Assembly (NCBI GenBank): GCA_016790705.1
Contig: JAEUOT010000043.1
Span: 1 to 64,000, forward strand
DNA length: 64,000 nucleotides
From: Hydrogenophaga sp.
GTDB lineage: Bacteria > Pseudomonadota > Gammaproteobacteria > Burkholderiales > Burkholderiaceae_C
Reading direction: 5' to 3'
The notes below the pieces were generated by a model that worked only from the letters and a program-made list of their open reading frames with translations, had not been told where the DNA came from and did not search any database. This document shows, piece after piece, positions 1 to 64,000 of the stretch. The position numbers and the translations under genes were made by a program. Within the stretch, counting starts at the first letter, position 1. Each line of letters starts with the position of its first letter.

Positions 1-327
1 GCCACCATCGTTCCTTACGATGCCCAAGACCAGGTTTACCTGGACATCAAGTCCGGCCGTCTGGACGGCACCGTGGCCGACGTGGTCGAAGTCAATGGGG
101 GCTTCCTGTCCACCCCGGACGGCAAGGCCTACAGCTGCGCCGGTGGCCGTATCCCGGTCGAGTTCGATGCCAAGTACTTCGGCGAAGGCGCCGGCGTGGC
201 CATCCGCAAGGAAGACACGGCCCTGCGTGACGCACTGAACGCCGGCATCAAGGCCATCCGCGACAACGGCAAGTGGAAGGCACTGGCCGAGAAGCACGTC
301 CCGGGCGTGGACATCTGGGGTTCCTGA
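1..327 (+). CDS. aotJ: Basic amino acid ABC transporter, periplasmic substrate-binding protein (C-terminal part)
   Basis: Only the last 108 residues are in the window; the frame is open from base 1. The visible part matches the C-terminal lobe of lysine/arginine/ornithine or histidine binding proteins, with a segment reading DGTVADVVEV, the GEGAGVAIRKED stretch, and the family ending of the type ALNAGIKAIRDNGKW. It should bind the amino acid in the periplasm and deliver it to the permeases encoded next. The gene is 26 bp upstream of the first permease and starts an operon in the order binding protein, permease, permease, desuccinylase-like, ATPase, which is that of Pseudomonas aotJQMOP. Substrate specificity is inferred from this order only. 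Confidence 0.85.
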   Translation, partial: ATIVPYDAQDQVYLDIKSGRLDGTVADVVEVNGGFLSTPDGKAYSCAGGRIPVEFDAKYFGEGAGVAIRKEDTALRDALNAGIKAIRDNGKWKALAEKHVPGVDIWGS

Positions 328-353
328 TCGACTGAGCCAAACCGCGAGCGCCG

Positions 354-1055
354 ATGACGACCTATTTCATTCAGATCCTCCAGGGCCTGCTGGTCACTCT
401 CGGTGTCTCGCTGGGCGCGCTCGTGGTTGCCGCCGTGCTCGGCCTGGCCGGCGCGGCGGCCAAACTGTCTCCCTATCGCTGGCTCAACTGGGTCGGCGAT
501 ATCTATTCGACCGTGATCCGGGGCGTCCCGGATCTGGTGTGGATGCTGCTGCTGTACTTCGGCGGGCAGATCCTGATCAATGACATCTTCGAGGCCATGG
601 GCTATCGCAGCGGTCCGCAGATCAATCCATTCGTGGCGGGCGTGCTGACCATCGGCTTCGTGTACGGCGCGTACATGACCGAAACCTTCCGCGGCGCCAT
701 CATGAGCGTGCCCAAGGGGCAGTCGGAAGCCGGATGGGCCTTCGGCATGAGTCGCTTCTACACCTTCCGGCGCATGGTGCTGCCGCAGATGGTGCGCTTT
801 GCGCTGCCCAGCTTCACCAACAACTGGCTGGTGTTGCTCAAGGCCACCGCACTGGTCTCGGTGATCGGGCTGGCGGACATCACCAACCTCGCCAAACAGG
901 CCGGTGCCGCCGCCCGCGGACACATTCCCGGCGCGGCCATCATCTTCATGGCCTTTGCCGGCCTGCTCTATCTGCTGATTTCCTCCGTCAGCCTGCTGCT
1001 CCTGCGTAAGGCCGAAGCCCGCTATTCGGTGGGCGTGAAGCGGGGGGACTTCTGA
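354..1055 (+). CDS. aotQ: Basic amino acid ABC transporter permease, HisQ/AotQ type
   Basis: An inner-membrane permease of 233 residues, the usual length for the HisQ/ArtQ family. The N-terminus is a membrane segment (residues about 8-30) and several more follow. The cytoplasmic coupling (EAA) loop is visible as SEAGWAFGMSRFYTFRRMVLPQ at about residues 123-144, where the ATPase docks. It would pair with the next permease to form the channel of an importer for arginine, ornithine, lysine or histidine. Its last base is the first base of the next start codon, so the two permeases are translationally coupled. Confidence 0.9.
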   Translation: MTTYFIQILQGLLVTLGVSLGALVVAAVLGLAGAAAKLSPYRWLNWVGDIYSTVIRGVPDLVWMLLLYFGGQILINDIFEAMGYRSGPQINPFVAGVLTIGFVYGAYMTETFRGAIMSVPKGQSEAGWAFGMSRFYTFRRMVLPQMVRFALPSFTNNWLVLLKATALVSVIGLADITNLAKQAGAAARGHIPGAAIIFMAFAGLLYLLISSVSLLLLRKAEARYSVGVKRGDF

Positions 1056-1771
1056 TGGACAAGTTCTCCATCATCTTCCAGCCACAGAACCTCCAGCTCT
1101 ACTGGGCCGGCTTTCTGGCGACCATGCAGCTGCTGTTCATCAGCCTGCTGGCCGGTGGCCTGCTGACGCTGCCGCTGACGCTGATGCGCGTTTCGCGCAA
1201 CCGCTGGGTGTCGACGCCGGTCTGGCTGTTCACCTACGTGCTGCGCGGGACACCGCTGCTGATCCAGGTCTATTTCATCTACTACGGCATCGCCCAGCTG
1301 GAGTGGGTCCAGTCGCTCTGGGACACCCACTGGCCCTGGACGCTGTTCAAGGACCCGTTCTTCTGTGCGGTGGCGGCCTTCTCGCTCAACACCTGCGCCT
1401 ACACCGTGGAGATGCTCGCGGGTGCGATCAAGGAAACGCCGGCCGGCGAGATCGAGGCCGCCCAGGCTGCCGGCTTCGGCAAATGGAACATGATGTTCCG
1501 GCTGGTGCTGCCCAGTGCCTTGCGCCGCACCCTGCCCGGCTACTCGAATGAGGTGGTCATGATGCTTCACGCGACCTCGCTGGCCAGCGTGGTTCCTGCG
1601 CTCTACGACCTGACCAACGCCGCCTACGCGATCTACAAGACCTACTACCTGGCCTTCCAGCCCTTCATTGCGGTGGCGGTGCTGTACTTCATCCTCACCT
1701 TCATGCTGGTCTACGTCTTCCGGTTGCTCGAGCGCCGCTTCCTGGCCTACCTGCGCCCGCGGACCCACTGA
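1055..1771 (+). CDS. aotM: Basic amino acid ABC transporter permease, HisM/AotM type
   Basis: The second permease, 238 residues, hydrophobic throughout. It contains the conserved stretch CAYTVEMLAGAIKETPAGEIEA and a coupling loop ending in FRLVLPSALRR, both typical of the HisM/ArtM half of polar amino acid importers. The start codon overlaps the aotQ stop by one base. The heterodimer with AotQ would form the membrane channel. Assignment to the AotM rather than the HisM subfamily rests on the neighbouring desuccinylase-like gene. Confidence 0.9.
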   Translation: MDKFSIIFQPQNLQLYWAGFLATMQLLFISLLAGGLLTLPLTLMRVSRNRWVSTPVWLFTYVLRGTPLLIQVYFIYYGIAQLEWVQSLWDTHWPWTLFKDPFFCAVAAFSLNTCAYTVEMLAGAIKETPAGEIEAAQAAGFGKWNMMFRLVLPSALRRTLPGYSNEVVMMLHATSLASVVPALYDLTNAAYAIYKTYYLAFQPFIAVAVLYFILTFMLVYVFRLLERRFLAYLRPRTH

Positions 1772-1804
1772 ACGGTGGTCTAAGGCCGATTCCTGTCTCT
1801 CCTG

Positions 1805-2926
1805 ATGCAGCAGATCCATCACCCCCTGCTTTCACCCGCGCTGGGCACCCAGCGGCACATCACCAGCATGCATTTCGGACAGGCAGGCAGCGGCCGCAAG
1901 GCCTACATCCAGTCCAGCCTGCACGCCGACGAGCTGCCGGGCATGCTGACCGCCCACAAGCTGCGGGGCCTGCTTGAAGCGGCCGAGCGGCGCGGCGAGG
2001 TGACGGGCGAGGTTGTACTGGTGCCTGTCTGCAATCCGATCGGTCTGGACCAGAGCCTGATGCATCACCAGGTCGGCCGCTTCGAGCTGATGGGGATGGA
2101 GAACTTCAACCGCAACTACCCGGACTTCTTCAACCTCCTCAAGGAGCGCATTGCGCCCTTGCTGACCCAGGACCCGCAAGCCAACAAGCGGGTGGTCCGC
2201 AAGGCCATGCACGAGGTGCTCGGCGAGCAGACGGTGATGACCGAGCTCGAGAGCCAGCGCAAGGTGCTGATGCACCTGTCCTGTGACGCCGACCTGGTGC
2301 TGGACCTGCATTGCGATTTCGAGGCGGTGCTGCACATGTATGTGGAGGAGCCGATGCTGGACCAGATGACGCCGCTGGCCCGTCTGCTCGGTGCACGCGC
2401 CCTGCTCTGGGCCCGTGGTTCCGGACCGTCGATCTCGTTCGACGAAGCCTTGTCGGGGCCCTGGTGGCGTCTGCAGGAACACTTTGCGGGCACCGCGCCC
2501 ATTCCCCTGGCCTGTGCCAGCACCACGGTCGAGCTTCGTGGCCAGACCGATGTGTCGGATGCCCTGGCCAGCCAGGATGCCGACGCCATCATGGCGTTCC
2601 TGCGGCACGCCGGCATCCTTGCCGGCCAGGGCCCCGCCCTGCCCGAACCCTTGTGCGAAGCCACCCCGCTCTCCGGCACCGAGTCGCTGCACGCCGGTCA
2701 TCCGGGCGTGGTCGATTTCCTGGTGCAACCTGGTGACCGGGTGGCGGCGGGGCAGTTGATGGCCCGCATCGTGGACCCGTTGACACCGCGCGAAACCGAG
2801 ATCCGCAGCAGCATCGACGGTGTCGTCTACGCCCGCCACAACCTGCGCTGGGCCACCGCCGGCATGGAAATCTGCCGCGTCGCCGGCAAGCAACCGATCC
2901 GTTTTGGCAACCTGCTGAGCCCCTGA
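1805..2926 (+). CDS. aotO: Succinylglutamate desuccinylase/aspartoacylase family protein (AotO-like)
   Basis: A 373-residue zinc carboxypeptidase-like enzyme of the AstE/AspA family. Visible metal-site motifs are HADELPG (H and E ligands, about residue 41) and the DLHCD histidine near residue 163; the NRNYPDFF stretch is also typical. The C-terminal 90 residues look like a small beta domain ([23 protein letters not shown]), as in the longer members. The gene sits inside an amino acid ABC transporter operon exactly where aotO lies in Pseudomonas. Its substrate there is not established; deacylation of an N-acyl amino acid brought in by the transporter is an inference. Confidence 0.85.
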
Positions 2927-2943
2927 ATCCACTCGAACGCAAC

Positions 2944-3711
2944 ATGACCACCAAACTCGAAGCGATCGACATCCGAAAGAGCTACGGCTCGCATGAGGTG
3001 CTCAAGGGCATTTCCCTGACCGCCCAGGCCGGCGACGTGATCAGCATCATCGGTTCGTCCGGCTCCGGGAAGTCCACCTTCCTGCGCTGCATGAACCTGC
3101 TGGAGCGCCCGCAGCAGGGCCGCATCGTTGTAGCCGGCGAGGAAATGAAGCTGGTCACCGCCAAGGACGGCATGCTCAAGGCCGCTGATGACAAACAACT
3201 GCAGCGCCTGCGCGCCAAGCTGGCGATGGTGTTCCAGCACTTCAACCTCTGGTCCCACCTGACGGTGCTGGAAAACGTGATCGAGGCGCCCATGCATGTG
3301 CTGGGCAAAGGCAAGGACGAGGCGATCGCGACCGCGCGCAAGTACCTGGACAAGGTCGGGCTGCGGGATGTCGAGGGCAAGTACCCGGCGCACATGTCCG
3401 GCGGCCAGCAGCAGCGCGTGGCGATTGCGCGGGCGCTGGCCATGGAGCCCGAGGTGATGCTGTTCGACGAGCCGACCAGCGCGCTCGATCCCGAGCTGGT
3501 GACCGAGGTGCTGCGCGTGATGCGCACACTGGCCGAGGAAGGCCGCACCATGGTGGTCGTCACCCACGAAATGGGCTTTGCGCGTGAGGTCAGCAACCAC
3601 GTGCTGTTCCTGCACCAAGGGCGCATCGAGGAACAGGGCAACCCGCGCGAGGTGTTGGTCAATCCCCAGTCCGAGCGCCTCTCGCAGTTCCTCTCGGGCA
3701 AGCTCAAATAA
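2944..3711 (+). CDS. aotP: Basic amino acid ABC transporter ATP-binding protein, HisP/AotP type
   Basis: A 255-residue ABC ATPase. Walker A is GSSGSGKST (about residues 37-45), the Q loop is MVFQHFNLW, the signature is [15 protein letters not shown], Walker B is [14 protein letters not shown], and the switch histidine is in VVTHEMGF. The HisP-type insertion between Walker A and the Q loop is present. It powers the AotQM channel. It is 17 bp downstream of aotO and closes the transporter operon; no clear hairpin terminator follows it. Confidence 0.93.
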
Positions 3712-3838
3712 CGGGCCGCCGGCGCGGCAAACCGGAAAACAGAGGGAATTCTTTCCCGTTGTTGGCGTTCTTGACGGGCGGTGCGATGCGGGACCATTGG
3801 TCCGTATCGGAAACATCCGCCCTGAAAGGAAGCCTCCC

Positions 3839-4738
3839 ATGAACACTGTCGACACCAGCAACTCCAGCGCCTGGTCCCAGACCCTGTCGTCCCTCAATGG
3901 CGCCTTGTCCTCGCATCTGCAGGACAAGATGCTCAAGAAGATGGACACCGACGGCAGTGGCGGCGTCGATCAGAGCGAATTCCAGGCAGCGCTCGAAAAG
4001 GTCGCGGGCAAGCTGGGTATCGAGGTCGGTGAAGGTGGCTCCGAGCTGTATGCCTCCCTCGACACGGACCAGGACGGCACGCTCAATGGCTCCGAGGTCG
4101 GTTCGCTGATGCAGAGCATGCTGGGCGCGATCGGCGGTGGCGGGACCCAGGCCTTCGTCCAGTCGCGCGGTGACGAAGCGCGGTTTGCCGAGCTCGACAG
4201 CAACAGCGACGGCATGATTTCCATGGAAGAGTTCGGCATTGTTCCGCCGGGGACGGAAGTGATCACGACCACGACGACGACGGTCGTCAGTTCGGGTGAA
4301 GAGGCGCCGGCGGAAAGCCCCGCCAGCAGCTTGTCAGGTCTTGCTGCAACCCTCTTTGCTGCGGCGCTGGCGGGTGCGTTCAAGGGCGGCGGCTCCGGTG
4401 ATGCGGAAGAGATGGCGGCCGGGGAAGAAGGTGCCGCCGAAGCAGAGGCCGTGGCGGAAGCCCAGCCCGAGGCGGCTGCCGCCGGATCAGCCACAACGCT
4501 CGCGGCCAATGACGCCGTCCGAGGTCACCGCGGTCACCATGGTCATCATCGGCGCGCCGACGGCCAGAGTGGCGACCAGGATGGCAACGGCAAGATCTCC
4601 GGCATCGAACTCGCTGCGGTCGCATCCAAGGCGAACGCGCAGCAGGCAGAGACTGCGAGCAAGCGCTACAACGACACGGCGTTGGCCGAGCTCAGCCGCC
4701 AGCAGTCACCCAAGCGGCGACTCAACGCGGCAGCCTGA
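3839..4738 (+). CDS. EF-hand calcium-binding protein
   Basis: The ATG at 3839 is chosen because GAAAGGA precedes it; the open frame runs further upstream but into the aotP end. The 299-residue product has four EF-hand loops: DTDGSGGVDQSE (about residue 36), DTDQDGTLNGSE (about 75), DSNSDGMISMEE (about 118) and DQDGNGKISGIE (about 250). Between the third and fourth is a low-complexity Thr, Ala and Glu-rich linker with a hydrophobic patch and a short His/Arg stretch (HRGHHGHHRR). No signal peptide is visible. It probably binds calcium; the cellular role is unknown. Convergent with the acylase gene. Confidence 0.75.
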   Translation: MNTVDTSNSSAWSQTLSSLNGALSSHLQDKMLKKMDTDGSGGVDQSEFQAALEKVAGKLGIEVGEGGSELYASLDTDQDGTLNGSEVGSLMQSMLGAIGGGGTQAFVQSRGDEARFAELDSNSDGMISMEEFGIVPPGTEVITTTTTTVVSSGEEAPAESPASSLSGLAATLFAAALAGAFKGGGSGDAEEMAAGEEGAAEAEAVAEAQPEAAAAGSATTLAANDAVRGHRGHHGHHRRADGQSGDQDGNGKISGIELAAVASKANAQQAETASKRYNDTALAELSRQQSPKRRLNAAA

Positions 4739-4758
4739 GTCCTCCGCCGGCGCAGGCC

Positions 4759-7242
4759 TCATGGCGACAGCGTGAGCGTGCTGCGCCACACGGGCGGCTT
4801 CATGCGCAGCGGCCGGTACCGCACGTCGACCCATTCATCGCTCATGTCGCGATAGCGCCCGGACAGGGCGTTGCCGCTTTGTCCCGTCTGGTAGATGAAC
4901 TGTGAGTTCTCGGGCTCGGCCAGGTCGTAGATCGCCCGCAGGCTGGCGGCGTGACGATTGGCGAACGGCGCATCGGCCTTGTCCAGGTGATATTGCCCCA
5001 CGTTCACCGTGAACGGATCACCACCGGTTTCCCGACGAACTTCGAACAGGGGCGCCAGCGCAGCGACGTTGCTGAACGGCCGATGCACCGAAATGGCCGG
5101 GTGGGCGGCTCCCCAGCGCCAGCGCGATACATCTGTGCCCTGCATGGCGACGATCCGGTCCAGCGCTCGGTCCAACGCCGCAGCGCTGGCCACGGCGCAA
5201 CCCGCCGCGCCACACCAGTCCTTGTCGTCGCGTTCCAGGATGCCTTCGATCGCGTTGCGGAACAGCCGCTTGCCGTACAGCTTTTCGAACCGCTCCTTGC
5301 CCAGCCGGCCGCCAACGACGCCCCGCGTGAACTCGTCCGCCCAGACCGAAAAGATCAGCGGAGCTGCGGCGTTGACGCCCATGTCGCCCTGGAAGGTCTG
5401 CAACTGGGCCCGGGCAGCCCCGGCCTGAGGGTGTTGCGAGGGGGCCTTGAGCAGGAACGGCAGCAGGCGCAGGGCGGCCTCGGCGTGCTGGTCGGCGTGG
5501 ATGCTGCGGAAACTGGCGGCATCGTGGCGGGGCGTACGTGCCAGCAAGGCCTCAATGCGCTCGTACCGGTAAGGAGCGGCCCAGTCCTGCGTGACGAAAT
5601 GCGGGTAGTCCGGCGCGTGGATGCGCTGGTTGGCCGTGGCGATCCATCCCCGGCTGCCGTCGTCCTGCGGCGTGTCGTCGTAGGGCAGCCAGCCTGTCCA
5701 GTCGTAGCGCGCATCCCAACCGGGCGCGGGCGCAATGCCGCGGATGTCGTTGTCCGGCGACCGCAGCGGGATCCGCCCCACGGCCTTGTAGGCGATGCGC
5801 CCGCTGCGGTCGGCCATCACGGCGTTCTGCATCGGAGAATGAAAGTCGCTGAATGCGTTCTTCAGCTCATCGACCGAGCGCGCGCGGTTGGACGCCAGGC
5901 TGGCCTGCACGTTGCGGTTGTCGGCCTCCAGCGCCGTCCAGCGCAGCGCCAACGCATACCTCGACGTGTCGACGAGTTCCTTGGCCCGCCCCGGAATGTC
6001 ACTGAGCACCGGTCCATGGCGCGTGCTGCGCACGGTGTGGACCACGTCGCCCTCCCCTTTGACCTTGAACGTCTCGACCCGTTCGGTGAACCCGCTCCAG
6101 GCCTCCTGGCCATTCGCCGCCGGCAACCGGTACGCGCTGGCGTTGCCCGGTTGCAGTTGCTCCAGATAGAGGTCCTGCACGTCGGGGCCTGTGTTGGTGA
6201 AACCCCAGGCCACGTCCGGCGTCCGACCCAGGACAACGAAGGGCGTGCCAGGCAGCGTGGCGCCGATGGCGTCCATGCCCTTGATCCCCGGCACATCGGG
6301 CGCCTGCAGATGCGCAAAGTACCAGATCGCTGGTGCGCTCAGTCCCAGATGCGGATCGTTGGCCAACAGCGGCTTGCCACTGGCGCTGCGGCTGCCCCCG
6401 ACGACCCAGTTGTTCGAGCCCTTGCTCTCGACGTAGCCCAGCGTGTCCACCCATTCGCGAATACCTTGAGCCATCTGCGAGGCCGGCATTGAGCTCGCGG
6501 GCGGGATGTCGGCGGAGGCGGTGGTGGTTCGATAGACACCCAGTTGCCGGTACAGCGCCGCAAGGTCGGCCTTCGATGCCGGCGGCTCCCCCGGATAGGG
6601 CGGAAAGAGCTGCCACAAGGCATTCGTGTCCAGCACTTGCAAGGCGGAGAGACGGGCCAGCTCGTTGCCCCAGTTGCCACCCAGGTCCAGGGCCATCATC
6701 AACGACCAGCCGACACTGTCCTCCAGCTCCCAGTAGCGCCCCGCAGCGGCCTCGTCCCTCGGGTCGATGCGCAGGATCTGGAATTCCGGCGACAGGGCCT
6801 GCGAGCGGCTCGCGAAGAAGGCGTTGATGCCGTCGGAATAGGCCTTGAGCGCCTGGCGGCTCTCGTCATTCAGGCCGGCCAACTGCGCCTGTGCCGCCTG
6901 GCGGATCCCCAGGGTGCGCATCAGCAAGTCGGTTTCCAGCGTCGTCTTTCCGAACACCTCCGACAGACGACCGCGCATCAGACGCCGGTTCATCTCCAGT
7001 TGCCAGCCCCGCTCCTGCGCATGCACATAACCCAGCGCCATCCAGGCGTCGCGGGGATCGGAGGCCAGGATATGCGTCACATCGGCGTCGTCCCGCTGGA
7101 CCTTGACCGCGCCACGCAGTCCGGTGAGTGTCAGCGTGCCGTCCACGACGGGCTGGCTGCGCCAGGCGTAAACGGCCAGCGCCAGCGCCAGCAACAACAC
7201 CACGGCCAACAACCCACGAACGATCCGGTTCACCCAACGCAT
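4759..7242 (-). CDS. Penicillin acylase family protein (N-terminal nucleophile amidohydrolase)
   Basis: An 827-residue precursor of the penicillin/cephalosporin/acyl-homoserine-lactone acylase family. After an N-terminal membrane segment or signal (residues about 7-25) comes the alpha part, then the self-cleavage site before the catalytic serine in SKGSNNWVVGGSRS (about residue 270), followed by PLLANDPHL, typical of the beta chain. Such enzymes mature in the periplasm by autoproteolysis and hydrolyse amide bonds of acylated small molecules. The ATG at 7242 is preferred over the upstream GTG because GGAGAAGG lies just before it. The substrate (beta-lactam, acyl-homoserine lactone or other) cannot be told. 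Confidence 0.88.
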   Translation of the reverse strand: MRWVNRIVRGLLAVVLLLALALAVYAWRSQPVVDGTLTLTGLRGAVKVQRDDADVTHILASDPRDAWMALGYVHAQERGWQLEMNRRLMRGRLSEVFGKTTLETDLLMRTLGIRQAAQAQLAGLNDESRQALKAYSDGINAFFASRSQALSPEFQILRIDPRDEAAAGRYWELEDSVGWSLMMALDLGGNWGNELARLSALQVLDTNALWQLFPPYPGEPPASKADLAALYRQLGVYRTTTASADIPPASSMPASQMAQGIREWVDTLGYVESKGSNNWVVGGSRSASGKPLLANDPHLGLSAPAIWYFAHLQAPDVPGIKGMDAIGATLPGTPFVVLGRTPDVAWGFTNTGPDVQDLYLEQLQPGNASAYRLPAANGQEAWSGFTERVETFKVKGEGDVVHTVRSTRHGPVLSDIPGRAKELVDTSRYALALRWTALEADNRNVQASLASNRARSVDELKNAFSDFHSPMQNAVMADRSGRIAYKAVGRIPLRSPDNDIRGIAPAPGWDARYDWTGWLPYDDTPQDDGSRGWIATANQRIHAPDYPHFVTQDWAAPYRYERIEALLARTPRHDAASFRSIHADQHAEAALRLLPFLLKAPSQHPQAGAARAQLQTFQGDMGVNAAAPLIFSVWADEFTRGVVGGRLGKERFEKLYGKRLFRNAIEGILERDDKDWCGAAGCAVASAAALDRALDRIVAMQGTDVSRWRWGAAHPAISVHRPFSNVAALAPLFEVRRETGGDPFTVNVGQYHLDKADAPFANRHAASLRAIYDLAEPENSQFIYQTGQSGNALSGRYRDMSDEWVDVRYRPLRMKPPVWRSTLTLSP

Positions 7243-7312
7243 GCGCCTTCTCCAGTCAATCACCCATGGTAGCGGTGCGGAACCACCCGGTACCAGAGGG
7301 AAAGCGTGAAGC

Positions 7313-8257
7313 TCAGTCGCGCAGAGGACCGTGTCCCAGCACCATCTGGCCGTCGACCAGGCGGAAGCTCACGGTAGGGGCGCTGATGTCGGAGAACGGA
7401 GCCCCCATGGAGAACTCCCCGTCGCTGTGCAGCAGACACTCCTGGCGTCGCAGCGCGATGGCGTTGTCGGCCCCGGCAAATCGGACCCAGGTCCCGTAGC
7501 TGCTCGTGTCTTCGAGCAGGTAGTTGCCCGAGCGGATGTCGATCGAGGCGTGCATCCGGGACACACGAGGATCGTTGACCACGAAATCCGCCTCCGGCAC
7601 CCGTCCGATCTTCAAGGGAAGGTCGGTGAGATTGAATGACTGGCTGGCATCCAGCCAGCCCAGTTCGATGCCGCCGAACACCGATTCGGTGGTCTTGCGC
7701 AACGCGTGCAAGTCGGCGGGCAGCGTCAGGAACTCGGAGAGCATCTCGGTCTGCCATTCGATGCGGAACACCTCCGCCGGCTCCACCCGCCCCTTGATAC
7801 GGATCGGTCCAAGACTGCGGCTGCGCACGTGGTGCCCTTTGCCAAGTCTTCGGATCACGGCATCGTTGGCAAGGATCTGTTCCGGACCGGCCAGGTCGCT
7901 GAGGCGCGATGCAACGTTTACCGCATCACCGAAACAGTCGCCATCCACCTGCACCACCTGACCACGCGCCATGCCAATCTGCATCATCAGCTTCAGACGG
8001 TTGGGCCACTGTGCGACGCGCTGCGAATGCTCCTGCTGAATGGTGCTCATGCACTCGACCGCCAGACGGTTGTTGCTGAAGGACAGCAGCACCCCGTCGC
8101 CGAGCATCTTCACCACCTTGCCGTTGTGTTCGAGCCCCATGGAGCCAATCCATTGGGTGAGCTTGGTGACGGCCTTGGCCGCCCGGTCATTGCCCAGTGT
8201 TTCAAACACCGACACGCTGCCGGTCAGGTCCACAAAGGCAATCGTCAGTTCGGCCAT
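7313..8257 (-). CDS. Class III nucleotide cyclase-like domain plus FHA domain protein
   Basis: A 314-residue two-domain protein. Residues about 1-175 are an adenylate/guanylate cyclase homology domain: it opens with LTIAFVDLTGSV (first metal aspartate), has KMLGDGVLLSF (second aspartate) and DCFGDAVNVASRLSDLAGP. Residues about 205-290 form an FHA phosphothreonine-binding domain with IGR, SRMHA and SSYGTWVRF. It is cytoplasmic and lacks membrane segments. It probably links phosphopeptide recognition to cyclic nucleotide signalling, though activity is not certain because the base-selecting residues were not checked. Expressed alone on the minus strand. Confidence 0.82.
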   Translation of the reverse strand: MAELTIAFVDLTGSVSVFETLGNDRAAKAVTKLTQWIGSMGLEHNGKVVKMLGDGVLLSFSNNRLAVECMSTIQQEHSQRVAQWPNRLKLMMQIGMARGQVVQVDGDCFGDAVNVASRLSDLAGPEQILANDAVIRRLGKGHHVRSRSLGPIRIKGRVEPAEVFRIEWQTEMLSEFLTLPADLHALRKTTESVFGGIELGWLDASQSFNLTDLPLKIGRVPEADFVVNDPRVSRMHASIDIRSGNYLLEDTSSYGTWVRFAGADNAIALRRQECLLHSDGEFSMGAPFSDISAPTVSFRLVDGQMVLGHGPLRD

Positions 8258-8614
8258 GTAGTCAGTTCAAAATTCCGGCGCGGGAAAGCGGGTCCGAATG
8301 CAAGCGTCTGTGGTGTTTATCACGAATCATCGATTTGAATCGCTGGAACAGGGGCTGATTCTGACGCCAGACATGCATCAGTCGCTGTATGCATTCCAAG
8401 GTTCTAGCCCAACGCGGTTGCGTGGGACATCCTGCAGACCAACGGATCCATCTCGTCGAGCCGTGTATATGCAATATCTTAAACAGTCTTTCTAAACGCT
8501 TGATTTGGCTGTTGTTTTATTGACTTCAATCAAGTTCACGCGCTTGCGTGCGCGGTCTTTGCGGCCGTATCCTGCCGGCCTAGAAGACACACACACGTCG
8601 TTGAGAGTTGCCCC
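8258..8614. other. Intergenic region between divergent genes
   Basis: 357 bp between the cyclase/FHA gene (minus) and the small gene at 8615 (plus). It must hold both promoters. The stretch 8460-8535 is AT-richer than its surroundings, with a TTGACT at 8520, but I could not place a convincing -10 box. No hairpin, repeat or small gene is supported. Confidence 0.5.
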
Positions 8615-8947
8615 ATGCGTTGGATCAAGCCTTCCCTTCGCCACAGCATCTCCGCCTTGCTGGGGAACGAAGTCCGCAAGCACTCGCCGGAGTCCCTTGA
8701 GCCGGTTCGGCAAGCCATGCTTGCCGCGCTCGGCGACGACGGCGCCCGTGCCAATCCCCGGTTGAAACATCGGCTCATGTACGTGCACGACGCGCATGCA
8801 CTCTGGTATGCGCGCTCCGAGATGGTCGCTGTGCTCAGCCGCCTTCACGGTGAAGCCAAGGCGGTGGACGTGGTCCGCCAGTTGACGCCCGCTTTTCACG
8901 GCCTGCTGCCCAAGAGTCTGATGGAAGCGGCTCGCGCCGGTCGCTGA
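8615..8947 (+). CDS. Conserved small protein of unknown function
   Basis: A 110-residue protein with GAGAG upstream of the ATG. It is basic at the N-terminus and largely helical in composition, with no signal peptide, membrane segment or cysteine. The stretch RLMYVHDAHALWYARSEMVAVLSRLHGE suggests a real folded protein rather than a chance frame, and codon use matches the neighbours. I do not recognise the family. It is the only plus-strand gene between two minus-strand genes and has its own leader. Confidence 0.6.
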   Translation: MRWIKPSLRHSISALLGNEVRKHSPESLEPVRQAMLAALGDDGARANPRLKHRLMYVHDAHALWYARSEMVAVLSRLHGEAKAVDVVRQLTPAFHGLLPKSLMEAARAGR

Positions 8948-8963
8948 GCCGGCGCCCGTCTGG

Positions 8964-9893
8964 TCAGCCCCAGAACATCAGGGCATCGCGGCCCTGGACC
9001 AGCAGTTCAACTTTCTGGCCGACCGGCAGCAGCACCTTGGTCGGCACATGCCCGAACGGCAGGCCGGTCAATACCGGCGTGCGGGTCCGGCTCCTTAGCC
9101 AGTCGATCACTGTCTGCAGCTTGTACCCGCGGTCATGGGGCACGGTCTTGAAGCGGTTGAAGCTGCCCAGCAAGACCACTTTCTGCCGGTCGATGATCCC
9201 CGCATGCAGCAACTGGGTGAGTTGCCGCTCGATCCTGTAGGGATGCTCATTGACGTCTTCCAGGAACAGCGCGCCGCCCTTGATGGCCGGCAGCCACCGC
9301 GTACCCACCAACGAGCACAGCACCGACAGATTGCCTCCCCACAGCGTCGCGCTCTTCAAGTGCAGTTGGGCTCCCTCCCCGCTGCTGGCCTCGGGCAAGG
9401 TGGGCAGGTCCTTCTTCGGCAGAGTCCATCCGGTGCCCTCGCCCATGCCCCCGGTCAAGTCGTCAAAGCAGGCCTCCATGATGTCGTCCGGTGCTTCGGC
9501 TCCGAAGTCCTCACCCAGCGCCGGACCTGCCCAGGTGACTGCGCCGGTCTTGGCCAGCAACGCGCTCTGCAAGGCGGTGAAATCGCTCAGCCCCACGAAA
9601 TGCGTGCCCTTCTCCACCGCCTTGGCCAGCTGTTTGTAGGGCAGCTCCGGCAGGATGCGTGTGAGCCCGTAGCCCCCGCGAGAGATCAGTGCGATGTCGG
9701 CACCGCTTGCGGCCGCCCGGCCGATGGCGGCCAGCCGCGTCGCGTCGTCGCCGGCAAAACGCATGTGGCTGGCCAGGGCGGCTTCGTCCACCTCAACCTC
9801 GTGACCGAGCTGCTGCAGCCGTTTGACGCCACGCCGGAACGCGGCCTTGTCGCGCACCGCGCTGGACGGGGAATAGATGTAGATGTGGCTCAT
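8964..9893 (-). CDS. ldcA: LD-carboxypeptidase (muramoyltetrapeptide carboxypeptidase)
   Basis: A 309-residue serine peptidase of family S66, the normal length. The nucleophile lies in VGLSDFTALQ (about residue 120), the glutamate of the triad in LFLEDVNEHPYR, and the histidine in LTGLPFGH near residue 280. The RGGYG stretch before the nucleophile is also conserved. It removes the terminal D-alanine from cytoplasmic muropeptide tetrapeptides during cell-wall recycling. It lies 18 bp downstream of the tadA fusion on the same strand, so it may share its transcript. Confidence 0.88.
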   Translation of the reverse strand: MSHIYIYSPSSAVRDKAAFRRGVKRLQQLGHEVEVDEAALASHMRFAGDDATRLAAIGRAAASGADIALISRGGYGLTRILPELPYKQLAKAVEKGTHFVGLSDFTALQSALLAKTGAVTWAGPALGEDFGAEAPDDIMEACFDDLTGGMGEGTGWTLPKKDLPTLPEASSGEGAQLHLKSATLWGGNLSVLCSLVGTRWLPAIKGGALFLEDVNEHPYRIERQLTQLLHAGIIDRQKVVLLGSFNRFKTVPHDRGYKLQTVIDWLRSRTRTPVLTGLPFGHVPTKVLLPVGQKVELLVQGRDALMFWG

Positions 9894-9911
9894 GGAATCT
9901 TCGGTTCGCGT

Positions 9912-11896
<1,985 letters not shown>

Positions 11897-11937
11897 GCAG
11901 CACCTCCTGAGGCGGCGTTTGGAGGATCCCATTCTGC

Positions 11938-11967
11938 ACAAATACTGTTTATTTGAACAGTATTTGT
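11938..11967. promoter_or_regulatory. LexA (SOS) box
   Basis: A perfect inverted repeat with 12-base arms, ACAAATACTGTT and AACAGTATTTGT, separated by 6 bases. Its core is CTGT-N8-ACAG with flanking TA on both sides, matching the proteobacterial LexA consensus (TACTGT-N8-ACAGTA). The core ends 47 bp upstream of the RNA-ligase-like start codon at 11896, a position suited to repressing that promoter. No divergent gene starts nearby on the plus strand, so the minus-strand operon is the likely target. Confidence 0.82.
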
Positions 11968-12193
11968 CATTGAACGCGGCATGTTGCGCCGCGCCCGTTC
12001 ACTCCCACTCTATTGTCAATAGCAGGTCGCGTCTCAGAGGAAAAGCCCGCTGTTCGCAAGGCGAGAACAGGCTCGATACCGACAGAACTACCGTCGCATT
12101 CGAGAGCCGTTCACGAGGCTCATCGCTCTCGGACTCTTTCGTTGATGGTTCGCCGCAGCGATTGGAATGCGAAAGTGGCATGTTCTGGGGCGC

Positions 12194-12258
12194 GATGACG
12201 GTATCGGTTGCTCTCACCGGAGGGAGAAGACGGTACTGTATGGGTGGATGACGGTATC
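12194..12258. repeat. Pair of 12-bp direct repeats GATGACGGTATC
   Basis: GATGACGGTATC occurs exactly at 12194-12205 and again at 12247-12258, 53 bp apart (five helical turns). A partial copy (GACGGTAC) lies between them. They sit 140-200 bp upstream of the AlpA gene. This could be a binding site for an element regulator or recombination protein; a chance repeat cannot be excluded. Confidence 0.4.
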
Positions 12259-12313
12259 ACAACCTTCTTTGCTCGGACCTGCTCGGTGCATGCTGATCGT
12301 GTGGATCACTGAT

Positions 12314-12337
12314 GCACGATTTGAGCCTGAATCCAGC
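12314..12337. promoter_or_regulatory. Shared element operator, copy 1 (upstream of alpA)
   Basis: Read on the minus strand, this site begins GCTGGATT and ends in a degenerate right arm (AATCGTGC). It agrees with the mobC site at 49993-50016 in 17 of 24 positions. It lies about 60 bp upstream of the alpA start. A weaker second copy (TTGGGACTGAAATCC) follows at 12339-12353. Confidence 0.55.
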
Positions 12338-12397
12338 ATTGGGACTGAAATCCTTTGCTCTCACAGTGAAGGTGTTGCTTCAACCGGGAGACGCACC

Positions 12398-12628
12398 GTG
12401 CAGCACCTCAACATCAATTCCCCTCAAGACCATAACGCCCCTCCTTCGGCCGCGCTCCTACGCATGCGCGCCGTCATGAAGATCACCGGCCTTGGTCGAT
12501 CAACGATCTATCGCTTGATGGCGAGCCATGAGTTCCCGAACCCAGTGCGGCTCGCTCCGCGCGCCGTGGCATGGCGGAGCGCTGACATTGATTCTTGGAG
12601 CAAGACTCGGCCCATTGTGACTCACTGA
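12398..12628 (+). CDS. alpA: AlpA-family transcriptional regulator
   Basis: A 76-residue MerR-like helix-turn-helix protein of the AlpA/phage excisionase-regulator family. The core is MRAVMKITGLGRSTIYRLM followed by FPNPVRLAPRAVAWRSADIDSW, the standard AlpA wing and C-terminus. The GTG at 12398 is chosen because GGAG lies 7 bases upstream; the open frame continues further back without support. AlpA proteins activate excision or integrase genes of prophages and ICEs. It is the first element gene inside the left boundary and has copies of the shared operator upstream. Confidence 0.88.
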   Translation: MQHLNINSPQDHNAPPSAALLRMRAVMKITGLGRSTIYRLMASHEFPNPVRLAPRAVAWRSADIDSWSKTRPIVTH

Positions 12629-12652
12629 GTACAACGCTTAGTGGGGTGTGCC

Positions 12653-13027
12653 ATGGGCCTAATTCACGATCCGAACACCACACAGTGGCAGCCTGGCGAC
12701 CTGGTCATCCACGACTCGGACGCCAAACGCACGGACATGCTCATGATTGTGCTGGGGCAAGATGCCGCAGGAGTATTTCGAACCCGCTACGCGTTTCCCT
12801 GGGCCCAGCCCAGACCGTGGCGCCGCAAGATATGGCGCAACACGGTCGAGTGGCTTCACGACCCTGCTCGTTTCGGGATCACCGTGCCGCGACTGTCGAG
12901 TCCCTCAAGCGAGAATCTTCAGGGCAGCCCCCAGCATCGTCAGACCGAGAACCACCACACCCCATCGCCATGTGGTGAAGCGGTAGCGGTGGTTCAGCCA
13001 GATAGCCCGACGAAGCCGAGCAACTGA
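12653..13027 (+). CDS. Conserved element protein of unknown function, possibly with an altered C-terminus
   Basis: A 124-residue protein with GTGGGG before the ATG. The first 80 residues look like a folded domain, with QPGDLVIHDSDAKRTDMLMIVLGQD and WRRKIWRNTVEWLHDPARFGI; I have a weak memory of similar small proteins next to alpA in beta-proteobacterial elements. After about residue 83 the sequence becomes low in structure and overlaps, on the opposite strand, the coding sequence of the membrane protein at 12905-13204. The original gene may have been cut here by the insertion of cargo, leaving a fused chance tail. No function is assigned. Confidence 0.6.
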   Translation: MGLIHDPNTTQWQPGDLVIHDSDAKRTDMLMIVLGQDAAGVFRTRYAFPWAQPRPWRRKIWRNTVEWLHDPARFGITVPRLSSPSSENLQGSPQHRQTENHHTPSPCGEAVAVVQPDSPTKPSN

Positions 13028-13204
13028 CAAGGTAAAAGCAGCCACCGCCAACAACGGGCCGACAACACCAAGCGGCACGAGCGATTGAAAAACAATCAGA
13101 ACGACGAGCAGCGGCCAAGCGACCGCGTCCAACACGGCAAGACTCTTCCTGCCGGCCCATTGGGGGGCATCCGGCCCTGGTTCCCGAGCGACCAACAGCC
13201 ACAT
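12905..13204 (-). CDS. Small two- or three-helix membrane protein of unknown function
   Basis: A 99-residue hydrophobic protein. Membrane segments are visible at about residues 24-42 (LDAVAWPLLVVLIVFQSL), 45-62 and 80-97, with a positively charged loop (ARLRRAIWLNHRYRF) between them. The ATG is preceded by GGAGACAC. Its 3' 123 bp overlap the 3' end of the gene at 12653 in antisense; the membrane protein is the more convincing of the two in the shared stretch. It is divergent from the ArgP-like regulator. No family recognised. Confidence 0.6.
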   Translation of the reverse strand: MWLLVAREPGPDAPQWAGRKSLAVLDAVAWPLLVVLIVFQSLVPLGVVGPLLAVAAFTLSVARLRRAIWLNHRYRFTTWRWGVVVLGLTMLGAALKILA

Positions 13205-13450
13205 GGTGTGTCTCCTTGTTCAGCTTTTAGCAGGGTGCCACGTTCCCTCCGTTGATTCATACCGCACGGCAACCGCGTGTAATTTTTGTTGGCGCGCACG
13301 ATCTGTCTTCCCCTTGGAGCAGCCAAAACAAAACACCACTCGTTACCACTCAGAAACGAATGACACCTGAAAACCATCGACACGCTTTTCGTCCGCCCCC
13401 CTAAATGGCGAAGGTTGGCAACCGCGACAGACAGACATTGGGAGGTACCC

Positions 13451-14461
13451 ATGCTGGATCGTGAACAGTTGGAGACTTTTGCGGTGGTGATCGAGCAGCA
13501 AAGCTTTGAAAAGGCGGCGACTGCGTTGAGCATCACCAGGGGTGCTGTGTCACAGCGCATCAAGGCCCTGGAGGAATCGTTGTCCACGGTTCTGGTGCTC
13601 CGGGACCGCCCCATTTCACCGACGTCGGCAGGAGAGGTTCTGTTGCGGTACGTGAAGACGTTGAGGGTCATGGAGGGATCGGCTTTGCAAGAGCTGACGC
13701 CCCAACCCAAGCTGCATGCCCCCATTCCGCTGTCCATTGCGGTGAATGCGGACTCATTGGCTACTTGGTTCCCGGCTGTGCTGAAGGAGTTGCTGTTGAG
13801 CCAACTTGTCGCCCTTGAGGTGGTCGCAGACGATCAGGACCACACCTCGCAGCTGCTGTCTCGCGGTGAAGTCATCGGGTGCATCTCAACCGCTCCCAAA
13901 GCGGCCGATGGGTTCATCGCTGAACGCCTGGGCGCCATGGAGTACCGCTGTTATGCCACGCCCGAATTCGCTTCACGAGCCTTCCCTGACGGTTTGACTG
14001 TCCCAGCGGTCCTGGCCGCGCCGGCCGTCCTCTTCAACCGCAAAGACTCCCTTCACGACGACTTCTTGAAGAGCCGGTTCGGGTTTTCGATTGACCGATA
14101 CACCAAGCACTTTTTGCCGTCGCCGGTCGCCTTGCTCGAAGGCGTAGCCATGGGCGCCGGCTATGGCCTGGTTCCGAGCAGCCAGGCCAGGCCACTGGTG
14201 GAAAGCGGGCAACTGGTGGACCTGTGTCCCCAACACGCGGTCATGGTGGATCTGTACTGGCACCACTGGGAACTCGAACCGCCCTTGGCCCATGACGTGA
14301 CAGCCTTGATCGTGAAGGTGGCTCATCGTGAACTGATCTCAGTTTTGTCCAACGAATCGGTGGTGGTGCTTGCCGAGCCGAACGGATCAATGGCAGGACT
14401 TCGTCACGCCAGCTCCGCGAAGGCCGGCAACACAGCGAAAGCCGACTGCAACACCGAATGA
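13451..14461 (+). CDS. LysR-family regulator, ArgP/LysG-like
   Basis: A 336-residue regulator; GGGAGGT lies directly before the ATG at 13451. The N-terminal winged helix-turn-helix is clear (FEKAATALSITRGAVSQRIKALEE, residues about 20-43). The effector domain carries ArgP-subfamily hallmarks: LSIAVNADSLATWFPAVL, GCISTAPKAADGF, LGAMEYRCYATPEF, and FNRKD. ArgP proteins sense lysine or arginine and activate exporters. Here the adjacent gene is an SSS-like transporter, transcribed convergently with a 75-bp 3' overlap, so it may regulate that transporter and desaturase unit. Effector unknown. Confidence 0.82.
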   Translation: MLDREQLETFAVVIEQQSFEKAATALSITRGAVSQRIKALEESLSTVLVLRDRPISPTSAGEVLLRYVKTLRVMEGSALQELTPQPKLHAPIPLSIAVNADSLATWFPAVLKELLLSQLVALEVVADDQDHTSQLLSRGEVIGCISTAPKAADGFIAERLGAMEYRCYATPEFASRAFPDGLTVPAVLAAPAVLFNRKDSLHDDFLKSRFGFSIDRYTKHFLPSPVALLEGVAMGAGYGLVPSSQARPLVESGQLVDLCPQHAVMVDLYWHHWELEPPLAHDVTALIVKVAHRELISVLSNESVVVLAEPNGSMAGLRHASSAKAGNTAKADCNTE

Positions 14462-15649
14462 CGCGGCGAGTCCGGCCAACAAGGAGCTGATATCGGCCTG
14501 CTGTGGTACCAGTCCCCACCAACTGGCGACATAAACACCACCCGACACTACAAATCCAGCAATCAAGGTTGCTCTGGCGTGTTGAGCGGGCAACCGGATG
14601 TTCGCCAACAGCGCGACAAAGCAAACACCAATGCTGGCCAGATAGACGATATTGACCGACACCATGGTTTGTACGATGCCCTGATCTCGCGAGGCAAGCA
14701 TTGCCCCCAACATCAGACCTGCAGCCGAAGCGAAACCTGGCCGCCTTGTGCTGGGCAGAATCGTGCTGATGGCTGAAGCCATCGCTCGCAAAATCGCGGC
14801 GCCCGAGCCCAGAGCGGCCAGGGACAGCGCCACCAACATTCCCGGCCCCAAAACACCCATGAGGTCGCCCGCCTTGCGGGACAGCACCCAAGGAATGACT
14901 TGCTTCCCGTCGGGCATGTTTGCCAGCGCTCCGGATGACTGCATCGCCACCACAACCGCTGCGGGCAAAAATCCTATGAGGATCAGAGCCAATCCCGCCA
15001 AGACACATCCGATCACCGCGCTTCGAGCGGTTCGACCTGACAGCACGAACTGGTGGTAATCCGCCCCTGTGACCACCAAGAGGCCGACGGCAACCGACAT
15101 GGTGCTCACCTGGGAGGCTGTGTAGGTGTCCAAGTCCTCAAAAAATCTTGGCACCGCCTGCCAATAAAGGGGCACTCCGTCAGCGGCGACAAGTGCGTAC
15201 ACCAGAACCAACCCACTCATCAGCAGGCATCCTGCGAATACGCGCGAGGCCATGTGGAGGCTCATGTGCGCTGCAGCGTAAACCAGCCCGAGCACCATGA
15301 ACAGGCCATACGGATCAGGGATGCCCAGCAAGCGAGCGGCGGCCACGCCCCCATGAATTTGCGCCGCGAGCACCCCCGCCATCCACACCAGCGAGAGCAC
15401 GGCCACCAAGCCACGCAGGCTCGATCCGTAAGCGCGACCGAACAAGTCCCATACCGACAAGCCGGACCGCCACAGCGGTTTGGCGGCCACCGCCAACGCC
15501 AGCATGCCCACGCCAGTCGCCATACCGTAGATGCTGCCGGCCATTCCGTGTGTCAGCGCCAGTTCGCCAGAGCCGAACAAAAATCCAATGCCGTAGCTGG
15601 CCGACACCAACAAGGCCACGATCTGGACGCTGCTCAAAACGCGTTCCAT
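14387..15649 (-). CDS. Sodium:solute symporter-like (LeuT-fold) transporter
   Basis: A 420-residue polytopic membrane protein with about 11-12 hydrophobic segments. The first, SVQIVALLVSASYGIGFLFG, has the broken-helix glycine pattern of sodium:solute symporters; GLLVVTGADYHQFVLSGRT is typical of the middle of this family. The start at 15649 shares its bases with the desaturase stop (TGATG), so translation is coupled. The 3' end overlaps the ArgP-like gene in antisense by 75 bp. The transported solute is unknown. Coupling to a desaturase is unusual and may point to a lipid or lipid-precursor substrate, but this is inference. Confidence 0.7.
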   Translation of the reverse strand: MERVLSSVQIVALLVSASYGIGFLFGSGELALTHGMAGSIYGMATGVGMLALAVAAKPLWRSGLSVWDLFGRAYGSSLRGLVAVLSLVWMAGVLAAQIHGGVAAARLLGIPDPYGLFMVLGLVYAAAHMSLHMASRVFAGCLLMSGLVLVYALVAADGVPLYWQAVPRFFEDLDTYTASQVSTMSVAVGLLVVTGADYHQFVLSGRTARSAVIGCVLAGLALILIGFLPAAVVVAMQSSGALANMPDGKQVIPWVLSRKAGDLMGVLGPGMLVALSLAALGSGAAILRAMASAISTILPSTRRPGFASAAGLMLGAMLASRDQGIVQTMVSVNIVYLASIGVCFVALLANIRLPAQHARATLIAGFVVSGGVYVASWWGLVPQQADISSLLAGLAASFGVAVGFRCVAGLRGAGVTKSCH

Positions 15650-16593
15650 CACGCCACCGCCCTGCTCTGCCACTCGGTTGTCACCGCATTTCCTCGGCGG
15701 AAGTAGGCACTGCAGATGTGCGAGCGATCCTCAAACATCGGAACCTGACGAAGCAATGCGTGAGCCTCGGGCAACCTGTAGTACGGCACGGCAGGCAGCA
15801 GATGATGGGTGAGGTGGTAGCCGTTGTTGCGTGGATGAATGATCCAACGCCAAGGTCCGTGACAGACCATGTCACGGGTGAAACCAAAAACCCCACCGGG
15901 TAGCAGCCCGAAGTGATCGCACATCTCACGGAAAGTGGTGATGCAATGGAACAGCGTCGCACGCGCGATCAACCAAAGGGACATGAAGACCAGTGCGAAA
16001 TCACCTCCGATCAACCATATCAGCAAACCGCAAAAGTATGCCCACCAGCCAAGGATGAACGCCTTGCTCCGCCAGCCGACCTCGTGGTCAAGCAGGTGAC
16101 CGCCCAGTGAGCCCCGCCAGGTAGTCTTGGAAAACAGGCACCGGGCGTAGCTGACGATCCAGGACGAGGGCAGATGGTCCTGCCCCGGAATCAGGTCAGG
16201 GTCGCCTTGCACACGGCCCAGTTCCAGGTGGTGTTGAAAGTGCGCCTCCCGGTATCGGGAAAGGCTGGCAAACAGCAGTGGCGCCACCAGCACCCTTGCG
16301 ATCAAATCGTTCTTGGCTTTCTCCCGCCAGATATTCCGGTGACCTGCGTCGTGAAGGATGTTCCCCAGCGCCCTTTGCCGGTTGGCCAACACCAGCACAG
16401 CCAAAGGAACGAACATCACATCCAGCCACACGACAGCTGCAACAGCGCCAACGATGAGCACCCAGTCGAACGCAATATCGATCAACACGCGTGCCGGGTG
16501 AAGCTTGAACAACTCGCTGTAGGGGCTGCCCTGCTGTCTCAGCTGCTGGCGAAGATTGGCCATGTCCGCGAGGACTTCGGAAGTCGGTGCCAT
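15649..16593 (-). CDS. Membrane fatty acid desaturase family protein
   Basis: A 314-residue di-iron membrane enzyme. The three histidine boxes are HDAGH (about residue 82), HFQHH (about 115) and HLTHH (about 258), in the right spacing and with hydrophobic segments between them. The WRWIIHPRNNGYHLTHH end matches the FADS-like/sphingolipid-type desaturase family. The ATG at 16593 is chosen because GAAGGAG lies 7 bases upstream. It would introduce a double bond or a hydroxyl into an acyl chain at the inner membrane. It is the first gene of a two-gene unit with the transporter and is divergent from the ACT gene. Confidence 0.85.
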   Translation of the reverse strand: MAPTSEVLADMANLRQQLRQQGSPYSELFKLHPARVLIDIAFDWVLIVGAVAAVVWLDVMFVPLAVLVLANRQRALGNILHDAGHRNIWREKAKNDLIARVLVAPLLFASLSRYREAHFQHHLELGRVQGDPDLIPGQDHLPSSWIVSYARCLFSKTTWRGSLGGHLLDHEVGWRSKAFILGWWAYFCGLLIWLIGGDFALVFMSLWLIARATLFHCITTFREMCDHFGLLPGGVFGFTRDMVCHGPWRWIIHPRNNGYHLTHHLLPAVPYYRLPEAHALLRQVPMFEDRSHICSAYFRRGNAVTTEWQSRAVA

Positions 16594-16858
16594 GTGGACA
16601 CTCCTTCTCAACGTGCTCTGCCGTAGGGTGCCCGGCTGCAGAAGCAGTGGATGGCGGGGTCTGTTCCGGGCTGCGCCAGACGGTAGCAGGACATCCCGCA
16701 GAAACGCCGTGGTTTAGGAACTTTGGCTCCGTGTCAATTCAGCTAAATCGGCCCTGCCAGGAGCACGGATGCGCATTTCTGCACGTGCCGGACATGCGCC
16801 CGCCACCCATAATCAAGGCCGAAAAGCCTACCCGTTGCCCTATGCAGGAGAAGATCTG

Positions 16859-17272
16859 ATGAGTGGAGAAACAGACCACGTTCGGCTGCAGCAGATGATG
16901 GCGCCTGACCTTCGGCCGGAGACCTACGTCTACTGCACCTTCCAGGACCATCGACTTCCCGATGAACTCTCTCCGATCTGCACGTTCCGGGAGTCGGAAG
17001 GCCTCACCGCCATCGTGGAGCGCGCCCAAGCCGTGCGTGCCAAGGTACCCTTCATCTTCGAGGCCAAGCTCATCACCTTGACCGTGCATTCGTCGCTGGA
17101 GGCCATCGGGTTTCTGGCCACGATCTCCAAGGCCTTGGCCAAGGCTGGTATCCCGTGCAACGCGGTCGCCGCCTTCCACCACGACCATCTGTTCATACCG
17201 GTTGATCGGGCCGACGATGCATTCGCTCTGCTGGAGGCCCTGAGCCAGAGCCACACAGCGGCCACAGCGTGA
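16859..17272 (+). CDS. ACT-like domain protein (COG3602-type)
   Basis: A 137-residue cytoplasmic protein; GCAGGAG precedes the ATG at 16859. It has two ACT-like halves: residues about 8-65 (PETYVYCTFQDHRLPDELSPICTFRESEGLT in part) and 70-130 (LITLTVHSSLEAIGFLATISKALAKAGI, then NAVAAFHHDHLFIPV). This arrangement is that of small stand-alone ACT proteins, which are thought to bind amino acids. No partner enzyme is nearby, but an ArgP-like regulator is three genes away. Role unknown. Confidence 0.72.
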   Translation: MSGETDHVRLQQMMAPDLRPETYVYCTFQDHRLPDELSPICTFRESEGLTAIVERAQAVRAKVPFIFEAKLITLTVHSSLEAIGFLATISKALAKAGIPCNAVAAFHHDHLFIPVDRADDAFALLEALSQSHTAATA

Positions 17273-17472
17273 CGCGGTTCGCGCACGAGGCTTTCGCCGT
17301 TTAGCTGCGCTGAACCGGCTGCAGAAATGGTCGCCCTGGCCCGATTTCCTTTGACACCGCGCAACGGACTTGTCTACCCTTCCCTCCATCCAGTCCATTG
17401 AGACTTGATGCGAGGGCCGCGCGGTATCAGCACTGCGCGACCTGTTGGTCAACCAGACCTGCAGGAGTGAGG

Positions 17473-17910
17473 ATGAACAACCGTCCACTTCCCGTGATGT
17501 CGCCGCCAGCACCTTCGGGGTTGACCGGCCGCTCCGTGAAACGCCGCATCGACCCGATTGACGCGCCCGCCCGCCCCCTGGGTGCCAAGCGTTCGGCACT
17601 GTTCGCCAAACGCGCCGACGCGGCCTCGTGGGCGATCAATCGTCCCCCTGAACCGGTCGCGGCTGGGGATACGCTGCTTTCCAGCTGTGATGGTTCCGCC
17701 TCCTTCCTGCTTCGCGCCACCACCTATGGCCTGCTGATGGAGCGCACACAGGGGCAAGCGACAGGCATACGACTTGTGCAGACCATGGTGTTCCTTGACC
17801 AGAAGAGCTTTGACCACTGGTGTGCAGTGGAACCCATGCGGTTTGAAGATGGCCTGCTGTACGGGAAGCTGGTGCGCTCCGGTCATGCAGCATTCGCAGA
17901 CGAACGCTGA
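17473..17910 (+). CDS. Unknown protein upstream of a LuxR-type regulator
   Basis: A 145-residue protein. The ATG at 17473 follows AGGAGTGAGG. The first 60 residues are Pro, Arg and Ala-rich and probably disordered; residues 65-145 look folded (SFLLRATTYGLLMERTQG, LVQTMVFLDQKSFDHWCAVEPMRFEDGLLYGKLVR). No signal peptide or known motif. Its last 26 bp overlap the start of the LuxR-type gene, implying co-translation and perhaps a joint function. I do not recognise the family. Confidence 0.6.
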   Translation: MNNRPLPVMSPPAPSGLTGRSVKRRIDPIDAPARPLGAKRSALFAKRADAASWAINRPPEPVAAGDTLLSSCDGSASFLLRATTYGLLMERTQGQATGIRLVQTMVFLDQKSFDHWCAVEPMRFEDGLLYGKLVRSGHAAFADER

Positions 17911-18667
17911 CGCCGATTTTTTGGCCGGGCCATTGAGCGCTGCCGTGGCCGATGTGCGCGTCCTGGAGCTGCTTCCTCGAATCTCCGAGGTGACGTCCAC
18001 CGGTGAGGTGATGTCCTTGTTCAGAGAAGCCGTGGCAGGCCTTGGCGCAGATGCTGGCTACTTCGTCAGCTGCCTAAGGGACGATGCGACCCGATCCTCA
18101 GTTCGGTCCCTGTGGTCCTGCGAACCGTCGTGGGCAGCGGACTACGCATCTCACCGCTGGTTCGAGCACGATCTCTGGTTGCGGTACGCATCGACCGATG
18201 CAGAGCCCATCCGATCCTGCACGCTGGTTTGCGCCTCCAACGAAGAAGAAGCATTCGTTCAAGCGGCGGCTGCGAATGGCTTCGCGTCCGCCCTGATCGC
18301 TCCGGCACCCAGCCCCGTCGGTCTGTCACGGGTCGGAGTCCTGTGCCTGGGGTCAGCAGATCCTGGGAGATTTGATGGTTCCCGCTATCCCTGGATACGG
18401 GTGCTGGCACGGGCGCTCGCCATGGAACTCCATCACTGGATCGCAAAATCGATGCGAGAGGAACTGCTCCAAGGCGTGCGCCTGACGGATGCCGATCTGG
18501 ACCTTCTGCGCCACGAGGCCGCAGGCCACAGCAGCAAGATCATCGGCACGGCCATGAGTCTTGAAGCCAAAACCATCGACTGCCGGTTTCAGCGCCTCAA
18601 TGCCAAGCTGGGTGCACCGGATCGAAGAACTGCCGTCCGCATCGCGCGTCTGTACGGTTTGCTGTAG
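17885..18667 (+). CDS. LuxR-type regulator with autoinducer-binding-like domain
   Basis: 260 residues from the ATG at 17885. Residues about 35-170 match the autoinducer-binding fold: WAADYASHRWFEHDLWLRYAS and, later, EEAFVQAAAANGFASALIAPAPSP are placed as in acyl-homoserine lactone receptors. Residues 195-260 are the LuxR helix-turn-helix (LTDADLDLLRHEAAGHSSKIIG, KTIDCRFQRLNAKLGAPDRRTAV). No luxI synthase is present in the window, so it is a solo receptor. It overlaps the preceding gene by 26 bp. The HTH is somewhat diverged (TIDCRFQR for the usual TVKFHLSN). Confidence 0.8.
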   Translation: MQHSQTNADADFLAGPLSAAVADVRVLELLPRISEVTSTGEVMSLFREAVAGLGADAGYFVSCLRDDATRSSVRSLWSCEPSWAADYASHRWFEHDLWLRYASTDAEPIRSCTLVCASNEEEAFVQAAAANGFASALIAPAPSPVGLSRVGVLCLGSADPGRFDGSRYPWIRVLARALAMELHHWIAKSMREELLQGVRLTDADLDLLRHEAAGHSSKIIGTAMSLEAKTIDCRFQRLNAKLGAPDRRTAVRIARLYGLL

Positions 18668-18851
18668 TCAACGGTGCGATGTGGGGGGGCAGCTTGAGGC
18701 TGACAGCGGCCGTTGAGCAACGTCCGCTTTGCAGAACTGTCGCTATGGCAAGGTGTCGAAACGACGATGGCACGGATACCTCGTCCCATCGGAAATGCTA
18801 TGGGGTTCGATGCTGAGATACTTCTGATACTGAAGAGAATCAGGAGGAAAC

Positions 18852-20579
18852 ATGGCCCGGGTCTGCCATCTCGATATCCAGAACTTTCGCTCGATTAAGG
18901 AGTTGGCATGGGCGCCGTCTGCTGGCATCAACTGTTTGGTTGGTCCCGGTGACAGCGGGAAATCGACCATCGTCGACGCGATTGACCTGTGCCTTGGCGC
19001 ACGCCGCAGCTTGGCGTTTGGCGACACGGACTTTCACAACTTGGACGTCACGCGGCCCATCGTAATCTCTGCCACGCTCGACAACTTGCCCGACGAATTG
19101 CTAAACCTTGAGTCGTTTGGTGACTTCCTGCGCGGGTTTGACCCGGCGACCGGCCGCGTCGAGGACGAGCCGCGCGAAGGAATTGCCACCGTCCTGACGC
19201 TTCGCCTCAGCGTTGCTTCTGACCTTGAGCCCGTTTGGTCCTTGTACTCAGAACGCGCCGAGCGTGATGGCCTGGAGCGTGGACTTACATGGAAGGACCG
19301 TGCGCTGCTTGCGCCGGCTCGCATCGGGAGCTACGCCAGCAGCAACCTGTCTTGGTCGCGAAACTCGGTGCTGAACCGCCTGACGGAAGATCGCGCTGAA
19401 CTCGGCGCGCAGCTGGCAGCTGCCGCCCGGCAGGCCCGCACCAGCTTTGGTGACCACGCGGATGCGCAGTTGGCTGACACCTTGACAGCTGTGACGCAGG
19501 TGGCCAATCGTCTGGGTGTCCCAGTCGGCGCGTCCGCAAGGGCCTTGCTCGACGCTCATTCGGTTTCGATAGGCGATGGCGCAGTAGCGCTGCACAACGC
19601 GTCAGGCATTCCCTTGCGCTCACTTGGTACTGGTTCATCTCGACTTCTTGTTGCCGGCCTGCAGCGCGAGGCGGCCGATTCAGCATCCATCGCCCTTGTC
19701 GATGAAGTCGAGTACGGCCTGGAGCCACATCGCCTGGCACGGCTACTAGACTCCCTCGGCGCAAAGGAAGATGCGCCAACCCTTCAAGTTTTCATGACGA
19801 GCCACTCGCCAGTTGCATTGCGAGAGCTGACCGCTGACCAAATATTTATTGTGCGGTCGCGTCGCGGCCGTCATGGCGTGCAGCGGGTCGGTTCGGTCGA
19901 CGGCATTCAGGGAATGCTCCGCAAAGACGCAGAGGCATTCTTGGCCAATTCAGTGTTGGTATGCGAGGGTGCGTCAGAGGTTGGGTTTGGGCGCGGCCTG
20001 GACCAGTTCTGGGTTGGTGAAGGAGACAGCTCGTTCTTCGCGCTGGGCGGTGCTTATGTGGACACCGGGGGCAGCGAGCCGGACCGCTGCTTCGAACGGG
20101 GCAGGGCACTGTTGGAGCTTGGGTATCGGGTGCTGGTGCTTGCGGATTCAGACAAGCCCCCGACTCCTGCCGTGGTCAAGGCGTTTCATGACGCCGGCGG
20201 TGAATCGGTCGTCTGGCGACCTGGACGCGCCCTTGAAGATGAGCTGTTCCAGAGTCTGCCGGACGATGCTATTGACAGGCTGCTCACCAAGGCGACGGAA
20301 AATCTCGGACGGGATTTGGTCAACGAACACATCAAATCGAAATCGGGTGGAAAGGTGGACCTGAACGCCGTCGAGCTCGAGCGAATCCTTGACGGGTTCT
20401 CTGCCGAGACGAAGACCCTGCTCGGAATTGCGTCCAAGACAAAAGGCAACGGGTGGTTCAAGTCGGTGACCGCGTTCCAGGAAGTCGCGAAGGACGTTGT
20501 GGGACCGCACCTGGCCGCGGCAGACCCGGATTTCCAAGAACTCATCAACAAGCTCCGCTCCTGGATTCATGCCGCCTGA
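18852..20579 (+). CDS. gajA: Gabija-type OLD-family ATPase/nuclease GajA
   Basis: 575 residues, close to the length of characterised GajA. AGGAGG lies before the ATG. The N-terminal ABC-type ATPase has IQNFRSI, Walker A GPGDSGKST (residues 31-39) and the late VDEVEYGLEPHR Walker B/D-loop. The C-terminal Toprim nuclease has the conserved glutamate in VCEGASE (E372) and the acidic pair in LADSDK (D432, D434). In Gabija, GajA is a nucleotide-regulated nicking endonuclease acting with GajB against phage DNA. Its stop overlaps the GajB start by 11 bp. A class 2 OLD nuclease outside Gabija is the alternative, but the partner makes this less likely. Confidence 0.85.
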   Translation: MARVCHLDIQNFRSIKELAWAPSAGINCLVGPGDSGKSTIVDAIDLCLGARRSLAFGDTDFHNLDVTRPIVISATLDNLPDELLNLESFGDFLRGFDPATGRVEDEPREGIATVLTLRLSVASDLEPVWSLYSERAERDGLERGLTWKDRALLAPARIGSYASSNLSWSRNSVLNRLTEDRAELGAQLAAAARQARTSFGDHADAQLADTLTAVTQVANRLGVPVGASARALLDAHSVSIGDGAVALHNASGIPLRSLGTGSSRLLVAGLQREAADSASIALVDEVEYGLEPHRLARLLDSLGAKEDAPTLQVFMTSHSPVALRELTADQIFIVRSRRGRHGVQRVGSVDGIQGMLRKDAEAFLANSVLVCEGASEVGFGRGLDQFWVGEGDSSFFALGGAYVDTGGSEPDRCFERGRALLELGYRVLVLADSDKPPTPAVVKAFHDAGGESVVWRPGRALEDELFQSLPDDAIDRLLTKATENLGRDLVNEHIKSKSGGKVDLNAVELERILDGFSAETKTLLGIASKTKGNGWFKSVTAFQEVAKDVVGPHLAAADPDFQELINKLRSWIHAA

Positions 20580-21981
20580 ACTCGAGCTCCTGGGGGTTAC
20601 TCGCGGGTCGGTAACAGCGCCGGCTGGGTGCGGGAAGACCCATCTCATTGCCGACACGTTGGCGCTGCACGCAGGCCTGAAACCCGTCTTGGTCTTGACT
20701 CACACCAACGCTGGTGCTGCTGCATTGCGGCAGCGAATGAAGAGAGCCGGCGTCGCTTCAGCGGCGTTTCGGGTATCGACGATTGACGGTTTCGTCATGC
20801 GCCTCATCTCGATGTTCCCGATGCGTAGCGCCATCGACCCGCGAGTTCTTGAAATCAGCAACCCGGGCAACGACTATCCCGCGATACGAGATGCAGCTCT
20901 TGGCCTTTTGCAGGCCGGCCACCTTTCCACAGCGTTGCGCGCTACGTATGCGCGAGTCATCGTTGATGAATACCAGGACTGCAACCTGGTTCAGCACAGC
21001 ATCGTCGACGCACTCGCGAATGACCTGCCGACCGTGGTTCTTGGCGACCCGATGCAGGCCATCTTCGGCTTTGCTGGCAACCGGCTGGTCAACTGGGACA
21101 GGGATGTCGTACCTCGATTTCCGTCCATCGGCGAACTTGCGACTCCCTGGCGATGGATAAACGCAGGCATGGAAGAACTTGGACGATGGCTGCTGCAGGC
21201 AAGAGCAGAGTTACAGGCTGGCCGCGCGGTCGACCTACGGGCTGCTCCGGCCGGCATGCAGTGGGTCCACCTTGACGCTGCCAACGCCGAGGAGAGGCGA
21301 CGCACGGCGGCGCACACTCGACTTCAGGACGGCGAGGAGACCGTTCTCATCATCGGTGATGCTCGTAACCCTCGGGGGCGGCATCAGTTCACCAGCCAGA
21401 CTCGTGGTGCAACGTCTGTCGAGACGGTCGATCTTGGCGACCTGACCAGCTTCGCGCGTCGCTTCGACCTAGCCCAGGCTGACGCGCTTGAGCACTTGGT
21501 CAACTTCGCGGGGGACATCATGACCGGTGTGGGTCCAGCTGCATTTCTTGGTCGCGTCCGGACGCTTCAAGGTGGACGAGCTAGGACCCCTCCGACCCCG
21601 GCCGAAGAGGCAGCACTGGCGTTCGCTACGCGTCCAGGGCTAGATGCTGCCCTTCAACTATTGGAGCGGCTGGAAGGCCAGGACGGTGCCCGGGTTTATA
21701 GGCCGGAAATGCTGCACTGCTGCCGTTCGGCCATGCGTGCTGTCACCAATGGCCGCACCTTCTTGGAAGCGGTGCTCCTGACGCGCGAGCGGAACCGTCA
21801 TCACGGCCGCCCGGTATCGCGCAGGGCAGTTGGGAGCACGCTACTTTTGAAGGGTTTGGAAGCTGACGTTGCCGTAATCCTCCAACCAGAGCAGATGGAC
21901 CGTTGCAACCTGTACGTCGCGCTGACTCGTGGCGCCAAGCGGATTCTGGTCTGCTCTGAGCGCAGCATGTTGCGACCCTGA
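20569..21981 (+). CDS. gajB: Gabija-type UvrD/Rep-like helicase GajB
   Basis: 470 residues from the ATG at 20569, inside the gajA end. Motif I is APAGCGKT (residues 17-24), motif II VDEYQDCN, motif III GDPMQAIFGF, and the terminal motif VI YVALTRGAKR. It is far shorter than UvrD, as GajB proteins are, lacking most of the 1B/2B insertions. GajB is thought to sense DNA ends made during phage replication and to activate GajA. Together the two genes form a complete, apparently intact Gabija locus carried as cargo between the LuxR-type gene and the transfer operon. Confidence 0.85.
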   Translation: MPPELELLGVTRGSVTAPAGCGKTHLIADTLALHAGLKPVLVLTHTNAGAAALRQRMKRAGVASAAFRVSTIDGFVMRLISMFPMRSAIDPRVLEISNPGNDYPAIRDAALGLLQAGHLSTALRATYARVIVDEYQDCNLVQHSIVDALANDLPTVVLGDPMQAIFGFAGNRLVNWDRDVVPRFPSIGELATPWRWINAGMEELGRWLLQARAELQAGRAVDLRAAPAGMQWVHLDAANAEERRRTAAHTRLQDGEETVLIIGDARNPRGRHQFTSQTRGATSVETVDLGDLTSFARRFDLAQADALEHLVNFAGDIMTGVGPAAFLGRVRTLQGGRARTPPTPAEEAALAFATRPGLDAALQLLERLEGQDGARVYRPEMLHCCRSAMRAVTNGRTFLEAVLLTRERNRHHGRPVSRRAVGSTLLLKGLEADVAVILQPEQMDRCNLYVALTRGAKRILVCSERSMLRP

Positions 21982-22211
21982 TGCCCTGGCAAGCAGCAAA
22001 GCTTTTAGCGCGAGCGACGGCTTTTGGGTTGTGATCTCGCCAGCTCGACAGACGGCACCCGCTGCAGTGCGGTCTGTCCCGGCGCGAGGTCAAGAACCAG
22101 CCCTCCACGGCACAGTAGACGATCGACGTCCGTTGAATCAATAATGCAGCCGGGTCGGCCTGAACAGTCGGCCATCCTCCCTGAAAGTCGTGTCACAGCG
22201 ACTTTGATTTG

Positions 22212-22239
22212 CCCGGCTTTCATGCCGGGTTTTCTTTTT
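22212..22239 (+). terminator. Rho-independent terminator
   Basis: Stem CCCGGC (22212-22217) and GCCGGG (22224-22229) with a TTTCAT loop, followed directly by TTTTCTTTTT. It probably ends transcripts from the Gabija operon and insulates the transfer operon from them. Confidence 0.8.
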
Positions 22240-22280
22240 CCAGTGGAGCCGATGGTGCCGATGCGTTGCAACGCGCAGAT

Positions 22281-22304
22281 GCTGGAAAACAGCCCAAATC
22301 CAGC
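22281..22304. promoter_or_regulatory. Shared element operator, copy 2 (upstream of transfer operon)
   Basis: A 24-bp site with arms GCTGGA and TCCAGC in perfect symmetry. It agrees with the mobC site (49993-50016) in 17 of 24 positions, including the whole right half AATCCAGC. It lies 100 bp upstream of the trbM-like start. Confidence 0.6.
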
Positions 22305-22403
22305 AGCAGAACCCGGCTCTCCCAGACCTACATTGACCTCACAGCACCCAGCGAGATGAAGTGACCTTCACCTACGGCGGATGCGGAAACTGTGAGGTGT
22401 CAG

Positions 22404-22961
22404 ATGGTCATCATCCCTTCAAGGAACGGGCAAGCGCCCTCGCTTGGGAGCGAGGCCCAGTTGGTGGGCAAGGTCAAGAAGCTGTGCTCGGCGGGTGCAG
22501 CCATAGCTCTGCTATCCCTGAGCCTGTTCGCCCCCAGCGCCGCGCATGCAGTGGACGGTTGCCTGGTCTTGCTGTGCTTCGCCGCCCCCAGCTGGTCTTC
22601 GATTCCTCAGTGCGTTCCGCCGATCCGGCAGGTGTTGCGTGACCTGGCGCATGGGGAGCCCTTCCCCACCTGCGGCATGTCGGGTGCGGGCAACTCGGCG
22701 AGTCATGCCTGGGCACGGGCACCCGGTCGTTGCCCACCGCAGTACACCCGCGTGTACGAGCGCGAACACACAACGCTCTACCGCTGCGATTACACGGGTG
22801 TCATATCCGTCTCGATTGACGACAAGCCGTTCACGAAGACCTGGTGGAGCTTCTCCGGCGACACGGTGACCGACTTTAGTCCTGCAGCCAAGTCCCAGCT
22901 TGGCACCTGGGACACGCGGTATGACGACGAAGAGGCGGAATGGCGCCGTACGCATCCCTGA
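22404..22961 (+). CDS. TrbM/KikA-like conjugal transfer protein
   Basis: A 185-residue exported protein. The ATG at 22404 is preferred over an upstream GTG because GTGAGG lies 6 bases before it. A signal peptide ends near APSAAHAV (about residue 50). The mature part has the Cys-rich pattern of TrbM/KikA proteins: DGCLVLLCFAAPSW, QCVPPIRQVLRDL, PTCGMSG, and a later cysteine pair. Such proteins accompany type IV secretion operons and are periplasmic; their role is not defined. It is the first gene of the transfer operon, followed 10 bp later by virB1. Confidence 0.68.
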   Translation: MVIIPSRNGQAPSLGSEAQLVGKVKKLCSAGAAIALLSLSLFAPSAAHAVDGCLVLLCFAAPSWSSIPQCVPPIRQVLRDLAHGEPFPTCGMSGAGNSASHAWARAPGRCPPQYTRVYEREHTTLYRCDYTGVISVSIDDKPFTKTWWSFSGDTVTDFSPAAKSQLGTWDTRYDDEEAEWRRTHP

Positions 22962-22971
22962 GGAGTTCGAC

Positions 22972-23481
22972 ATGGACGCTTCTACCTTCACGGCGTTGGT
23001 GCTGGCCTGTGCACCCCAGGTGCACCCGAGCACGGCACACGCCTTGGTGTCGGTCGAGAGTGCATTCAACCCCTGGGCCATCGGCGTCGTGGGTGGTGCA
23101 CTGGTTCGTCAGCCGCAGAACCATGCGCAAGCCCTCGCCACAGCGCGGGCGCTGCAGGCCCTGGGGCACAACTTCAGCGTCGGATTGGGGCAGATCAACC
23201 GCGGCAACTTCGCTCGTCTGGGCCTGACCACCGCCACCGCCTTCGATCCCTGCCTGAACCTGACCGCCATGCAGGCGGTACTCGCCGAGTGCTTTGAACG
23301 GGCCAGGAGCGACAGAGAACCGACCCGTTCGGATCAGCCCGCTTTGCGCATGGCGCTCTCTTGTTACTACAGCGGCAACTTCTCGACTGGTTTTCGCCAT
23401 GGCTACGTCCAGAGGGTGATGGCTGCAGCCCGCACGGTTTCCCGTCCCCAACCCAACCATGTCCCAAAGGAGTCGTCATGA
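22972..23481 (+). CDS. virB1: VirB1-like lytic transglycosylase
   Basis: 169 residues; AGGAG precedes the ATG. The SLT fold is visible: catalytic glutamate in SVESAFNPWAIG (E29), the SVGLGQINRGNF motif, and AAALxCYxSGN-like MALSCYYSGNFSTG. No signal peptide is seen, as in several VirB1 proteins of this type. It opens the peptidoglycan locally for assembly of the secretion channel. Its stop overlaps the virB2 start (ATGA). Confidence 0.85.
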   Translation: MDASTFTALVLACAPQVHPSTAHALVSVESAFNPWAIGVVGGALVRQPQNHAQALATARALQALGHNFSVGLGQINRGNFARLGLTTATAFDPCLNLTAMQAVLAECFERARSDREPTRSDQPALRMALSCYYSGNFSTGFRHGYVQRVMAAARTVSRPQPNHVPKESS

Positions 23482-23762
23482 ACCACCAGAAGCTTTCGCC
23501 CGCCCAGGTCCGCGCCCTCAGTTTGTTGATGTTGCTGCCGCCCCGGCTGTGGGCACAAGGCTTCGACAAGGTGAACACGACGGTCACCAACGTCAACGCG
23601 ATCCTGGTGACCATCTCCGTGGCCGTGGTGACGATCGCGATCATCTGGGCCGGTTTCAAGATGATCTTTCAGGGCGCTCGGCTGGCCGATGTGGCCAACA
23701 TCCTGATCGGCGGAACCTTGGTCGGTGGCGCGGCGGCGTTTGCCAGCTACATCGTCAGCTGA
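23478..23762 (+). CDS. virB2: VirB2-like pilin subunit
   Basis: 94 residues: a signal peptide ending near RLWAQG (about residue 27), then two hydrophobic helices (VNAILVTISVAVVTIAIIWAGFKMIF and ANILIGGTLVGGAAAFASYIV) separated by a short polar loop. This is the conserved layout of major T-pilus subunits. It overlaps virB1 by 4 bp and is followed by virB3. Confidence 0.85.
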   Translation: MNHQKLSPAQVRALSLLMLLPPRLWAQGFDKVNTTVTNVNAILVTISVAVVTIAIIWAGFKMIFQGARLADVANILIGGTLVGGAAAFASYIVS

Positions 23763-23780
23763 ACTCAGCAGGTACACGCC

Positions 23781-24113
23781 ATGCAAGCCGAGACCATCTA
23801 CAAGGGCGCGACCCGCCCGGCCATGAAGCTGGGCATTCCGCTGGTGCCGCTGGTGGTCCTCTTCGGCAGCGGAATGCTGCTGATGATGTGGGGCGGCATC
23901 CTGGTCAGCTGGTGGATCGCGCTGGGCGTGGTGATGTCCTTCGTACCCACCCTCTTCTGGATGCGCTGGGTGACGTCCCGGGACGACCAACGCTTTCGGC
24001 AGATCTTCATCGCATTCAAGCTGCGCCTGCACGACCGCAACCGTCGGTTCTGGCGCGCCCGCAGCTACTCACCCACCCTCTTCCGGGGAGCCTCCGATGT
24101 CTGGCATCTTTGA
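23781..24113 (+). CDS. virB3: VirB3-like inner membrane protein
   Basis: 110 residues. The N-terminus IYKGATRPAMKLGIPLVPLVV and the two adjacent membrane segments (about 17-60) followed by a basic cytoplasmic tail are typical of VirB3. It helps place the pilin and binds VirB4. It overlaps virB4 by 17 bp. Confidence 0.85.
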   Translation: MQAETIYKGATRPAMKLGIPLVPLVVLFGSGMLLMMWGGILVSWWIALGVVMSFVPTLFWMRWVTSRDDQRFRQIFIAFKLRLHDRNRRFWRARSYSPTLFRGASDVWHL

Positions 24114-26607
24114 CCGACTGGGCAAGGGATCGCGCCATGCGAAACGCCGCCCCAAGGCGGTGGGCCCGCAGCCGCGCCACTGGTCGCAAGCGCTAGCAGA
24201 AAACCCGTTGACACGGTTCGTGCCCTTCTCGTCGCTGCTCAGCAACCACGACGTGATCACCCGTGGTGGCGACTTTCTGAGGGTGTGGAGGCTCGACGGT
24301 GTGGCGTTCGAGTGTGCCGACGACTATCTGGTCACGGAACGCCACGAAGCGCTTTGCAGCCTGCTGCGTAACCTCTCGGGCGGCCAGTGGGCCATCTGGA
24401 CCCACCGGCTGCACCGAAAGATTCAGGATGCGCTGACCGACCCAGCGGAAGACGGGTTTGCCAAAGACCTGTCACAGGCCTATCAGGCGCACCTGAATCA
24501 GCGGGCGATGATGAGCAACGAGCTGTACCTGACGCTAGTCTACCGGCCCACCACTTCCCGCATCAGTAGGGCTCTGCAGTCGCCGCAACGATCCAAGGCC
24601 GCCATCGAAGAGGCGCACGCGGAAGCCTTGCGCGTGATGGAAGAGCGAACGGCGTTTGTGCACCGGGTGCTGCGTGGCTTCGGTCCGCAGCTGTTGGGTG
24701 TGCGGGAACAGAAGGGCAGGCTCTATTCGGAAGTCGCCGAGTTTCTGGGCTACCTGGTCAACGGGTACTGGAAGCCCGAGCCTTTCACGGCTGGTCCACT
24801 CCATCGCACCCTACCCTCAACCCGCCTTTCGTTTGGTGGCGACAAGCTGGAGCTGAGAAATGGCGATCAGCGGCGCTGCGCGGCCTTGGTGGACATCAAG
24901 GAATACGCCGATTCGGTGGAGCCGGGCATCCTGAATGCCCTGCTGTACGAAGACAGTGAGTTCATCGAGACCCAGAGCTTTTCCATCCTGCCGCGCCGAG
25001 AGGCCACCCGCGCCCTGGAGCTGCAGCGCGACCAGCTGATCGCCAGCGACGATGTGGTGTCCAGCCAGATCGTGGACATGGACGAAGCACTGAACGAACT
25101 GGGTGACGGTCAGTTCTGCATGGGCGAGTACCACTACAGCCTGGTTGTCTTCGGCAACCCCGGCAAAGACAGCCTGGCCGACGCCGGCCGCCGTGCGGCA
25201 CAGGCCATCGGTGCCGTAGGCGAATCGTCGAGCCTGCAGATGTCGCCGGTGGACCTGGTGGCCGACGCTGCCTGGTTCGCCCAGATGCCGGGAAACTGGC
25301 AATGGCGTCCGCGCGATGCGAAGCTGTCTTCCCGCGCCTTCGCGGCCCTGGCCAGCGGGCACAACTTCGCGCGCGGCAAGCGGGACGGCAACCCTTGGGG
25401 CGAAGCGCTGGCCTTGCTGCGGACGCCATCGGGCCAGCCGTTCTACCTGAACTTCCACAGCAGCCCCGACGGTGAAGACTCAGCCGATAAGAAGCTGCCC
25501 GGCAACACCATCATCATCGGATCCACCGGGGTCGGTAAAACCACGCTGGAGATGTTCTTGCTGACGCTGACGCGAAAGTGGGACCCGGCGCCCCGGCTGG
25601 TGCTGTTCGATCTGGACCGGGGTTGCGAGATCGCCATCCGGGCCATGAACGGTCGCTACTTCACGCTCGAAGCGGGCAAGCCCACGCACCTGAACCCGCT
25701 GCAGCGCGACCCCACGCCGGCCCGCATCCAGTTCTGGGAACAACTGGTGCGCACCTGCATCGCGACACCCGCCCTGCCCCTGCTGCCGGCCGACGAACGG
25801 GCCATCGCCGATGCCGTGAAAACGGTGGCGATGATGCCGACCGCCCTGCGCCGCTTCTCGACCATCCGCCAGAACCTGCCCAAGTCCGGCGAGAACAGTC
25901 TGTACGAGCGGCTGGGCCGTTGGTGCGAGGGTGGCGCCCTGGGCTGGGTGTTCGACCAGGCGAACGATCAACTGATGGACCTGCAGTCCGCCTCGGTCAT
26001 CGCCTTCGACACCACCGAGTTTCTGGACCTGCCCGAGGTTCGCACGCCGGTCATGCTGTACCTGCTGCAGGTGATGGAAGAGTTGGTCAACGGCGAGCGG
26101 CTGATCTACGTGATCTCGGAGTTCTGGAAAGCACTGGACCACGAGATCTTCAGCGACTTCGCCAAACAGAAGCAGAAGACGATCCGCAAGCAGAACGGCC
26201 TGGGTATCTTCGACACCCAGAGCCCGTCCGATGTGCTGCGCCACCCCATCGGCCGCACCATGGTGGAACAGAGCGTGACCAAGATCTTCCTGGCTAACCC
26301 GGAAGCTGTGCGCGAGGAATACGTGGCCGGCTTCGGGCTCAGCGAAGCTGAATTCGCCATCGTGCGCAGCCTGGGCGCGCAGGACGGCCGTCGCTTCCTG
26401 GTCAAACAGGGGCACAGCAGCGCCATCTGCGAGCTGGACCTCAGCGGCCTGCAGGACTTCGTGACCGTGTTGTCGGCCACCACCGACAACGTTGCTCTGC
26501 TGGACACCGTCCGTGAACAACACGGTAACGATCCGCTTCTCTGGCTTCCCGTGCTCCTGCGCGAGGTACAGGATCGCAAATCCCGCAACTCCAGGAGAGC
26601 GTCATGA
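24097..26607 (+). CDS. virB4: VirB4-like type IV secretion ATPase
   Basis: 836 residues, the expected length. Walker A is IIGSTGVGKTT (residues 474-483). The Walker B region reads LIYVISEFWKALD, with serine (S674) where the usual aspartate stands before the catalytic glutamate E675. The downstream TIRKQNGLGIFDTQSPSD and the NPEAVREEYVAGFGLS stretch are family-typical. It energises pilus biogenesis and substrate passage at the cytoplasmic face. It overlaps virB3 at its start and the next gene by 4 bp at its end. Confidence 0.92.
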   Translation: MSGIFDRLGKGSRHAKRRPKAVGPQPRHWSQALAENPLTRFVPFSSLLSNHDVITRGGDFLRVWRLDGVAFECADDYLVTERHEALCSLLRNLSGGQWAIWTHRLHRKIQDALTDPAEDGFAKDLSQAYQAHLNQRAMMSNELYLTLVYRPTTSRISRALQSPQRSKAAIEEAHAEALRVMEERTAFVHRVLRGFGPQLLGVREQKGRLYSEVAEFLGYLVNGYWKPEPFTAGPLHRTLPSTRLSFGGDKLELRNGDQRRCAALVDIKEYADSVEPGILNALLYEDSEFIETQSFSILPRREATRALELQRDQLIASDDVVSSQIVDMDEALNELGDGQFCMGEYHYSLVVFGNPGKDSLADAGRRAAQAIGAVGESSSLQMSPVDLVADAAWFAQMPGNWQWRPRDAKLSSRAFAALASGHNFARGKRDGNPWGEALALLRTPSGQPFYLNFHSSPDGEDSADKKLPGNTIIIGSTGVGKTTLEMFLLTLTRKWDPAPRLVLFDLDRGCEIAIRAMNGRYFTLEAGKPTHLNPLQRDPTPARIQFWEQLVRTCIATPALPLLPADERAIADAVKTVAMMPTALRRFSTIRQNLPKSGENSLYERLGRWCEGGALGWVFDQANDQLMDLQSASVIAFDTTEFLDLPEVRTPVMLYLLQVMEELVNGERLIYVISEFWKALDHEIFSDFAKQKQKTIRKQNGLGIFDTQSPSDVLRHPIGRTMVEQSVTKIFLANPEAVREEYVAGFGLSEAEFAIVRSLGAQDGRRFLVKQGHSSAICELDLSGLQDFVTVLSATTDNVALLDTVREQHGNDPLLWLPVLLREVQDRKSRNSRRAS

Positions 26608-27032
26608 AGCGATATCACATCCTTTCCATCGTGCTGGCATTGGCCACTTTCAGCGCGAATACCAGCGCACAGTTCGTTAAAGGCAACGAAGCAGTACGCA
26701 CATCGGCAACCGGTGAACGCTTGGTCGAACTGGCACCACTGCCCACCACCGGATCCATCCGCAAGTCCAAGCCTTGTCTGGCTCAGGCAGGGTGCTATGC
26801 AGGCCCCTGGCACATGGTGGATACACGCGACGGTCTGCAGGAGTGCACCGAGGTCTATGCCCGAGAAGGCACCTGCCGCCCATCCAGCTACGGAACCACC
26901 AAGCTCTCGCGCATCTGGGTGGTGAAGGTCAGCGGCCAATGGCTGCAATGCCAGTACCCCGATCCGGGCAGCAAGTGCGTCAAGGCCTTTGCGCCGCCTC
27001 CGACCAACCTGCCCTACCCGGCGGTGCAATAA
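26604..27032 (+). CDS. Small secreted protein of the transfer operon
   Basis: 142 residues. A signal peptide (ILSIVLALATFSANTSAQ, cleavage near residue 22) precedes a mature domain with several cysteines (KPCLAQAGCYAGPWHMVDT, QECTEVYAREGTCRP, WLQCQYPDPGSKC), probably disulphide-bonded in the periplasm. It lies between virB4 and virB6 and overlaps virB4 by 4 bp. It lacks a lipobox, so it is not a typical VirB7. I do not know its function. Confidence 0.72.
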   Translation: MKRYHILSIVLALATFSANTSAQFVKGNEAVRTSATGERLVELAPLPTTGSIRKSKPCLAQAGCYAGPWHMVDTRDGLQECTEVYAREGTCRPSSYGTTKLSRIWVVKVSGQWLQCQYPDPGSKCVKAFAPPPTNLPYPAVQ

Positions 27033-27044
27033 GGGAGTCATGCC

Positions 27045-28112
27045 ATGTTCGCCTGGGTCGGTTCTAACTTCGACGCGATTCTGAGCACTTACGTGCTCGG
27101 CGTGGTGTCGTCGCTCATGTCGGCGATCACGCCGATCGCGCTGTCGGCGATGACGGTGTGGGTGGCGCTCTACGGCTGGGCGGTGCTACGCAACGAGGTG
27201 TCCGCAACCGTGCCCACCTTCGTCTGGAAGGTCTTCAAGATCGGGCTGGTGCTGGCCTTTGCCCTGCAGTCGGGCTTCTACATCAGCAACGTATCGGACA
27301 CCGCCAACGGCCTGGCCATGGGCGTGGCCAGCACCTTTCTGCCTTCGGGCGTGGACCCGGCCACCATCAGCTCGCCCTACACCCTGCTCGACAAGTTCAA
27401 CGACGACGCCAGCGCCCAGGTGGCCGACATCATGAAAGAGGCCAGCGTGCTCCGGCTGGACCTGCTGCTGGCCGGCGGCATTTTCTCCATCGGCACCGTG
27501 TTCTTCCTGTGCATCGCACTCTTCGTCGTCACGCTGGCCAAGCTGTTCCTGACCTTCGTGATCGCCATCGGTCCGCTGTTCATCCTGTGCCTCGCCTGGA
27601 GACCCACCGCACGCTTCTTCGACAGTTGGTTGTCGATGGTACTGAACGCGGTGGTGCTGACGTGGTTCGCCTTCTTCGCGCTGGGCTTGAGCGCCTACAT
27701 GGGCGCCGCCATGTTCAAGGCCATCAACGACGGTGGAGGCTTCCTCGGCAGCACCTTCAACGTGCTGGGTGAAGCCACGCGCTACTGCGTGCTCATGATC
27801 CTCATGGCCATCCTCTGCTTCCAGGCACCTAGCCTCGCATCGGCCCTGACAGGTGGCGCGGCCATCCAGCAAGGCGTGCAGATGATCCAGAACGCAATGA
27901 TGGTCTCGGGCTTGCGCTCCGCTTCCTCGGCCCGCTCGGCCGCCACCGGCATGGGCCAGGGAGGCGTGATCCGTTCAGGTGCGGGCGCCACCGCCACAGC
28001 CGGTGCTGCAGTCGCAGCCACGGGTCGCTACGCCGGAAACATGGCCCGAAGAGGCTACGGAGCCGCACGGTCTGCGGCATACCGACTTGCCGCCCTGCGC
28101 GGCCGGTCCTGA
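27045..28112 (+). CDS. virB6: VirB6-like polytopic membrane protein
   Basis: 355 residues with about six membrane segments, including the central pair around LLLAGGIFSIGTVFFLCIALFVV and LAKLFLTFVIAIGPLFILCLAW, and the conserved tryptophan after it. The C-terminal 60 residues are an Ala, Gly and Arg-rich cytoplasmic tail. VirB6 forms part of the inner-membrane channel through which the DNA substrate passes. It precedes virB5, the inverse of the Agrobacterium order but common in other elements. Confidence 0.88.
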   Translation: MFAWVGSNFDAILSTYVLGVVSSLMSAITPIALSAMTVWVALYGWAVLRNEVSATVPTFVWKVFKIGLVLAFALQSGFYISNVSDTANGLAMGVASTFLPSGVDPATISSPYTLLDKFNDDASAQVADIMKEASVLRLDLLLAGGIFSIGTVFFLCIALFVVTLAKLFLTFVIAIGPLFILCLAWRPTARFFDSWLSMVLNAVVLTWFAFFALGLSAYMGAAMFKAINDGGGFLGSTFNVLGEATRYCVLMILMAILCFQAPSLASALTGGAAIQQGVQMIQNAMMVSGLRSASSARSAATGMGQGGVIRSGAGATATAGAAVAATGRYAGNMARRGYGAARSAAYRLAALRGRS

Positions 28113-28137
28113 TCGTCCACTTGCCAAGGAGCACACC

Positions 28138-28833
28138 ATGAAGTACCGCCTCAAGGTCGCCGCCGCCGTGTTGATTTCGCTGGGCGCCAGTCACGCGCGC
28201 GCCACCGGCATCCCCGTGATCGATGTTGCCAACCTGTTCCAGGCGGTGCAACAGGTGATCAACGACATCACCCAGATCAACAACCAGATTCGCCAGATCC
28301 GACAACTTCAAGCCCAGATCGACAGCATCAACGGAATGCGCAACCTGGGCGACGTGTTCAACAACCCGCTGCTCAAGAACTACATCCCGGCCGAGGCCTA
28401 CACCTACCTCAATGCCATCAATACCTCTGGGTACGACGGCCTCAACGCCACGGCCAAAGCCCTGCGCGATGTCGGCATGCTCTACAACTGCCTGGACCGC
28501 AGCGGCGATGCGCGCACCGAGTGCCAGGCCGCCCTGGCGCAGCCCTACCAGCAGAAAGGCCTTCTGCAAGACGCGATGAAGTCGGCCGCCATGCGGCTGG
28601 AGCAGATCCAGTCTCTGATGACCCAGATCAACGCCACCGAAGACCAGAAGTCGGTGCAGGAGATTCAGGCGCGCATCGGCGCCGAGAACGCCCTGCTGGC
28701 GCACGAGACCTCACAAATCCAGATGCTGCAGGGCATGGCCGACAGCGAGGAGCGCATCGCCCGAAGCCGTGAGCGCGAACGCCAGTACCAGATGCTGGGT
28801 CGGACCGGCAAGGTCTCCGACTTCCTGCCGTAA
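28138..28833 (+). CDS. virB5: VirB5-like minor pilus component
   Basis: 231 residues from the ATG at 28138 (AAGGAG upstream). A signal peptide ends at ASHARA (about residue 21). The mature protein is helical, with QQVINDITQINNQIRQIRQLQAQIDSIN in part as a coiled coil and another helix near the C-terminus, as in VirB5/TraC. It caps the pilus and aids contact with the recipient. Confidence 0.85.
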   Translation: MKYRLKVAAAVLISLGASHARATGIPVIDVANLFQAVQQVINDITQINNQIRQIRQLQAQIDSINGMRNLGDVFNNPLLKNYIPAEAYTYLNAINTSGYDGLNATAKALRDVGMLYNCLDRSGDARTECQAALAQPYQQKGLLQDAMKSAAMRLEQIQSLMTQINATEDQKSVQEIQARIGAENALLAHETSQIQMLQGMADSEERIARSRERERQYQMLGRTGKVSDFLP

Positions 28834-28856
28834 GCACCACACCACCGGAGTCCCCC

Positions 28857-29624
28857 ATGAGTGCCATCCTGATGTCGGGTGAGGCCGCCGCATGGCCGAA
28901 ACAGCCCAAAACGCCCGTGCCGAAGCCTGAAACTCCGTCGCTGCAGGCCAATCGGGAGTGGGAAATCGACCGCGCGCTGATGCTGGAGCGCTCCGAGAGT
29001 CGGGCCTGGGCCGCCGCTGCCGCTGGTCTGGCGATTGGCCTGATCGGCATCGCGGCGGTCTTCGTGCAGGGGCCGCTGCGCAAGGTGGTGGAAATCCCCA
29101 TCGTGGTGGACCGGGTGACCGGTGAAACCACCATCCAGCAGCGCCTGAGCGAAGAAACCATTCCCGCCATGGAGGCGCTGGACAAGCACAACCTGGCCAT
29201 GTTCGTGCGTTCCCGCGAAGCCTACAGCTGGATGTTCCTGCAGCGGGACTTTGACCAGGTGGCCCGCATGGCAGTGCCCGCCGTCTTCGCGGAATACAAC
29301 CGCCAGTTCGAGGGCGATGGGGCATTGCAGAAGAAGGTGGGCTCCACCGAAGAATGGCGCATCAACATCGTCGGTGTGCGGCTGCGCGCATCGGGGCGCA
29401 GCGGCAACCAGAGCGACGCCACCGTCACCTACGACAAGGTCGTCCGCATGACTGACCGCAATCTGCCGGATGTGACCACGCGCCACGTGGCCAGCGTGGT
29501 CTACCAGTACCAACCCAAGGTGCTGGCCAAAGAGGCGGACCGGCTGGAGAACCCCTTTGGTTTCGTGGTCACGGCCTACCGGTCCGATCCCGAGATCAAC
29601 ACCCCGACCGGAGCGAAGCCATGA
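28857..29624 (+). CDS. virB8: VirB8-like inner membrane assembly factor
   Basis: 255 residues: a cytoplasmic N-terminus, one membrane segment (about residues 56-76, AAAGLAIGLIGIAAVFV), then the periplasmic VirB8 domain with the AMEALDKHNLAMFVRSREAYSW and ATVTYDKVVR features. It nucleates assembly of the secretion core. The stop overlaps the virB9 start (ATGA). Confidence 0.9.
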   Translation: MSAILMSGEAAAWPKQPKTPVPKPETPSLQANREWEIDRALMLERSESRAWAAAAAGLAIGLIGIAAVFVQGPLRKVVEIPIVVDRVTGETTIQQRLSEETIPAMEALDKHNLAMFVRSREAYSWMFLQRDFDQVARMAVPAVFAEYNRQFEGDGALQKKVGSTEEWRINIVGVRLRASGRSGNQSDATVTYDKVVRMTDRNLPDVTTRHVASVVYQYQPKVLAKEADRLENPFGFVVTAYRSDPEINTPTGAKP

Positions 29625-30541
29625 ACCTCTTGGTACTTCCCTTGGTACTGGTGCCATTGACCTTGGCCCCTCTGCATGCCTCTGCAGCCCAGCCCAACGA
29701 CAAAGCCGACCCACGCCTGCGCGAGGTGGTCTACGACGCCAACGCGGTGGTCACCGTACCGGTCAAACGCGGCATGGTGACGCTGGTGGAGTTCGATCCG
29801 GGCGAAGTCATCGCCGAAGTGGCGGTCGGCCAGGGCGGCGATTGCAGCAAGACCGACGCTGCCTGGTGTGTGGCCGCCCAGCCGGGCGGGCGCCACCTGT
29901 ACGTCAAAGCCAAGTCCTCCGCCGATGCGCCCAACAACCTGGCGGTGATCACCGACCGGCGATCACACACGCTGCGCTTCGTGGTGCTCTCGGACAGTGA
30001 CCGCCAGCCGCCGGTCTATCGCCTGGCCATACGGTCTCCGAAGCCGGCGGCAGCCACACCCAGTCTCGCGGATCGAGAACAGGCCGCACTGGCAAACCTG
30101 CCCCCGATTCCTCCCCCACCGACCGCCCAGCAGATCGTGGCGGAGCGACTGGCGGCCAAGCCCTCCGTGCTCAACACCCAGTACGCGCTGGCCGAGGGCG
30201 CCGGATCGGCGGACATCGTCCCCACGCTGGTCTACGACGACGGCCGGTTCACCTACCTCCGCTTCCCAGGCAATCGCGAGGTGCCCGCCGTCTTCCACGT
30301 CCTTGGCGACGGCAGCGAAACCCTGGTCAACGCCCGCATGGAGGACGACACCCTGGTGGTGGATCGGGTCAGCCGCCGCCTGATATTGCGTGCCGGATCG
30401 GCGGTGGTGGGCCTCTGGAACGAAGCCTTCGATCTGGAGGGCTCGCCGGCCAAAGGCTCCACCACGGTGCCGGGCGTGCAACGGGTTCTGAAATCCGATG
30501 CCGCCGTTTCGTCGCCCTCAACGCTAGGAGCCAAGCCATGA
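29621..30541 (+). CDS. virB9: VirB9-like outer core component
   Basis: 306 residues with a signal peptide (cleavage near HASAAQ, residue 24). It has the two VirB9/CagX halves: N-terminal DPRLREVVYDANAVVTVPVKRG and C-terminal PTLVYDDGRFTYLRFPGNREVPAVF, the second being the region that contacts VirB7 and VirB10 at the outer membrane. Overlaps virB8 and virB10 by 4 bp each. Confidence 0.92.
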   Translation: MNLLVLPLVLVPLTLAPLHASAAQPNDKADPRLREVVYDANAVVTVPVKRGMVTLVEFDPGEVIAEVAVGQGGDCSKTDAAWCVAAQPGGRHLYVKAKSSADAPNNLAVITDRRSHTLRFVVLSDSDRQPPVYRLAIRSPKPAAATPSLADREQAALANLPPIPPPPTAQQIVAERLAAKPSVLNTQYALAEGAGSADIVPTLVYDDGRFTYLRFPGNREVPAVFHVLGDGSETLVNARMEDDTLVVDRVSRRLILRAGSAVVGLWNEAFDLEGSPAKGSTTVPGVQRVLKSDAAVSSPSTLGAKP

Positions 30542-31857
30542 CCGAGCACACTCAAGGTTCGTCAGAGCCGAGCGAAGCGCCATCGCCACCGGAGAGTGGC
30601 AACACCATCAGTCCCCTGCCGGGCGAAGCGGGCATCCCCAACGTGGCCCGGCGGCAACCGCTGAACCTGTCCTGGAAGAACATCTCGGTCATCGGCCTGG
30701 TGGTGCTCATGGTGACAGCGATGTGCATCCTGTACGGGTACCGCTACTTCGCCAGCAACGGTGATGCGGAGAAGGACAAGTCGTTGCTGCGGGATCGCCC
30801 ATCGGCCGCGGGAGCAGGCACCCGGCAACTGGACATGACCCAACCGGTCCAGCCTCGTGTTCCGGCATTGGTGCCTACACCCGCAGAGGCGGCCGACCCC
30901 ATCAGCTTGAGGCATTCGGGCACGGCCGCCCCATCCGGACCCAAGACCCTGTCACCGGACGACGCGCCCGTGCTGGTGGTGTCTTCCCGCCCGGGTGGCA
31001 TCCCTGGCAACAGCGCCGACACAACGCAGACATCCAACGATCCGGCAACCTCCACGTCTAGGCAATTGCAGGACTACCAGCGCCGGCTGCAAGGGCTTCT
31101 CGACAACTTGACCCAGGGCAACGCCTTGCCGGCCGGTCTGGGCGCTGCAGCCAATGCGTCTCCGCAACCGACAGACAACGATCTCAACCCACGATCGGCC
31201 GTCGCAGGTCTGTTCGGCGGCGAGCTGCAGGGCTCCGCCACACCACGCGTGAAAGCCTCCACCTTGGGCGACCGCAGCCTCACCTTGCCCAAAGGCACGG
31301 CCTTCAACTGCGCCCTCAAGACCCGGGTCATCAGTGCCACCTCGGGCCTGGTGGGCTGCCAGGTCCAGCGCGACGTGTACAGCGACAACGGCCGGGTGCT
31401 GCTGATCGAGCGCGGATCACACATGGATGGCGAATACCGCATCGCCTCGGTCCGGCCCGGCACGGTCCGCATCCCGGTGCTGTGGACCCGCATTCGGACG
31501 CCGAACGGCGTCACGGTGGACATCGACTCCCCCGGCACCGGGCAACTCGGTGAGTCGGGCATCGACGGTCACGTGGACAACCGGTGGGGCGACCGCATCG
31601 GCGCCGCCATGCTGCTCTCGCTGATCGACGACTCCGTCAAGCTGGTCATCCAGAACCAGATGCAGGCCCGCGAGGCTGACACCGTCGTCCTGCCGTCCAC
31701 CACGGAAAACACCAGCAAGCTGGCCGAAAAGGTGCTCGACAGCACCATCAACATCCCGCCCCTGATCTACCAGAACCAGGGCGGCATCGTGGGCATCTAC
31801 GTCGCGCGCGACGTGGACTTTTCTTCGGTTTACGCATTGCAGCCGGTGACGCGATGA
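30538..31857 (+). CDS. virB10: VirB10-like core component (TonB-like)
   Basis: 439 residues. A cytoplasmic, Ser/Pro-rich N-terminus is followed by one inner-membrane helix (about residues 43-62, ISVIGLVVLMVTAMCILYGY). A long Pro-rich periplasmic linker leads to the C-terminal beta-barrel domain, with TAFNCALKTRVISATSGLVGC, GRVLLIERGSHMDGEY and the GRIGAAMLLS-like antenna region. It spans both membranes and passes energy to the outer pore. Overlaps virB9 and virB11 by 4 bp each. Confidence 0.92.
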   Translation: MTEHTQGSSEPSEAPSPPESGNTISPLPGEAGIPNVARRQPLNLSWKNISVIGLVVLMVTAMCILYGYRYFASNGDAEKDKSLLRDRPSAAGAGTRQLDMTQPVQPRVPALVPTPAEAADPISLRHSGTAAPSGPKTLSPDDAPVLVVSSRPGGIPGNSADTTQTSNDPATSTSRQLQDYQRRLQGLLDNLTQGNALPAGLGAAANASPQPTDNDLNPRSAVAGLFGGELQGSATPRVKASTLGDRSLTLPKGTAFNCALKTRVISATSGLVGCQVQRDVYSDNGRVLLIERGSHMDGEYRIASVRPGTVRIPVLWTRIRTPNGVTVDIDSPGTGQLGESGIDGHVDNRWGDRIGAAMLLSLIDDSVKLVIQNQMQAREADTVVLPSTTENTSKLAEKVLDSTINIPPLIYQNQGGIVGIYVARDVDFSSVYALQPVTR

Positions 31858-32999
31858 ACTCCGAGGTAGACCTCCTCTTGTCCTTCTTCGCGGACCCGCA
31901 GCCCGACGGCTGGTGCGGCGATGCGACTTCGGTCGTCGAGTTCCTGCGCCCGCTGCGCGAACAGCTGGACGCACCTGGCGTGCTGGAAGTGTGCGTGAAC
32001 CGCCCCGGTGAACTGCAGGTGGAGACCGTGCAAGGCTGGCAGCGCGTGGAAGCGCCGGCCATGACGCAAGAACGCTGCCTCTCCCTGGCCACGGCCGTGG
32101 CCACCTACTGCGACCAGCAGATCAACCAGGAGCGGCCCCTGCTGTCGGCCACGCTGCCCAGCGGCGAGCGCATCCAGTTCGTCATTCCGCCTGCGGTGAC
32201 GCGCAACACCGTGGCGATCACCGTGCGCAAGCCGTCCGACCTGATCAAGCGGCTGACCGACTTTGAAAGCGAAGGTCTGTTCAACAGGATCGGCGAGCGC
32301 GCCGCCTTGGGTGCGGAAGACGACGGACTCCAGCCGTTCCAGAAGCAGTTGCTCGCGCTGAAAGCGGCCGGTCGGTACGGGGAGTTTCTTCGCCTTGCGG
32401 TGCAGAAGCACCAGACCATCGTGGTCAGCGGCAAGACGGGCTCGGGCAAGACCACCTTCATGAAGGGACTGGTCGAGGAAGTCCCGCTCCATGAGCGCCT
32501 GATCACCATCCAGGACACGGCCGAACTCACCATCCCCCACCACCCGAACGTGGTGCACCTGTTCTACAGCAAGGACGCCCAGGGCACCGCGCGCGTGACG
32601 GCCAAGTCGCTGCTGGAAGCCTGCCTGCGCATGAAGCCCGACCGCATCTTCCTGGCCGAGCTGCGTGGCGAAGAGTGTTTCTCCTTCATCCGTCTGGCCG
32701 CGTCCGGCCACCCTGGCAGCATCACCAGCGTGCATGCAGGCAGTTGCGCGCTGGCGCTGGAACAGATGTCGCTCATGATCCGCGAGAGCGGTGCGGGTGG
32801 TGGCCTGCGACTGGACGAGATCAAGGGCCTTCTGGGCATCGTGATCGATGTCATCGTGCAGTTCAACCGGGATGAACGGGGTCGCTTCATCTCCGAGATC
32901 ACTTACGAGCCGCGCCGCAAGCGTTTCACCACCGACGACAAGCGCTCTGGCAACGCAACCGATGAGCAAGCCGGCCTATTTGACGGAGCGCCGACATGA
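31854..32999 (+). CDS. virB11: VirB11-like hexameric ATPase
   Basis: 381 residues. Walker A SGKTGSGKTT (residues 192-201), the Asp box IQDTAEL, the LRMKPDRIFLAELRG Walker B region, and the His box with GHPGSITSVHAGS are all present. It acts at the cytoplasmic face, switching the machine between pilus building and DNA export. Overlaps virD4 by 4 bp. Confidence 0.93.
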   Translation: MNSEVDLLLSFFADPQPDGWCGDATSVVEFLRPLREQLDAPGVLEVCVNRPGELQVETVQGWQRVEAPAMTQERCLSLATAVATYCDQQINQERPLLSATLPSGERIQFVIPPAVTRNTVAITVRKPSDLIKRLTDFESEGLFNRIGERAALGAEDDGLQPFQKQLLALKAAGRYGEFLRLAVQKHQTIVVSGKTGSGKTTFMKGLVEEVPLHERLITIQDTAELTIPHHPNVVHLFYSKDAQGTARVTAKSLLEACLRMKPDRIFLAELRGEECFSFIRLAASGHPGSITSVHAGSCALALEQMSLMIRESGAGGGLRLDEIKGLLGIVIDVIVQFNRDERGRFISEITYEPRRKRFTTDDKRSGNATDEQAGLFDGAPT

Positions 33000-35026
33000 A
33001 CGCGTCCTTGGCCCTTCCCATGGCGTCTTGGCCGACTGCGCGTAAGGTCGCGGCCGGTGTTTTCATGCTCGTCGGGATCGCTGCGCTGGTGGTCGCGGCG
33101 CTGTACCTGTCGGGCGTGCTGTTCCTGGTCTTCAGCAAGGCAAACCCCAGGCTTGCGGGCTGGAACAGCATCCTTGACTACTGGCAGCTCTATGCCGATG
33201 TGCCAGTGCTTCGGCGGCGGCTGCTCACGGCCATAGGCATGGCAGGCTTTGCCACGCTGATCGTGCTGCCGGGCACCCTGTGCGCCGCCAGCCGCCCGCG
33301 CCGCGCCTTGCATGGCGATGCCCGCTTCGCCTCCACCGCGGAAGTCAAGCGTGCCGGACTTCTGCTGACCGACCAGCAAGTCAACACCCCGCGCATCCTG
33401 ATTGGCCGCTTCCGTGGCCACTTCCTGGCCCTGCCTGGCCAGCTCTCGGTCATGCTGTCTGCCCCCACCCGCAGCGGAAAGGGTGTCGGCGTGGTGGTGC
33501 CCAACCTGTTGAACTGGCCAGATTCCGTGGTCGTGCTCGACATCAAGGGCGAGAACCACGCCATCACCGCAGGCTACAGGACGAAGCACCAACAGACGGT
33601 CTACGCCTTCTCCCCCTTCGACGAAGAAGCCCGCAGCCACCGCTGGAATCCGCTCACTGCGGTCCGCACCAGCCCCTTGCACCGCGTGGGTGACCTGCTG
33701 GGCATCGGCCAGGTTTTCTACCCCAACGACGGCAGCGGCACATCGTCTGAAGCATTCTTCAACGACCAAGCACGCAACCTCTTTCTCGGTCTGGGCCTGC
33801 TGTTGCTCGAAACGCCCGAGCTGCCCCGCACGGTCGGTGAGATGCTGCGTCAGTCGTCCGGCCAGGGGCGACCATTGAAAGAACACCTCAACGGGCTGAT
33901 CAATCAACGCAAGGAAGCCGGCAAACCGTTTTCAGATGAATGCCTGGATGCCCTGCAGCGCCTGTTATGCAACTCGGAAAACACGCTTTCCAGCGTGGTG
34001 GCTACCTTCCACGCGCCACTGACGATCTTTGCGGACGCTGTGGTCGATGCCGCGACCAGCGCCGACGACTTCGACCTCAGCCAGCTGCGTCGCCAGCACA
34101 TGTCGGTCTATGTGCGCATCCCACCGCACCGGCTGGCCAGCGCCCGGCCGCTGCTCACCCTGTTTTTCTCCCAGCTGGTCAGCCTCAACACGCAGCAGTT
34201 GCCTGAGCATGACCCGTCACTCAAGTACCAGTGCCTGCTGGTCAACGACGAGTTCACCGCCATGGGCCGCGTGGGGATCATCACGTACTCGGCCGCCTTC
34301 CTGGCCGGCTACAACCTACGACTGCTCACCGTGGTCCAGGCCATGTCGCAGCTTGACGCGGTCTATGGCGACAAGGAAGCCCGCACCTTCGCCACCAACC
34401 ACGGCCTGCAGATCCTTTTTGCCCCTCGCGAACAGCGCGACGCCGACGAATACAGCGCCATGCTCGGACACTTCACGGAGCGCGTCACCTCCCGGGGACG
34501 TAGTCGCTCCTTCAGCGGTCACGGGCACAGCTCGGTCAGCCGCAACGAGAGCGAACAGCGCCGGTCCCTGCTCTTGCCACAAGAGTTCAAGGAACTGGGC
34601 TCGGAACGGCTGGTGGTGATCTGCGAGAACTGCAAACCCATCCTCGGCGAGAAGATCCGCTACTTCCAGGACCCGGCGTTCACCTCACGTCTACTGCCTG
34701 CCCCAGAGATAGCCGTCATGAAGATGGACCTCCACCAGGCCAAGGTGCAGCAGCGCTGGCGATATGCAGACGACGAACTCGACGCGGAAAGCAGCACCCT
34801 CGATGTCGATGCGCTGGTTCACGACATTCATCTTCCCAAGGAAGCTATGAACGGCCCCGTCGACAAAGCTGCCGACGCCTTCCTCGGCGCCTTTGAAGTA
34901 GCGCCCAACGACCCATCTTCTGGTGGTTCCATCGAACCCACAAGCGATGAATCACCTTCAGGCCGGACTGCTGGAACACCCCCGGATGAAACACGCGAAC
35001 TGACCACCTTGGGAGAACGCTCATGA
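32996..35026 (+). CDS. virD4: VirD4-like coupling protein
   Basis: 676 residues. Two N-terminal membrane helices (about 18-43 and 75-95) are followed by the RecA-like motor: Walker A SAPTRSGKGVG (155-165), Walker B CLLVNDEFTAMGR, and GLQILFAPREQRDADEYS. The C-terminal 100 residues are acidic and probably disordered, a place where substrate signals can bind. It brings the relaxase-DNA complex to the secretion channel. Overlaps virB11 and the lipoprotein gene by 4 bp. Confidence 0.93.
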   Translation: MNASLALPMASWPTARKVAAGVFMLVGIAALVVAALYLSGVLFLVFSKANPRLAGWNSILDYWQLYADVPVLRRRLLTAIGMAGFATLIVLPGTLCAASRPRRALHGDARFASTAEVKRAGLLLTDQQVNTPRILIGRFRGHFLALPGQLSVMLSAPTRSGKGVGVVVPNLLNWPDSVVVLDIKGENHAITAGYRTKHQQTVYAFSPFDEEARSHRWNPLTAVRTSPLHRVGDLLGIGQVFYPNDGSGTSSEAFFNDQARNLFLGLGLLLLETPELPRTVGEMLRQSSGQGRPLKEHLNGLINQRKEAGKPFSDECLDALQRLLCNSENTLSSVVATFHAPLTIFADAVVDAATSADDFDLSQLRRQHMSVYVRIPPHRLASARPLLTLFFSQLVSLNTQQLPEHDPSLKYQCLLVNDEFTAMGRVGIITYSAAFLAGYNLRLLTVVQAMSQLDAVYGDKEARTFATNHGLQILFAPREQRDADEYSAMLGHFTERVTSRGRSRSFSGHGHSSVSRNESEQRRSLLLPQEFKELGSERLVVICENCKPILGEKIRYFQDPAFTSRLLPAPEIAVMKMDLHQAKVQQRWRYADDELDAESSTLDVDALVHDIHLPKEAMNGPVDKAADAFLGAFEVAPNDPSSGGSIEPTSDESPSGRTAGTPPDETRELTTLGERS

Positions 35027-35667
35027 CCGACCAGATTTCTCGCCTCGTCCTGATCACGATGTACTCCGCAGCGCTCTGCGCCTGCACCTCGCCGCCCAAG
35101 CCACCCACCGTTGACGAATCACAGAAGCGGCCCGCCAACGCGCAGATGGCCATCGAGCTGCAGGTGTGCAAAAACGATCTGCAGAACACCCGCATCCAGG
35201 CCAACGAATCCGACCGCCTCGCCGAAACCACAACCGCCACGCTGGTGCACATGGCCGCGCGCCAGCATCTGATGGCGTCGATCCAGGAGAAAGCGCAAGC
35301 CAACACAGTTCGCATCGTGCACTTCGGGTTCAACAGCACCCGGGTGTCGATCCCCACCGAGGAAGCTTCGGCTCTGGTGGAAGAGGCCAAGGCCGCGCCG
35401 CTCGTGGTGCTGAGGGGTCGCACCGACGGCACCACCGACTCTTCCACCGAAAGCCGCATCGCGCAGGCAAGGGCCAACGCCGTGCGTGACTACCTGATCG
35501 CTGCCGGCGTGGACCACGCTCGCATCCGCACCACCCACCAGCCCAGTGGCGACCACCTCGCCGACAACGGTAAACAGCACGGCAGGAATCTCAACCGACG
35601 GGTCGAGATCGAGGTGTACCGGGTGCCACCGGTCTCCGTCCAGGCCCCTGCCCCACCCCAGCCCTGA
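35023..35667 (+). CDS. OmpA-C-like lipoprotein of the transfer operon
   Basis: 214 residues. The N-terminus LVLITMYSAALCACTS ends in a probable lipobox (LCAC, lipidated at about residue 25). Residues 95-205 are an OmpA C-terminal peptidoglycan-binding domain, ending in a segment that reads NGKQHGRNLNRRVEIEVYR. The protein probably anchors the transfer channel to peptidoglycan; a VirB7-like stabilising role is possible, since no other VirB7 is seen in the operon, but this is inference. Overlaps virD4 by 4 bp. Confidence 0.78.
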   Translation: MTDQISRLVLITMYSAALCACTSPPKPPTVDESQKRPANAQMAIELQVCKNDLQNTRIQANESDRLAETTTATLVHMAARQHLMASIQEKAQANTVRIVHFGFNSTRVSIPTEEASALVEEAKAAPLVVLRGRTDGTTDSSTESRIAQARANAVRDYLIAAGVDHARIRTTHQPSGDHLADNGKQHGRNLNRRVEIEVYRVPPVSVQAPAPPQP

Positions 35668-35708
35668 CACGCCCCTCGTGCTGGAAACAACCACCCAAGG
35701 AGACCACC

Positions 35709-36878
35709 ATGGATGACGGAACTTCACCGGCCCGGCGCGTGGATTTGCCCACGGCAAACACCATTTCCACCCTGGGCGGCACAGTGGAACCAGTGGATCG
35801 CGCCGCCATCGCCATCCGGACCTTCCAGACACCCGAGCGTGAGCCGGGCGAACGGTACGAGTTGCGTGACCCGTTCGCCGAACTCACCTACCGCACGAAC
35901 CGTTACGAAGACATGGTGGCCAAAGCCGACCAGCTCGGCGCCAACCGGTTCGTCGTCGTGGATGTGCGCGGGCAAAAGTCCTTCATTCACAAGATCGATG
36001 GCCAATGGCAGCGGGATCAAGCCCCTGATGTCCAGCCCCCAACGACCGACCCGCAAGCGAAAACGACAAACCCCGAAACGGTACGCCAGCCCGCTGAGTC
36101 GAAGATCATCCCCATGCCCGCCAAAGACAAGGGGGTCAAAGCCCCGGAAGCTTCCAGCCCGCAAGCCAGCGCCCGAATAGACGCACAGGCCGAGCGTGAA
36201 GCCCTCGTCGCACGGCTGGAGTCGGCACTGATGGACCGATACATCATCAAGCGCGCCCCGGTCACCCTTGGCGACGTCAGCATTGGCCTCACCGAGTACC
36301 GCTTCCGGGGTGACACATCACGCATCGCGTTCACCGAATCCACCTTCCGGCTGGCCACCGACACAAACAGCCCATCCGTTGCCAGATCTATGGTTGATGT
36401 CGCAGAGGCCCGAAACTGGCACTCCCTGCGCATCACAGGCAGCGAGGATTTCAGGCGCCTCGTCTGGCTGGAGGCCGCTGCACGCGGTGTCAAAACCCTG
36501 GGCTACGAGCCCAACCCCGCCGACCTGGATCGGCTCAAGGTGGAACGGGAACAACGCCTGAGCAACCGCATTGAACCTGCCCGGGAAGCCTCCACCGCAC
36601 AGGACGCCAACACCGCTGACAAGCCATCCAGCCGTGGCGGCGGCGGACGCAAAACCGTTCTGGCAGCCATTGAAGCCATCCTGGTGGCCAATCGGATACC
36701 CGAGAAAAGGCGCGAGGCCATCATGGTGGCGGCAGCCGAGAAGCTTGCCCAGCGCACCCGCGACGGTCTGGTGCACAAGGTCAAGGTCTACGACAAGAGC
36801 GCTCCCTCCCAGCGTCCTGTCGTGACTCCTCGGCAAGAACCACAACACTCGCGTGAACGGGCGGCTCCCGCACGCTGA
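35709..36878 (+). CDS. LPD7-domain conjugation-associated protein
   Basis: 389 residues, soluble. Residues about 35-100 form a small domain (AELTYRTNRYEDMVAKADQ, RFVVVDVRGQKSFIHK). After a disordered linker, residues about 175-280 match the large polyvalent protein-associated domain LPD7: VTLGDVSIGLTEYRFRGD, FRLATDTNSPSVARSMVDVA, WHSLRITGSEDFRRLVWLEA, and GVKTLGYEPNPADL. In other elements LPD7 is fused to relaxases; here it stands alone, 41 bp after the lipoprotein gene. It probably works in DNA processing or protection of the transferred strand; exact role unknown. Confidence 0.72.
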   Translation: MDDGTSPARRVDLPTANTISTLGGTVEPVDRAAIAIRTFQTPEREPGERYELRDPFAELTYRTNRYEDMVAKADQLGANRFVVVDVRGQKSFIHKIDGQWQRDQAPDVQPPTTDPQAKTTNPETVRQPAESKIIPMPAKDKGVKAPEASSPQASARIDAQAEREALVARLESALMDRYIIKRAPVTLGDVSIGLTEYRFRGDTSRIAFTESTFRLATDTNSPSVARSMVDVAEARNWHSLRITGSEDFRRLVWLEAAARGVKTLGYEPNPADLDRLKVEREQRLSNRIEPAREASTAQDANTADKPSSRGGGGRKTVLAAIEAILVANRIPEKRREAIMVAAAEKLAQRTRDGLVHKVKVYDKSAPSQRPVVTPRQEPQHSRERAAPAR

Positions 36879-36888
36879 GGCTGGCGCG

Positions 36889-38127
36889 GTGGACGATCCC
36901 CCAGAATCAACTTCCACCTACTTGATAGGTGGTCGCAGCTGGGCAATGCATACGCCCGGATTCGCCCATGCCATTGCCGAGGCCTACGCGAACCACCAGC
37001 GCCCCCGCTGTTTGTGCCGTCCAGATGGCGACGGCATCGAGATGTACGTCGCCCGCTTGATGAACGGCTACATCGTCAAGCGCATGCCCAATACCGGGAG
37101 TCAGCATGCCACTGCATGCCCTTCCTATGAACTGCCTTCCGATCTGTCGGGCCTGGGCCAACTGGTCGGTACGGCCATTGTGGAAAACCCCTCGACGGGC
37201 GAAACGGCATTGAAGCTCGACTTCCCATTGTCCAAACTGCCCGGCAGGTCGTCCCAACCACCCGCCGCCAGCGCTTCGCCCAATATCGCATCCCAAGGTC
37301 AGAAGCTCAGTCTGCGCGCCCTGCTCCACTACCTGTGGGACCAGGCCGAACTGACCCACTGGCACCCGGGGTTCGCGGGCAAACGGAACTGGGCCATCGT
37401 CCGTCGGCACCTGCTTTCAGCCGCAGCGCACAAGTTCACACATGGCAGCGAACTGCAGAGCCGCCTGTATGTGCCCGAAGTGTTCTCGGTAGAGCATCGC
37501 GCCCCCATCAATGCGCGCCGCCTCGCCGAATGGACCAGCGCCTTGGCGCACCCCGGCAAACCCAGTCAACTCATGCTGCTGATCGGCGAAGTCAAAGAAA
37601 TCGTGCCATCGCGGTACGGTTTCAGAGCGGTCATCAAACATATCCCCGATCAAGCCTTCGCCATCGACGAGCGCTTGTTCCGCCAGCTGGAGCGCCGATT
37701 TGCAGGCGAGCTGGCACTTTGGGGAGCCTTCGATTCCATCCATCTGGTCATGGTCGGGACCTTCTGCGTCAGCTATTCAGGGCTGCCCACCATCGACTCC
37801 CTCTCGCTGGTCACCTTCACCCCGGAATGGATTCCGGTGGACAGCCCGCAGGAGGCCCACCTCGTCCGATCCCTGGTCAGCTGCCGACGAAGCTTTGTGA
37901 AGACCCTTCGGTACAACCTGTGCGCGGGCACCGACATGGCCAGCGCCGTGCTCACCGACCTGGGCGAACCGGTCGAGCTGTACATCGCAACGGAAAGCGA
38001 CTCCGGCGAAGAAAACCCGGGTTTGCCTTCTCAAGATCGTGATCTGCCCGTCCAGCGGTGGGAGTGGCACCCATCCCGACAGACCCTTCCCCCGTTCCCG
38101 ACCGTCAAAAGGGAAGCCCTCGCGTGA
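36889..38127 (+). CDS. DUF1173 family protein
   Basis: 412 residues from the GTG at 36889, chosen because TGAGG lies 8 bases upstream; an earlier GTG at 36853 would overlap the previous gene by 26 bp. The N-terminal zinc-ribbon-like part is clear: RPRCLCRPDG, MYVARLMNGYIVKRMPNTG, then HATACPSYE. The rest is family-specific (LWDQAELTHWHPGFAGKRNW). DUF1173 proteins are found in ICEs and plasmids next to transfer genes; no activity is known. It ends the transfer operon before the restriction island. Confidence 0.8.
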   Translation: MDDPPESTSTYLIGGRSWAMHTPGFAHAIAEAYANHQRPRCLCRPDGDGIEMYVARLMNGYIVKRMPNTGSQHATACPSYELPSDLSGLGQLVGTAIVENPSTGETALKLDFPLSKLPGRSSQPPAASASPNIASQGQKLSLRALLHYLWDQAELTHWHPGFAGKRNWAIVRRHLLSAAAHKFTHGSELQSRLYVPEVFSVEHRAPINARRLAEWTSALAHPGKPSQLMLLIGEVKEIVPSRYGFRAVIKHIPDQAFAIDERLFRQLERRFAGELALWGAFDSIHLVMVGTFCVSYSGLPTIDSLSLVTFTPEWIPVDSPQEAHLVRSLVSCRRSFVKTLRYNLCAGTDMASAVLTDLGEPVELYIATESDSGEENPGLPSQDRDLPVQRWEWHPSRQTLPPFPTVKREALA

Positions 38128-38307
38128 TCGGACGCTGCGCAATCGAATCGAGCGGCTTCGCCTTGGAACAGCCCCAAATGAATCCTGCTATCCCGGCGAA
38201 TTCACACCGCGCCCACCAGCCCAAAGCGCCCAGGCCGAGTCCACTAAACTCAGCCGGAAACTGTTTCGCAACGTCTGCAGATTCCACCAACAAAACGACG
38301 GCTGAAC

Positions 38308-41300
38308 ATGCAAGGGAGCAAGCGTTCCAATTTCGATCTGCTCAAACCCTACGAGCAGCAGCTCTGGCGCCTCGGCGCCTTGGCGGAGCGGTACTTTTCA
38401 GACGATCCCAACACCAGTCTGCTCAAGCTTCGCCAGCTCGCCGAACTGCTGACCCAATCGGTCGCCGCCCGGGTCGGTCTGTACACCTCAGCCGAAGAGT
38501 CCCAATACGACCTGATCCGTCGCCTCCAGGCTGAGGGTTTCCTCCCTCGTGAAATCAAACAGCTGCTGGACCAGATTCGCGTGGCGGGCAATGCCGCCAA
38601 CCACGCACTTGAAGGCAATCACGCCAAAGCTCTGGCGTCACTTCGATTCGCCTGGCAATTGGTACTCTGGTTTCACCGGACATTCAAAGAACCTGACTTC
38701 CGTTCCGGCCCGTTTCTGCCACCAACCCCTCCCGAAGACGAAAGCGCCGAACTCAGGACCCAGCTGGAAGGTCTTCGCCAGGCGGTGGTCGAATACCAAT
38801 CCAGGCACGAGCAGGTTCAGAACCAGCTGACCCAGGCCCAGTCACAACTCTCCACCCTGGCAGAAGAGCGCACGGTGTGGGAACAGGTCGCCACCGAGGC
38901 CGAAGAAGCCAAGGCACAACTCGGCCAGCGCCTTGAAGCACTGCAGATTGAAGTCAAGGCAGCGCCTCAATTCAACAAGACCCAGCTGCTTTCGTTTGCC
39001 ACCGCCGCCGCCTCGCAGGTGGTGCTGGACGAATCCCAGACCCGGCGCCTGATCGACGAACAGCTGCGCCAGGCTGGCTGGGAAGCCGACACCGAAGTCC
39101 TGCGCTACAGCAAAGGCACCCGTCCGGAGCGAGGCCGCAACATCGCCATCGCCGAATGGCCCTGCGAGGGTTACTCGGCCGACTACGTGCTGTTCCAAGG
39201 CCTCACCCCCCTGGCGGTGGTCGAAGCCAAACGCGAGGCTAAAGACGTATCAGCCGCCTTGCAGCAAAGCAAGCGCTACAGCCGCACCTTCGGCGCCAGC
39301 TCGGAGACCTTTCTCCACGAAGAAAACTGGGGCGAACGTGGTGAGTTCCGCATCCCCTTTGTGTTTGCCACCAACGGGCGCCCTTACCTGCGCCAGCTGG
39401 CCACCAAAAGTGGTATCTGGTTCTGCGACCTGCGCCGCCCGGAGAACCTCGCCCATGCGCTGGACGGCTGGTATTCGCCCCAGGGTCTTCAGGTCCTGCT
39501 CACCCGCGACGAGGCCCGCGCGGACCAGGAATTGAGCAACACTGCCTTCAACTACGGTTTCCCGCTGCGCCACTACCAGCAAACCGCCATCCAGGAAACC
39601 GAGCGCCGCATCAGCCAGGGCCAGCGCGAAATTCTGCTGGCCATGGCCACCGGCACCGGCAAAACCAAAACCTGCGTCGCGCTCATCTACCGCCTGCTCA
39701 AGGCCAAGCGCTTCCGCCGCATCCTGTTCCTGGTGGATCGTTCAGCGCTGGGCATCCAGGCCGCCAACGCCTTCAAAGACACCCGCATGGAACGCCTGCA
39801 GACCTTTGCAGACGTGTTCGGCATCAAGGAACTGGACGAGCAGATGCCCGACGAAGACACGGGCGTACAGGTCGCCACGGTGCAGGGCATGATGAAACGG
39901 GTGCTGTTTCCGGCCGATGGCGTGGCGCCGCCCACCGTGGACCAGTTCGATTGCATCGTCATCGACGAATGCCACCGCGGCTACACGCTGGACCGCGAAA
40001 TGTCCGACACCGAAATGGCCTTTCGCGGGTTTGACGACTACATCTCCAAATACCGCCGGGTGCTCGACTATTTCGACGCCACCAAGATCGGCCTCACCGC
40101 CACCCCGGCGCTGCACACCACCGAAATCTTTGGCGCGCCGGTCTATTCGTACACCTACCGCGAGGCCGTGGTCGATGGCTTCCTGGTGGACTACGAGCCG
40201 CCCATCCAGCTCTACACCGAGCTGTCCACCCATGGCATGACCTGGCACGTGGGCGAAGACGTCAAGGTCTACGACGTCACCAAAAATCAGATCGACTTGT
40301 TCAAGGCGCCCGACGAGATCAAGCTCCAGGTCGAAGACTTCAACCGCAAGGTCATCACCCGCCCCTTCAACGAAGCGGTGTGCCAGTACCTGGCCCAGGA
40401 GCTGGACCCCAGCGGGCGCCGCAAGACGCTCATCTTCTGCGTCAGCAGCAGCCACGCCGATCTGGTGGTTGAAGTCCTCAAGAAGGCCTTCGAAACCCAA
40501 TACGGTTCGGTGGAGGACGATGCGGTCATCAAGATCACGGGCGACGCCGACAAACCCCTGGAACTCATCCGCCGCTACAAAAACGAGCGCCTGCCCAACG
40601 TGGCGGTCACGGTGGACCTGCTCACCACCGGCATCGACGTGCCGGAAATATGCAACCTGGTCTTCCTGCGCCAGGTCAACAGCCGCATCCTGTTTGACCA
40701 GATGCTTGGCCGCGCCACCCGCCTGTGCGATTTTGACGGCGAAGCCAAAGACAACTTCCGGGTCATCGACGCCGTCCGCGTGTTCGAGAACATCGGGAAC
40801 ATGACCGCCATGAAACCCGTGGTGGTCAACCCCAAGCTCAGTTTCTCTCATCTGGAAGGCGAACTGCTTACCGTCGCCGACGATGCGGCCCGCGAGCTGG
40901 TGCGCGACCAGTTCCTGGCCAAGTTCCAGGTCAAAAAGCGCCACCTCCAAGGCAAAGACGCCCAGGACTTCGAGACCAAGTCCGGCATGTCGCCCGACGA
41001 CTTCGTCAAAAGGGTCCGTGCCCTACCCTTGAACGAACTGGCCAAGTGGTTTGCCCAGCACCCTGACCTGGGCGAAATCCTCGACCGCAAGCACGAAGGC
41101 AACGGCCAGGGCATGTACGTCTCGGACCACCCGGACCAGCTGAAGAACGTCGAACGCGGGTACGGCAAGGCCACCCGACCCGAGGACTACCTCAAGGAAT
41201 TCAAGGCCTTCATCGAGAGCCACGGCAACGAACTGCCGGCGCTACTGACCGTGCTCACCCGCCCGCGCGACCTCACCCGCCAGCAGCTCAAGGAACTGGT

Positions 41301-41718
41301 GCTGGCGCTCGACAAAGCCGGCTACACCGAGGCCCGCCTCGCCACCGCCTGGCGCGAACTCAGCAACCAGGACATAGCCGCCCGCATCATTGGCTATATT
41401 CGCCAGGCCGCCGTGGGGGATGCCCTGCTCCCCTACGCCGAGCGTGTGGACCACGCCCTGCAAAACCTGCTGGCGAAACCACCCGGCGGCGTTGCCTGGA
41501 CCAACCCGCAGCGCGACTGGCTCAAACGCATCGCAGCGCAAACCAAAGCCAACCTGCTGGTGGACCGCGCCGCCCTCGACGACCCCGACCTCATCTTCAA
41601 ACGCGAAGGCGGCGGCTTCAACCGCCTCGACAAAATCTTCAATGGCCAGCTCCAGCCCGTGCTGGAAGCCTTTAACGATGCGCTGTGGGCGCTGCCGCCC
41701 CAGTCTGCACAACGCTGA
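38308..41718 (+). CDS. hsdR: Type I restriction enzyme, restriction subunit HsdR
   Basis: 1136 residues. Residues about 1-130 are a DUF4145-like helical domain, followed by a coiled coil (about 150-215). The PD-(D/E)XK nuclease has D292 and E306-A-K308 (DYVLFQG, VVEAKRE). The translocase has Walker A ATGTGKT (447-453) and the DECH box (553-556), then TTGIDVPEI and a LGRATRL motif VI. It cuts unmodified DNA after ATP-driven translocation. It opens a five-gene island inserted between the DUF1173 gene and the mobilisation module. Confidence 0.93.
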   Translation: MQGSKRSNFDLLKPYEQQLWRLGALAERYFSDDPNTSLLKLRQLAELLTQSVAARVGLYTSAEESQYDLIRRLQAEGFLPREIKQLLDQIRVAGNAANHALEGNHAKALASLRFAWQLVLWFHRTFKEPDFRSGPFLPPTPPEDESAELRTQLEGLRQAVVEYQSRHEQVQNQLTQAQSQLSTLAEERTVWEQVATEAEEAKAQLGQRLEALQIEVKAAPQFNKTQLLSFATAAASQVVLDESQTRRLIDEQLRQAGWEADTEVLRYSKGTRPERGRNIAIAEWPCEGYSADYVLFQGLTPLAVVEAKREAKDVSAALQQSKRYSRTFGASSETFLHEENWGERGEFRIPFVFATNGRPYLRQLATKSGIWFCDLRRPENLAHALDGWYSPQGLQVLLTRDEARADQELSNTAFNYGFPLRHYQQTAIQETERRISQGQREILLAMATGTGKTKTCVALIYRLLKAKRFRRILFLVDRSALGIQAANAFKDTRMERLQTFADVFGIKELDEQMPDEDTGVQVATVQGMMKRVLFPADGVAPPTVDQFDCIVIDECHRGYTLDREMSDTEMAFRGFDDYISKYRRVLDYFDATKIGLTATPALHTTEIFGAPVYSYTYREAVVDGFLVDYEPPIQLYTELSTHGMTWHVGEDVKVYDVTKNQIDLFKAPDEIKLQVEDFNRKVITRPFNEAVCQYLAQELDPSGRRKTLIFCVSSSHADLVVEVLKKAFETQYGSVEDDAVIKITGDADKPLELIRRYKNERLPNVAVTVDLLTTGIDVPEICNLVFLRQVNSRILFDQMLGRATRLCDFDGEAKDNFRVIDAVRVFENIGNMTAMKPVVVNPKLSFSHLEGELLTVADDAARELVRDQFLAKFQVKKRHLQGKDAQDFETKSGMSPDDFVKRVRALPLNELAKWFAQHPDLGEILDRKHEGNGQGMYVSDHPDQLKNVERGYGKATRPEDYLKEFKAFIESHGNELPALLTVLTRPRDLTRQQLKELVLALDKAGYTEARLATAWRELSNQDIAARIIGYIRQAAVGDALLPYAERVDHALQNLLAKPPGGVAWTNPQRDWLKRIAAQTKANLLVDRAALDDPDLIFKREGGGFNRLDKIFNGQLQPVLEAFNDALWALPPQSAQR

Positions 41719-41729
41719 AACCGAATCCC

Positions 41730-43307
41730 ATGTCCAACCCCAATGCCGCGCTCGACATCGGCGCCAAGCTCTGGTCGCTTTGCAACGTGCTGCGCGACGA
41801 CGGTGTCACCTACCACCAGTACCTGAGCGAACTCACCTACCTGCTGTTCCTGAAAATGATGCAGGAGACCGGGCAGGAAGAACGCCTGACCGTGTTCAAG
41901 TCCCCCAAGAAGGGCGAGCCCAAGCTGCTGCAGCCCGGCGTGCGCTGGGCCGACCTGATCAGCGCCTCCGCGCCCGACCGGCTCGACACCTACAAGGAAA
42001 TGCTGCTGGACTACGGCCTGCACGGCCAGGGCGCTGTGCAGGCCATTTACGCCAACGCCAACACCTTCATCACCAAGCCGGCCACGCTGAGCAAGCTCGT
42101 CACTGAAATTGATGCGCTCGACTGGTACAGCGTGCAGCGCGACGACCTGGGCGACCTGTACGAAAACCTGCTGGAACGCAACGCCACCGAGAAGAAAAGC
42201 GGCGCCGGCCAGTACTTCACGCCCCGCCACCTGATCGACAGCATCGTCACCGTGCTCAACCCCAAGCTGGGTGACGTGATCCAGGATCCAGCGGCCGGCA
42301 CATGCGGCTTCCTCATCGCGGCCAACAACCACCTGCGCAAACACAACGACTTCAACAGCCTCAAGGAAGAGGCCCAGCGCCGCTACCGCCACGACACCTT
42401 CTACGGCATGGAGCTGGTGCAAGACACCCACCGCCTGGCGCTGATGAACATGCTGCTGCACGGCATTGAAGGCGGCGTGGACTACGGCGACACCCTGAGC
42501 GAGGACTACCGCAAGCTCCCGCCCGCCACGCTGATCCTCTCCAACCCGCCCTTTGGCACCAAAAAAGGCGGCGGCCTGCCCACCCGCACCGACCTCACGT
42601 ACATCACCAGCAACAAACAGTTCGCCTTCCTGCAGCACATCTACCGCAGCCTCAAGCCGGGTGGCCGTGCCGCCGTGGTGCTGCCCGACAACGTGCTCTT
42701 TGAAAGCAACGTGGGCACCGACATCCGCCGCGATCTGATGGAGAAGTGCAACCTCCACACCATCCTGCGCCTGCCCACCGGCATCTTTTACGCGCAGGGC
42801 GTCAAGACCAACGTGCTCTTCTTCACCAAGGGCGAGAAGGACAAGGGCAACACCAAAGAGGTCTGGGTGTACGACATGCGCGCCAACATGCCCCAGTTTG
42901 GCAAGCGCACCCCCTTCACGCGCGACTACTTCCGCACCCCGGCAGACGCGCCCGCCAGCCAGCCGCGCGACAAATTTGAAGACGTGTTCGGTGACGACCC
43001 GAAAGGCGGCCCCGCCGCACTGGCCAAACGCGTGGACACCGGTGAAACCGGCCGCTGGCGCAAATTCACCCGCGAACAGATTGCCGCCCGTGGCGACAAC
43101 CTCGACATCGCCTGGCTCAAGGACGACAGTGCCGAAACCGCCGAAGCCCAGCGCGACGACCCCGCCCTGGTGGCCCGGCTGCTGCAGCGCGAGCTGGGCG
43201 GCGCCATGGCCGAACTGCGCGCCCTGCTCGAAGAACTGGGCGAAGACCCCGACGCCGCGCTGGACGACCTGCTGATCGACGAAACCGGGCAAGAGGCCCA
43301 GGCATGA
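41730..43307 (+). CDS. hsdM: Type I restriction-modification, methylase subunit HsdM
   Basis: 525 residues from the ATG at 41730, 12 bp after hsdR. The SAM-binding motif is DPAAGTCGF (186-194), and the N6-adenine catalytic motif is NPPFG (272-276). The helical N-terminus (ALDIGAKLWSLCNVLRDDG) is typical. With HsdS it methylates adenines in the target site. Its stop overlaps the next start by 4 bp. Confidence 0.94.
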   Translation: MSNPNAALDIGAKLWSLCNVLRDDGVTYHQYLSELTYLLFLKMMQETGQEERLTVFKSPKKGEPKLLQPGVRWADLISASAPDRLDTYKEMLLDYGLHGQGAVQAIYANANTFITKPATLSKLVTEIDALDWYSVQRDDLGDLYENLLERNATEKKSGAGQYFTPRHLIDSIVTVLNPKLGDVIQDPAAGTCGFLIAANNHLRKHNDFNSLKEEAQRRYRHDTFYGMELVQDTHRLALMNMLLHGIEGGVDYGDTLSEDYRKLPPATLILSNPPFGTKKGGGLPTRTDLTYITSNKQFAFLQHIYRSLKPGGRAAVVLPDNVLFESNVGTDIRRDLMEKCNLHTILRLPTGIFYAQGVKTNVLFFTKGEKDKGNTKEVWVYDMRANMPQFGKRTPFTRDYFRTPADAPASQPRDKFEDVFGDDPKGGPAALAKRVDTGETGRWRKFTREQIAARGDNLDIAWLKDDSAETAEAQRDDPALVARLLQRELGGAMAELRALLEELGEDPDAALDDLLIDETGQEAQA

Positions 43308-44335
43308 GCCAGCTCACGCCCACCCCGGTCGCCAGCCTGCACGCAGAGCTGCGCGCCCTCATCGCCAGCAGCCGCCAGCGGCTGGCGACCGCCGTCAACG
43401 CCGAACTGACCCGCCTGTACTGGACAGTGGGCCAGCGCCTGAACGCGGAAGTGTTGGGCGGCGAACGTGCCGGCTACGGCGCCCAGCTGCTCGACCAGCT
43501 GGGCAAGCAATTGTCCAGTGAGTTCGGTCGCGGCTTTGAATCCCGCAACCTGCGCCGCATGGTGAAGTTTGCCGAGGCGTTCCCCAGCGCCGAGATTGTG
43601 TCGACACTGTCGGCAAAATTAAGCTGGAGCCACCTGGTGGCCATCGTGGCCCTCAAAACCCCGGAAGCCCGCCAGTTCTACGCCCAACATGCCGCGCAAG
43701 ACGGCTGGAGCGTGCGCGAGCTGAGCCACCAGATCGAGCGCAAAGCCTTCGAGCGCACGGAGATCGCCACCACCCAGGCGCCCGCGCTGCCGGCCACGCC
43801 GCTCCAGGTCTTCAAAGACCCCTACTTCCTGGACTTTCTGGGCTTGCGCCAGGGCCACGACGAAGCCGACCTTGAAGCCGCCATCCTGCGCCAGCTCGAA
43901 GCCTTCATCCTGGAGCTCGGCCGGGGCTTTGCGTTTGTCGAACGGCAAAAGCGCATGGTCATCGACGGAGAAGATTTCTACCTGGACCTGCTGTTCTTCC
44001 ACCGCCGCCTGCGCCGCCTGGTCGCCATCGAACTCAAGCTCGGCCGCTTCAAGGCTGCCCACAAGGGCCAGATGGAGCTGTACCTGAAGTGGCTGGACAA
44101 ACACGAACGCCAGGCTGGCGAAGAAGCGCCCATCGGCCTCATCCTCTGCGCCGAATCCAGCCGCGAACAGGTTGAACTTCTGCAGATGCATAAGGACGGC
44201 ATCACCGTGGCCGAGTACTGGACCGAGCTGCCGCCCAAGGCCGAACTGGAACAGCGGTTGCACGAGGCACTGGTAGAGGCGCGTGAGCGCCTAGCGCGGC
44301 GTGGGTTGCTGTTGGAAGGTGGCAGCGATGAATGA
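43304..44335 (+). CDS. DUF1016 PDDEXK nuclease-domain protein (YhcG-like)
   Basis: 343 residues. The N-terminal helical half (ELRALIASSRQRLATAVNAEL, FESRNLRRMVKFAEAF, LSWSHLVAIVALK) and the C-terminal nuclease half (DFYLDLLFFHRRLRRLVAIELK: D228, E243, K245) match the DUF1016/YhcG family. Such genes are often embedded in type I loci. Here it lies between hsdM (4-bp overlap) and hsdS (8-bp overlap), so the three must be co-translated. It may be a second, independent nuclease or a regulator of the complex; no activity is proven for this context. Confidence 0.88.
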   Translation: MSQLTPTPVASLHAELRALIASSRQRLATAVNAELTRLYWTVGQRLNAEVLGGERAGYGAQLLDQLGKQLSSEFGRGFESRNLRRMVKFAEAFPSAEIVSTLSAKLSWSHLVAIVALKTPEARQFYAQHAAQDGWSVRELSHQIERKAFERTEIATTQAPALPATPLQVFKDPYFLDFLGLRQGHDEADLEAAILRQLEAFILELGRGFAFVERQKRMVIDGEDFYLDLLFFHRRLRRLVAIELKLGRFKAAHKGQMELYLKWLDKHERQAGEEAPIGLILCAESSREQVELLQMHKDGITVAEYWTELPPKAELEQRLHEALVEARERLARRGLLLEGGSDE

Positions 44336-46190
44336 ACTGCCGGAAAGCTGGACCACTGCGCCGCTGTCAGCCATTTCAACCGACGTCACTCAGCGCGTGC
44401 CGGGAGAGACTGAGACTTTCACCTACATCGACATCGGGTCCGTAAACCGGGACACGAAAGCCATCACGACACCACAGGTGCTGCTTGGCAAAGATGCCCC
44501 GAGCAGGGCCAGAAAACAGGTCGCAAAGGGTGACACCCTGGTATCGATGACACGGCCCAATTTGAATGCGGTGGCATTGGTGCCACCCTCGTTGGATGGG
44601 CAAATCGCATCAACGGGCTTCGACGTTTTGAGGCCGCTCGACGGTGTCGATCCACGGTGGCTGGCATATCTGGTCCGGACAGAACAATTTGTGTCCGCCA
44701 TGTCTGAGCTTGTGCAGGGTGCGCTTTACCCTGCTGTGAGAACAAAGGATGTCCGCGCCTTTGTTGCACCTATAGCCCCGTCTGCAGAGCAATCCCGCAT
44801 TGCCGACCAACTCGATACCCTGCTGGCCCGGATCAACGCCTGCCATCACCGTCTCGACAAAATCCCCGCACTGCTCAAGCGATTTCGGAAGGCGGTGCTG
44901 GATGCAGCCACAACGGGTGCATTGATCGAGGACTGGCCAACGTCTGATGCGACGCGGTGGCCTATGGTCTCTCTTGGTGCGCATGCGAGCGACTTTTCGT
45001 ATGGCACGGCTGCCAAATCCGAGAAGTCGGGTCGCGTGCCTGTACTGCGCATGGGGAACATCCAAGGATGTCGCCTGGACTGGGCGGATCTTGTCTACAC
45101 CTCCAACGAAGCAGAAATCAAAAAGTACGAACTCAAAAAGGGTGACGTCCTGTTCAACCGGACTAACAGTCCGGAGCTGGTGGGAAAGACGGCGATTTAC
45201 CAGGGTGAACAACCTGCCATCTATGCTGGCTACCTCATCCGCGTACGCTGCAACGAAGAGTTGCTGCCCGAGTATTTGAACTACTGCTTGGGAAGCACTG
45301 CGGGACGTAACTTCTGCTGGGCGGAGAAGTCAGATGGTGTGAGCCAGTCCAACATCAACGCCAAGAAGCTTCGAGCCTTCAAGTTCAATCTGCCGAAGCC
45401 AGAAGAACAGTGCGAGATTGTCCGGCGCGCCGAATCACTCTTCCGACTCGCTGACAGTATTGAAGCTCACTACCAAGCGATGTGCGTCCATTCACAACGT
45501 CTGGCTCCACAAGCGTTGGCCAAAGCCTTTCGTGGCGAGTTGGTGCAGCAAAACCCGCAAGACGAACCGGCCAGCATCCTGTTGCAGCGCATCGCCGGAA
45601 AACAGCCCGAAAAGCTGAAAACCACGCGCGGGCGACCACGGGTCAAAAAGCCGGAAACCGCAGAAGTCTTGCCGGTCGCCCAGCCCGACTGGTCCACCTT
45701 GCCTGCTGGCGCATGGGCAGCACAGGTGCCCGCCGACGAACACACGGCCACCGCCCAGCTCACCGCAGTGCTCAAGGCCTGGAACAAGCCCATGCCCCAG
45801 GACACGGCGCGCCTGGCCACCCTGTTATGCCTGCAGCCACGGCTCTTGACCGCTGCGCTGCCGGCAGACCACGCTGCGCAATGGCGCCGATTGGTGGGCG
45901 ATGCGGCGGCCCCCTTGCCTGCACAGGTGGTCACCCTGCAACCCGCCTTCAACACACCCTGGCGCAACGCCATCAGCAAGATGCGGGCGCGCGAGGACCT
46001 GGTCGAATCCGGCCCCGGCGCGCAAGGCACTTGGGCGCTTGGGCCTGATGCAGCGCGGATAGACACCGCGGGTTGGCCCGATGGCCGTGCAGGCTGGGTG
46101 GTGCACTACTTGCAAATGCACGGTGTGGAGGCGGTGTTGCCGACGTTGGCCACCGAGGTACAGGAGTTCGTTCATGCGCGTGCAGCCTGA
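44328..46190 (+). CDS. hsdS: Type I restriction-modification, specificity subunit HsdS with C-terminal extension
   Basis: 620 residues from the ATG at 44328. Residues about 1-185 and 190-395 are the two target-recognition halves, each ending in the conserved helix (SAEQSRIADQLDTLLARINACHH; PKPEEQCEIVRRAESLF). The usual length is about 400-450; here a Pro-rich linker (TTRGRPRVKKPE) leads to an extra domain of about 160 residues with no relation I recognise (WNKPMPQDTARLATLLCLQP, WVVHYLQMHGVEAVLPTLA). HsdS sets the DNA target for both HsdM and HsdR. The extension may contact the next gene product. Confidence 0.9.
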   Translation: MNELPESWTTAPLSAISTDVTQRVPGETETFTYIDIGSVNRDTKAITTPQVLLGKDAPSRARKQVAKGDTLVSMTRPNLNAVALVPPSLDGQIASTGFDVLRPLDGVDPRWLAYLVRTEQFVSAMSELVQGALYPAVRTKDVRAFVAPIAPSAEQSRIADQLDTLLARINACHHRLDKIPALLKRFRKAVLDAATTGALIEDWPTSDATRWPMVSLGAHASDFSYGTAAKSEKSGRVPVLRMGNIQGCRLDWADLVYTSNEAEIKKYELKKGDVLFNRTNSPELVGKTAIYQGEQPAIYAGYLIRVRCNEELLPEYLNYCLGSTAGRNFCWAEKSDGVSQSNINAKKLRAFKFNLPKPEEQCEIVRRAESLFRLADSIEAHYQAMCVHSQRLAPQALAKAFRGELVQQNPQDEPASILLQRIAGKQPEKLKTTRGRPRVKKPETAEVLPVAQPDWSTLPAGAWAAQVPADEHTATAQLTAVLKAWNKPMPQDTARLATLLCLQPRLLTAALPADHAAQWRRLVGDAAAPLPAQVVTLQPAFNTPWRNAISKMRAREDLVESGPGAQGTWALGPDAARIDTAGWPDGRAGWVVHYLQMHGVEAVLPTLATEVQEFVHARAA

Positions 46191-48147
46191 GTTGTTTGAA
46201 CCCATGCCACTGTCCGTCCCGCTGCCCCCCGGTGGTGAACAACCAGCTCTCTGGGTGCGCCGGCTCACGATCTGGAAGGAACCGGGCAACCTGGTGCGCA
46301 GCATTGAACTGCGGCCCGGCCTGAACTTCATCTGGTCGCCCGACCCGGCCGACATGGGGAACCAGAGCGAAGCGGGTGAACTGGGCCACGGGGCCGGCAA
46401 GACGCTGTTTTGCCGGTTGCTGCGTTACTGCCTGGGTGAAGACCGTTTTGCGCCAGAGGATCAGAGACTCAGCATCGGCACGGCCTTTCTGAACGGCTGG
46501 GTGTCGGCCGAAGTGGTGCTGAATGGCTCGCCTTGGGCGGTGCTGCGTCCGCTGGGTGTGGGGCGCGGCCACTTTGCGGTGCAAGGCGTGATGCCAGAGC
46601 AACTGTTCGAGCGCTTGAACGAACCCACCGGCATGGCACCGCTGATCGATGCCATCGAACAGCACGTGATCACGAAGAACGTCACCGCCTTGATGCCCGT
46701 GGACCAGTTGCACGATGCCTGGCGCGTGGCGCTGGCTTGGCTGACGCGGGACCAGGAATGTCGGTTCGACCATGTGCTGGACTGGCGCGCGGCGGAGTCC
46801 AACTCGGAGTCGCCGACCCGCTCCATGTCGCGCGGCCGTCTGCAGGACTCGATGCGGGCGCTGATCGCCGCCATCTCGCCCGACGAGATGCAGTTGCAAG
46901 CCGAAGCCAATGCGCAGGGCGAAGAACTCAAGACCCAACAGAACGAGGCCGCCCGCTGGCAATGGTCCTGTGAGCACCTGCGCACCGATGTGTTGCGGTC
47001 GTTGGGACTGACGTCAACGGCGGTACCCGAAGGTCGCCTGGGTTTGGAAACACTCCGCCTGGTCGCACGCCAGAAGCTGGCGCAAGCAGCGAAAACGGAC
47101 GATTCCGTGGACGTGTCCAACCTGGAGGCTTTGCGGCAACGTGCACGCGAAGCGGTCAAGGTAGTCACGGATCTGGAGCAGCAACTGGCGGTGGCAAACA
47201 GCAACCTGCCACTGCACAAGAGCCTGCTGAAAACCCTGCAAGCGGAACTGCCGTCCACCTCGGTGCAGGTACGGGACGCCGAGGTGCCCTCCTGCCAGAT
47301 TTGCGAAGTCCCCATTGACCGCGCATTGGCCGAAGGCTGCAAGCTCTCACACAAACTGCCTGACCTCGACAAATTGCGCCAGCGGTACGAGGTGTTGCAG
47401 AAGCAGATCACAGAGAAGTCGGCCGAAGTTGACGCCACTCAGGCGAACATCAACAGTACTAGGCAACAGCTACCCGCAGCGCGCACGACGAGTGACACGT
47501 TGCAGCAGGCCGTGAAGAAGGCAGAGAGGCTGAGCGACAGCCGCTCGACAGCCTGGAGCCAGGGGAAAAAGAACCTGGACGACATCCAGCGCCTGGAGCA
47601 CGACTGGGCATCGTGGGAGCAGGCGCAGGAAAAGGTCGCGAAGCTTCAGGAGCAGATCGATAACAAGCGCGAGCGCCTGGCAGCGTTCCGCGACCAGCAG
47701 TTCGAGGTGTTCTCTGGTCTGTCCATCTACTTCAACGCGATCATCAGGGCAGCTGTGGGGCCTACCGCTTCCGGCAAGGTCACGCTCGACGGCAACGGCA
47801 TGAAGCTGGCGGTTCAGCTGGGCGGTGAGCGTTCCACCGCGGCGATCGAGTCACTGAAAGTGATTGCCTTTGACCTGGCGGTGATGTGCATGAGCATGCA
47901 GGGGACCACCCGCCTTCCAGCGTTTCTGCTGCACGACAGCCCCCGGGAAGCCGATCTGGGCCTGAGCGTCTACCACCGCCTGTTCGATGTGGTGAACGGG
48001 CTGGAGGGCACCTCGACCTCGGCTTTTCAGTACATCGTCACGACCACCACGCAACCCCCACCCGCATTCCAGCAGAGACCGTGGCTGCGCGAGGTGCTGC
48101 GCGGTGCTCCGCCGCAAGAGCGCCTTCTGCGCTGCGATCTGCCTTGA
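46174..48147 (+). CDS. Rad50/SMC-like ATPase with zinc-hook motif, linked to the type I system
   Basis: 657 residues from the ATG at 46174 (CAGGAG upstream, 17-bp overlap with hsdS). The N-terminal ATPase half has GHGAGKT (71-77) followed by LFCRLLRY. Long coiled-coil arms (about 230-370 and 390-510) flank a CQIC motif (C374, C377), the position and form of a Rad50 zinc hook. The C-terminal half has a signature-like GGERSTAAIESL and a Walker B-like FLLHDSPRE (D588, E592). There is no nuclease or HEPN domain after it, unlike RloC. It probably acts as a DNA-binding clamp with the restriction complex; this is inference. Confidence 0.78.
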   Translation: MRVQPELFEPMPLSVPLPPGGEQPALWVRRLTIWKEPGNLVRSIELRPGLNFIWSPDPADMGNQSEAGELGHGAGKTLFCRLLRYCLGEDRFAPEDQRLSIGTAFLNGWVSAEVVLNGSPWAVLRPLGVGRGHFAVQGVMPEQLFERLNEPTGMAPLIDAIEQHVITKNVTALMPVDQLHDAWRVALAWLTRDQECRFDHVLDWRAAESNSESPTRSMSRGRLQDSMRALIAAISPDEMQLQAEANAQGEELKTQQNEAARWQWSCEHLRTDVLRSLGLTSTAVPEGRLGLETLRLVARQKLAQAAKTDDSVDVSNLEALRQRAREAVKVVTDLEQQLAVANSNLPLHKSLLKTLQAELPSTSVQVRDAEVPSCQICEVPIDRALAEGCKLSHKLPDLDKLRQRYEVLQKQITEKSAEVDATQANINSTRQQLPAARTTSDTLQQAVKKAERLSDSRSTAWSQGKKNLDDIQRLEHDWASWEQAQEKVAKLQEQIDNKRERLAAFRDQQFEVFSGLSIYFNAIIRAAVGPTASGKVTLDGNGMKLAVQLGGERSTAAIESLKVIAFDLAVMCMSMQGTTRLPAFLLHDSPREADLGLSVYHRLFDVVNGLEGTSTSAFQYIVTTTTQPPPAFQQRPWLREVLRGAPPQERLLRCDLP

Positions 48148-48179
48148 GCAACACCTGAAGGCTGGTGGGGCATTGGCAC

Positions 48180-49280
48180 TCAGCGGGTCGGATGAATGTC
48201 GGTTGACGGTGTGGGTTGCTGGCGAGTTTGCCGTTGATCGGTTTGTGGCGTCGGGTGTTGCCTAGTCTCTTGCGGCCTCTCGGGTTTCGTCTGCGCATCG
48301 GCCGCCTTGTTTGAATCGGACACGCCCCTCACGAAGCTGGCGATGTGTTTCGCCAGTTGCCTGTCCGTCGCCTGCCCAGAGCCGGCGAGGGCCAGACCGA
48401 TCTGCACCCAGGCATCCACCGCATCAGCCCTTGAGGCATGCAGCTTCGGCCCTTCGGTTCCGCTGGATCGGACCTTGCGCAAGCGTCCATCCTCTTGTGC
48501 CTTCAGTCGCCATAACTGATCGGGTTGGTGGAACTTGGCACGAGTGACTTGCCGTGTGGCCTCCGCCTCGACGCCGTAGCCTCGCAACTTTTCCGCGAAG
48601 GTTTCGCGCCAGCGGTGCAGGTCGTTCTTGCGTGGGTTGAGGCGCTTGCCCAGCCTGGACACGGCGCGCAAGCTGATGTGCACGTGCGGGTTGGCCTGGT
48701 GGTCGTGCAGCACCATGACGTATTTGTGGTCGGCCAGTTCGGCCTGCGCAAACTCCCGCGCGGCGCGTTGCACGATCAGCGGATCGGTGCCGCGCGGCAT
48801 CGATAGCATGATGTTGAAGGCCTCGCGCCGCTGACCTGGCTCAGCGTCCTCAGGGATGCGCGCGCCGCCCAGGCGCCACTCATCGGCCAGGTGGTGCAGG
48901 CTGTCTTTGCCTTGCATGGTCTCACCGCGCTGGTCTTCGATCTCCAGCCGTCCGTTTTTGCTGATGTACCGAAAGTGCGCCGCAATGGCGGCCATGCTCC
49001 GCCCTCCCCCGGTGACCTTGACCATGACCTGAGGGGCACGCCGAACGACGGTGGCTTCGATGCGCTGGCGGATGGCGTTGGCACGATGGTGTGCGCCCGA
49101 AGCGCCCAGCTTGAGCTGGGGACGAACCTGGACGATGCGGTTGCCCGGGTAGAACAGGCGGTCGCCCCAAGTGATGAGGATGCCGTCAACGTCGGGGGCA
49201 TGGGGAGCGCTGGTCAGGGTCGAGGGCATGGACGAAGTGCCAGACAAGGCAGCGCTTGGGCCGCCGGTGGGCTTTTTCAT
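48180..49280 (-). CDS. Relaxase, MobA/VirD2 (MOB_P-like) family
   Basis: 366 residues. Motif I with the probable catalytic tyrosine is HFRYISKNG (about residue 104); motif III is HDHQANPHVHISLRAV (about 194-209), with the metal-binding histidines. The C-terminal 60 residues are Gln, Pro and Thr-rich and may carry the secretion signal. It nicks oriT, stays bound to the 5' end and is exported through VirD4. It overlaps mobC by 4 bp (ATGA). Its 3' end faces the restriction island. Confidence 0.87.
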   Translation of the reverse strand: MKKPTGGPSAALSGTSSMPSTLTSAPHAPDVDGILITWGDRLFYPGNRIVQVRPQLKLGASGAHHRANAIRQRIEATVVRRAPQVMVKVTGGGRSMAAIAAHFRYISKNGRLEIEDQRGETMQGKDSLHHLADEWRLGGARIPEDAEPGQRREAFNIMLSMPRGTDPLIVQRAAREFAQAELADHKYVMVLHDHQANPHVHISLRAVSRLGKRLNPRKNDLHRWRETFAEKLRGYGVEAEATRQVTRAKFHQPDQLWRLKAQEDGRLRKVRSSGTEGPKLHASRADAVDAWVQIGLALAGSGQATDRQLAKHIASFVRGVSDSNKAADAQTKPERPQETRQHPTPQTDQRQTRQQPTPSTDIHPTR

Positions 49281-49873
49281 GGTCGGCTCCTTAGGGTGCG
49301 CGCCTGACTTCGTAGGGCTGTTGGTGAAGCGATAGGTCTGCGTGGCTGCAGGTCGGCCAAGGCACGCGAGACATGGTCAAGGTGGCGGCGCACGTCACGG
49401 GCCAGCGTTTCGAGCATGCCGACGTAGGGGCGGATGGGCTCCACATCGCCACGGCGCAACAACGCGTTCAGCTGGTAGAGGCGGTGACAGAAGTGGGCTA
49501 GTTCGTCCGTGGATGCAGTGAGCGCCTGCAAGGTCTGTGCGTGCCCTCTTCCGTCCAGCACTGCCGGCACGCCCGCCACCAGGGCAGCCACGTAGTCACC
49601 GTTGGCCATGCCCGCCCGCTTCGCGGCCTGCAGCGTCGCGGCGGCGTCTTCAGACCGCATGCGCAGGCACAGGCGTGTGCGAACGGCAGGATCGGTCTGG
49701 ACAGGTGTGCGACAGGCCTCGGCGTTCTGCAGCGCAGGAAGCCCCAGCGCATCGACCAGCGCCTGGCGCACCAGTTGGGAAGGCGAGTGGCCGACGGCCT
49801 GTGCGCGCTCCATCAGCGTGGCTTTGAGGCCATGCAGGTCCACGCTGATGCGGTCACGTGACGAGGGTTCCAT
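49277..49873 (-). CDS. mobC: MobC-like relaxosome accessory protein
   Basis: 198 residues from the ATG at 49873 (AGGAG 8 bases upstream). The N-terminus is a ribbon-helix-helix type DNA-binding part (RISVDLHGLKATLMERAQAVG), and the later half has the MobC helical pattern (ELAHFCHRLYQLNALLRRGDVEP, LARDVRRHLDHV). It would bind near nic and open the DNA for the relaxase. It is first in a two-gene unit, divergent from the stb-like genes across the probable oriT. Confidence 0.82.
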   Translation of the reverse strand: MEPSSRDRISVDLHGLKATLMERAQAVGHSPSQLVRQALVDALGLPALQNAEACRTPVQTDPAVRTRLCLRMRSEDAAATLQAAKRAGMANGDYVAALVAGVPAVLDGRGHAQTLQALTASTDELAHFCHRLYQLNALLRRGDVEPIRPYVGMLETLARDVRRHLDHVSRALADLQPRRPIASPTALRSQARTLRSRP

Positions 49874-50056
49874 AACGAGTCTCCTGACGACGATTCCCCC
49901 CTGGGTGAGCGTGTCAGACAACCGGCGCCACCGCGCCTATCTCTGCACTCACCCATGAACCCAGTATTGGTCTGAATCGAGGCTCTGATGCCGCTGGATT
50001 TGGGTCCGAATCCAGCAGGCGAACAGGCGCCAGGCGGATTGAAGATGAGCACGTAC
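49874..50056. other. Probable origin of transfer region
   Basis: The divergent gap between mobC and the stbA-like gene, the usual site of oriT next to a MOB_P relaxase. It contains the strong 24-bp palindrome at 49993-50016, a weaker copy of it at 49965-49983, and a TATCTCTGC at 49938-49946 that resembles the IncP-type nic core TATCCTGC with one extra base. The exact nic site is not certain. Confidence 0.45.
49993..50016. promoter_or_regulatory. Shared element operator, copy 3 (upstream of mobC)
   Basis: The best copy: perfect arms GCTGGATT and AATCCAGC around an 8-base centre whose GG and CC also pair, so 11 of 12 positions are symmetric. It is 120 bp upstream of mobC and about 160 bp upstream of the stbA-like gene. 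A degenerate copy (TTGGTCTGAATCGAGG) lies at about 49967-49982. Confidence 0.65.
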
Positions 50057-50170
50057 CGATCAGCACCGCTCAGGACGTGAGCAGACAGCGCGAGCAGTGA
50101 TCAGAAGGCAAACAACCACTGCACTAACCGATCAGCAATTGACGAACAACCGGCCAACGCCTGACCAGAA
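50057..50170 (+). repeat. Iteron-like 9-bp direct repeats upstream of stbA-like gene
   Basis: The motif YGANCAGNN recurs in one orientation: CGATCAGCA (50057), CGCTCAGGA (50067), TGAGCAGAC (50078), CGAGCAGTG (50091), TGATCAGAA (50098), CGATCAGCA (50129) and TGACCAGAA (50162). The first three are 10-11 bp apart, one helical turn. An exact 11-bp repeat ACCGATCAGCA is at 50055 and 50127. In R388, StbA binds 9-bp direct repeats at the same place, so these may be the sites for the next gene's product. Confidence 0.55.
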
Positions 50171-50178
50171 ACTGAACG

Positions 50179-50598
50179 ATGAAACTGGTTCCAACCGATC
50201 CACCGGGCAGAAGCTCCCGCAAGGCCAAGCGCTTCGCGCAGGACATGCGGGAGCTGCGCACCCAGGGCTACACCTTCGAGGCGATCCGCATGGCCTTGGC
50301 TGCGGTCGGCGTGCACGTGAGCAACGCGACCGTGCAGCGCGAAGTGGCCAGGGTCACCAAAGCAGCGTCCAGTGCGCAGGGCGCGTGCTCGGGTGTGCGC
50401 CCAGATGAATTGCCATCCCTCCCCAACCAGCCGCAGGTGTCGGCGGCCCCTCCACCAACCACCGCACCTCAGTCACCTCAGGTTGCATCCGTGGAACCGG
50501 ACATTCGAAGCGGCAAAGAGATCGCGGAAGCGTTCGCCAGCAGCCGGATCACCAACCCCCTGGCCCGCGCCAGGCTCAACGCAAAGGACCCGTCATGA
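50179..50598 (+). CDS. StbA-like DNA-binding protein
   Basis: 139 residues. The N-terminal 65 residues look like a helix-turn-helix (RKAKRFAQDMRELRTQGYTFEAIRMALAAVGV in part, then NATVQREVARV); the rest is Pro-rich linker and a short conserved end (IAEAFASSRITNPLARARL). This layout, an N-terminal HTH followed by a disordered tail, and the position next to oriT and upstream of a StbB-like ATPase, match StbA of IncW/IncN plasmids, which positions the plasmid and represses transfer. Overlaps the next gene by 4 bp. Confidence 0.65.
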   Translation: MKLVPTDPPGRSSRKAKRFAQDMRELRTQGYTFEAIRMALAAVGVHVSNATVQREVARVTKAASSAQGACSGVRPDELPSLPNQPQVSAAPPPTTAPQSPQVASVEPDIRSGKEIAEAFASSRITNPLARARLNAKDPS

Positions 50599-51338
50599 AA
50601 ATCGCCGTCATCAACTTCTCGGGGAACGTGGGCAAAACCACCATCGCCAGGCACCTGCTGCTGCCGCGTATCGAAGGCGCGGAGCTGTTTTCTGTGGAGA
50701 GCCTGAACGCGGGTGACGGAGAAAGTCACGCGATGCGTGGCCGGCAGTTTGGCGAACTGCAGGAACTCCTGCAGACCATGGACGGCGCGGTGGTGGACAT
50801 CGGGGCCAGCAACGTGGAAGAACTGCTTGATCTGATGCAAAAGTACCAAGGCAGCCACGAGGACTTCGATGCCTTTGTGGTTCCCACAGTGCCAGCCCTC
50901 AAGCAGCAGCAGGACACCATCGCCACTCTGGTCGACTTGGCGCGGCTGGGTGTGCCCCGGTCAAGGGTTCGGTTGGTGTTCAACATGGTGAACAGCGCCG
51001 CAGATGTCCCGGCGCACTTCGATTTGTTGCGGGCCTTCCTCAAAGCGCAGCCCATCGCCACAGAGAACATGGCCTGCTATCTGGGCCCCAACGAGGTGTA
51101 CGGGCGTATCCGGGGCCGCAATGCCGACCTCGCCACCCTGGCCCGTGACGACACCGATTACAAGGCCTTGATTGTCAAGGCCGGCGACACCGCAGAAAAG
51201 CTCGCACTGGCACAGAAGCTGGCCACACGGCGGCTGGCGGTTGGGGTGTTGCCGCAGCTGGATGCCTGCTTTGCAGCGCTCGGTCTGGCCGAGAGCGCCG
51301 CCAGCAACGTGGTGCCGCTGGCACGGCAGGCACAGTGA
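50595..51338 (+). CDS. StbB/TraL-like P-loop ATPase
   Basis: 247 residues. A deviant ParA-type Walker A opens the protein (INFSGNVGKTTIARHLLLP, residues 6-24), and a VVDIGASNVEEL stretch takes the place of Walker B. It resembles StbB of R388 and TraL of pKM101, which act with StbA-like or TraM-like partners in plasmid localisation and conjugation. Overlaps both neighbours by 4 bp, so the three genes form one translational unit. Confidence 0.75.
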   Translation: MKIAVINFSGNVGKTTIARHLLLPRIEGAELFSVESLNAGDGESHAMRGRQFGELQELLQTMDGAVVDIGASNVEELLDLMQKYQGSHEDFDAFVVPTVPALKQQQDTIATLVDLARLGVPRSRVRLVFNMVNSAADVPAHFDLLRAFLKAQPIATENMACYLGPNEVYGRIRGRNADLATLARDDTDYKALIVKAGDTAEKLALAQKLATRRLAVGVLPQLDACFAALGLAESAASNVVPLARQAQ

Positions 51339-51805
51339 GCGACCTGGTCACGGTCCGAGAAGAGCTGATGGCCGTGGCCATCGGCGATCTGGGCACGTTG
51401 CTGGATAGGTTTGAGAAATTGGCACCTCAACTGGAAGCGAGCCGCATGGAGTTGCAGAGTACCAGCACCGACCTGGCGGAGAAGGTCGAGGCGTATTCAA
51501 AACGCATGGATGAGATCACCGAGAACGCGAAGCTGCAGGCGGTGAAACACATCGCCCGCCGTGCTGACGAAATGGCACGGGGGACTGTGGACACACAGAC
51601 CCGGGCCATGGAGGAAGCGGCACGAGTGGTGTTCCGCAATGAAGTCGGCCCCACCCTGCAGCGGGTGACCTTGCCGCTCCAGGAAATGGCGAATCTGGCT
51701 CGGAAAGGCGCACGCCCCTGGGAAGGGTGGCTGCTGCACGCAGCAACAGCGGTGCTTTCTTCGGCCATCAGCTGGGCAATGGCCGCCTGGCTGTGGCTTC
51801 GGTGA
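51335..51805 (+). CDS. StbC/TraM-like membrane-anchored protein
   Basis: 156 residues. Most of the protein is amphipathic helix or coiled coil (residues 15-125), and the last 20 residues are one membrane segment (LHAATAVLSSAISWAMAAWLWL), giving a tail-anchored layout as in TraM of pKM101. It ends the stb-like operon. A membrane tether for the StbAB complex is a reasonable guess. Convergent with the DUF932 gene, with a strong inverted repeat between them. Confidence 0.65.
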   Translation: MSDLVTVREELMAVAIGDLGTLLDRFEKLAPQLEASRMELQSTSTDLAEKVEAYSKRMDEITENAKLQAVKHIARRADEMARGTVDTQTRAMEEAARVVFRNEVGPTLQRVTLPLQEMANLARKGARPWEGWLLHAATAVLSSAISWAMAAWLWLR

Positions 51806-51875
51806 GAAGCCACCTTGGCCGAGAACGCGCGAGCCGGCGCCGGCCAGCGAGCGCGTTTCGGATTTTCCGCCCGGC

Positions 51876-51909
51876 TCATCACACCGCCCTGTGATGGGCA
51901 GTGTGATGA
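51876..51909. terminator. Strong inverted repeat between convergent genes
   Basis: Arms of 14 bases (TCATCACACCGCCC and GGGCAGTGTGATGA) with one mismatch around a 6-base loop. There is no T-run on either side, so it may be a two-way terminator of the weak type or an RNA stability element for the stb-like (plus) and DUF932 (minus) transcripts. Confidence 0.55.
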
Positions 51910-51918
51910 GGGATCAGT

Positions 51919-52779
51919 TCAAGCCTTGAGCTTGCGCATCTCTTCGGCCAGCACCCACAGCGCCCGGTTCAGGCTCACGCTGCGGTCAATACTGGCCACC
52001 GGCCGGGTGTGCATCCGCCGGCCCTTGGCGCCCCTGCCCGGCTGGCCACCCTTAAGCGCGTTCTCCTGCACCCGCTGGAACGTGGCCCACAGGCTATTGC
52101 CGCAGTCTTCCGGCCGGCGGGCTTCGATCAGCTGTTCGGCGGTCACCGGTGCGGGTGGTTCACCCTCCCCACGTTCACCGTAGCGCAGCGCCAGGGCGGC
52201 GGTGGCAAAGACCCGCTGTTCGTCGTACTGGAGGCTCAGGGCTTTCATGCCGTCGGTGCTGGCGTCCACGGCGTCGAAGTCATCCAGCACGCGGAACGCG
52301 CCTTCGATCACCTCGTCGCGGATGTTGCCCTTGTGCGGGATGCGAATGTCGTTCGCCACGTCACCGACCACCAGACCGTTGCAGCAGACAAACCGGAACT
52401 GACCCGCGAGCATCTGGTAACTGCTGGCGCCGTCGTGACTGTTGATCAGGATGATCTCGTTAGCCTCGGGCCGGGTGTTCACCTGCCCGGCGTGGCGCAT
52501 GCGGATCATGTGCTTGGTGAACTCGGTCTTGCCTTCGATGCGGCTCTTGCTCTGGGCCACCATGAAGGGCTCAAAGCCTTCGTGGCGCAGACCGCGCAGC
52601 ACGTCGATGGTGGGGATGTAGGTGTAACGCTCGGAACGGCTGCCGTGTTTGCCTTCGGCAAAGATGGACGGCGCGGCCCGGCGCATCTGGTCTTCGGCCA
52701 GCGGGGTTTCGCTGCGGATCACGAAGGTGTTCTGGCCGAATCGGGCGGCCAGACGCGGGGAATGGGCGGTCGAGATCAT
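51919..52779 (-). CDS. DUF932 protein (phage/plasmid-like)
   Basis: 286 residues. Family landmarks are visible: YTYIPTIDVLRGLRHEGFEPFMVAQSKSR (in part), FTKHMIRMRHA, EIILINSHDGASSYQMLAGQFRFVCCNGLVVG. DUF932 proteins are common in the leading regions of plasmids and ICEs, next to ssb and radC; their function is not known. Stops near the inverted repeat and is 70 bp downstream of ssb on the same strand. Confidence 0.88.
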   Translation of the reverse strand: MISTAHSPRLAARFGQNTFVIRSETPLAEDQMRRAAPSIFAEGKHGSRSERYTYIPTIDVLRGLRHEGFEPFMVAQSKSRIEGKTEFTKHMIRMRHAGQVNTRPEANEIILINSHDGASSYQMLAGQFRFVCCNGLVVGDVANDIRIPHKGNIRDEVIEGAFRVLDDFDAVDASTDGMKALSLQYDEQRVFATAALALRYGERGEGEPPAPVTAEQLIEARRPEDCGNSLWATFQRVQENALKGGQPGRGAKGRRMHTRPVASIDRSVSLNRALWVLAEEMRKLKA

Positions 52780-52848
52780 GGTGATGCTCCTGAGAACGTA
52801 AACAAGAAGAGAAGAAGGCCGGGCGGCCGAACCGCCCGGTGTGCTGCG

Positions 52849-53292
52849 TCAGGCGTGCGCCGGCTGGCGGTCGTTGCGGGCCTTGCGGCTGCTGCCCTGG
52901 GCGGCTGCAGGTGGATCACCCGCGCCCTCACGCGAACGGCGGGCTTCGCCTTCGGCCTTGCTGTCCAGGTAGTCGATTTCGTCCACGGTGAACGCCAGCC
53001 CGTAGACCTCGACGCCGTCACTGTCCTGGTAGTTGTTGTTGCGCACCCGCCCGACGATGTTCACGTGCGAGCCCTTGCCCAAGTACTCGGCCGCGTGTTC
53101 GGCCTGTTTGGACCACAGCGTCCACTGGATCGCGGTGGCCTCCTCGGAACGCTCTTCGCCGCTGCCCCGGCGGCTGTTGCTGATGGCGGTCAGCACCGCC
53201 TTGGCGACCTTGCCTTCGCGCCCGTTGACGAATTCGAGCTTGACGGCACCGGCCAGGTGCGCGTGACGCTGGATGACTTGAACATTGGCCAT
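52849..53292 (-). CDS. ssb: Single-stranded DNA-binding protein
   Basis: 147 residues. The OB-fold core is present (AVLTAISN, TAIQWTLWSKQAEHAAEYLGKGSHVNIVGRVRNN in part, GVEVYGLAFTVDEIDYL), followed by a short charged tail. The usual acidic SSB tip (DDDIPF) is missing, the end being NDRQPAHA, so it may not recruit the host's SSB partners. It would coat the transferred strand in the recipient. GGAGTTCCACC precedes the ATG. A palindrome-rich leader lies upstream. Confidence 0.85.
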   Translation of the reverse strand: MANVQVIQRHAHLAGAVKLEFVNGREGKVAKAVLTAISNSRRGSGEERSEEATAIQWTLWSKQAEHAAEYLGKGSHVNIVGRVRNNNYQDSDGVEVYGLAFTVDEIDYLDSKAEGEARRSREGAGDPPAAAQGSSRKARNDRQPAHA

Positions 53293-53991
53293 GGTGGAAC
53301 TCCTTGCAAGAGCGACCAGCCGGACCCCGATCCGGGCTCCTCAAAACTGATCCTCTCGCTCGGACTCCCTCGCTCCCGCCCACGGGCGGGCGGGGGGTGG
53401 GCAAGGCCCCTTCCCTCGGGAAGGGGTGGGGGATGGGGACACCTTGCAGCACGAAACAGTGAGCCTGTCACCTGGCCCACCGCTGAAAGATCCCCCCACA
53501 AGTCCCCCTCACCTGTGGATGGGGGCGCCGTGGGGGGATTGCGGTGGGCCCAATGGCGCACGCGCTGCCCACACCTCTTCGGGCGACCAGCGCAGCGCAG
53601 GCGCCCGGCTGAACTGAGCAGCGGCGACTCTGCGGACGGCGTGACACCAAGCGCAGCGACTGGCGCGGCGTTCGAGCCGGTGCGATCACTCCAGTGGTTT
53701 ACTGACTCCGACATTCCCAGCGGCCCGGCTTCGGGCATGGCGGGTGACCGGGGGGACGATCTGGCGGACGGGACGGGACCACAGCGCAGCGGCGGGAGTG
53801 GACCGACCGTCAGTTCGTCCAGCGGGCTCGTTCCCGCGCAGCGGGAAGGAAACCAGACTGCGATCCCTGGGCACGGGCAAGGGCCGCTGTCCAAGATCAG
53901 CCGGCGCTGCCGGCCATGCTCTGCCCTCCCCTGCGCTCGTGCGAAGCGCGCTGTTCAAGAACAAGAAAAATGGGGCCGAAGGCCCCAGGGG
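53293..53991. other. Palindrome-rich non-coding leader upstream of ssb
   Basis: 699 bp without a supported gene; open frames across it translate to Pro/Arg/Gly-rich low-complexity text. It holds several perfect palindromes: CCCGCCC/GGGCGGG (53375-53390), CCCCTTCCC/GGGAAGGGG (53407-53426) and a larger nested hairpin around 53489-53540 with arms TCCCCCCAC and GTGGGGGGA. The radC terminator is at the right end. Such folding in single strands could make a promoter active on the incoming strand; see findings. Confidence 0.5.
53966..53987 (-). terminator. Rho-independent terminator of radC
   Basis: On the minus strand, TGGGGCC and GGCCCCA pair over a 3-base TTC loop and are followed by TTTTT. It begins 5 bases after the radC stop codon. 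Confidence 0.85.
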
Positions 53992-54528
53992 TTACGCAAG
54001 GCCGATTTCGGCCATCGAGCAGATAACGTCGCCAGCGACGATGAAATGGTCGAGCACCCGCACATCGACCAGCGCCGCCGCCTGCTTGATCGTCTGCGTC
54101 AGATGTTCGTCGGCACGCGACGGACGGGCCTCACCGCTGGGGTGGTTGTGCACAAGGACCAAGGCAGAGCTGTTGCGCAGCAGCGCATCGCGCACCACCT
54201 CACGCGGGTAGACCGATGTCTGGCTCACCGTGCCACGGAACATCTCGACGTAGTCCAGCACGCGGTTCTGCGAGTTCAGGTGCACCACGGCAAACACCTC
54301 ATGCGGCAGGCTTCCCAGCCGGGCGCGCAGAAAATCCTTCACCACGGCGGGCGAGTCCATCAGGTCGCTGCCACGCACCTGGGCTGCCAGCAACCGCTGC
54401 GCCGCCAGCAGCACCTCGTCGGCCTCTGCCGGCCGGTACTGCCCGGTCACATCGCGGATAAGAAAGCCTCCCGCCCCAGCGGGCACCGACAGGAGGGAAT
54501 CGAGGGAAGAGAACAGATCGTGCTGCAT
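53992..54528 (-). CDS. radC: RadC-like JAB/MPN domain protein
   Basis: 178 residues from the ATG at 54528 (GGAG upstream). The JAMM metal site reads LVHNHPSGEARPSRAD (about residues 125-140), preceded by VFAVVHLNSQNRVLDYVEMFRGTV (in part), typical of the RadC family. Mobile-element copies are short, as here, lacking the N-terminal helix-hairpin-helix of chromosomal RadC. The function is not repair as once thought; a metal-dependent peptidase or nuclease role is unproven. It has its own terminator and a leader with the 61-bp repeat. Confidence 0.88.
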   Translation of the reverse strand: MQHDLFSSLDSLLSVPAGAGGFLIRDVTGQYRPAEADEVLLAAQRLLAAQVRGSDLMDSPAVVKDFLRARLGSLPHEVFAVVHLNSQNRVLDYVEMFRGTVSQTSVYPREVVRDALLRNSSALVLVHNHPSGEARPSRADEHLTQTIKQAAALVDVRVLDHFIVAGDVICSMAEIGLA

Positions 54529-54668
54529 GACCAACTCCGGTGATCGGGCGGGATTGCCCGAGACCGGAACCGGCACGCCGCAGCGCAGCAGTCACAGGTT
54601 CGAAGACGGCCGGCAGGCCGCAAGCGCATGAAATGCGCGCAGACCTTGACGGCGAGAACGGTGTGCAA

Positions 54669-54729
54669 GGATGAAGGGAACAGCAAGCCAGCCCCACCAC
54701 ACCTGCAGGCGTGAGGCAGGCAAGCGCAG
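54669..54729 (-). repeat. 61-bp direct repeat, copy 1
   Basis: Matches 57368-57428 in most positions, beginning GGATGAAGGG and including AGCAAGCCAGCCCCACCACA. It lies 141 bp upstream of the radC start, in the same orientation relative to the minus-strand genes as the other copy relative to parB. Confidence 0.8.
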
Positions 54730-54864
54730 CGCGCAGGCCGGGGCATGCCCCCGGCCGGAGGCGTCAGCGATCGGCGCCCGACAGGGTCGAGACACCGGGA
54801 CACGCGTGGCCTGGTGGCTTGATGCGCAGCACCAGAGCGCGGTCCGGCCGCGCCGGAGAGGCAC

Positions 54865-54888
54865 AAAAAATCCCGGCTGAAGCCGGGA
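54865..54888 (-). terminator. Rho-independent terminator of parB
   Basis: On the minus strand, TCCCGGC and GCCGGGA pair over a 4-base loop and are followed by TTTTTT. It lies 31 bp after the parB stop codon. Confidence 0.87.
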
Positions 54889-54919
54889 TGTGGTGGTGCA
54901 CGTCTGAACTTGTCGCTGT

Positions 54920-56941
54920 TCAAGTCGCCTGATGAGCGTCTGTCTCGTGCTCGCCCTGCCCTTCCACCACCTGAACAGGCTCGGTCAGCATCTGCGGCAG
55001 CCAGCCCGAGCCAGCGGCCAGCCGTTCGGCCTCGGCGGTGATCTGGGTCTTCTTGAGCTTTGCAAGCCGTTGCACCTCACCCGGAGCGAAAACCTGCACC
55101 CCTTCCAACGCCTTGGCCTTGGACACGTGGTCGAAGTAACCCGCTGCCGTGGGTGTCCACCAGCCGTGCATGTCCAGCCCCACCGCCTGTGCCAGCAGCG
55201 CGGCGGGTGCTTCGTCTTCGCGTTGAGCGATGGCCGACACCGTCAGGCCCACACACAGGGCCAGCAGCGACAGCAGTTCTTCCTGTTCCATTGCCAGCAG
55301 TTCGGCAAACAGGGCCTTTGGGTCCCCCGGCAACCGCGCTGCCCAGGCCTCGCGCACGGCGCGCAGGCCCTGCGAAGCCGGGGCCTCTGCAACGTCTGGA
55401 GCATGCTGCTCCAGCCGGTCCTGCGGTGTGGCGCTGATGTTGACCGGCGATGCACCGTAGCTACCCAGGATCACCCGCTGCGTCAACTGGTGCACCAAGG
55501 CGACCAGCGCGATGTTGGGATGACGGGCCACCTCGGCCTGCAGGGCGGCGGTGCGGTGCGCGCTCAAGCGCCGCACCAGCTTCTCTGACAGTCCGCCCCG
55601 GCTGGTGGTTGTTTCTGCTGACTCCACCTCGCCTTCTGCCTGTGCGTCCGTTGTCGGTCGATCCTGCGCTCGCAATGCCTTGACCTGTTCAACGCGCAAC
55701 AGCCCGCGATGCACCACCACAGCCCCCATGGGGTCCACCGACACCACCGCGCCGGCCATGGACACGACGCCGGGTTCGTACACCACCAGGGTCTGTTCGA
55801 TGGCGTCCAGTTCATCGCCCAGCCGGTCCAGTTCTTCGTGCAGAGCCTGCGCACCGTCGTCGCTCAGGTCGTCGTCTTCGTCATCGAGTTTGTCCTGGAG
55901 CCGCGCCTGCTCCGCCTCCAGTTTCTCGATACGCTTGGCTTCCGCCTTGCTGGGTTCCCGGCGCGAGCGCCGCGCCCGCTGGAAGGTGTGCAGTTCGGAC
56001 GAAGACACACGCGGCGTGACATCCACCCAACCCCAGCCTTCGACCCGCACCGACTCGGCCGCATCGGCCAGCCGGTCACGGGCCAGCCTCTCCAGCAAAG
56101 CGGCATCGGTGAGGAACACCCCCTTCTGCTCGTCCGCGAACAGGTCGCGCCGGATGCCACCGCCCGCCGCTTCGTAGGCCTCCACCCCCACGAATCGCGC
56201 GAGCGCGTCGCGGCAAGCATCCACCTCGTCGCGGGTCAGGTGGTCCCGCAGGGATTCCGGACTGCGCTGCCACTGTGGCACCTCATAGAAAGCCGACACC
56301 TGCGCTGCATGGTCGTCGGTGATCGCCAGGGCCATCAACTGCTCCAGCGTGACCGCTCCCAGCTGGTAGTCCACCAGCAGCCGGGGTGCGACGTTGGCCA
56401 GCCGCAGCCGCCGCTTGACCACCAGCGGTGTGACTCCGAAGTCAGCAGCGATGTCTTCCAGCGACCGGCCTTCGGCCACCAGCGACTTCCAGGCAAACAG
56501 TTCGTCCACCGGGGACATCGCCTCACGCTGCACGTTCTCGCTCAGGCTCACGGTGCGGGCCGAGGCAACGGGCACCAGCAGGCAAGGCACCGGATGGTCC
56601 TTCGCGAGTTTGTGGCGCTTGACCAGCAGCTTCAAGGCGGCCAGCCGCCGACGCCCGGCCACCACCTCGGACCACTGACCATCGGGCGTGGTGACGACGG
56701 TCAGGTTCTGCAGCAGACCCACGCGGGCGATGCTCGCTGCGAGTTCGGGAATGGCCGTGCCGCCGCTCTGGCGCACGTTGCGGCTGGAGGGCCGCAGCCG
56801 CGACAACGGGATCAGGTGCAGTTCGTAAGGTGCGACCTCTGGCACGGTGACAGATTCGGCTGCAACTGCCGACTCGCCAATGGTCGCAGCGACGGCCACG
56901 GCGCTCAAGGCCAGGGTTTCGGATTGGGTAACGGTGTTCAT
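54920..56941 (-). CDS. ParB/RepB/Spo0J family protein, long form
   Basis: 673 residues from the ATG at 56941 (AGGAG upstream). The ParB N-terminal domain has SSRNVRQSGGTAIPELAASI, VVAGRRRLAALKLL and SENVQREAMSPVDELFAW; the HTH follows (SLEDIAADFGVTPLVVKRRLRLA in part). The remaining 430 residues are unusual for a partition ParB and include a coiled coil (about 330-390). Such long ParB-like proteins are typical of mobile-element leading regions, where some act as nucleases or regulators. There is no ParA partner next to it. Partition itself is therefore doubtful. Confidence 0.82.
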   Translation of the reverse strand: MNTVTQSETLALSAVAVAATIGESAVAAESVTVPEVAPYELHLIPLSRLRPSSRNVRQSGGTAIPELAASIARVGLLQNLTVVTTPDGQWSEVVAGRRRLAALKLLVKRHKLAKDHPVPCLLVPVASARTVSLSENVQREAMSPVDELFAWKSLVAEGRSLEDIAADFGVTPLVVKRRLRLANVAPRLLVDYQLGAVTLEQLMALAITDDHAAQVSAFYEVPQWQRSPESLRDHLTRDEVDACRDALARFVGVEAYEAAGGGIRRDLFADEQKGVFLTDAALLERLARDRLADAAESVRVEGWGWVDVTPRVSSSELHTFQRARRSRREPSKAEAKRIEKLEAEQARLQDKLDDEDDDLSDDGAQALHEELDRLGDELDAIEQTLVVYEPGVVSMAGAVVSVDPMGAVVVHRGLLRVEQVKALRAQDRPTTDAQAEGEVESAETTTSRGGLSEKLVRRLSAHRTAALQAEVARHPNIALVALVHQLTQRVILGSYGASPVNISATPQDRLEQHAPDVAEAPASQGLRAVREAWAARLPGDPKALFAELLAMEQEELLSLLALCVGLTVSAIAQREDEAPAALLAQAVGLDMHGWWTPTAAGYFDHVSKAKALEGVQVFAPGEVQRLAKLKKTQITAEAERLAAGSGWLPQMLTEPVQVVEGQGEHETDAHQAT

Positions 56942-57059
56942 GTGAAATCTCCTGTCCCACACGGGGACCTTGTTCAAACAATGGAAGACATCGAAAAACA
57001 GAGGGGAAGTCAGTCGGCGTTGTGCATGGGCGCTCTCCTTGGGTGTTGGGCTCCGCAGG

Positions 57060-57081
57060 GGCCGCGAAGCCCTTCGCGGCC
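57060..57081. repeat. Perfect 22-bp palindrome upstream of parB
   Basis: Arms GGCCGCGAAG and CTTCGCGGCC, both 10 bases, around a 2-base centre. It lies 119 bp upstream of the parB start and could be its operator or an autoregulatory ParB site. Confidence 0.6.
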
Positions 57082-57367
57082 ATGGGCAGCAGCTGGGGCC
57101 GGCGCGGGTGCGCCGTCAAGGGAGGAAGCGAAGGCGCTGGCGCGGCCCGCAGGCGCAGCCGAGGACACGGGCGCCGCAGCGGCCCTTGACGGGAGGAGCG
57201 CTCGCAGAGGCCAGGCAAGCCGGCGAAGCTGGCGCGCAGGTGGTGCGAAGTCCGCTTAGCACCTCCGAAGAGAAAAAGGTCAGCCCTTCGGTCGAGGGCC
57301 AAACCCAGCCGAAAGGCCGTCAGCGTTCATAGGAAGCACAGACGGTGAAAGCGAAAACGGTGAGCTT

Positions 57368-57428
57368 GGATGAAGGGATCAGCAAGCCAGCCCCACCACA
57401 CATCTAGGCGTGACGCACACAAGCGCAG
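57368..57428 (-). repeat. 61-bp direct repeat, copy 2
   Basis: Second copy of the repeat at 54669-54729, offset by almost exactly 2.7 kb. Differences cluster in the centre (CATCTAGG against CCTGCAGG) and near the right end. It lies 427 bp upstream of parB. Confidence 0.8.
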
Positions 57429-57594
57429 GACCACTCGGCCGAAAGCGTCAAGGATTGGCGCTTCACGGCCAGGCCCTGTACGGGGAGTGGGGCAAAGCTT
57501 GCAAAGCCCGACGCCTGGACGACATTGCATTTGTGCGTTCCGCCCCTCCTTTCGCTCGCTTCGTGTCACAAAACTTTCATGGCGATCCGTTATT

Positions 57595-57612
57595 ATTCAA
57601 ATAACATTGAAT
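57595..57612. promoter_or_regulatory. ArsR-type operator at the arsenic promoter
   Basis: Perfect inverted repeat ATTCAA-N6-TTGAAT, 25 bp upstream of the first gene's start, overlapping a probable -10 box TATTAT (57591-57596). The sequence and AT-rich context fit an ArsR/SmtB-type operator. The ArsR encoded third in the operon is the likely ligand. Confidence 0.7.
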
Positions 57613-57636
57613 CGTTGAAAGTTAGGAGTTCCAACC

Positions 57637-58680
57637 ATGAAAGTCGGTATCAACGGCATGGGCCGCATGGGGCGGCTGGCCCTGCGCGCAGCCTTCGGCG
57701 CCATCGAACGCGAAGCCATCGACCCCCGCCAGGGCAACCGCCTGGAGGTGGTGCACCTCAACGAAATCAAGGGCGGCGCCGCGGCCACCGCCCACCTGCT
57801 GGCCTTTGACACGGTGCAGGGCAAGTGGCGCGCCGACATCGCGGCCGAAGGCAGCGACGCCATCCGCATCGGCGACCGCCGCCTGTCGTTCAGCGAGCAC
57901 GCCACCGCCGCCGAAATCCCCTGGGGCGATCTCGGCGTGGACGTGGTGCTGGAGTGCACCGGCAAGTTCCTCACACCCGAAACCCTGCAGGGCCACCTGG
58001 ACCGCGGTGCCAAGCGCGTGATCGTGGCCGCACCAGTAAAGGTTGGTGGCGTGCTGAACATCGTGGTGGGCGTGAACGACCACCTTTACCAGCCGGCGCG
58101 CGACCACATCGTCACCGCCGCCAGCTGCACCACCAATTGCCTGGCCCCGGTGGTCAAGGTGGTGCACGAAGCCATCGGCATCAGGCACGGCCAGATCACC
58201 ACGCTGCACAACCCGACCAACACCAACCTGGTGGTGGACGCGCCGCACAAAGACCTTCGCCGCGCCCGCAGCGCCATGGTCAACCTGGCCCCCACGACGA
58301 CCGGCAGCGCCACCGCCATTGCGCTGATCTACCCCGAACTCAAGGGCAAGCTCAACGGCCACGCAGTGCGTGTCCCGGCGCTCAACGCCTCGCTGACCGA
58401 CTGCGTGTTCGAGCTGAACCGCGTCACCACGGCCGAGGAAGTGAACGCGCTGTTCGAAGCCGCCGCCAGCGGCCCGCTGGCCGGCATCCTGGGCTACGAG
58501 AACCGCCCGCTGGTGAGCGCCGATTACGCCCGGGACACACGCAGTTCCATCGTCGACGGCCTCTCGACCATGGTGACCGACGGCACGCTGCTCAAGGTCT
58601 ACGCCTGGTACGACAACGAGATGGGCTACGCCACGCGCATGGTGGACCTGGCTTGTCATCTGGAATCCGTCGGCATCTGA
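57637..58680 (+). CDS. ArsJ-associated glyceraldehyde-3-phosphate dehydrogenase
   Basis: 347 residues; AGGAG precedes the ATG. NAD-binding start [17 protein letters not shown]; catalytic cysteine C164 in ASCTTNC; late [15 protein letters not shown]. In arsenic operons this enzyme uses arsenate in place of phosphate to make 1-arseno-3-phosphoglycerate, which ArsJ then exports; the product decays to arsenate outside. It is the first gene after the ArsR-type operator and shares one base with the arsJ start, so the pair is translationally coupled. Confidence 0.9.
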
Positions 58681-59951
58681 TGAACGCCGCCTCAACGACC
58701 ACCGTCAGCCACGCGGTGCGCAACTACGCGATCGTCACCGCCGCCTACTGGGGCTTCACGCTCACCGACGGCGCGCTGCGCATGCTGGTGCTGCTGCATT
58801 TCTACAAGCTGGGCTATTCGCCGTTCACGCTGTCTTTTCTGTTCCTGCTGTACGAAGCGGCCGGTGTGCTGGCCAACCTGATCGGTGGCTGGCTGGCCAC
58901 GCGCTACGGCATCCAGCGCATGCTGACCGTGGGCCTGGTCACGCAGATCACAGGATTCACCCTACTCTCTCTGCTCAACCCGGCGTGGACGGCGGCGATG
59001 TCGGTGGCCTGGGTGGTGCTGGCGCAGGGCATCTGTGGCGTGGCCAAGGACCTGACCAAGACCGCCAGCAAGTCGGCCATCAAGGTCACGCAGGCGCAGG
59101 CCAAGGCCGAAGACGGTGGCAACAACCAGCTCTTCAAGTGGGTGGCCTGGTTCACCGGCAGCAAGAACGCCATGAAGGGCTTCGGCTTCTTCCTCGGTGG
59201 TGTGCTGCTGCAGGCGCTGGGCTTCCAGCACTCGCTCTGGGCCATGGCCAGTCTGCTGGTGCTGGTGCTCATCGGCGTGGTCTCGTCGGTGCCGCCGATG
59301 ATGGGCAAGGCCAAGGCGTCCAAGTCGGCCAAGGAACTGTTCGCCAAGAACGCCGGCATCAACGGCTTGGCCGCCGCGCGCGTGGCGCTGTTCGGCGCGC
59401 GCGATGTGTGGTTCGTGGTGGGCGTGCCGGTGTTCCTGTATTCGCAGGGCTGGAACTTCACCATGGTCGGCGGCTTCCTGGCGGCCTGGACCATCGGCTA
59501 CGGTCTGGTGCAGGCGCTTGCACCTAACCTGGTCAAACGCAGCCCCGACGGGCTGAGCAGCGAGGTGCCGGCGGCGCGCGGGTGGTCGCTGGTGCTGGCG
59601 CTGATCCCGGTTGGCATTGCTGCTGCCGTGCTGCTGGAGTTGCCGAACCTGCAGTGGTGGGTGGTCGGCGGGCTGGGGCTGTTCGGCTTTGCTTTCGCGG
59701 TCAACTCGTCGGTGCACTCCTACCTGATCCTGGCTTACGCCGGCAGCGAGAAAGCGGCCGAGGACGTGGGCTTCTACTACGCCGCCAATGCGCTGGGCCG
59801 TTTCTTCGGCACGCTGATGTCGGGCCTGCTCTACCAGTGGGGCGGCCTGCTGTACGCGCTGGTGGGCTCGGCCCTGATGCTCTTTACCTGCTGGCTGCTC
59901 ACGCTGGCGCTGCCGACCAAGCTGGCTTTGCCGGCGCCCCAAACGACCTGA
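58680..59951 (+). CDS. arsJ: Organoarsenical efflux permease ArsJ
   Basis: 423 residues from the ATG at 58680, overlapping the GAPDH stop by one base (TGATG). It is a major-facilitator protein with about 11-12 membrane segments. Family landmarks are NYAIVTAAYWGFTLTDGALRMLVLLHF (in part), GVLANLIGGWLATRYGI and SVHSYLILAYAGSEKAAEDVGFYYAANA (in part). It exports 1-arseno-3-phosphoglycerate made by the preceding enzyme. The frame is open further upstream in the GAPDH gene but that is not coding. Confidence 0.9.
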   Translation: MNAASTTTVSHAVRNYAIVTAAYWGFTLTDGALRMLVLLHFYKLGYSPFTLSFLFLLYEAAGVLANLIGGWLATRYGIQRMLTVGLVTQITGFTLLSLLNPAWTAAMSVAWVVLAQGICGVAKDLTKTASKSAIKVTQAQAKAEDGGNNQLFKWVAWFTGSKNAMKGFGFFLGGVLLQALGFQHSLWAMASLLVLVLIGVVSSVPPMMGKAKASKSAKELFAKNAGINGLAAARVALFGARDVWFVVGVPVFLYSQGWNFTMVGGFLAAWTIGYGLVQALAPNLVKRSPDGLSSEVPAARGWSLVLALIPVGIAAAVLLELPNLQWWVVGGLGLFGFAFAVNSSVHSYLILAYAGSEKAAEDVGFYYAANALGRFFGTLMSGLLYQWGGLLYALVGSALMLFTCWLLTLALPTKLALPAPQTT

Positions 59952-59961
59952 GGAGACTGCA

Positions 59962-60297
59962 TTGGAAGAAGCTCAAGTTGTCAAAGCGCTGGCCGCGCTG
60001 GCACAAGAGACGCGCCTGCGAATCTTTCGCCTGCTGGTGGTGGCCGGCGCCGACGGGCTGACCCCGGGATACATGTCGGAGGCGTTGGGCACACCGCCAA
60101 ACGCCGTGTCTTTTCACCTGAAGGAGTTGAGCCACTCAGGCCTGATCGACGTCGAACGCGACGGTCGCAACTTGATCTACCGCGCCCAATTTGACCGCAT
60201 GAACACGCTGCTCGGCTACTTGACCGAGCACTGCTGCGCAGGCCAGCCTTGTGAAGTTGCTCCCTCGACCTGCACCGACTGCGGGGACCCGGCGTGA
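59962..60297 (+). CDS. arsR: Arsenic-responsive repressor ArsR
   Basis: 111 residues from a TTG start with GAGGAGA upstream. Winged helix-turn-helix of the ArsR/SmtB family: ALAALAQETRLRIFRLLV, then the recognition part TPPNAVSFHLKELSHSGLI. The arsenite site is probably C-terminal: EHCCAGQPC (C91, C92, C97) with two more cysteines near the end, as in ArsR proteins that do not use the classical ELCVCDL site. It should bind the inverted repeat at 57595-57612 and leave when arsenite binds. Its stop overlaps the next start. Confidence 0.9.
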   Translation: MEEAQVVKALAALAQETRLRIFRLLVVAGADGLTPGYMSEALGTPPNAVSFHLKELSHSGLIDVERDGRNLIYRAQFDRMNTLLGYLTEHCCAGQPCEVAPSTCTDCGDPA

Positions 60298-61604
60298 ACC
60301 TGGCCGAAGCGCTGAACCTCGGCTGCGCCTGTCAGACGCTGGAGACAGCGCGTCTGCGAGAACAGCTGGAGACTGAGCCTGCACTGGCTGGTCTGACCAT
60401 GCGTCTGGCCGACAGCCACCCACATCTGTTCTCGCGCACGGCGGTCTTCCTCGATGCCCGTGTGATGGCGCAGATCACTGACGCGGTGGCCGCGCTGGAG
60501 CGCGTGATCGCACTGCCCGCCTGGCAACAGCGGGCCCTGGACCGCGCTCCGCAGATTGCCGGTATTGCCCACGGACCCGCCGGAGTCTTCATGGGCTACG
60601 ACTTCCACCTGGCCGACGACGGACCGCGCCTGATCGAGATCAACAGCAACGCAGGCGGCGCCTTCCTCAACGCCGCGCTGGCGCGGGCACACCGCGCTTG
60701 CTGCGAGTCGTTTCAGCAGGTGTTCGACCCACAGGACCGGTTGCGCAATCTCGACGAAGCCTTCGTCGCCATGTTCCGAGCCGAATGGCAATCGCAACGC
60801 GGCGATGCTCCGCTGCGCAATGTGGTGATCGTGGACGATGTGCCTGACGCGCAGTACCTGGCACCGGAGTTCCAGATGGCGCGCGCGCGGTTCGCAGCAC
60901 ACGGCCTGATCGCCGTGGTAGCCGACCCGCGCGAGCTGCAGTGGCGCGATGGCGCGCTCTGGCACCCCGCCCTGCCCGCAGGCACGCCGGTGGACCTGGT
61001 CTACAACCGCCTGACCGACTTCTACCTGCAGGACAGTGGCCACGATGTGCTGCAACAGGCCTACCGGGCTGGCGCGGCCGTGGTCACGCCGCACCCCCGC
61101 ACCCATGCGCTGTACGCCGACAAGCGCAACCTGGTCACCCTGTCCGACGCGGCGCTGCTCGAACACTGGGGCGTGGGCGAAGCGGACCGCGCCCTGCTGC
61201 GCCGGGTCGTGCCCGCGACACAGCGCGTCACCGCCGAAAACGCCGACGCGCTCTGGGCGCAGCGCCGAACCCTGTTCTTCAAACCTGCTGCCGGCTTCGG
61301 CGCCCGCGCTGCCTACCGCGGCGACAAGCTGACCCGACGGGTGTGGGACGAGATCCTGGCCGGCGATTACGTCGCCCAAACCACCGTGCCGCCCAGCGAG
61401 CGGCTGGTACGTGTGGGTCACGAGACCATGCGGCTCAAGCTCGATCTGCGCGCCTACACCTACCGCGGCCAGATGCAGTTGCTGGCCGCACGCACCTGGT
61501 CGGGCCAGACCACCAACTTCCGAACCGAAGGTGGCGGTTTCTCGCCAGTGGTGGTGCTACCGGCCACAGCCTCATTCACTGACATTTCGCCCTCGCAACC
61601 CTGA
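60294..61604 (+). CDS. Unrecognised ATP-grasp-like protein in the arsenic operon
   Basis: 436 residues from a GTG that overlaps arsR (GTGA). The fold looks ATP-grasp-like: GYDFHLADDGPRLIEINSNAGGAFLNA near residue 100-127 (the EINSNAGG part is like a metal/ATP site), then RTLFFKPAAGFGARAAYRGDK in part, and a late RLKLDLRAYTY. No signal peptide or membrane segment. ATP-grasp enzymes ligate carboxylates to amines, e.g. glutathione or peptide synthesis, so it may make a thiol or an arsenic conjugate. I know of no named ars gene of this type; function is unknown. Confidence 0.65.
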   Translation: MNLAEALNLGCACQTLETARLREQLETEPALAGLTMRLADSHPHLFSRTAVFLDARVMAQITDAVAALERVIALPAWQQRALDRAPQIAGIAHGPAGVFMGYDFHLADDGPRLIEINSNAGGAFLNAALARAHRACCESFQQVFDPQDRLRNLDEAFVAMFRAEWQSQRGDAPLRNVVIVDDVPDAQYLAPEFQMARARFAAHGLIAVVADPRELQWRDGALWHPALPAGTPVDLVYNRLTDFYLQDSGHDVLQQAYRAGAAVVTPHPRTHALYADKRNLVTLSDAALLEHWGVGEADRALLRRVVPATQRVTAENADALWAQRRTLFFKPAAGFGARAAYRGDKLTRRVWDEILAGDYVAQTTVPPSERLVRVGHETMRLKLDLRAYTYRGQMQLLAARTWSGQTTNFRTEGGGFSPVVVLPATASFTDISPSQP

Positions 61605-61616
61605 ACGGTGACCCCG

Positions 61617-62171
61617 ATGAAACGTTTCCACGTCCACCTCCACGTCAACGACCTGGACAAGAGCATTGGCTTCTACTCCGCCCTGTTCAACCAGGCCCCC
61701 ACCCGCACCGAGGCCGACTACGCCAAGTGGATGCTGGAAGACCCGCCGGTGAACTTCGCCATCTCCACACGGGGTGAGCAGCCGGGCATCGACCATCTGG
61801 GCATCCAGACCGACAACGCTGAAGAACTGCAGGCCCTGAAGGACCGCGCCACGGCCGCCGACATCAGCTTGCTGGACGAAGGCGCCACCACCTGCTGCTA
61901 CGCCCGCAGCGAAAAGCACTGGATCACCGATCCGCAGGGCATCGCCTGGGAACACTTCCATACGCTGGGCAACATCCCGGTGTTCCGCGAGAAGGCGGAC
62001 GAGGCCTCGGCGGTGGCCTGCTGTGCACCCAGCGGTGCGCCCGCCACCCACTGCTGTACACCCGCCGCCGAAGCGGCCGGGTGCTGCTCGCCCACCCTCC
62101 CCGCTGCCGCTGGCGCCTGTTGTGCGCCCTCATCTCCCTCCTCCGCCTCCTCCTCAACCAGCTGCTGCTGA
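61617..62171 (+). CDS. arsI: ArsI/CadI-like glyoxalase-fold protein with Cys-rich tail
   Basis: 184 residues from the ATG at 61617. The vicinal-oxygen-chelate fold is clear: FHVHLHVNDLDKSIGFYSALF, then HLGIQTDN, the Cys pair of the arsenic site in TTCCYARSEKHW (C93, C94), and DPQGIAWEHFHT with the last metal ligands. ArsI cuts C-As bonds of trivalent organoarsenicals. The last 50 residues are an unusual tail with five to six CC pairs in Ala/Pro/Ser context, a likely metalloid-binding segment. CadI-type binding without lyase activity is the alternative. Confidence 0.8.
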   Translation: MKRFHVHLHVNDLDKSIGFYSALFNQAPTRTEADYAKWMLEDPPVNFAISTRGEQPGIDHLGIQTDNAEELQALKDRATAADISLLDEGATTCCYARSEKHWITDPQGIAWEHFHTLGNIPVFREKADEASAVACCAPSGAPATHCCTPAAEAAGCCSPTLPAAAGACCAPSSPSSASSSTSCC

Positions 62172-62183
62172 AAGGTTTTCACC

Positions 62184-62678
62184 ATGTCCGTCTACAACGT
62201 GCTCTTTCTGTGCACTGGCAACTCGGCTCGAAGCATCATGGCCGAATCCATCCTCAACCATCTGGGCGGTGGCCGGTTCCGGGCCTTCAGCGCCGGTAGC
62301 CACCCGGCTGGCCAGGTGAACCCGCACGCCATCGAACTGCTGCAACGCAACCACTACAAGACGGACAGTCTGCGCAGCAAGAACTGGAGCGAGTTCGCGC
62401 AAGCCGATGCGCCACACATGAACTTCGTGCTCACCGTCTGCGACAAGGCCGCCGGAGAGGTGTGCCCTGTGTGGCCGGGCCAGCCGATGTCGGCGCACTG
62501 GGGCGTGCCCGATCCTGCCGAAGTCAAGGGTGATGATGAAGCGGCGAAGAAGGCCTTCGCCGACACCTTCATTGTGCTCAGCCGCCGTATCGCGCTGATG
62601 GTGAACCTGCCGTTTGAAAAGCTCGACCGGCTGGCCCTGCAGAAGGAACTGGTGGACATCGGACGGCAAAAGGCCTGA
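62184..62678 (+). CDS. arsC: Arsenate reductase, low-molecular-weight phosphatase type
   Basis: 164 residues. The nucleophile loop is CTGNSARS (C10-S17), and the second and third redox cysteines lie in VLTVCDKAAGEVCPVWPG, so it is the thioredoxin-coupled ArsC type. It reduces arsenate to arsenite for export by Acr3. A possible attenuator hairpin overlaps its stop codon. It follows the arsI-like gene by 12 bp. Confidence 0.9.
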   Translation: MSVYNVLFLCTGNSARSIMAESILNHLGGGRFRAFSAGSHPAGQVNPHAIELLQRNHYKTDSLRSKNWSEFAQADAPHMNFVLTVCDKAAGEVCPVWPGQPMSAHWGVPDPAEVKGDDEAAKKAFADTFIVLSRRIALMVNLPFEKLDRLALQKELVDIGRQKA

Positions 62679-62736
62679 CCGGGCGTTTTGATGCACACAG
62701 CCCGGTCGCTCAGGCGGTCGGGCATTTTTGCTTTTT
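62677..62736 (+). terminator. Terminator/attenuator between arsC and acr3
   Basis: A perfect terminator stem GCCCGGTCGC/GCGGTCGGGC (62700-62723, two G-U pairs) is followed by TTTTTGCTTTTT. The sequence GACCGGGC at 62677-62684, in the arsC stop region, can pair with GCCCGGTC (62700-62707) and would prevent the terminator from forming. The two structures are mutually exclusive, so transcription into acr3 could be regulated. Confidence 0.6.
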
Positions 62737-62747
62737 GGGAGATTTGA

Positions 62748-63761
62748 ATGGGTGTGTTTGAGCGTTACCTGACCGTCTGGGTCGGTCTGGGCATTCTGGC
62801 CGGTGTGGGCCTTGGGTTGGTGATGCCCAGCGTGTTCCAGGCCGTGGCCGCGATGGAGATCGCACAGGTCAACCTGGTGGTGGCTGTGTTCATCTGGATC
62901 ATGATTTACCCCATGATGATCCAGATCGACTGGCACGCCGTGAAGGACGTGGGCAAGCGGCCGCAGGGCCTGCTGCTCACGCTGGTGGTGAACTGGCTGA
63001 TCAAGCCCTTCACCATGGCGGCGCTGGGCGTGCTGTTCTTTCAGTACGTGTTTGCTGACTGGGTCGATCCGCAATCGGCCAGCGAGTACATCGCCGGCAT
63101 GATCCTGCTGGGCGTAGCGCCCTGCACCGCCATGGTGTTCGTCTGGAGCCAACTGGTGAAAGGCGACGCCAACTACACCCTGGTGCAGGTTTCGGTGAAC
63201 GACCTGATCATGGTGGTGGCGTTCGCCCCCATCGCCGCCTTCCTGCTCGGCGTAACCAACGTGACCGTGCCCTGGGAGACGCTGCTGCTGTCCACCGTGC
63301 TCTATGTGGTCTTGCCGCTGCTGGCGGGCATGGCCACGCGGCAGGTGCTGGTGAAACAGTCGCCCACCGCACTGGGCCAGTTCGTGGCGCGCCTCAAGCC
63401 CTGGTCGGTGGTCGGCCTGATCGCCACCGTGGTGCTGCTGTTTGGCTTCCAGGCCGGCACCATCGTCGAAAAGCCTGGCGTGATCGCGCTGATCGCGGTG
63501 CCGCTGATCCTGCAGTCGTATGGCATCTTCTTCATCACCTGGTGGGGCGCCAAGTGGCTCAAGCTGCCGCACAACATCGCCGGACCGGCCTGCCTGATCG
63601 GCACCTCGAACTTCTTCGAGCTGGCCGTGGCGGTGGCGATTTCGCTGTTCGGCCTGAACTCGGGCGCCGCGCTGGCCACCGTGGTCGGCGTGCTGGTCGA
63701 GGTGCCCGTGATGCTCTCGCTCGTGGCCATCGTCAACGCCTGGCGTCCCCGGACTGCCTGA
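62748..63761 (+). CDS. acr3: Arsenite efflux permease Acr3
   Basis: 337 residues with about 10 membrane segments, the usual Acr3 length. The N-terminus [29 protein letters not shown] and the conserved cysteine in [15 protein letters not shown] (about residue 127) are family marks. It exports arsenite produced by ArsC. It follows a hairpin (see attenuator) and has GGGAG upstream of the ATG. Confidence 0.92.
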
Positions 63762-63777
63762 ACCCGCAGCGCACCCC

Positions 63778-64000
63778 ATGTCCGACATCACGATCTATCA
63801 CAACCCCGCCTGCGGCACCTCGCGCAACGTGCTGGCCATGATCCGCAACAGCGGCGTGGAACCCACGGTCATCGAGTACCTCAAGCACCCGCCCAGCACG
63901 CAGCAGATCCAGGAATGGCTGAGCACCATGGGCGCCACGGTGCACCAGGTGCTGCGAGAAAAAGGCACCCCCTACGCCGAACTGGACCTGGGCAACCCCA
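63778..64000 (+). CDS. arsC: Arsenate reductase, glutaredoxin-type ArsC (N-terminal part)
   Basis: Only the first 74 residues are in the window; the gene runs off the right edge. The catalytic cysteine is in YHNPACGTSRN (C12), the hallmark of the glutathione/glutaredoxin-dependent ArsC family; EYLKHPPS follows. It is unrelated to the ArsC at 62184, so the operon carries both reductase types. It starts 17 bp after acr3. Confidence 0.88.
   Translation, partial: MSDITIYHNPACGTSRNVLAMIRNSGVEPTVIEYLKHPPSTQQIQEWLSTMGATVHQVLREKGTPYAELDLGNP

What the first reader, a model, noticed from the sequence alone, without database searches (positions are those of the whole stretch)
38308..48147. Type I restriction island extended by a DUF1016 nuclease and a zinc-hook ATPase
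Five genes share overlaps or tiny gaps: hsdR, hsdM, DUF1016, hsdS, and a 657-residue Rad50-like ATPase with coiled-coil arms, a CQIC hook (C374, C377) and an HDSPRE Walker B-like motif. The ATPase overlaps hsdS by 17 bp, so it is made with the complex. It lacks the ACNase part of RloC and no separate SbcD/Mre11 partner is present. A clamp or sensor that couples restriction to DNA ends, or a backup abortive device, would be a new arrangement as far as I know.
Basis: partly seen in the sequence, partly recalled or inferred. Interest (0 to 1): 0.75.

Follow-up and report, generated by a model that had tools for sequence, protein, structure and literature searches.

The report
Restriction enzyme carrying a Lamassu-like sensor
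A bacterial DNA-cutting defence system seems to have had the sensor part of a different anti-phage system (Lamassu) attached to the protein that picks its DNA targets, moved over in one piece from a third kind of defence system, which suggests that bacteria build new immune systems by swapping a ready-made sensor unit.

Summary
The five-gene block is real: hsdR, hsdM, DUF1016/YhcG, hsdS and a 657-aa coiled-coil ABC ATPase overlapping hsdS by 17 bp. By profile and predicted structure the ATPase is LmuB-like, the SMC-like subunit of Lamassu, not RloC, RecN or Rad50. The two top-ranked structural matches of its model are LmuC chains (names), a modest score without sequence support. The same domain ends the large methyltransferase directly 5' of the ATPase in ARMADA/DISARM-like operons, mostly with the same 17-bp overlap. 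Of 89 loci, 73 have that methyltransferase upstream, 6 type I hsdS, 10 other or cut. In trees of both proteins the six form one fully supported group among ARMADA-linked rows. A related hsdM-DUF1016-hsdS operon lacks both. So the pair moved once, together, from an ARMADA-like methyltransferase to HsdS. Most likely it tethers a DNA-end or structure sensing clamp to the type I enzyme; the nuclease it controls is inferred. New variant of known kinds.

The parts
38308..41718 (+). hsdR, type I restriction subunit (EcoKI-like, PRK11448 family); HSDR_N nuclease part, SF2 motor, EcoEI_R_C
41730..43307 (+). hsdM, N6-adenine methyltransferase subunit (alternative GTG start 41685)
43304..44335 (+). DUF1016/YhcG PD-(D/E)xK nuclease-like protein; also present in a related operon without the ATPase
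44328..45620 (+). hsdS, canonical specificity part with two target recognition domains (residues 1 to about 430; alternative GTG start 44301)
   Evidence: the DNA that aligns with L014 stops near 44341 and restarts at 45516
45693..46187 (+). LmuC-like adapter domain, C-terminal part of HsdS (about residues 456-620); homologous to the C-terminus of ARMADA-like methyltransferases
46174..46190 (+). 17-bp hsdS/ATPase gene overlap, the same length as in 46 of 73 ARMADA-linked rows
46174..48147 (+). LmuB-like (DUF2326) coiled-coil ABC ATPase, 657 aa
46384..46404 (+). Walker A codons, GHGAGKT (residues 71-77)
47293..47352 (+). coiled-coil apex zinc motif C374xxC377, C389, H393
47932..47955 (+). Walker B region HDSPREAD (residues 587-594); Ser in the place usual for the catalytic Glu (inference)

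Best explanation
This is a type I R-M system (EcoKI-like HsdRMS plus DUF1016) that acquired the sensor part of a Lamassu-type machine. An LmuC-like domain forms the C-terminus of HsdS, and an LmuB-like SMC/Rad50-family ATPase is translated from an overlapping frame. Shown: the ATPase is LmuB-like; the HsdS end is homologous to the end of ARMADA-like methyltransferases; the pair was transferred together once; both parts are under purifying selection. Likely but not shown: the HsdS end is an LmuC equivalent. Inferred: it docks an ATPase dimer on the methylase or restriction complex; the zinc hook and ATP-bound heads form a clamp that captures DNA ends or aberrant DNA structures, such as those made when HsdR translocates and cuts unmethylated DNA or those of replicating phage; the clamp then holds or licenses a nuclease. 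In Lamassu that nuclease is LmuA. Here no LmuA was recognised, so the effector is probably HsdR and/or DUF1016; in three relatives a NucS-like protein, and in most ARMADA relatives an HNH protein, follows the ATPase.
Confidence: 0.57

Rival explanations
1. Backup abortive device: the ATPase senses inhibition or failure of the type I enzyme through HsdS and kills or halts the cell, in the manner of PrrC/RloC beside type I R-M.
For: RloC is a zinc-responsive relative of PrrC that shares its ABC part and resembles Rad50, and PrrC is silenced by a linked type I enzyme (PMC2610378, PMC3874168; starts of abstracts seen in the listing). Lamassu is thought to act by abortive infection (PMC10586767, passages).
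Against: No anticodon-nuclease, HEPN or other toxin domain matched in the ATPase; no separate effector gene directly follows it in the window; a type II ARMADA system is reported as non-abortive (PMC12458937, abstract and legend), though the type I ARMADA-like relatives seen here were not tested.
Confidence: 0.16
2. DNA-scanning or modification aid: the coiled-coil ATPase and adapter work like DndD/DndE or SMC-ScpB, helping HsdMS scan or loop DNA for methylation or for restriction, not sensing ends.
Against: Closest relatives by profile and fold are Lamassu subunits; the position usual for the catalytic Glu is Ser, which argues against a fast motor (inference).
Confidence: 0.18
3. Chance fusion: the adapter and ATPase were captured by recombination and are tolerated passengers.
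For: Rare (6 of 89 rows); Hydrogenophaga pseudoflava L080 keeps only the last 193 residues of the ATPase; L052 hsdS has an in-frame stop, and DUF1016 of L018 and L052 matches in two pieces.
Against: dN/dS 0.15-0.31 for the ATPase and 0.18-0.30 for the adapter in four pairs; the specificity part is replaced between the window and L014 while the adapter stays 86% identical.
Confidence: 0.07

Closest known systems
Lamassu (LmuA-LmuC-LmuB; ABC-3C/DdmABC superfamily)
   Same: LmuB-like ATPase by profile and fold; an LmuC-like fold just 5' of it; zinc-hook cysteines at the coiled-coil apex; similar size (about 650 aa, PMC10586767 section 9).
   Different: No LmuA effector recognised in the window block; the LmuC-like part is not a free protein but the C-terminus of HsdS (or of an ARMADA-like methyltransferase); no sequence match to LmuC was found.
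ARMADA type I / DISARM-like systems (YprA-like helicase, BrxHII/DpdE-like helicase, PglX/DrmMI-like methyltransferase)
   Same: The same adapter domain and ATPase, mostly overlapping by 17 bp, sit at the 3' end of these operons.
   Different: Here the recognition protein is HsdS and the helicase-nuclease is HsdR; no YprA-like or BrxHII-like gene is in the block. The main text of the ARMADA preprint has no occurrence of SMC, Rad50 or HsdS (term search; its supplements were not seen).
Type I R-M with PrrC or RloC
   Same: A coiled-coil ABC protein genetically tied to a type I enzyme; RloC also has a zinc hook (recalled; listing shows the term in those papers).
   Different: No anticodon-nuclease domain matched; the tie is a dedicated HsdS domain; the ATPase is LmuB-like.
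Dnd/CxC-ABC ATPase systems (DndD-DndE, PbeABCD)
   Same: Coiled-coil ABC ATPase with a small DNA-binding partner, attached to DNA modification (PMC10853773, passages).
   Different: PbeC models match only weakly (8.7 and 8.2 bits); the partner has a winged-helix-type model, not ribbon-helix-helix, and is fused to HsdS.

Membership tests
Type I R-M (EcoKI-like) | HsdR with PD-(D/E)xK nuclease part and SF2 motor | tested here: met
   NF008521 1519.5 bits, cut-off 729; HSDR_N, ResIII, EcoEI_R_C
Type I R-M (EcoKI-like) | HsdM N6-methyltransferase and HsdS with two target recognition domains | tested here: met
   PF02384 6.7e-74; PF01420 in two stretches
Lamassu | LmuB-like SMC ATPase | tested here: met
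Lamassu | LmuC middle component | tested here: inconclusive
Lamassu | LmuA effector (variable enzymatic N-terminus, docking C-terminus) | tested here: inconclusive
   No such gene recognised in the window block; HsdR or DUF1016 could stand in. So it is not filed as a Lamassu system, only as carrying a Lamassu-like module
Rad50/SbcC | Mre11/SbcD nuclease partner and Rad50 profile match | tested here: not met
   No partner among the block's proteins; Rad50 models at 14.0 bits or less against cut-offs of 700 or more
RloC | C-terminal anticodon-nuclease domain | tested here: not met
   No such domain in Pfam, PADLOC or NCBIfam scans; structure matches to ABC heads run to residues 651-657
RecN | RecN profile match | tested here: not met
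   TIGR00634 9.2 bits against a cut-off of 407.85
[quoted passage not shown]
   Absent from the window block; present in the main homologue group

The most novel reading that the evidence does not exclude
LmuC-like domain plus LmuB-like ATPase is a portable sensor cassette that natural recombination plugs onto the C-terminus of whichever protein recognises and methylates DNA. It turns sequence-specific R-M (type I here, ARMADA elsewhere) into two-key immunity: a methylation check by HsdS or the methyltransferase plus a DNA-end or structure check by the SMC-like clamp, with interchangeable nucleases (HsdR/DUF1016, NucS-like, HNH).
Probability: 0.42. Interest if true: 0.88.

Novelty: new variant of a known kind. 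Interest (0 to 1): 0.72.

Why it matters
It links three defence families usually treated apart (type I R-M, ARMADA/DISARM, Lamassu) through one shared, swappable domain pair, and gives a simple handle (delete the HsdS C-terminal domain) to ask how an SMC-like sensor talks to a nuclease. It also suggests that classical R-M can be given a second check for DNA ends or structure, which bears on how type I enzymes avoid harming their host and on how phages escape them. It gives annotators a marker: an unexplained C-terminal extension of about 165 residues on HsdS or a DrmMI-like protein followed by an overlapping DUF2326-like gene.

Tried and rejected
RloC, RecN and true Rad50 were rejected. That DUF1016 and the ATPase form one unit was rejected because DUF1016 occurs in the related L100 operon without it. 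A sequence link from the adapter to LmuC was sought in Pfam, NCBIfam, PADLOC and PDB sequences, in two Priestia genes upstream of distant LmuB-like ATPases, and against genes at the LmuC position of 30 Lamassu-type loci (29 of 398 genomes; an upstream ORF of 90-480 aa was found in 25 of the 30, of which I aligned 17 picked by eye, as sets of 10 and 7), without success; sub-cut-off chance hits to unrelated families appeared. One of the 17 genes matched solved LmuC (9hqu_D, E 0.00047) and two others matched nothing. Phage records gave no ATPase homologue at E 1e-5; viral contigs gave one, L003. L071 and L079 looked like a third context; in L071 a short DruE-like ORF overlaps the ATPase ORF beside other genes, L079 is fragmentary, and both were left as 'other'. 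Promoter and terminator scan: no excess over shuffles. Some hsdM and DUF1016 dN/dS values came from wrongly picked ORFs and were discarded. In one search, 21 of 86 ATPases miss the strict C-C-C-H pattern (type I row L015 among them, with Arg for His) and 8 of 86 miss strict GHGxGKT (type I row L052 among them, with Ser for Thr).

Literature: no paper on this fusion stood in the rows listed (20 of 178 shown; 8 of 8; 3 of 3; 3 of 3; 10 of 14; 1 of 1; 15 of 136; 8 of 24; 10 of 26). Passages of PMC12839542, PMC10853773 and PMC12707154 do not describe it. The 2020 Nucleic Acids Research survey of ABC ATPases (Krishnan et al.) is not held, so an earlier mention there cannot be excluded.
Full report
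Observation. The window carries hsdR 38308-41718, hsdM 41730-43307, DUF1016/YhcG 43304-44335, hsdS 44328-46190 and an ATPase 46174-48147, all on the + strand. Families agree: EcoKI-like HsdR (1519.5 bits), HsdM, DUF1016, HsdS. The ATPase has only a sub-threshold Pfam DUF2326 hit (24.3 against 28.7 bits) and PADLOC LmuB hits (best 1.8e-18). The block sits between conjugation-type genes: an LPD7 protein and DUF1173 upstream, and a MobP1-like relaxase (118.6 bits, below the model's cut-off of 200) downstream.

Neighbourhood survey. Homologues came from plasmids (10 records: 8 with a full-length match and 2 distant Priestia ones), class genomes (own and G015, 2 of 369), viral contigs (1) and a scan of one genome for each of 84,980 species (214 relatives, 79 loci returned). 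I dropped L001 (window copy), L012 and L013 (distant Priestia) and L032 (copy of L006), leaving 89 rows including the window. Upstream partner: DrmMI-like methyltransferase in 73 of 89; type I hsdS in 6 of 89 (window, L014 Hydrogenophaga, L015 Methylibium, L018 Ideonella, L052 Pseudorhodoferax, and L016, counted by me because the end of hsdS is all its contig holds); other or contig edge in 10 of 89. Among 68 non-type-I rows with at least 9.9 kb upstream, a YprA/DruE-like helicase piece was hit in 62 and a DpdE/BrxHII-like helicase in 64. PADLOC on one such operon gave DruE 2.9e-81, DpdE 1.4e-183 and DrmMI 1.8e-209. Gene order and families match ARMADA type I as described in PMC12458937 (abstract, sections 5, 7, 8, 26 and a term search seen). 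I did not place the helicases on a YprA tree, so ARMADA is an assignment by order and family. By BLAST with one HNH query, an HNH gene follows the ATPase (within 5.5 kb of its start) in 50 of 69 ARMADA-linked rows with enough sequence, in 6 of 10 'other' rows and in 0 of 6 type I rows. In 3 of 6 type I rows (L015, L016, L018) a protein of 319-326 aa follows at once, with DUF5655 above the Pfam cut-off and NucS_C below it; no other of the 89 rows has it at E 1e-3, and the best match in the window is E 0.74.

The adapter domain. The HsdS C-terminal extension is homologous to the C-terminus of the methyltransferase in the other operons (tblastn 34-43% identity, E 9e-32 to 6e-6 over the eight plasmid loci). 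An adapter hit lies just 5' of the ATPase in 81 of 89 rows; three more ARMADA rows (L076, L084, L085) have no BLAST hit, and two of these were put in alignment A2 by position; five rows (edge, rearranged or truncated) have none. The stop-to-start overlap is 17 bp in 46 of 73 ARMADA rows and 5 of 6 type I rows; the sixth, L016, measures 8 bp from the BLAST start but 17 bp from the ORF start. The DrmMI profile ends before this domain in L004 (profile position 1324 of 1347 at residue 1233 of 1438), which suggests that usual DrmMI proteins lack it. Two adapter queries hit 7 and 8 plasmid records, all among the 8 with the full-length ATPase. In 398 phylum genomes the ATPase profile hit 8 (9 places) and the adapter profile 2, both among the 8; three candidates per genome at most were scored for the ATPase and eight for the adapter. 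Of the 8 places outside the window, all more divergent, 7 have a DrmMI-like piece upstream (all but L114), so their adapters may have diverged beyond the profile. The adapter had no Pfam or PADLOC match, and in NCBIfam only sub-cut-off, unrelated ones.

History. ATPase tree (86 rows of at least 550 aa): the six type I rows form one group, support 100, sister (99) to the Paraburkholderia and Caballeronia plasmid rows L004/L005, inside the ARMADA-linked rows; the tool warned of long branches elsewhere in the tree and of the letter make-up of L052. Adapter tree (82 rows): the same group at 100/100 and the same sister with weaker support (81/83). One co-transfer of adapter plus ATPase fits both. 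Before-state: six of 369 class genomes, the host included, have HsdM at E<=1e-100; the other five lack adapter and ATPase by BLAST in the stretches fetched, one of them (L104) with only a piece of hsdM. L100 has hsdM-DUF1016-hsdS in the same order with HsdS of 478 aa and hsdR cut by the contig end. In plasmids 47 records have such an HsdM; none of the 40 listed is an ATPase record.

Selection and recombination. Window and L014 align at 88-94% identity in three pieces from 36276 to 57286, leaving out 44341-45516, the target recognition part of hsdS. Proteins: HsdR 98%, HsdM 99%, DUF1016 96%, HsdS core 36%, adapter 86%, ATPase 90%. The specificity part was exchanged while the adapter stayed with the ATPase. 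dN/dS against four relatives is 0.15-0.31 for the ATPase and 0.18-0.30 for the adapter. Against function in one relative: L052 hsdS is interrupted by an in-frame stop before the adapter.

Mechanism. In Lamassu, LmuB is thought to sense DNA structures and LmuA is the effector, with LmuC as middle component, lacking in some systems (PMC10586767, passages and section 9); a PDB title names a nuclease sequestration state (9hqu). I infer that the HsdS-borne domain docks an LmuB-like dimer on the type I enzyme. One HsdS per M2S enzyme (recalled) offers one adapter per complex. The ATPase lacks a Glu after the Walker B Asp (HDS), as LmuB commonly has Gln there, so a slow ATP clamp is more likely than a fast motor (inference). 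What it activates in the window is unknown; HsdR and DUF1016 are the only nuclease-like candidates in the block.

Limits. Only 79 of 214 genome relatives were seen; no complex was predicted; the LmuC assignment is by fold and place, not sequence; one key earlier survey of ABC ATPases could not be read. What is shown is the ATPase family, the adapter homology, the swap and the single origin; what is inferred is LmuC identity, docking, sensing and effector control.

Noticed in passing
L015:11971-12927, L016:2834-3799, L018:11971-12936: In 3 of 6 type I loci a DUF5655 protein with a weak NucS_C match follows the ATPase at once; not found in the window, L014 or L052.
   Followed up: partly
window 44341-45516 against L014: The target recognition part of hsdS is replaced between two nearly identical elements while the adapter and ATPase stay, an hsdS specificity exchange.
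   Followed up: partly
L080 near 10001 (window 47564): Hydrogenophaga pseudoflava carries a related element in which the matches to window 13589 and 47564 are adjacent, leaving only the end of the ATPase gene: a large deletion or a different cargo history.
   Followed up: partly
window 35709-38127 and 48180-49280: LPD7, DUF1173 and MobP1-like relaxase genes flank the block: probably cargo of a conjugative or mobilisable element.
   Followed up: no
L100:10570-11055, L104:9356-9841: In two related genomes an ORF whose translation looks like a PIN-type toxin (recalled resemblance, not searched) lies between hsdR and hsdM.
   Followed up: no
L103:138-2398: Another type I hsdS is followed by a 551-aa protein with a P-loop-like motif and a 201-aa protein, each overlapping the one before, a different R-M add-on.
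   Followed up: no
L071:1568-11902: Bradyrhizobium locus with a BrxHI/DpdE-like helicase, a PDC-S68 protein (1387 bits) and a short DruE-like ORF that overlaps the ATPase ORF; looks rearranged.
   Followed up: partly
L052 and L018: L052 hsdS has an in-frame stop, and DUF1016 of L052 and L018 matches in two pieces: decay or sequencing errors.
   Followed up: no
L117-L146: Genes at the LmuC position of Lamassu-type loci fall into at least two sets that profile comparison hardly links.
   Followed up: no
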